From positions 1-20,135 of the IMG/VR virus record IMGVR_UViG_3300027909_000068: DNA of 20,135 nt; one strand, given 5' to 3'. Each line of letters opens with the position of its first letter. Within the stretch, counting starts at the first letter, position 1. Positions 1 to 20,135 of this stretch are shown here, piece after piece. The notes under the pieces were generated by a model, which was not told the origin of the DNA, did no database searches, and saw only the letters and a program-made list of their open reading frames with translations. The stretch comes from a virus. Made by a program: the position numbers and the translations under genes.

Positions 1-386
1 ACGTTCTGCTGCTGAACTCCAATCTCCGTGAAGCTGATGTTTGTACCATCATCTGGCGAAAGAAGTGCGGCGGCCACCGACCCTCCGCCGACCGTGATGC
101 CGGTGCCGGTAGTGCCGCCGTTGTTGACCGGGATCAGGACCCGGCGGATGGGGCCGCTAGCCGCCTCCATGCCCCTCGGGTACACGGAGATCTGGTAGAC
201 CTCATCCACCGGGGCCGGGTCATGGACATACATCCGCAGGCTTTGCAGGATACGACTCTGGGCGAGACGGAAGGTGTGCCCTACTTCCAGTGAATGAACA
301 GAGGGGGTGAAGGTGACATCCTCATCCCGAATGGGCACCCATTCTTCCCCCAGGATCTGGGGAACATGAGGGTTGTACTCGCCCAT
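1..386 (-). CDS. Minor tail protein, N-terminal part (gene runs off the left edge)
   Basis: This open frame starts at the ATG at 386 and stays open to base 1, giving about 128 residues. It begins MGEYNPHVPQILGEEWVPIR. The pattern LGxEWVPIRDED, then SLEVGHTF, then SGPIRRVLIPVNNGG resembles the N-terminus of minor tail proteins found just after the tape measure gene in actinobacterial siphophages. The start overlaps the tape measure stop as TAATG, and GAGG lies 8 nt upstream, so both coupling and a ribosome site support it. The position suggests a distal-tail or baseplate component, but the C-terminal part that would decide this is outside the window. The exact role is inferred from order plus family resemblance. 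Confidence 0.72.
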   Translation of the reverse strand, partial: MGEYNPHVPQILGEEWVPIRDEDVTFTPSVHSLEVGHTFRLAQSRILQSLRMYVHDPAPVDEVYQISVYPRGMEAASGPIRRVLIPVNNGGTTGTGITVGGGSVAAALLSPDDGTNISFTEIGVQQQN

Positions 387-2308
387 TACAGAGTCCTCAC
401 TGCGAGCCGGGTCTGGCGTACTGCCAGGATAGTGTTGATCCCCTTCCCAACGGCACTACCGGTACGTTCAGCTTCCTCTCTGGTGCTGAATTCGCCATTG
501 ACTTGAATGGCGCCTTTACCGAAGTTGATGTTGGTCAGACTCTGCTCAGTCGCAGTGCGCAGTTCCTGGCCCTCCATCTGGATGCCCTTGATCAGGTCCT
601 GCATCATTCGCTGACCCCGATAGAGGGTGTATCCCTTCCCGGAGAGGGGGCCTTCCTCGGCCGGCGAGCCAGGCAGGTGCTTGGCGATCTGGTTGGCGAT
701 CCAGAAGCCAGTTCCACCCAGTGCCCCGGCCAGGCTCTTGATTCCATCAATGAACGCCTGCACCAGTGATCGGCCGGCGTTGAAGAACGTGTTCTTCAGG
801 CTCATGATGGGGTCGACAAGGTTCCGGAAGAAGTTGTAGATCTTCGCCGCAACTCCACCGATGAACTCCCCGGCCTCCGTGATCCCCTTCTTGATGATGC
901 CGGCGAACCAGGAGAAGAAGGCGGCGATGGCCTGCTTGCCGGTCTCGAAAGCGGCGAACAGGAGCAGCAGGGTGAAGATCAGGCCCTCGGTGATCTGGAG
1001 GGCGAGCAGGAGCGCGGCGATCATCCCCTCCATGGCCTTCTGTCCCACAGGGCTGGCCAGGAAGACCGACAGGCGCTCCAAGAACAGGGCCAGCTCATCG
1101 ATGAGCTTCTTGCCGCCAGCCTTGTCCAGCTCGTTGAGGAAGGTGGCTGTGAAGCTGAGGATGCCACCGAGCAGATCGAAGATCGACTGCATCGTGAGCA
1201 ACATCCGGTCCAGCCAGTCCTTCAGCGCCCCGCTCTCGGCCTTCTCGTTCAGGAAGAGGGCCAGGGCGGTGAGGTTGTTCACCAGCATGTCGCCGAACTT
1301 GGTCAGGAACGGCAGGGCGATGTCCGCCATCCGGACCAGGGCATCCAGGACCGTGATGAGCATGTCCCCCGAGCGCTGCACCCAGCGGATAGTGGCCGGG
1401 AACACGTCGGTGACGAACTTGACGAAGGCGGGTGAGGCGAAGAAGGCAGCCAGGCTGTTGAAGAAGGTGCCCATGACCGTGGCCAGGGCAGCGAAGCCGC
1501 GCAGGGTCGGGCCACGGAGCGCCTTGAGCAGGTCGGCGATCGGAGTCTTGAGGGCGCCGAAGAAGTTCTGCTGAACCACCATCTGGAGATCGCGCCAGAA
1601 GTCCCGCAGCGGCAGCAGGCTCCTAATGAACCGCTTGGTGGCCTCGTCCAGGCCGAAGAGGACCTTCTCCAGCTCCTTGGCGTTCTTGGCTGCGAATGCC
1701 GCTTGTATCCGTTCACCGAGCCCCTGGAAGGCGATGAACAGGACCCCCACCTGGAACCCGATCGCCGTGAGCAAGGCCGGCAGGGTGGTCAGGAGGGCGG
1801 CGAGTGCACCAACAGCCTGGATCAGGGCACCGATGGCAGCACCGATGGCGCCGATGAGCGGGGTCAGCAAGGCGATCAGGGGGCTGCGGCCGGAGATGTT
1901 GAAGCCGGCACCCACGGCATCAGCGAGACCTTGACCGATCCGACTGAAGGGACCACCGGGGGCACCGAGCCTGTTGAACTCACGCTCTACGTCGTCGCCG
2001 AACTCGCTAACGAATCGTCCAGCAGCATCGTGTAGGCGGCCATGGCGATCGACCTTGAACTTACTCTTGATCTCGACAGTAGTGGTTTCGGTGGCCTTCT
2101 CCACCGCTTTGCCATAGTCCTTGCCGTGGCGACCCAGCTCCTTGGAGACACCGTCGGCAAGGTCCTCGCCCCATTGTTCACCGATGATGTCCAGGATCTT
2201 CTCGGCATCCTCAGACGACCGACGAATGCCCCGATCCAGCTCACGCTCATACGGATCGGTATTGGCATGTACGTCGATAAAAGCTTCGCCCTGGCTGCCG
2301 AAAACCAC
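386..2308 (-). CDS. Tail tape measure protein
   Basis: This 640-residue protein sets siphovirus tail length and fills the tail tube until DNA ejection. It follows the chaperone pair directly, as tape measures usually do. The N-terminus (VFGSQGEAFIDV) is the usual short beta-like opening. Residues about 85-115 carry a HGRLHDAAGRF segment, and residues about 141-196 form a long Ala/Leu/Ile/Gly-rich hydrophobic stretch. The rest is mostly helical with further hydrophobic patches. The C-terminus has HLPGSPAEEGPLSGKG, a motif typical of actinophage tape measures. The GTG at 2308 is chosen because it is the first start after the in-frame TAA that ends the upstream gene. No good Shine-Dalgarno is visible, so coupling is likely. 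At roughly 0.15 nm per residue a tail near 95 nm would be expected (inference). Confidence 0.92.
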   Translation of the reverse strand: MVFGSQGEAFIDVHANTDPYERELDRGIRRSSEDAEKILDIIGEQWGEDLADGVSKELGRHGKDYGKAVEKATETTTVEIKSKFKVDRHGRLHDAAGRFVSEFGDDVEREFNRLGAPGGPFSRIGQGLADAVGAGFNISGRSPLIALLTPLIGAIGAAIGALIQAVGALAALLTTLPALLTAIGFQVGVLFIAFQGLGERIQAAFAAKNAKELEKVLFGLDEATKRFIRSLLPLRDFWRDLQMVVQQNFFGALKTPIADLLKALRGPTLRGFAALATVMGTFFNSLAAFFASPAFVKFVTDVFPATIRWVQRSGDMLITVLDALVRMADIALPFLTKFGDMLVNNLTALALFLNEKAESGALKDWLDRMLLTMQSIFDLLGGILSFTATFLNELDKAGGKKLIDELALFLERLSVFLASPVGQKAMEGMIAALLLALQITEGLIFTLLLLFAAFETGKQAIAAFFSWFAGIIKKGITEAGEFIGGVAAKIYNFFRNLVDPIMSLKNTFFNAGRSLVQAFIDGIKSLAGALGGTGFWIANQIAKHLPGSPAEEGPLSGKGYTLYRGQRMMQDLIKGIQMEGQELRTATEQSLTNINFGKGAIQVNGEFSTREEAERTGSAVGKGINTILAVRQTRLAVRTL

Positions 2309-2326
2309 AGGGTCATGATACGGACT

Positions 2327-2929
2327 TTATTGACCAGCCATAAGCGCCGCGAAATCCTCCTGCGACATTTCCATTTCGGCTGCTTCTTCGCCCGGAGCTG
2401 GGGCGGTGAGTTTCATCGTGAACATGGTTACGTCTTTCGGATCCATTGCCCGCAGCATCACGATCAGGGCCGCATCCAGCCATGCCGACAATGACACGTG
2501 GGATGGGTTGACCCATCGGAGCATCTCCGGTCCAAGCGTGTCCCAGTTGGCTCGCACGTTGTAGATGAGGCGTAAGGCGATGTGCCATGGGCGCCCCGAG
2601 ACCTGACTGATGACTTTCAAGATCAAGTCACTGTAGTCATCGAACGAGAGAAAGCCGCTGTACAGGGCCTCATCCACTGCATCGGCTAGCTCAGGTGCGA
2701 GTGTGAGGAACACGTCGTCGATGTTGAATGACTCCTGCATCAGGATGCCCAGCCAGTCCGCCGCTGGCACCGCCGGTACCTCCGCCTCCCGGCCCGCAAC
2801 CCTCACCACCAATGGCCACGGCCTCAGGGACCACACTGGGTCAATGACCACCTGTGGGACCTGGATCCCGGAGGGTTCGGCAGAAGTGGTGGTAGGTGGG
2901 CTATACGGCCGTCTTGCGCGGCCTGCCAC
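2327..2929 (-). CDS. Tail assembly chaperone, downstream frame (GT-type)
   Basis: This frame codes for up to 200 residues and overlaps the end of the first chaperone frame by 29 nt. Its motifs match the second part of actinophage tail assembly chaperones: LRPWPLVVRV, VPAADWLGILM, SGRPWHIALRLI and SLSAWLDA. Such proteins bind the tape measure and are often made only as a frameshift extension of the first frame, in the way lambda gpGT is. Here the frame is +1 (or -2) relative to the first, and it is open upstream only back to a TGA at 2987-2989. A GTG at 2929 preceded by GGTGG with a 6-nt spacer could instead allow independent initiation. The chaperone role is well supported. The way translation begins is not settled. 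Confidence 0.82.
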   Translation of the reverse strand: MAGRARRPYSPPTTTSAEPSGIQVPQVVIDPVWSLRPWPLVVRVAGREAEVPAVPAADWLGILMQESFNIDDVFLTLAPELADAVDEALYSGFLSFDDYSDLILKVISQVSGRPWHIALRLIYNVRANWDTLGPEMLRWVNPSHVSLSAWLDAALIVMLRAMDPKDVTMFTMKLTAPAPGEEAAEMEMSQEDFAALMAGQ

Positions 2930-3251
2930 GGCGCACCACCGGCTTCTCGTCCGCCTTGTCGTCGCCGAACACGGTGAGGATCTCCATCAGATCCGACAGC
3001 TCCAGCTCACCCTTGACATTGAGGTCAGTGAGCCATTGCCGGTCCGACTCCTGAACAATGGCACTCTCCAGAAGGTCCATGAGAGTCGCGGCACCTTTCA
3101 ACCGACGATCCATGGGCAAGTCGGTCCTGGTTACGAGCTGAGCCTCACGGTTCATTAGCAGGATCTGGACATCCTTGAGCTTGCGGGTCTCAACCTGCCG
3201 GTCCTTGATTTTTACAGGGCGTGTCTCATGCCCGGGATCGCCTTGAGTCAT
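2901..3251 (-). CDS. Tail assembly chaperone, first frame (G-type)
   Basis: This 116-residue protein sits between the neck genes and the tape measure gene, the conserved site of the gpG-type chaperone. The sequence VKIKDRQVETRKLKDVQILL, the central LESAIVQESDRQWLTDL and the basic end RRGRPRKTAV resemble first-frame chaperones of actinophages. I chose the ATG at 3251 (MTQGDPG). A longer frame back to 3305 runs into the preceding gene, and its 18 extra residues look unrelated. AGGAT lies about 8 nt before this ATG. The stop TAG at 2901-2903 lies inside the overlap with the second chaperone frame, which fits a frameshift arrangement. Confidence 0.8.
   Translation of the reverse strand: MTQGDPGHETRPVKIKDRQVETRKLKDVQILLMNREAQLVTRTDLPMDRRLKGAATLMDLLESAIVQESDRQWLTDLNVKGELELSDLMEILTVFGDDKADEKPVVRRGRPRKTAV
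2904..2986 (-). other. Candidate translational frameshift window (+1 or -2)
   Basis: The downstream chaperone frame is open only from after the TGA at 2987-2989, and the first frame ends at the TAG at 2901-2903. Any ribosome joining the two frames must change frame between these points. The -1 frame is open across the overlap but meets a TGA before the conserved part of the second protein, so an ordinary -1 slip cannot produce the fusion. No classic XXXYYYZ heptamer is needed or seen for a +1 or -2 event, and I cannot name the exact slip codon. Confidence 0.45.
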
Positions 3252-3261
3252 ACAGGGGATC

Positions 3262-3690
3262 CTAGTAGTCAAAGACGATGTAACGCATACGGTGGCGCCG
3301 GGCAATTTCCTTTAAAGAGTCTGTCAGGTAATGCTTACCCGGCTGACCAGGGTGATTGACCGAGTAGAAATACACCACGTGGCCGACCTTGCGCCAGTAG
3401 AACCGCAGCGCACTGGGTGGCCGGTGCGGGTAAATCTTATGAGCCCCCGCTCCGCCCTGCACCGAGGCCGCATATTTGAGGTTGCTCCCTACCCTTCCCC
3501 GCACCCCGGTGGGTACCGGGATCACTTCAGTGTTGATGCTCTGCGCCAGGCGCCCGGTCGTGTACGGCCCCGTGGAGGCGGTCACCTTGGCCCGGAACTG
3601 GATCTCCCGGCACACAGTGCGGACTAGGCGTAGGGCGTGTAGCTCACTTGTCGCCTGAGCCTGAAGGTGGTGGATGCGGACCCGGGCCAT
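3262..3690 (-). CDS. HK97 gp10-like neck/tail completion protein
   Basis: The 142-residue protein has the features of the HK97 gp10-like family, which sits at the head-tail junction or tail terminator position. TTGRLAQSI falls at residues about 44-52 and GSNLKYAASVQGG at about 68-80. An HKIYPHRPPSALRF stretch follows, and HPGQPGKHYLTDSLKEIA closes the conserved part at about 113-130. The start ATG at 3690 overlaps the preceding stop as TAATG. No strong Shine-Dalgarno is visible, which points to coupling. Its place just before the tail chaperone genes fits. Whether it acts as stopper or as tail terminator cannot be decided from sequence alone. Confidence 0.78.
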   Translation of the reverse strand: MARVRIHHLQAQATSELHALRLVRTVCREIQFRAKVTASTGPYTTGRLAQSINTEVIPVPTGVRGRVGSNLKYAASVQGGAGAHKIYPHRPPSALRFYWRKVGHVVYFYSVNHPGQPGKHYLTDSLKEIARRHRMRYIVFDY

Positions 3691-4241
3691 TAGCAGTCAC
3701 AGTTGGGGAACTGAACATCGATGGTGAAGTATCGCTCCACGCAGCCACCCAGGGGCGTGCCCTGGATCTGGCGGCCCATCACAATAGACATCCCCAGGAG
3801 AGCATCTTCGCGGCTACGCACCCAGTTACGGAAGCAGCACTCGGCCCGACGTAGGGCTTGGGCATCCCACAGGTTCTGGGCGAATGCAGCATCCCACTCA
3901 GCCTGAGTGGGTGGGTTGTTGTCTCCGGTCGGAGCACATCGGATGATCCCAACTCGGAATTGGGTGCCCCAGGCTGGCGGCGCGCAGGGTGTGATCGACT
4001 GCCGCTGGATGTCCTGCTCCGGGAAGTTGGCCGTGGGCCAGGAGTCTCCGAGGGAGACATAGGCGATGCCCTCACAGCACAGATCCACATCGAGACCGGC
4101 GTCATGGGCGATCTCCACACCGATGCGGTAGCCGATGTTCTCGGGCGGGTTGGGGTTGCCGGTCACAGCCTGGCTCAGGCAGGACAACAGAGCCTCGGCC
4201 ATGATCGGTAGGAACGGATCCCGGGGATCTGGCTGGGTCAT
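3690..4241 (-). CDS. Cys-rich head-to-tail connector protein (stopper/terminator candidate)
   Basis: This 183-residue protein begins MTQPDPRDPF. The ATG at 4241 forms an ATGA overlap with the adaptor gene stop, so I prefer it to the longer frame from 4445, whose extra 68 residues overlap the adaptor and look like a shadow. It contains 10 cysteines, including CC pairs at residues 55-56 and 135-136 and a CDC end. The segment FRVGIIRCAP, then an EW/DA helix, RRAECCF and PLGGC resembles a connector family of actinophages that sits between adaptor and gp10-like genes. The role is inferred from neighbours and resemblance. It could be the head-to-tail stopper or the tail terminator. Confidence 0.6.
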   Translation of the reverse strand: MTQPDPRDPFLPIMAEALLSCLSQAVTGNPNPPENIGYRIGVEIAHDAGLDVDLCCEGIAYVSLGDSWPTANFPEQDIQRQSITPCAPPAWGTQFRVGIIRCAPTGDNNPPTQAEWDAAFAQNLWDAQALRRAECCFRNWVRSREDALLGMSIVMGRQIQGTPLGGCVERYFTIDVQFPNCDC

Positions 4242-5050
4242 GGGATCGTCGTCCGTCTCGTCACCGGTAGGTCGGGTGTCGCTAGGCGCAGTGGTGCTCG
4301 TAGACCGTAGGGATTGAAGGAGGCGATGACAGAGTCCACCGTCTGCACCCCCGTCAAACCACCCTTCAACAGGTCGTCGATGCTCACCATGGAGATGGAG
4401 ACTCCTTGACGAGTCAGGGACTGGACCCGCTGCGGGAGACGGCACACCTGACCCATGCAGCTCTTAGCCCACTCGCACGCCAGCTCACCGGCAGCCCGAA
4501 GAAGTACAGACGGTACTGGGATGCCTTGTTGGTAGGTAACGAAGAACGTGCCTTCACCGGAGTCCACGTTGTAGTCCTGGCACTCCGGCCAGCAGTCACC
4601 GTCCGTACGTACCAGCCAGTGCCCATCGTCCACCCGCCAAGCATCGACGGGGACGATTTCTCCATCCTGTGACACACCTGTCGGAGATATCGCGTATACA
4701 GGTCCAGCCAACCAGGTCTGACAGGTGGGTTCACAGCAGCACCCTCCACCCCCACAGCCGCACCAGCAGTTGCGCCAGACCCCATTGAAGATGTACGGCA
4801 GCCACGTCCCGTCGCTCCAGAAGTACCCGGAGATCCCCCTCTGGTTGCAGACTCTGCCACACGGGCGGACGGTCTTGGTGCACAACCCGAACCGGCGGCC
4901 GGTAGCCGCCCACAGGGTGAAGGCTCCATACTCCGCTGCCGCCGTCTGAAGGTCCGGGCTCAGTGTCTCCCAGAACTCCTCGCAACAGTCGGTGTTAACA
5001 TCCCATCCGGCACAGGGCAGGGAGGGAGCCGGGGTAGTGAAGACTTCCAC
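4238..5050 (-). CDS. Head-to-tail adaptor, Cys-rich
   Basis: The 270-residue protein resembles actinophage head-to-tail adaptors, which bind the portal ring after packaging and receive the tail. Recognisable parts are LWAATGRRFGLCTKTVRPC (about 47-65), a Cys/Gly cluster beginning NCWCGCGG (about 93-108), LAGPVYAISPTGVSQDG, TFFVTYQQGIPVPS and the helix LACEWAKSCMGQVCRLPQRV followed by TRQGVS. There are 18 cysteines, a striking density that suggests metal binding or disulfides in the virion. The GTG at 5050 is preceded by GGGAGG with a 5-nt spacer, a strong ribosome site. A 44-nt gap separates it from the upstream tail protein gene. Confidence 0.75.
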   Translation of the reverse strand: MEVFTTPAPSLPCAGWDVNTDCCEEFWETLSPDLQTAAAEYGAFTLWAATGRRFGLCTKTVRPCGRVCNQRGISGYFWSDGTWLPYIFNGVWRNCWCGCGGGGCCCEPTCQTWLAGPVYAISPTGVSQDGEIVPVDAWRVDDGHWLVRTDGDCWPECQDYNVDSGEGTFFVTYQQGIPVPSVLLRAAGELACEWAKSCMGQVCRLPQRVQSLTRQGVSISMVSIDDLLKGGLTGVQTVDSVIASFNPYGLRAPLRLATPDLPVTRRTTIP

Positions 5051-5094
5051 GGCTCCCTCCCTTTATCGACTGCCCATTGGTCGCACGGTTGAGC

Positions 5095-5805
5095 TTACGG
5101 CGTCAGGTCAGCCAGGGTCTGGCAGCCACATACCGAAGCCGGAGGTGCCAGTCGGGTGGTGAAGAACCGGCGATGCTCGGTGGACCGGATCGCCGTGAGG
5201 AGCGGGACCTGTGTGGTTGACCCGACCGGGTTGTCGGAGTAGTCAACCATGTAGGGACCCAGACCCCATGGGGAGTTCGCGTTGGTGCGACCACTGATCA
5301 CCAGGTCCACTGTGTCGTTCTGCCACGTCTGCGCCTGGATCGTGCCCTCGGAGATCCATGGCAGGAGACCGTAGCCGTACTCCACGCCACCGGTACAAGG
5401 CGTGGAGGTGTAGGCTAGGCGGGTCCAGCCCTCCAGGGCGAAGTTGGCGTTAGCCGATGAACCGACATCGTTGGACCAGCCGTGGGCGTTCGGGGTCGGG
5501 GAAGCGTCGTCGTAGACCCGCTGCTCGGCTGTGGCAATGGCGATCAGATCCGGATCGACGTTGCACATGGTGATAGTGACGTTGTACCACTTCAAGATCG
5601 GTGGGTTGGTCACTACGACGCACAGGGCGCCGTCGCCGTTCTTCTTCGAGAAGTCCTGGCGCTCCTCGTACTCCGGCTCCATCTCCACCGAGATGATGCC
5701 ATCGGAGACCACAGTGGAGCACCCTGTCTGGGGTACCCCACAGGAGTTGAGTAGCGTCGCCCGGATCCGGGGGATCTTCCAGGGAGTGAAGCAATAGGTG
5801 GACAT
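5095..5805 (-). CDS. Probable major tail (tube) protein
   Basis: I take the ATG at 5805 (MSTYCFTPWKIPRIRATLL), giving 236 residues. It forms a TAATG overlap with the upstream stop and has GGAGG 8 nt before it. The in-frame extension to 5865 overlaps the neighbour and is rejected. The protein resembles an actinophage family annotated as major tail protein: LLNSCGVPQTGCSTVVSDG near the start, KWYNVTITMCNVDPDL in the middle, then YGYGLLPWISEGTI, LVISGRTNANSPWGLGPY and a VCGCQ end. A tube subunit would stack around the tape measure. Its place before the neck genes rather than after them is unusual, so another virion role remains possible. Confidence 0.62.
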   Translation of the reverse strand: MSTYCFTPWKIPRIRATLLNSCGVPQTGCSTVVSDGIISVEMEPEYEERQDFSKKNGDGALCVVVTNPPILKWYNVTITMCNVDPDLIAIATAEQRVYDDASPTPNAHGWSNDVGSSANANFALEGWTRLAYTSTPCTGGVEYGYGLLPWISEGTIQAQTWQNDTVDLVISGRTNANSPWGLGPYMVDYSDNPVGSTTQVPLLTAIRSTEHRRFFTTRLAPPASVCGCQTLADLTP

Positions 5806-6653
5806 TATGTTCCCCCTCCGGCGGTAGTACAGGTCCGTGTGACCTGAACTGCCCACACACCGCATTCGACTGCCACGGCGTACATGCGCTCAGCCACCAG
5901 GCTCAGTTGGTTGGTGGACTTGTTGAGGACCTGGCCCGGTGGCGGGACGAAGATCTCCGGGTCCTGCCAGATGAGGATGCGGCCAGAGGCGTACATCCAT
6001 TCCGTGGTGCCATCAGCGGCCTGACCGGTTGGGCCAGAGCCGTCATAACCACGCCCGAAGGCCAGGGGGGTCCGGATGACTGTGGACAGTGCCCGGCCCA
6101 CGTTCTGGTAGTGGATGAGGTAGTTGTTGGTCAGGTGGGCCGACATCCCGGGGCGGGCATGGATGATGCCACCCGGCACATCGTTGTCGGCCAGTGTCTG
6201 CTCCAGTAGCTCGATCGCCTCCACTGGGCAGCCCGCCGTGCCGAGGTTGACCGCGTTGCGGAACAGGCCGGTGATGGTACCCAGGGTGCCGGAGGTGCCC
6301 GACCAGATGCGCTGCTCTACAGCCGTCTGCTCACGTAGCGAGAGCCGGGTCAAGACCCGGCGCTTGGCCTCATCGAAGTCGAACCCGATCGGCGGACAGA
6401 TGTACGTGGTCATGACCACGAACGGGGAACCGGACACCGATGGGGTGGATACGTCGAAGGTCTTCTCGCCAGTGATGGCCGGACAGTCGATCGGGATGAT
6501 GTAGTAGTTGTCCTCGCAAACATCTGGCACATACTGAACCCCGCCCCCCGGCGGACCGGGGAACGGCATCGGCCCAAGGGCCACATCGAAGATCCCGTAC
6601 GGCCTCGGTGGCGGTGCAGGGGGGTCGATTACGTTCGGGGGTACGAGTGCCAC
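5805..6653 (-). CDS. Conserved actinophage virion protein next to the major capsid gene
   Basis: The protein has 282 residues, starting at a GTG at 6653 with AAGGAGGG upstream. It opens with a Pro-rich segment and YGIFDVALGPMPFP, then VSGSPFVVMTTYICPPIGF, EQRIWSGTSGTLG and VPGGIIHARPGMSAHL. Near the end are EWMYASGRILIW and NKSTNQLSLVAERMYAVAVECG. I recognise this as a family that commonly sits beside the major capsid gene in actinophages, but I cannot assign a proven function. The IHARPG and YASG patterns and the location fit a capsid-associated or capsid-like subunit. A separate strong ribosome site and an upstream hairpin separate its expression from the capsid gene. Confidence 0.6.
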   Translation of the reverse strand: MALVPPNVIDPPAPPPRPYGIFDVALGPMPFPGPPGGGVQYVPDVCEDNYYIIPIDCPAITGEKTFDVSTPSVSGSPFVVMTTYICPPIGFDFDEAKRRVLTRLSLREQTAVEQRIWSGTSGTLGTITGLFRNAVNLGTAGCPVEAIELLEQTLADNDVPGGIIHARPGMSAHLTNNYLIHYQNVGRALSTVIRTPLAFGRGYDGSGPTGQAADGTTEWMYASGRILIWQDPEIFVPPPGQVLNKSTNQLSLVAERMYAVAVECGVWAVQVTRTCTTAGGGT

Positions 6654-6681
6654 CCGAGCCCTCCTTCCGGTTAGGGGTGGC

Positions 6682-6705
6682 GTGGGGCCGGGTTCCCGGC
6701 CCCAC
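6682..6705 (-). terminator. Strong inverted repeat after the major capsid gene
   Basis: GTGGGGCCGGG at 6682-6692 and CCCGGCCCCAC at 6695-6705 are perfect 11-nt complements around a 2-nt centre, giving a very stable G+C-rich hairpin about 10 nt after the capsid stop. No U-run follows on the transcribed strand. It may be a partial terminator of the actinobacterial kind, an attenuator or a 3' stabilising structure for capsid mRNA. Confidence 0.6.
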
Positions 6706-6715
6706 TACCTATCCG

Positions 6716-8434
6716 TTAGGGGCAGGTGAGGGTGCCCTGGCTGGTGGTCTTACCGCTCGGGCAGATCGGCACCGTGTAGACCCGGGAGACCGGGCACATC
6801 TGGACCATCGCCCAGCCCGTCTCCGTGAACAGGTGCGTGACCTGGTTGGTCGCCAGCTTGGTGGAGTCGTAGACCGAGTTCAGGGTGATGACATCCGAGA
6901 CCGCCCGGACCCAGGTGCCGGCCGGGAAGACCAGGAACTGCATCGAGGACGGCAGGTTGTTGATCGGGGTGTCCGCACCCAGGGCGCCAGTGGCCGCACC
7001 GGTAGCGAAGGCGTCCTGCCAGTCGTAGATGAACTGAACCCGGGCGCCCCGGCAGGAGAACGCGGAGCTGATGGCTGAGTCGGCCAGGCACAGCATCTCG
7101 GCGTAGTTGCCGCCGTTGCGACGGATCCAGTCGGCCCGCATCTGAGCGAGGATCCAGAACGGCATGATGACTTCGAGGGTGGCGCTGCGCTGCATGCGCA
7201 GGCGGTACTTGATGTCGACGATGGCCATCTCCACGGCCGAGAGGACCTGGGAGACGGTGGAACCGTCGGTGGCCCACGGGGCGAAGGCGGTCAGGTTGAC
7301 GGCGGTAGAGCCGGCAACCACGTCAGCGATCTGCTCACGGTTGATCTGGTGAGCCGACGCGGCCAGAGCACCACGGACGAAGGTGGCGGTGAACTCCGGA
7401 TAGCCCCGGTTGGCCAGGATGTTGCCGGTCAGGCAGAGGCCGGTGACGCCGAGCCGGGTGTCCACGAAGGACGGGCACGGGATCTCCAGACAGGTCTTGG
7501 TCGGGGAGCCGGCCGCTACCTGCGCCTCGGTCAGGTCGAAGTAGCCGGTGCCGGAGCCGAAGATGGAGTCGAACTCGATACCGGTGTTGTGGCGGATGCC
7601 GCCGCGCCGGGCCTGGACCTCCGGGAAGTCGGCCAGACCGTCGGTGGTGATCTGGAGACAGATGTCGTAGTCGGTCTCTGACGGTGCACACCAACCCTGA
7701 GCCGCGACCAGGGAGTCGCGCTCCGGGTGCTGCTCCTCGATCTCCTTGCGGCGCAGCTCCACCGAGCGAAGCAGGGATCCGCCGGGCAGCCGGCTCTCGT
7801 CGGCAACCGCGAGCAGCTTGTTGTAGTCGCTCTCGTCCATGTTGACGGAGAACTCGGCCGGGTAGTCCCGGCGCATGACCGCCACCGGGTAGTGGGAGAT
7901 GACCGGTCCGGCTGGTGCCCGGGAGCCGGCGAAGCCGGAGCTGCGGGCCTCGAACGCCTTGGCCACGTCCAGCAGGGTGGTGAACTCCTGGCCCACCTCG
8001 TAGTTCGGGACGCCAGCGGCGGCGACCAGGGACGAGTACCGGGGCCGGATGTCCTGGTGCTCGACCTTGGCCGGGGTCTTGGTCTTGCTGTTGCTGACGA
8101 TGTCGTTGAGGGTCACGTTGATGACGGCGCCCGCCGTGACGGCGGCCGGCTCCTCAGCCTTCTCCTCGGTCGACTCCTCTTCCTCCTCCGGCTCCTCGGG
8201 GGCCGTCTGGAGGGCGGAGAACCGGTCCTTGCGGGACTTGGCGTCCTGGATGTGGGCCGGGACTGTCTCGCGGAAGAAGGTCTGGAGGTCCTGGAGTTCA
8301 TCAAGCTGCTCATCGGTGACCGTGTCCGGAGTCACCGTCGCCATGATCGAGTTGAACTCGTTCTCGGCCTTGGCGCGCATGTCCTCGATCGCCGTGAAGG
8401 TGAACGGGCTCAGGTCTTCGGGAATCTGAAACAT
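6716..8434 (-). CDS. Major capsid protein, HK97-fold, with N-terminal scaffold domain
   Basis: This 572-residue protein begins MFQIPEDLSPFTFTAIEDMR, an opening common in actinophage major capsid proteins. Residues 1 to about 180 look like a cleavable delta/scaffold domain: helical, with an acidic stretch EEPEEEEESTEEKAEE at about 80-95. The mature-type region carries AQGWCAPSE (about 245-253), VQARRGGIRHNTG (about 273-285), LTGNILANRGYPEFTATFVRGALA (parts at about 335-357) and EVIMPFWILAQMRADWIRRN (about 421-440). The ATG at 8434 has AAAGGTG about 9 nt upstream. Ten cysteines are present. It lies downstream of the protease and is bracketed by a structured leader and a 3' hairpin, which fits the need for many copies. 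Confidence 0.93.
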   Translation of the reverse strand: MFQIPEDLSPFTFTAIEDMRAKAENEFNSIMATVTPDTVTDEQLDELQDLQTFFRETVPAHIQDAKSRKDRFSALQTAPEEPEEEEESTEEKAEEPAAVTAGAVINVTLNDIVSNSKTKTPAKVEHQDIRPRYSSLVAAAGVPNYEVGQEFTTLLDVAKAFEARSSGFAGSRAPAGPVISHYPVAVMRRDYPAEFSVNMDESDYNKLLAVADESRLPGGSLLRSVELRRKEIEEQHPERDSLVAAQGWCAPSETDYDICLQITTDGLADFPEVQARRGGIRHNTGIEFDSIFGSGTGYFDLTEAQVAAGSPTKTCLEIPCPSFVDTRLGVTGLCLTGNILANRGYPEFTATFVRGALAASAHQINREQIADVVAGSTAVNLTAFAPWATDGSTVSQVLSAVEMAIVDIKYRLRMQRSATLEVIMPFWILAQMRADWIRRNGGNYAEMLCLADSAISSAFSCRGARVQFIYDWQDAFATGAATGALGADTPINNLPSSMQFLVFPAGTWVRAVSDVITLNSVYDSTKLATNQVTHLFTETGWAMVQMCPVSRVYTVPICPSGKTTSQGTLTCP

Positions 8435-8470
8435 CGTGAGGGCACCTTTCGGAAGCCATGGTTAGGGCTC

Positions 8471-8498
8471 CCGGTGCGGCTCACAGCTCAGCCACCGG
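8471..8498 (-). promoter_or_regulatory. Leader hairpin A of the major capsid gene
   Basis: On the transcribed strand this reads CCGGTG, then the 16-nt core GCTGAGCTGTGAGCCG, then CACCGG. The 6-nt arms are perfectly complementary. Inside the core, GCT can pair with AGC around the loop GAGCTGTG, leaving CG bulged. It ends 36 nt before the capsid start codon. I know of no named RNA element with this core. Confidence 0.6.
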
Positions 8499-8514
8499 CT
8501 GGTGATTCAGATCC

Positions 8515-8540
8515 CGATACGGCTCACAGCTCAGCTATCG
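8515..8540 (-). promoter_or_regulatory. Leader hairpin B of the major capsid gene (second copy)
   Basis: It has the same 16-nt core as hairpin A (GCTGAGCTGTGAGCCG) but different outer arms, CGATA and TATCG, which are again complementary. Changed yet still paired arms around a constant core argue for a folded RNA rather than a simple duplicated DNA site. It is separated from hairpin A by 16 nt. Confidence 0.6.
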
Positions 8541-8551
8541 CGATCAAGGGG

Positions 8552-8580
8552 ATCATAACTACCTTTTGCTGTAAGTGCCA
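8552..8580 (-). promoter_or_regulatory. Candidate promoter for the major capsid gene
   Basis: The transcribed strand carries TATGAT at 8557-8552, five of six matches to the -10 consensus. Transcription would begin near 8545, just before hairpin B. At 17-nt spacing the -35 region reads TGGCAC, a poor match, so this rests on the -10 box and position only. Confidence 0.3.
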
Positions 8581-8714
8581 CCACCGGCCATTTGAACGGC
8601 CATTTGGGCATCGTGTTCAGTCTCGACTCGTCGGATTTCACCATTGGGAAGGTGAACTTCGAAGCCAGCTTCACGTCGAGTGCCAGGCTCCTGGTTTCCA
8701 TTGCATCCACACAC
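8559..8714 (-). CDS. Small Cys-containing phage protein (MCGC type, DUF7196-like)
   Basis: This 51-residue protein starts MCGCNGNQEP and ends AGGGTYSKR. The GTG at 8714 lies 2 nt after the upstream stop and has AAGGAGG with a 7-nt spacer, the best ribosome site in the window. An MC-x-C start, then a short strand like EVHLPNGE, VETEHDAQMAVQMA and a GGTY end match a family of tiny actinophage proteins that often sit next to the major capsid gene. I recall these as DUF7196, and that label comes from memory. The two N-terminal cysteines could bind metal. The function is unknown. Another frame through the same bases is open but lacks a ribosome site at the right place and shows no family pattern. 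Confidence 0.72.
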   Translation of the reverse strand: MCGCNGNQEPGTRREAGFEVHLPNGEIRRVETEHDAQMAVQMAGGGTYSKR

Positions 8715-8716
8715 AG

Positions 8717-11700
8717 TTACTCCTCCTTCTTCAAGGATCGCCGAATCCAGGCTCTCACCTCGGCGTAATCAGCCCGGCTCTCACCCAATGGCCCCAGTCG
8801 GTTGGTGATCTCCCACATCTGAACTGCACCATCACCGCTTTCATGAAGATGGCGCTTGGTCAGTTCTCGTTCGGCCTCGCGGGGATCCATTTCGCCACGA
8901 GAGATCTTACGTACTGTATCCAGCATCTGATCCAACACCGATACGGTTTCCCTGTTAGCTCCAATCTGTCCAGTCTTACGAGCAGTGGGGATCCTGGCCA
9001 GGTCCTCTAGGGCGCGGCGAACAGGACCCGGTACCCCTTCTGGTAGATCTAGCGGTTTAGCCGGAGGGGCACTTAGGGCATCGATCGTCTCTTGGATCCG
9101 GTCGGCGACAGCAGAGTCAGACGCTCGGGTCTTCAGCTTCTTGAGACCTGGAATGACATCGGATTCCAGATCCAGTTGTCCCTCTCTCTTCTTACCGACG
9201 CCTTCGCCTAGCCGGGCAATCTCATTAATGAACGAGTTGGGTTCCCGCTGATCTGTGTAGAGATCGGACCACAGCTCCCCCAGGCTGGAGTCGAGGTGAA
9301 CCAACCCCTGGTCTGCCCCTCCATTAGGGAGGTGGATCGGCTCATCCTCATTGGCCCGCTGGATCGGCTTGATCCGACCGTTGCCATCCGTAACCCGGGA
9401 TGCTCGTGCCACCGGTGGCCCCGGGCGTCCAGTCGCTTGCCGGAGTTGGGTCGACTGGGTCTGGGCAATCTCCCGTAGCCGGGAGGCGCGCTCACCCTGC
9501 TGAACCTCGGCGAGACGGGCAGCCGGAGCAGCACGCTGAGCCTTTTTAGCGGGAGACGGGGTCGGTACCACCTCCCTGGGTGCCGTGTACCGGTCAACTA
9601 GACCCTGGGTAATTCCCGCCTTACTGCGCCCCTTGACCCCGTGCTGCGCCCCCAGGTCCCGTAGCTCCGGGAACGTCAATCCAGCCACTGCGTCCCGGAC
9701 CTGCTGCTCGGTCTTGGCACCTTGGAGCCGCTCCAGGGCCGACTGCTTGATCCGGGTCTCCAGGGTGTCAGCCCGAGCCTCGGCAGCCTTGACCTCCGGC
9801 GCCACCTTCTTAGCTGGGGCAGCCTTCTTGACGGCGGGGCGCCGGGTGCTCTTCAGGCGCTCAGCCAGTTGCTCGACCCGGTCCCCCAGGTCGTAGTCAC
9901 GCTGCTTGAGTGCCTCCGATTCCGGGGTCCGGTCTTCTCCCCGTAGGCCGCCGTACCGGATTGCACCCGCACTCCGGATAGCCTTGGCTTCCCTCTCCAG
10001 CTCTCGGCCAATAGCGGCCGGCGTCAGCTTCCCCCCATCAAGCTGAGCCTGGACCTTGTCCAGACGCTCGGGCGGCAGGTCTAGTCCCTCAGCGATCAGC
10101 CGGACATCCACCTTGCCCTTCTCTGTCGGCAGCTTCGGAGGAGCAGCCTTCTTTGCAGCCTTAGTTGCCCGACGGGCCAGCTCCTGCTCGGCCATCTTCC
10201 GGGCGATGTCCTGGATGACTTCATCGGCAGTGTCACCGCTGGGGCGATCCAGACCCTGGCGCACTGCCTCATCCTTCAGGGCCTCTGGGTCAACCTCCTG
10301 AATCGCCCTGTGAACCTCGGCTGGGACTTCGAGCTGGAGCAGCTCCTTCTTGGTGACCGGGGGCTCGGCCTCGAAGTGGCCCCGCATGAACGTCGAGGCA
10401 CGCTTCTGCGACTCGATAGCTTGCTCCAAGCTTTCAGCCTGAGCAATGAGCTTGCGCCGCTCCGCTGGGGACATGTTGCCCCGCAGTGCCGCATCGATGT
10501 CGTTCAGCTCGTCCTGGTTGAGGGCGACCTCCGACTCCATGCGCCGGATGCCCTCCTCTGGAGTGAGCTTCCCAGAGGAAACGTCATCCCGGATCTCGCG
10601 CATGGACCGGCCAGCCGACCCGCTTGGGGCACCGATGTCGGAGCCGTCCCATGCCTCCTTGAAGCTGGTGCGACGCTCCGGTGTGGACACTGGGGCATCC
10701 ACCCGGGGGCCAGGGACTGAGCCCTTCGGTACCCGCTTAACGGCGCGGACCTCCTCGGGAGTAGCCGCCTCGGCGAAGCCCTTCGTGAGCACCCTGCCGT
10801 CCGGCGACAGGAAGCTGCGCCGGACGATGACAGCCGAGTCACGAGGGTTCAGGCCGGGACCGTCATAGCGGGTGGGGTCGAAGCTGGTGACCTCCCCGAT
10901 CCTTCCGACCGGCGTAACACCCTGCTCCCGGGCCAGCCGCTCGGCCAGTTCAACCAGACCTTCGCGATCACTGGCGAGGAGCTGGTCACGCATGTCATCG
11001 GGGAGCTTGCTGGTCTTGGCACGGGACCGGATGCGGGCCTTGAGCGCCCGGTCACTGGCCTTGTCACCAACCAGTTGCTCGATCTCGGAGGCAACGTCAC
11101 CGAAGGGCCGGATCCGGTCGTACTCAGCCTGCTGAGCCCGGGCTGCGTCCTCAGCTGCCCTGTTGGTACGGGCGTGCTGGATCTCCTTGACGATGTCGGC
11201 CTTGAGCATGCGGGACTTCAGCTCAACGTCCTCATCCGAGGCAATCTTGCGTAGCTCGGAGATGGTGTGCTTCTCAAGCGGCTTCCCGGCCTTGGCTTCC
11301 TCAAATGCCTCCATGGGAGCCCGGCCCCGGGCCGCTCCTGCTTCGCGGGCACTCTGAAGAGCTTCCTCATGAGAACGACCCGCCGTGCGCCGGGCACGAT
11401 AAGACCGCTGCTCCGATGGACTCAGGTCGGACAGATCTCGCTTCTCAGCCGTGGTGAGTTCCGGCATCCGTCGAACAGCCTTGGCCGGTGCCGCTGCTTT
11501 GGCGGCCTTAGCTGGTGTCGGAGCAGCCGGTGCCGCCTTCTTGGCAGCCGGAGCCTTCGGAGCCGCCTTCTTGGCTGGAGTCCCTTCCATCTGGTCCACA
11601 AGGGACTGAAGACGCTTGTGCTCATCCAGGTCCGGGTTAAAGCGCCCGTCCCGCTTGAGCTGAGCCACCCGGTTGCGGACCGACTCCTGCTGTGCCGGAG

Positions 11701-13147
11701 TCAGACCGGCAGCCTTGGTGCCACCTTCAGAGGAGACAGCCTTCTTGGCCCGTGGGGCAGCCTTCTTGACTGCCTTGGCCGGTGCCGGTGCAGCAGTCTC
11801 CCGAGCCCCGAGCCCATGCTCACGGCGGATCACGTCGGCAAGCTGCTCCAGGGCACTGATGTCACCAGGGAGGTCCCGGTCCTCGACGCCCGTCCGCTCG
11901 TTCTCTCGATTGACATCCTGGAATGTCTGAATGTCTCGTTCAAGGTCACGCAGCACATCGCCTGGGTCCCGCTTACCGGAGGCAACCCGTAGGTAAGCCT
12001 CGTTCCAAGCGACACGGCGAGGCCCCCGGGAGGGGGATGGAAGGTTGGCGTCACGGACGATCTGCCGGAACTGCTCCCCACTCGGGGCTGTCGGTAGCTC
12101 TGGTGCTGACGGCTCTGGAGCCGGCGCCTGCGGCTGCCCTCCAGCACCCGGTGTGATAACCGGTTCGTTACGTGGCTCAACGCCCTTCGGTAGCTGCTCC
12201 GTGGTCTGTGGGGCAACCGTTTCTTCGGTCTGACGTAGGCGTAGGTCCTCCACCCGCTTTTGGCGCCGCTCGACATCGGCTGGGACGGCAGCCTCGGCCA
12301 TGGCGATACGTTCCTGGGCCTTCTGTTCCTCCCGAACAACGGACGGCTCCCGCATCTGCGCCCGGCTGCGGATGCGCTCAGCTCGCTGCTCCGGGGTCAG
12401 GTCCACACCCGACGGAGCCCGATTGACCGGAGTCGGGGTCTCGCCCTTCGTGCGCGGTGTGGCGACTGCTGCCACATACCAGCCACCAGAGCCGTCGGGC
12501 TGCACCTTGGTGATCCGGAATTCCTGATCCCGGTCAAAGGACATACCTCGGTCGTCACGGTGTCGTGCGAATGGAATGATCGGAGTCCCCTTAGGAACCG
12601 CAATCCGCATAGTGATCTTGCCCGGACCGGCGGCTCCACCGGAAGACTTACCCCCGGCTGTGATGATCCCGCCGATCTGGCCGGTGTTATACGCCCGGTC
12701 AGCGATCAACTTCCCGGTGAAATCTTCGATGCCGCCATCCTCTGCCCCCAGTTGCTCTGGGGTGAGTCCGAAGGCATGGGCATCTACCGTGCGGGAAATG
12801 ATCAGGTCGCTGTCAGCCGGGATCTTGTGAGCATCCATAGCCTGAACGAAGCGCTTAGTTTCTTCGTCCATATCACCAGAACGCAGGTGGGCATTGGCCT
12901 GATCAATGTCCATGTGCAGTCGGGCGTATTCATCCCGGGTCCACGGCTTCTTGGACCCCTGGTTGAACATGTACTGGGCAGCTTGAGCGTCATTGGTGAA
13001 GGTGCGGGGACTGAACGAATCCAGGAAGTTGAAGATCTTATCGGCGACAGACTTCGCCATCGCCCACTTCTTACGGAAGCGCCCACGCTTGTCTCGCGGG
13101 TGGAGTGCTTCCTCCCGCGAGCCCCAGGCGCCACCAATCCCAGCCAT
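8717..13147 (-). CDS. Giant head-associated protein with ADP-ribosyltransferase-like N-terminal domain and repeated DNA-binding-like modules
   Basis: This is a 1476-residue protein between the protease and capsid genes. It starts with an EEALHPRDKRGRF segment common in actinophage virion proteins. Residues about 60-230 look like an ADP-ribosyltransferase: R119 in LIISRT, a weak STS-like DRAYNTG at 150-156, KITMRIAVPKGTPII at 177-191, and SFDRDQEFRI with D207-x-E209 as the ExE-type site. The rest is Arg/Glu/Ala-rich helix divided by KKAAP-type linkers at about 460-470, 525-560, 995-1004, 1105-1117 and 1198-1208. Three SAP/HeH-like segments lie at about 628-656, 953-981 and 1158-1187. A GK-x-(T/D)P...R-x-(L/M)E motif recurs at about 391, 859 and 1039, with a weaker copy near 1418. 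The ATG at 13147 has GGGG 8 nt upstream. I infer a packaged, possibly injected effector. Confidence 0.65.
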   Translation of the reverse strand: MAGIGGAWGSREEALHPRDKRGRFRKKWAMAKSVADKIFNFLDSFSPRTFTNDAQAAQYMFNQGSKKPWTRDEYARLHMDIDQANAHLRSGDMDEETKRFVQAMDAHKIPADSDLIISRTVDAHAFGLTPEQLGAEDGGIEDFTGKLIADRAYNTGQIGGIITAGGKSSGGAAGPGKITMRIAVPKGTPIIPFARHRDDRGMSFDRDQEFRITKVQPDGSGGWYVAAVATPRTKGETPTPVNRAPSGVDLTPEQRAERIRSRAQMREPSVVREEQKAQERIAMAEAAVPADVERRQKRVEDLRLRQTEETVAPQTTEQLPKGVEPRNEPVITPGAGGQPQAPAPEPSAPELPTAPSGEQFRQIVRDANLPSPSRGPRRVAWNEAYLRVASGKRDPGDVLRDLERDIQTFQDVNRENERTGVEDRDLPGDISALEQLADVIRREHGLGARETAAPAPAKAVKKAAPRAKKAVSSEGGTKAAGLTPAQQESVRNRVAQLKRDGRFNPDLDEHKRLQSLVDQMEGTPAKKAAPKAPAAKKAAPAAPTPAKAAKAAAPAKAVRRMPELTTAEKRDLSDLSPSEQRSYRARRTAGRSHEEALQSAREAGAARGRAPMEAFEEAKAGKPLEKHTISELRKIASDEDVELKSRMLKADIVKEIQHARTNRAAEDAARAQQAEYDRIRPFGDVASEIEQLVGDKASDRALKARIRSRAKTSKLPDDMRDQLLASDREGLVELAERLAREQGVTPVGRIGEVTSFDPTRYDGPGLNPRDSAVIVRRSFLSPDGRVLTKGFAEAATPEEVRAVKRVPKGSVPGPRVDAPVSTPERRTSFKEAWDGSDIGAPSGSAGRSMREIRDDVSSGKLTPEEGIRRMESEVALNQDELNDIDAALRGNMSPAERRKLIAQAESLEQAIESQKRASTFMRGHFEAEPPVTKKELLQLEVPAEVHRAIQEVDPEALKDEAVRQGLDRPSGDTADEVIQDIARKMAEQELARRATKAAKKAAPPKLPTEKGKVDVRLIAEGLDLPPERLDKVQAQLDGGKLTPAAIGRELEREAKAIRSAGAIRYGGLRGEDRTPESEALKQRDYDLGDRVEQLAERLKSTRRPAVKKAAPAKKVAPEVKAAEARADTLETRIKQSALERLQGAKTEQQVRDAVAGLTFPELRDLGAQHGVKGRSKAGITQGLVDRYTAPREVVPTPSPAKKAQRAAPAARLAEVQQGERASRLREIAQTQSTQLRQATGRPGPPVARASRVTDGNGRIKPIQRANEDEPIHLPNGGADQGLVHLDSSLGELWSDLYTDQREPNSFINEIARLGEGVGKKREGQLDLESDVIPGLKKLKTRASDSAVADRIQETIDALSAPPAKPLDLPEGVPGPVRRALEDLARIPTARKTGQIGANRETVSVLDQMLDTVRKISRGEMDPREAERELTKRHLHESGDGAVQMWEITNRLGPLGESRADYAEVRAWIRRSLKKEE

Positions 13148-13150
13148 TCA

Positions 13151-15739
13151 TTACCCCGCTGACGCCGCCGGTACGGGTGCCTGTGCCGCCGGAGCTGGCG
13201 CAGCCGGTGCCTGTGCTACTGGAGCCTGGTCAACCGGCTCCGGCGTTCGTTCCTCCAGATCCTGGTCCGGCTCGGCCACAATCGAGTACCGAGTATCGAG
13301 CTGGGAGGCGATCAGCCATGCCTCTGGGTCATCGGCCGCCAGGTCAGTGGCGGACTCCCCATCCACCGGAGCACCCTCAGCAGGGGCCGGGGTTGCAGCC
13401 GGGGCAGGAACAGCGCCAGGTGCTGCCGGGGCCGGGGCCACGGGAGCTGCGGCGACCGGAGCCGGCGCGGCCTCGTTCATAGCGAACAGGAACTCCAGCC
13501 GCCGTGCCCGTTCCCGCTGGGCGTAGATCTCCTCGTCATCACTGATGTCCTTCAGGCGCTCTGCTCGCTCCCCGGCGAACTGATCTTCGACAGCCTCTCG
13601 GACGGCGGCGATGATCCCGTCCGGCGGTGGGGTGACAGTCACTGGGCTCTCCTCGTAGTCGGGCATGATCGTGCCGGCTGCCGTGAGGGCCAGTCGCTCG
13701 CCATCATCCATGGCGTACACCGGGAAGGCGGGGAAGTTGACGGCCAGCGCGGCGGTCAGTTCGAGGTTGCCTTCAACTGCCCGCCAGTCGCCAGACAGAG
13801 GAGAGCGACGAAGCTTCGCGGCCTGCTTTGTGGTGGCCTCGGGTACCAGTGCACCAGCCACCCAGATGCCGAACTCGTCTTCACCAGCGCGCACAACGGC
13901 CACCTCGTAGCCGGTGTCGTCGTAGTGGCGAACCACATTCGCATAACGCCAAGAGATAGGAGCGTGACCGGTGTCCATCGTGATCTTGCCGGTCCTGATG
14001 AGCTGTCCATCACTAGCCAGCGTCGACCCGAGATGGAAGGGGGCATAGCCCATCTTAGAGTGGGGGGCCAGGACACACTCGCGCATCGTCACGTCCCGGT
14101 GGCACTCGTTCCATGCCGCCAGGTGACCGTAGACCCGACCATCCTGGGTGACCTGAAGTGGCGTGCGCTCGGTCAGTGTCGGGTTGTCGAACCATGAAGG
14201 TGGCGGGGAGACCGGGGAGGCGAACTCGTCCATGCTCATGGAGTGCTCGCCGTTGTCGGAGACCTGGACGCCGTACTTCTTGAGGGCAGCCTTGATCCGT
14301 CCCTTGATCTGGGCCAGCTCCTCGGAGCTGTACTTCGAAGCGTTCTTGGGCATATTGATGTATGACCATGCCGCCCGACAGTGTTCCTCACTGTCCAGCG
14401 GGTAACGCTTCTTGCCATCCTCCTGGTACCCAGGGTCGGCGTACTTCACATCCCCGTAGGGCTCTTTGGGGTCGGCTGCGTAGGTATCCATGGCTAGTTG
14501 CACTCCTTCCTGCGCCGACCTATCCCAGGGGGCACGGATGGAACTGTCGTTGAATTCACGGGCCATCAGCGGGTAGATCTCGCTGATCACGTTACGCAAC
14601 TGGGCGCGGTCCTGTTCGGAGATGCCGGGCAGGCCACCATGGGCGCCGGAGAGCAGCGCCGCTGCGGCATAGACAGCGTGGTAGATGAGCGTCAAGCGCC
14701 CATTGATGATGTCGCCTACCGGAAGGCGGTACGAGGTGGTCGCTGTCTCCGGCTGGGCTGGGTCTCGCCACATGAATGCGCGGCGGAGTTTACCGACATC
14801 AGCACCTTGCTGACTGACCTGTGCCCACGCCGCGATCCGCTTGACCGCATCGTCGTTGTCAAACGCCGCATCTCTAGGCGCAAGGGGGAGCCCCTGCCAC
14901 CCGGACGTGTTGACGGTAAAGACCTCCGGTCCACCGTCAGATATACCCGCACCGTACTTGTCACCACAGCCACAGTCACCGTCATCGGCAACGAGGGCCA
15001 TGTCCTCATCGTCATCAGGCCACTCCCCACCCGCACCCAGGTCCATGATCCGCATAGCGGCGAACGCCGGGATTGAGACCAGGGTAGCGCCCCCGATGGT
15101 GTACATGGTCATGTGTTCGAAGCCGGTCTCCGGGTTCACAGTGGCAGAGACACGGCCACCAGGATCAAGGCTAGGACCAGCAACCCCCATCTGAACCAGG
15201 TGCCGCGCCTGCTTGACCTGGGGAACGATATCCGCGTTGAGCCAGTCCCCCCACGCATAAGCCCAGTCCTTACCCATGTGGTCGGGGCCGTAGGTGATGC
15301 CGAGTATCCGGCCCACGGTGACGGCGCCGTCATGCCCCGGCCCCGTCTTCTCCCGCCACGCCAGCGGCAGTGGGAGCATCCGGTTGGTCAGGGCACCGTG
15401 CTCGAAGATCCGGGTCTTGTTCGGCTCCCCGGTCGGGCGCCCGATGGGTGCGATGGGTCCTGCCCACACCTCACCCAGCTCCGGCTGCATCTCCATGAGC
15501 TGTTGGGCAGCGATGAGGGCGTGCTCACCGTGACCCTTGCCGGGCGGGGCGCCCAGGGCCTTCTGGTGCAGGATGTTGCAGAGTCCCTCGGGGTTCTTGG
15601 GGAAGTACTTGCGGAGCTGTCGAACGCACCGGTCGAAGTCGTGGGGCATGTGCCACCGGATCTTGGCGGCACCCTTTCCGACAAGCCAGTACCGCTGGAG
15701 CTGGAGCGGCATTCCACGGGCCGGATTCGGATCAACCAT
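13151..15739 (-). CDS. Capsid maturation protease, long form with two protease-like regions
   Basis: This is an 862-residue protein. I prefer the ATG at 15739, which overlaps the upstream stop as TGATG with GGGGG 6 nt before it. A GTG one codon earlier is possible. Residues 1-75 carry a small helical module (RYWLVGKGAAKIRW, then FPKNPEGLCNILHQ). Region one (about 92-233) has LPLPLAWREKTGPGHDGAVTV, GVAGPSLDPGG and LVSIPAFAAM, like HK97-type prohead proteases with candidate His136 and Ser190. A middle region has SYRLPVGDIINGRL and a DUF6582-like YADPGYQEDGKKRYPLD. Region two (about 515-675) has GRVYGHLAAWNECHRD, TGKITMDTGHA and RRSPLSGDWRAVEGNLEL. The end (from about 757) is Pro/Ala-rich and disordered. 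It would process the capsid shell and scaffold. Confidence 0.75.
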   Translation of the reverse strand: MVDPNPARGMPLQLQRYWLVGKGAAKIRWHMPHDFDRCVRQLRKYFPKNPEGLCNILHQKALGAPPGKGHGEHALIAAQQLMEMQPELGEVWAGPIAPIGRPTGEPNKTRIFEHGALTNRMLPLPLAWREKTGPGHDGAVTVGRILGITYGPDHMGKDWAYAWGDWLNADIVPQVKQARHLVQMGVAGPSLDPGGRVSATVNPETGFEHMTMYTIGGATLVSIPAFAAMRIMDLGAGGEWPDDDEDMALVADDGDCGCGDKYGAGISDGGPEVFTVNTSGWQGLPLAPRDAAFDNDDAVKRIAAWAQVSQQGADVGKLRRAFMWRDPAQPETATTSYRLPVGDIINGRLTLIYHAVYAAAALLSGAHGGLPGISEQDRAQLRNVISEIYPLMAREFNDSSIRAPWDRSAQEGVQLAMDTYAADPKEPYGDVKYADPGYQEDGKKRYPLDSEEHCRAAWSYINMPKNASKYSSEELAQIKGRIKAALKKYGVQVSDNGEHSMSMDEFASPVSPPPSWFDNPTLTERTPLQVTQDGRVYGHLAAWNECHRDVTMRECVLAPHSKMGYAPFHLGSTLASDGQLIRTGKITMDTGHAPISWRYANVVRHYDDTGYEVAVVRAGEDEFGIWVAGALVPEATTKQAAKLRRSPLSGDWRAVEGNLELTAALAVNFPAFPVYAMDDGERLALTAAGTIMPDYEESPVTVTPPPDGIIAAVREAVEDQFAGERAERLKDISDDEEIYAQRERARRLEFLFAMNEAAPAPVAAAPVAPAPAAPGAVPAPAATPAPAEGAPVDGESATDLAADDPEAWLIASQLDTRYSIVAEPDQDLEERTPEPVDQAPVAQAPAAPAPAAQAPVPAASAG

Positions 15740-16464
15740 CACCGACCCCCTTCCACTATCACTACGTCGCAGCGACAGTTGATAACTTCTTCTGGTGGTC
15801 CTATTGGATCACCCGGGAATGCGAGAGGGAAGCCACCGACCATAAACACTGAAGTAAGGTCTACGACCTGTCCGTCGGCGGCTCGGTGGCTGCTTCGTAC
15901 TCGTCGATCTCGTTCAGTGTCCCATCGCTTCGACAATCGCTTTCCAGTGAGTCGGCTCTGTTCCAGACCCTGCGCCACTGTTCCTGCGTTATATGCTCGG
16001 GTTGTCTCAGTAATCGCAATAACTCTCGCGCGGTTTGGCCATCTCTCACTTTCGGTATAGCTGAGCAGTTGATCGATTCGTTGAGCAAGCTGCTCCACAC
16101 TGTCTCCAGCATTGACACCATCCACAAGTTCCCCGAACACCAGGTTGTAGACCTCGTCGGGCAGTCGGACCAGAAGGTTCTGGGTCTGTGCCAATTGGCT
16201 CACGACGAAGGCATGACGGGACACTGGCGGTAGGCCCGGGACCTCGGAGTGAGCGTCCGCTGCAATGCGTCCGATCACCGTCATGATCGAGTCGACCTCA
16301 GTGTTCCAGTCGCCCTGAGTCTGGTACACCCCCACTGGATCGGGTGACATCTTCAGGTCATGCCACGGTGCCATGACCGCTGCACGTGCCTTGTCCAGCC
16401 AACGCCGCAGGGCCTGGCTCACCACTCCGAACAGGTGTCGCTCGTCGCTATCACGGGTCGGCAT
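15739..16464 (-). CDS. MuF-type minor head protein (phage head morphogenesis domain)
   Basis: The 241-residue protein has the C-terminal signature of the phage Mu F-like head morphogenesis family. ITETTRAYNAG lies at about 151-161. WDTERDRRVRSSHRAADGQ follows at about 181-199, then FMVGGFPLAFPGDP (207-220) and EEVINCRC (225-232). H193, C230 and C232 are the conserved His/Cys positions. These proteins join the portal inside the procapsid and may be ejected with DNA. The gene overlaps the portal end by 14 nt, with GAGG 9 nt before the ATG at 16464. In many actinophages MuF is fused to a protease or to an ADP-ribosyltransferase. Here it stands alone, with those activities in the next two genes. 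Confidence 0.85.
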   Translation of the reverse strand: MPTRDSDERHLFGVVSQALRRWLDKARAAVMAPWHDLKMSPDPVGVYQTQGDWNTEVDSIMTVIGRIAADAHSEVPGLPPVSRHAFVVSQLAQTQNLLVRLPDEVYNLVFGELVDGVNAGDSVEQLAQRIDQLLSYTESERWPNRARVIAITETTRAYNAGTVAQGLEQSRLTGKRLSKRWDTERDRRVRSSHRAADGQVVDLTSVFMVGGFPLAFPGDPIGPPEEVINCRCDVVIVEGGR

Positions 16465-18370
16465 CGAGGAACCCTCGGCTACGCAGGGCCTCCCCTAGGG
16501 CGTTAGCGTCGTGCTCCATACCCCCCGCCAGAAGGATGGTGCAGTAGCCCTCCAGCACGTTCTTAAGCGCGCCGGTATCCACACTCATGGCCAGATGCTC
16601 AGTGAGCACGGACAGGTGATCCCATGCCCCCTTGAGCAGGGTGTGCGCATGGTCGATCCCACTGACCCGGATCTTGGTGTGGAGCTGGTGAGCCGGAGTG
16701 TCCGGATACTGACCTCTAGTTGTTGGATCAAGGAGCCGCTTCCCGGCCAGCTCCAATGCCCGGAGGGTGGCTGCGTTGGCGACCACGAACGTTGTAACTG
16801 GGCTTGGGACAGAGGCGGAAGCGACCCGTGCTTCGGGAGGTGTACTTGCGTTCTGGCCTGGCCCACCCAGGGCATTGGAGGCGGTTGAGGCAGCCGGCAG
16901 TGGAGGCGGTGTCGTCTCCTGGATCCCGGTGGGTGGGGCCGGCGGCGGAGCTGGACCAGTGCCACCCTGCTGGGGTGTGAACACCTGTTCGGGCGGGAGG
17001 AGTGCTGCGGTGTAGCCAGCCAGCTCCCGGATCTTGGGGATCTGGAACAGGTTGGGATCGCGGAGCATCAGCTCCCGGGTGAAGCGCTTGAGATCTTCCT
17101 TGTCGTCGGGCGCGTCGGTGAGCTTGTAGTCACCGGCAATGAGGACTGCCTCGGAGCTGACGATCTGCTTCTCGTACAGGTTCAGGGTGTCCTGGAGTCG
17201 CTGGGGACGCACCACGAGGGGGGCTACATCGAAGGCGAAGGTGTAGCGTTCCGGGTCTTTCTTGATCGCCTTCAGGGCCGGGGTCAGGTAGGCGGTGGTG
17301 AGCGCTTCACAGATCCGGGTCATCAACGGTTCAATGTGGACCTTGACATTCTCGGCACCCACATGCCAGGCACTCCAGTGGTTGGCATCCCCAGTTCCCA
17401 GCAGGATTTCCGGTGCCATATCCATCGCTAGAGCGAAACGTCTCACTGCCTCTTGCCGAAGATCCAACGCCTGCCGACTCAGCTCGCTGCCGAACTGGAT
17501 CAACTGGATCTTCCCCAGCGCATCGATCGGGACCTCGACCACCGCCGGCACCACGCCAGCCGCCGTGCCCTCACCTTGCAGGGAGGCCGAGCCCGCCCGA
17601 AGGATCAGATCAGTCAGGGCCTCGGCGCCGGAAACCATGCCGCCGTTAGGGTCATCGGCATCCGGGAAGCTGGTGTTGTTGGGGATCGGGAGCAGGCCAG
17701 CCGAGACCAGGCGTGAGTCGATCTGGGCGAACACGTAGCGGGTCAGGCGCTCGATCTCCCAGAGCATGGGCAGTGCCGCTCGGGTGGGGGAATCAGCCCA
17801 GATGTTGCGGCGAGGGTGCGGGGTCCACACTCGGATGATCAGATCCCGCTCCGGGTCCAGCATCTCCTTGGAGCCGTTGGGGTAGATGTAGGCGACGCTG
17901 CCGCCCCAGCGCTTCAGCTCGGAGCAGGAGACGATGAACCACTTGTCGGGGTCATCCTGTTCCTTGCTCGCCCGCCCGACGATGTAGAAGTCCCCGGCGA
18001 CAGTGAGGTTGATACCCGCCAACCGGAGCCCTTCTGCTTTCGTAGATGGGCCGCCGAGCAGAGTGTCTGATATAGCAGCGACCTTAGGGTCGGTGCTCTC
18101 TTGCTGGATGCGTCCGTTCTTGTCGACATCGGCGACATAGATCCTCACTCGGGAGCATGCCGACCCCACCCAGTTGGCTGCGAACCTCAGCTCACCGATG
18201 ATGTCGTAGAGGCGCCACGCCTCAGCCTGCCACTCGTCATTGCCGAATCGATATGTCCGCCACCCCTGTCCCTCTAGGTTGATGCGAGCGGCAGAGGCGA
18301 CGAGGCTAGCGGGTGCCTGGTGTGCCGGGGGCGTTACCTCCGGGGTGCGAGTGCGGGTGAACCGTCCCAT
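16451..18370 (-). CDS. Portal protein
   Basis: The 639-residue protein forms the dodecameric portal through which DNA is packaged. Seen in it are EAWRLYDIIGELRFAANWVG near the start, LTVAGDFYIVGR, IIRVWTPHPRRNIWADSPTRAALP, and a C-terminal core with SRQALDLRQEAVRRFALAMD and GTGDANHWSAWHV. These are typical of actinophage portals. After about residue 470 there is a Pro/Ala/Thr-rich linker and a helical tail containing NAATLRALELAGKRLL, also known from such portals. The ATG at 18370 overlaps the upstream stop as TGATG, and no strong ribosome site is seen, so coupling to the membrane protein gene is likely. It sits between terminase and MuF as expected. Confidence 0.93.
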   Translation of the reverse strand: MGRFTRTRTPEVTPPAHQAPASLVASAARINLEGQGWRTYRFGNDEWQAEAWRLYDIIGELRFAANWVGSACSRVRIYVADVDKNGRIQQESTDPKVAAISDTLLGGPSTKAEGLRLAGINLTVAGDFYIVGRASKEQDDPDKWFIVSCSELKRWGGSVAYIYPNGSKEMLDPERDLIIRVWTPHPRRNIWADSPTRAALPMLWEIERLTRYVFAQIDSRLVSAGLLPIPNNTSFPDADDPNGGMVSGAEALTDLILRAGSASLQGEGTAAGVVPAVVEVPIDALGKIQLIQFGSELSRQALDLRQEAVRRFALAMDMAPEILLGTGDANHWSAWHVGAENVKVHIEPLMTRICEALTTAYLTPALKAIKKDPERYTFAFDVAPLVVRPQRLQDTLNLYEKQIVSSEAVLIAGDYKLTDAPDDKEDLKRFTRELMLRDPNLFQIPKIRELAGYTAALLPPEQVFTPQQGGTGPAPPPAPPTGIQETTPPPLPAASTASNALGGPGQNASTPPEARVASASVPSPVTTFVVANAATLRALELAGKRLLDPTTRGQYPDTPAHQLHTKIRVSGIDHAHTLLKGAWDHLSVLTEHLAMSVDTGALKNVLEGYCTILLAGGMEHDANALGEALRSRGFLDADP

Positions 18371-18657
18371 CAGTCACGATCCAATAGGCAGCCGGCGACC
18401 ATTGAGGCGGCTGGAATGGCAAGGATTCCGATCACCCAGTTGTAAGGGAACACGGCGGCAATGGGCATGATGGGCAGCGCCACCCAGATACTTGTGCACC
18501 ACGGACAATGGACCAGGTAGCTGATCATTGATTCAGGACCCCAGCGCTTCACCACCCATTGCCGGTAGCCGACCATGAGTTTGTCCGCGACAAGGAGTCG
18601 GGTGATCCGCGTTACGGCGAGCGCAGCCACCACCAAACTAACGATCAGCACGCTCAT
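18370..18657 (-). CDS. Small membrane protein, DUF1360-like
   Basis: The 95-residue protein has a hydrophobic N-terminal segment (about residues 3-23) that ends in TRITRLLVADKL, a short basic stretch, and a C-terminal hydrophobic half (about 57-91) that can cross the membrane once or twice. Between them is CPWCTSIW with Cys51 and Cys54. This TRLxxxD plus CPWC layout matches DUF1360 proteins found in phages and Bacillus. The function is unknown. The CPWC pair resembles redox or metal sites, but nothing proves either. It sits between terminase and portal, and its stop overlaps the portal start, so it is probably made together with packaging proteins. Confidence 0.72.
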   Translation of the reverse strand: MSVLIVSLVVAALAVTRITRLLVADKLMVGYRQWVVKRWGPESMISYLVHCPWCTSIWVALPIMPIAAVFPYNWVIGILAIPAASMVAGCLLDRD

Positions 18658-18698
18658 ACTCTAAAGGTCGAGATCACGCAATAGGTAGTGCCACGATT

Positions 18699-20135
18699 CT
18701 AAGAGCCGAGAAGACGACCCAGATCATAAAGCTCCTGACCCAGGCGGAAGTCGTACTTTGATGGGTCTCCCACTCGCATCCGGCGTCTCTCTCCGGCCAT
18801 GAGATAGCGACAGGCGTGGACTAGGGCATCCATTCGGTCGGGCGATTCGCGGGTTGATTCTGGATCGAAGACGATCATCTGGTTTTCAAGTTCCTCGAAT
18901 TCACCCACCATGTGCAGGCGCCCTTGCTCATTGCGCATCGCCACCGGCTCAGCCCGGGTCTTCTTCCCGTGCTTGGAGTCCACACCTTTCATCGGGGGCG
19001 AGGTGCCAGCGGGGAACAGGCCCTCCTCGTCCCGCAGCTCTACATAAGCATCGGAGAGGACCTCGGACATCCACCGCTTACCCAGGTTGGTCTCGTAGAC
19101 CAGGATGTCGGCCGCGAACTCAGCCACAGTGCGCCACATGTGGATAGCAGCCTGACGGCCGGTGCCGGGGAAGCTGCGATCTCCGAGTACGTACATTTCA
19201 TCGTCGACATCGCGCCCCACCACAACGATGCCGGTCTCCGCCTCCTCGCCGGTGAGGTTCGGGTCCACACCCACGACCCGGGCAACCATGTGCTCGGGTG
19301 CCGACTCCACCCGGTTGCGGACGATGTCCATCCGCTTGAACAGGCCGCCGCCGGTCAGCTCCAGCATCTTGCCGTACAGCTCCTGCTCACCGAGCGAGGT
19401 GCCGGCGTAACGAAGCTTGAGTTCCCGCAGCACGTGGGCGGAGAGGTTGGGAGCGTTGTCGAAGGTGGAACCATTCATCATGTGAACGGTTCCGTCGTGG
19501 CGACCGAGCCATTCGATGAGGATCCGGATGGGCTTCGGGGTGGTGGTAATAAACGCCCGGGGGTGATCGCCTACAAGGTCAGTACGTAGGGAGGGGAGGA
19601 TGCCCTCGTACCAGGACTCGTAGGGCTTCGGCCACTTGGCCATCTCGTCCAGCCAGGCTCCGGAGGCGTTGTAGCCACGCCCCACGTCCTCGTCATCGGC
19701 CCCCTCGGCATAGACCTTGGCGCCGTCGGGGAAGAGCACCATGGGCCGGGGCGACTGCTTGTACCGGTGGAAGATCTTGCGCCGTTCCAGCACTCCGAGC
19801 ATGCCAGCCGGCCCCTCCATACAGATGGTGCGGGTGTCGGCCAATGTCTCCCCGATGAGTAGCCACTCGGTGGGCCTACCCTGCCGGTCGTACGGGTGCC
19901 TCGTCACCTGTTCGGTCAGCCACTCAGCTCCAGCCCGGGACTTGCCCCAGCCACGGCCAGCCAGGGCCAGGGCGATCAGCCAGTCCCCCGGTGGCGGGAT
20001 CTGCTCGGGGCGGGCGACGTACCACCATTCACCCCGAGCGATCTCCAGGAGGACGTTCTCCGGCAGCGACGACAGCCACTGCTCCCGCTCCTCGGGGGGA
20101 AGCAGGGCAACTCGTTGCATAAGGGAGAGGCCCAC
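18699..20135 (-). CDS. Large terminase subunit (start uncertain, at the window edge)
   Basis: This is an ATP-driven DNA packaging motor with nuclease. Residue numbers count from the GTG at 20135. The ATPase domain shows Walker A GRGWGKS (60-66), Walker B AWLDE (160-164) and coupling motif TTTP (197-200). The C-terminal RNase H-like nuclease shows VVGVDPN with D291, LVYETN with E348, and SPDRMDALVHA with D433/D436. The C-terminus is complete at the TAG at 18699-18701. The frame is still open at the right edge. The GTG at 20135 and the ATG at 20120 are possible starts, but neither has a visible ribosome site, so the true start may lie outside. No small terminase gene is in view. Confidence 0.95.
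   Translation of the reverse strand: MGLSLMQRVALLPPEEREQWLSSLPENVLLEIARGEWWYVARPEQIPPPGDWLIALALAGRGWGKSRAGAEWLTEQVTRHPYDRQGRPTEWLLIGETLADTRTICMEGPAGMLGVLERRKIFHRYKQSPRPMVLFPDGAKVYAEGADDEDVGRGYNASGAWLDEMAKWPKPYESWYEGILPSLRTDLVGDHPRAFITTTPKPIRILIEWLGRHDGTVHMMNGSTFDNAPNLSAHVLRELKLRYAGTSLGEQELYGKMLELTGGGLFKRMDIVRNRVESAPEHMVARVVGVDPNLTGEEAETGIVVVGRDVDDEMYVLGDRSFPGTGRQAAIHMWRTVAEFAADILVYETNLGKRWMSEVLSDAYVELRDEEGLFPAGTSPPMKGVDSKHGKKTRAEPVAMRNEQGRLHMVGEFEELENQMIVFDPESTRESPDRMDALVHACRYLMAGERRRMRVGDPSKYDFRLGQELYDLGRLLGS

Follow-up and report, generated by a model that had tools for sequence, protein, structure and literature searches.

A conserved leader hairpin at the predicted 5′ ends of late mRNAs in actinomycete phages, with a possible role as a translational switch

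Genes and leader features of the window

The window is the whole 20,135-base stretch of the virus record and holds a late operon on the minus strand. The operon order is terminase, portal, a MuF-type gene, a protease/portal-like gene, an open reading frame of 1476 aa, a 282-nt gap, the major capsid gene, connectors, the major tail gene and the tape measure gene. The gap (8435-8716) is the sole long intergenic gap in the window, as a preliminary description of this DNA had noted. The 1476-aa frame (8717-13147), just upstream of the capsid gene, gave weak endonuclease VII-like and Rho_N-like matches only; in Gordonia phages a gene annotated as RNA ligase is found near the equivalent position. 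On the minus strand the gap contains, in order, TATGAT (8557-8552), hairpin 1, hairpin 2, a third stem and GAAAGG, followed by the ATG at 8434. The features are listed below.

8552..8557, minus strand: TATGAT, a -10-like element and presumed capsid-gene promoter, assigned from sequence, with a predicted transcription start near 8545
8515..8540, minus strand: hairpin 1, arms CGATA/TATCG (8536-8540 / 8515-8519) flanking the core GCTGAGCTGTGAGCCG (8520-8535); model R2 34.9 bits, E 8.5e-7; a member of the exact-core covariation set
8471..8498, minus strand: hairpin 2, arms CCGGTG/CACCGG (8493-8498 / 8471-8476), core GCTGAGCTGTGAGCCG (8477-8492); model R2 40.4 bits, E 3.4e-8
8451..8472, minus strand: hairpin 3, a GGGAGCC/GGCTTCC stem just 5′ of the Shine-Dalgarno sequence, sharing 2 nt with the end of hairpin 2; assigned by folding, with a similar hairpin in relatives
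8445..8450, minus strand: GAAAGG, Shine-Dalgarno-like, capsid gene, assigned from sequence
8436..8446, minus strand: GGTGCCCTCAC before the ATG, with GTGAGCCGCACC (8473-8484, 3′ half of hairpin 2) as its predicted partner in a rival, start-sequestering predicted fold
6716..8434, minus strand: major capsid protein (MCP) gene, 572 aa, ATG start, served by the leader; PHROG 777 major head protein, E 6e-128

The preliminary description had called the downstream gene a capsid gene, which the PHROG 777 match bears out, and had placed before it two tandem units with an identical 16-nt core and outer arms that differ yet are complementary. The minus strand has GCTGAGCTGTGAGCCG in two exact copies 43 nt apart, 8477-8492 and 8520-8535, and the arms are CCGGTG/CACCGG in one unit and CGATA/TATCG in the other. 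From the end of hairpin 2, the downstream unit, to the capsid ATG is 36 nt, as had been counted. Shuffled sequences gave an expectation of 0.56 matches to GCTGAGCTGTGAGCCG at up to 3 mismatches, and two exact copies at this spacing are therefore not attributed to chance. When the window was scanned with model R2, the best match beyond the two hairpins had an E value of only 0.67; the window holds two copies of the element only, in tandem and before the capsid gene only.

Two features of the gap had gone unremarked before. TATGAT stands directly upstream, 11 nt before the first arm of hairpin 1, and hairpin 3 occupies 8451-8472. Hairpins resembling the latter (GGGAG..CTCCC with a recurring TAAC-like loop) were seen just before the Shine-Dalgarno sequence in relatives L032-L041.

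Hairpin structure and covariation

IMG/VR was scanned for the GCTGAGCTGTGAGCCG core alone, which yielded 28 stretches. Core matches ∼40-75 nt before a capsid-size open reading frame carried many different arms that were still complementary; the few located elsewhere were mostly unpaired. Core sequence and capsid location were the criteria for a set of 17 exact-core hairpins; the arms were not considered. Paired cells made up 94.7% of this set against 77.7% after shuffling, double-changed cells numbered 26 against 7, and 0 of 500 shuffles reached the observed value of either measure. As the arms played no part in its selection, the exact-core set is the cleaner test of covariation. The larger sets A6 and A7 were selected partly for paired arms and their arm counts are inflated for that reason. 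Paired cells reached 92.6% in a set of 42 sequences.

Variant leaders were gathered from capsid relatives, and a descriptor search recovered the hairpin in 91 of 155 such leaders and in 83 of 775 shuffled leaders. In the family fold, an outer stem that covaries is followed by bulged C-N-G / C-(N)-G pairs and, innermost, a short stem. From an alignment of 42 diverse sequences and nothing else, RNAalifold returned the outer stem, C2-G16, G4-C15 and an inner GCU/RGC stem, in agreement with the structure inferred beforehand. This family-supported pairing inside the core extends the preliminary description. In the inner stem the second GCU of the core pairs with RGC, and the inner C-G pair is replaced by U-A in two sequences and by U-G in thirteen. 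An earlier pairing of the first GCU with AGC (pairing A, model R1) was dropped because of these changes at the second-GCU pair and because RNAalifold returned the second-GCU pairing. Unlike the family comparison, thermodynamics alone favours an A-like inner pairing for the window core.

The bulged-core residues C2, G4, C15 and G16 are nearly invariant and the arms vary freely. The core GCTGGCCGAGGGCCG by itself is nonspecific, most of its IMG/VR matches having unpaired arms and looking like chance. The motif spans ∼26-32 nt with few invariant unpaired residues, from which we infer that a metabolite riboswitch aptamer is unlikely. A core variant, GC[TAC]GC[CT][AG][CT]GGTCCG, with UNCG-like loops and covarying arms and often in tandem, was seen upstream of MCP genes at further loci (L191, L206, L220, L221 and others).

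The preliminary description had taken the compensatory change within one locus as a sign of a selected RNA structure and had proposed a search upstream of capsid genes in related phages. Homologous leaders with complementary arms were found there, and they keep paired, covarying arms. Comparison of related phages thereby supports the hairpin as a selected, conserved leader RNA structure.

Promoter and predicted 5′ end

In 59 of 66 non-redundant leaders the 50 nt that precede the first hairpin core contain a TANNNT sequence, against 4 of 66 and 8 of 66 in control intervals further upstream. Most of these -10-like elements lie 10-30 nt upstream of the core, so that the hairpin is predicted to lie at the start of the transcript or immediately after it. 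Copies of the element generally stand ∼15-30 nt behind a -10. Both kinds of start used in this work, of translation and of transcription, are predictions. Among Streptomyces matches selected on the core only, arms of at least 3 bp were present at 101 of 104 sites with a -10 and at 23 of 66 sites without one (p 7e-20). Because the element stands directly behind a promoter-like -10, late mRNAs are predicted to begin with it as their 5′-terminal structure.

The position relative to the -10 is nearly fixed, as would be expected of a DNA element, either an operator or a site in the initial transcribed sequence read by a late transcription factor, with the arm symmetry incidental. Against this, the arms conserve complementarity and not sequence, and they are paired mainly where a promoter-like -10 is present. 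Arm pairs at 138 promoter-linked sites also included 44 G-U and 6 A-C, a strand asymmetry from which the RNA is taken to be the sense strand. A DNA element is accordingly regarded as highly improbable.

A hairpin at the 5′ terminus could instead act as a stabiliser or output enhancer that involves no switch: by blocking 5′-end-dependent decay it would raise expression of the abundant late proteins. The -10 and the core of Streptomyces phages have their first bases ∼18 nt apart, which places the hairpin a few nt from the predicted 5′ end; the genes that follow the element encode abundant proteins, and 5′-terminal stem-loops that stabilise mRNA have precedents in ompA and T7 gene 10. Any stable stem would suffice for such a role, yet C2, G4, C15 and G16 hardly vary and the arms are free to do so. 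Nor does stabilisation predict the complementarity between arms and start sites described below, and we consider it a rather unlikely explanation of the element.

Distribution over late genes, phages and prophages

On sequence comparison, the hairpins of the window belong to a widespread element at the predicted starts of late mRNAs (capsid, tail, lysis) in actinomycete-infecting viruses. Gordonia phage Portcullis has an identical 15-nt core before the genes for MCP, major tail protein (MTP), tape measure and lysin A. In Gordonia phage Ali17 three sites (MCP, major tail, lysin A) share a core that differs from that of Portcullis, and Salete has matches before MCP, major tail and tape measure. 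Eight Streptomyces prophage contigs carried 3-9 matches each, 60 in total, and within every contig all of them lay on a single strand; the downstream genes were those for MCP, major tail, tape measure, minor tail, tail fibre and endolysin. In two Streptomyces chromosomes 9 of 10 and 7 of 10 matches fell inside a prophage region. Scans of the control genomes lambda, phiC31 and Kela gave no match, and the control ZL12 gave one weak match. Capsid leaders comprised 12 tandem and 49 single cases; most tail and lysin sites are single.

Leaders in mycobacteriophage cluster B look related but divergent. Those of cluster B phages and mycobacterial prophages (L060, L248, L249, L305-L316) have TTCC/GGGGA arms, a related core such as CTGGCTGCGGGCCG and a TACGGT-like -10; RagingRooster, the sole cluster B genome scanned with model R3, gave no match. 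A similar hairpin, GCTGGCCGCTAGGCCG, stands before the PHROG 777 capsid gene of Pseudanabaena phage Pam4, a cyanophage whose host on record lies outside the actinobacteria; a scan of Pam4 with model R3 gave no match. The capsid gene of Mycobacterium phage Baee (KR080199.1) is annotated with a GTG start, at locus 2362, that falls inside a hairpin-like sequence, CTGAGCTATGTGCCG. A candidate start ∼55 nt further on (GAGGAGTTCGCAGTGACT) agrees with the start annotated in Rinkes, and from these sequences the annotated Baee capsid start is probably wrong. Downstream of the capsid gene, most cultured relatives (L054-L061) have strong GC-rich inverted repeats that may be terminators or sites of processing.

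All leader-bearing capsid genes tested belong to PHROG 777, with identities down to ∼27-29%. Nine phages, some with incomplete records, were compared by all-vs-all blastp. Nine families are common to all of them and look like virion genes, the capsid protein included. No non-structural gene was common to all nine in this comparison, which therefore offers no regulator candidate.

The single capsid family, and the presence of its protein among the nine common families, fit an operator to which the capsid protein binds, autoregulating capsid synthesis only. Capsid autoregulation was the early leading idea; whole-record scans then found the tail and lysin sites. With the same core standing before tail, tape measure and lysin genes, a capsid-only operator is very unlikely. 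In a wider version, a virion protein may feed back on all late genes.

A conserved core wherever a late transcript is predicted to begin would also suit a cis-acting antitermination RNA, the nascent hairpin binding RNA polymerase and making late transcription resistant to terminators, as with the put RNAs of HK022; several relatives have terminator-like hairpins after the capsid gene. Against this, the element recurs before single late genes and not once per operon, in one or two copies and not as a fixed pair. Antitermination does not predict arm/start complementarity either, and we judge it unlikely.

Arm/start complementarity and the proposed switch

Sites of the Streptomyces class show complementarity between the Shine-Dalgarno/start region and the 3′ arm with its following bases, far above that of shuffled sequence (n=100, p=2e-10) and reaching at least 7 bp at only about a quarter of sites; the 5′ half gave no significant result against the start region (p=0.82). 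Duplexes at different genes include GGTCTCCA/TGGAGACC and GGCAACC/GGTTGCC. The complementary part in the Gordonia class is the 5′ half (p 1.7e-3), which matches the start over up to 11 bp including the AUG. The duplexes CATCGCTGG/CCAGCGATG at MCP and CATTGCTGCTG/CAGCAGCAATG at MTP both take in the start codon, and the Gordonia lysin A site and some others showed no arm/start complementarity. Opposite arms of the hairpin are thus directed against the start site in these lineages.

Across 50 capsid leaders the hairpin was predicted to form less readily with the native downstream sequence than with a shuffled one (p=5e-6); the motif hairpin probability given by ViennaRNA was low even with shuffled downstream sequence. 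The minimum free energy of the window leader is -47.7 kcal/mol, against -38.0 kcal/mol with hairpin 2 enforced, a gap of 9.7 kcal/mol. In the best fold the 3′ half of hairpin 2 is paired with start-proximal sequence (GGTG/CTCAC before the ATG); shorter prefixes of the leader fold hairpin 1 and, at 80 nt, hairpin 2. Arm/start complementarity was not significant in the exact-core class to which the window belongs (n=12), so a switch in this class is an extrapolation, its start pairing coming from one fold prediction.

Starting from what the comparisons gave, that is, a conserved hairpin close to a promoter-like -10, its spread over several late genes and arm/start complementarity in two groups, we propose that the element serves as the sensing part of a switch in translation, in which the motif hairpin competes with a start-sequestering duplex. 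With the motif hairpin formed, the arms would be occupied and the ribosome-binding site free, which we infer to be the ON state. With the hairpin not formed, one arm would pair with the Shine-Dalgarno sequence or the start codon and translation would be shut. A factor recognising the conserved core, whether a virion protein, another phage protein or a host protein, would hold the hairpin in the ON state and so coordinate the late proteins.

The element probably switches translation of late mRNAs on and off. The fuller statement, that the hairpins are a conserved RNA element at the predicted 5′ ends of late mRNAs in actinomycete phages with PHROG 777 capsids and act as a translational switch, is put forward with moderate confidence. 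Among the functions that the preliminary description had listed, translational control is the best supported, through arm/start complementarity; its limitation to capsid output does not hold, the element also preceding tail, tape measure, minor tail and lysin genes. More tentatively, these phages may have a phage-wide late RNA regulon, in which the common 5′-terminal hairpin is read by a single trans factor, perhaps from the virion or perhaps an RNA-binding protein of the host, that opens start-sequestered mRNAs from several late promoters and so coordinates capsid, tail and lysis synthesis post-transcriptionally.

To our knowledge, late-gene activation in actinobacteriophages is largely unknown. 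Hundreds of related actinobacteriophages have been sequenced and are grown in teaching and research laboratories. A common hairpin at capsid, tail and lysis promoters is a concrete, mutable handle on late-gene activation. In annotation the element can serve as a marker of late promoters and has brought to light at least one capsid start, that of Baee, which is likely to be wrong; the RNA family thereby added has no entry in Rfam.

Comparison with known systems

The preliminary description could name no RNA family for the hairpins, and Rfam 15 agreed: cmscan returned nothing above the gathering threshold in the window or in 15 loci that carry the element or are relatives of such loci (122 kb), and searches at E values up to 10 and up to 1 returned chance matches only. 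No description of the element was found in the open-access journal literature searched.

The leaders of T7 gene 10 and ompA have 5′-terminal hairpins that stabilise mRNA. The likeness lies in a 5′-terminal leader hairpin before the gene of an abundant protein (capsid in T7), and the spacing of the element from the -10 is compatible with a stem a few nt from the predicted 5′ end; the conserved bulged core and the arm/start complementarity set the present element apart. Coat-protein operators of the RNA phages MS2 and PP7 are bulged hairpins near a start codon, as here. The present element differs in serving several genes of dsDNA phages from a predicted 5′-terminal position, where a capsid operator would stand only before the gene of its binding protein. 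The HK022 put antitermination RNA likewise forms stem-loops in the leader of a phage transcript, behind a promoter, and to that extent, by description only, the two are alike. A put site has two adjacent stem-loops, whereas most capsid leaders here have a single one; the element recurs in one or two copies at many late genes, has other conserved residues and shows predicted start-site pairing.

Repeated intergenic leader sequences have been reported in another Gordonia phage, CaiB, with the motif TGTTGT/GCGGGA/ACCCGCTC/GAGAGGAC; that motif lacks the present core, and the report describes no structure (PMC9302106). In the leaders of the T4 late genes e, soc, 49 and I-TevI the start site is sequestered by an RNA helix and a late promoter stands a short way upstream; transcripts from the gene e late promoter lack the 5′ strand of the helix (PMC3014915). 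The likeness is a Shine-Dalgarno sequence or AUG held in an RNA helix with a promoter close by. Such pairing is suggested here by complementarity in a large subset of sites and, in the window, by the predicted fold. The difference from gene e is that the predicted starts of the actinomycete-phage transcripts, themselves predictions from -10 spacing, lie upstream of both helix strands, so that the predicted transcripts include both strands and, in addition, a conserved hairpin, present at many genes, that competes with the helix. The kind of element, a cis-acting phage leader RNA with start sequestration, is thus known; the family and its regulon-wide layout appear to be new.
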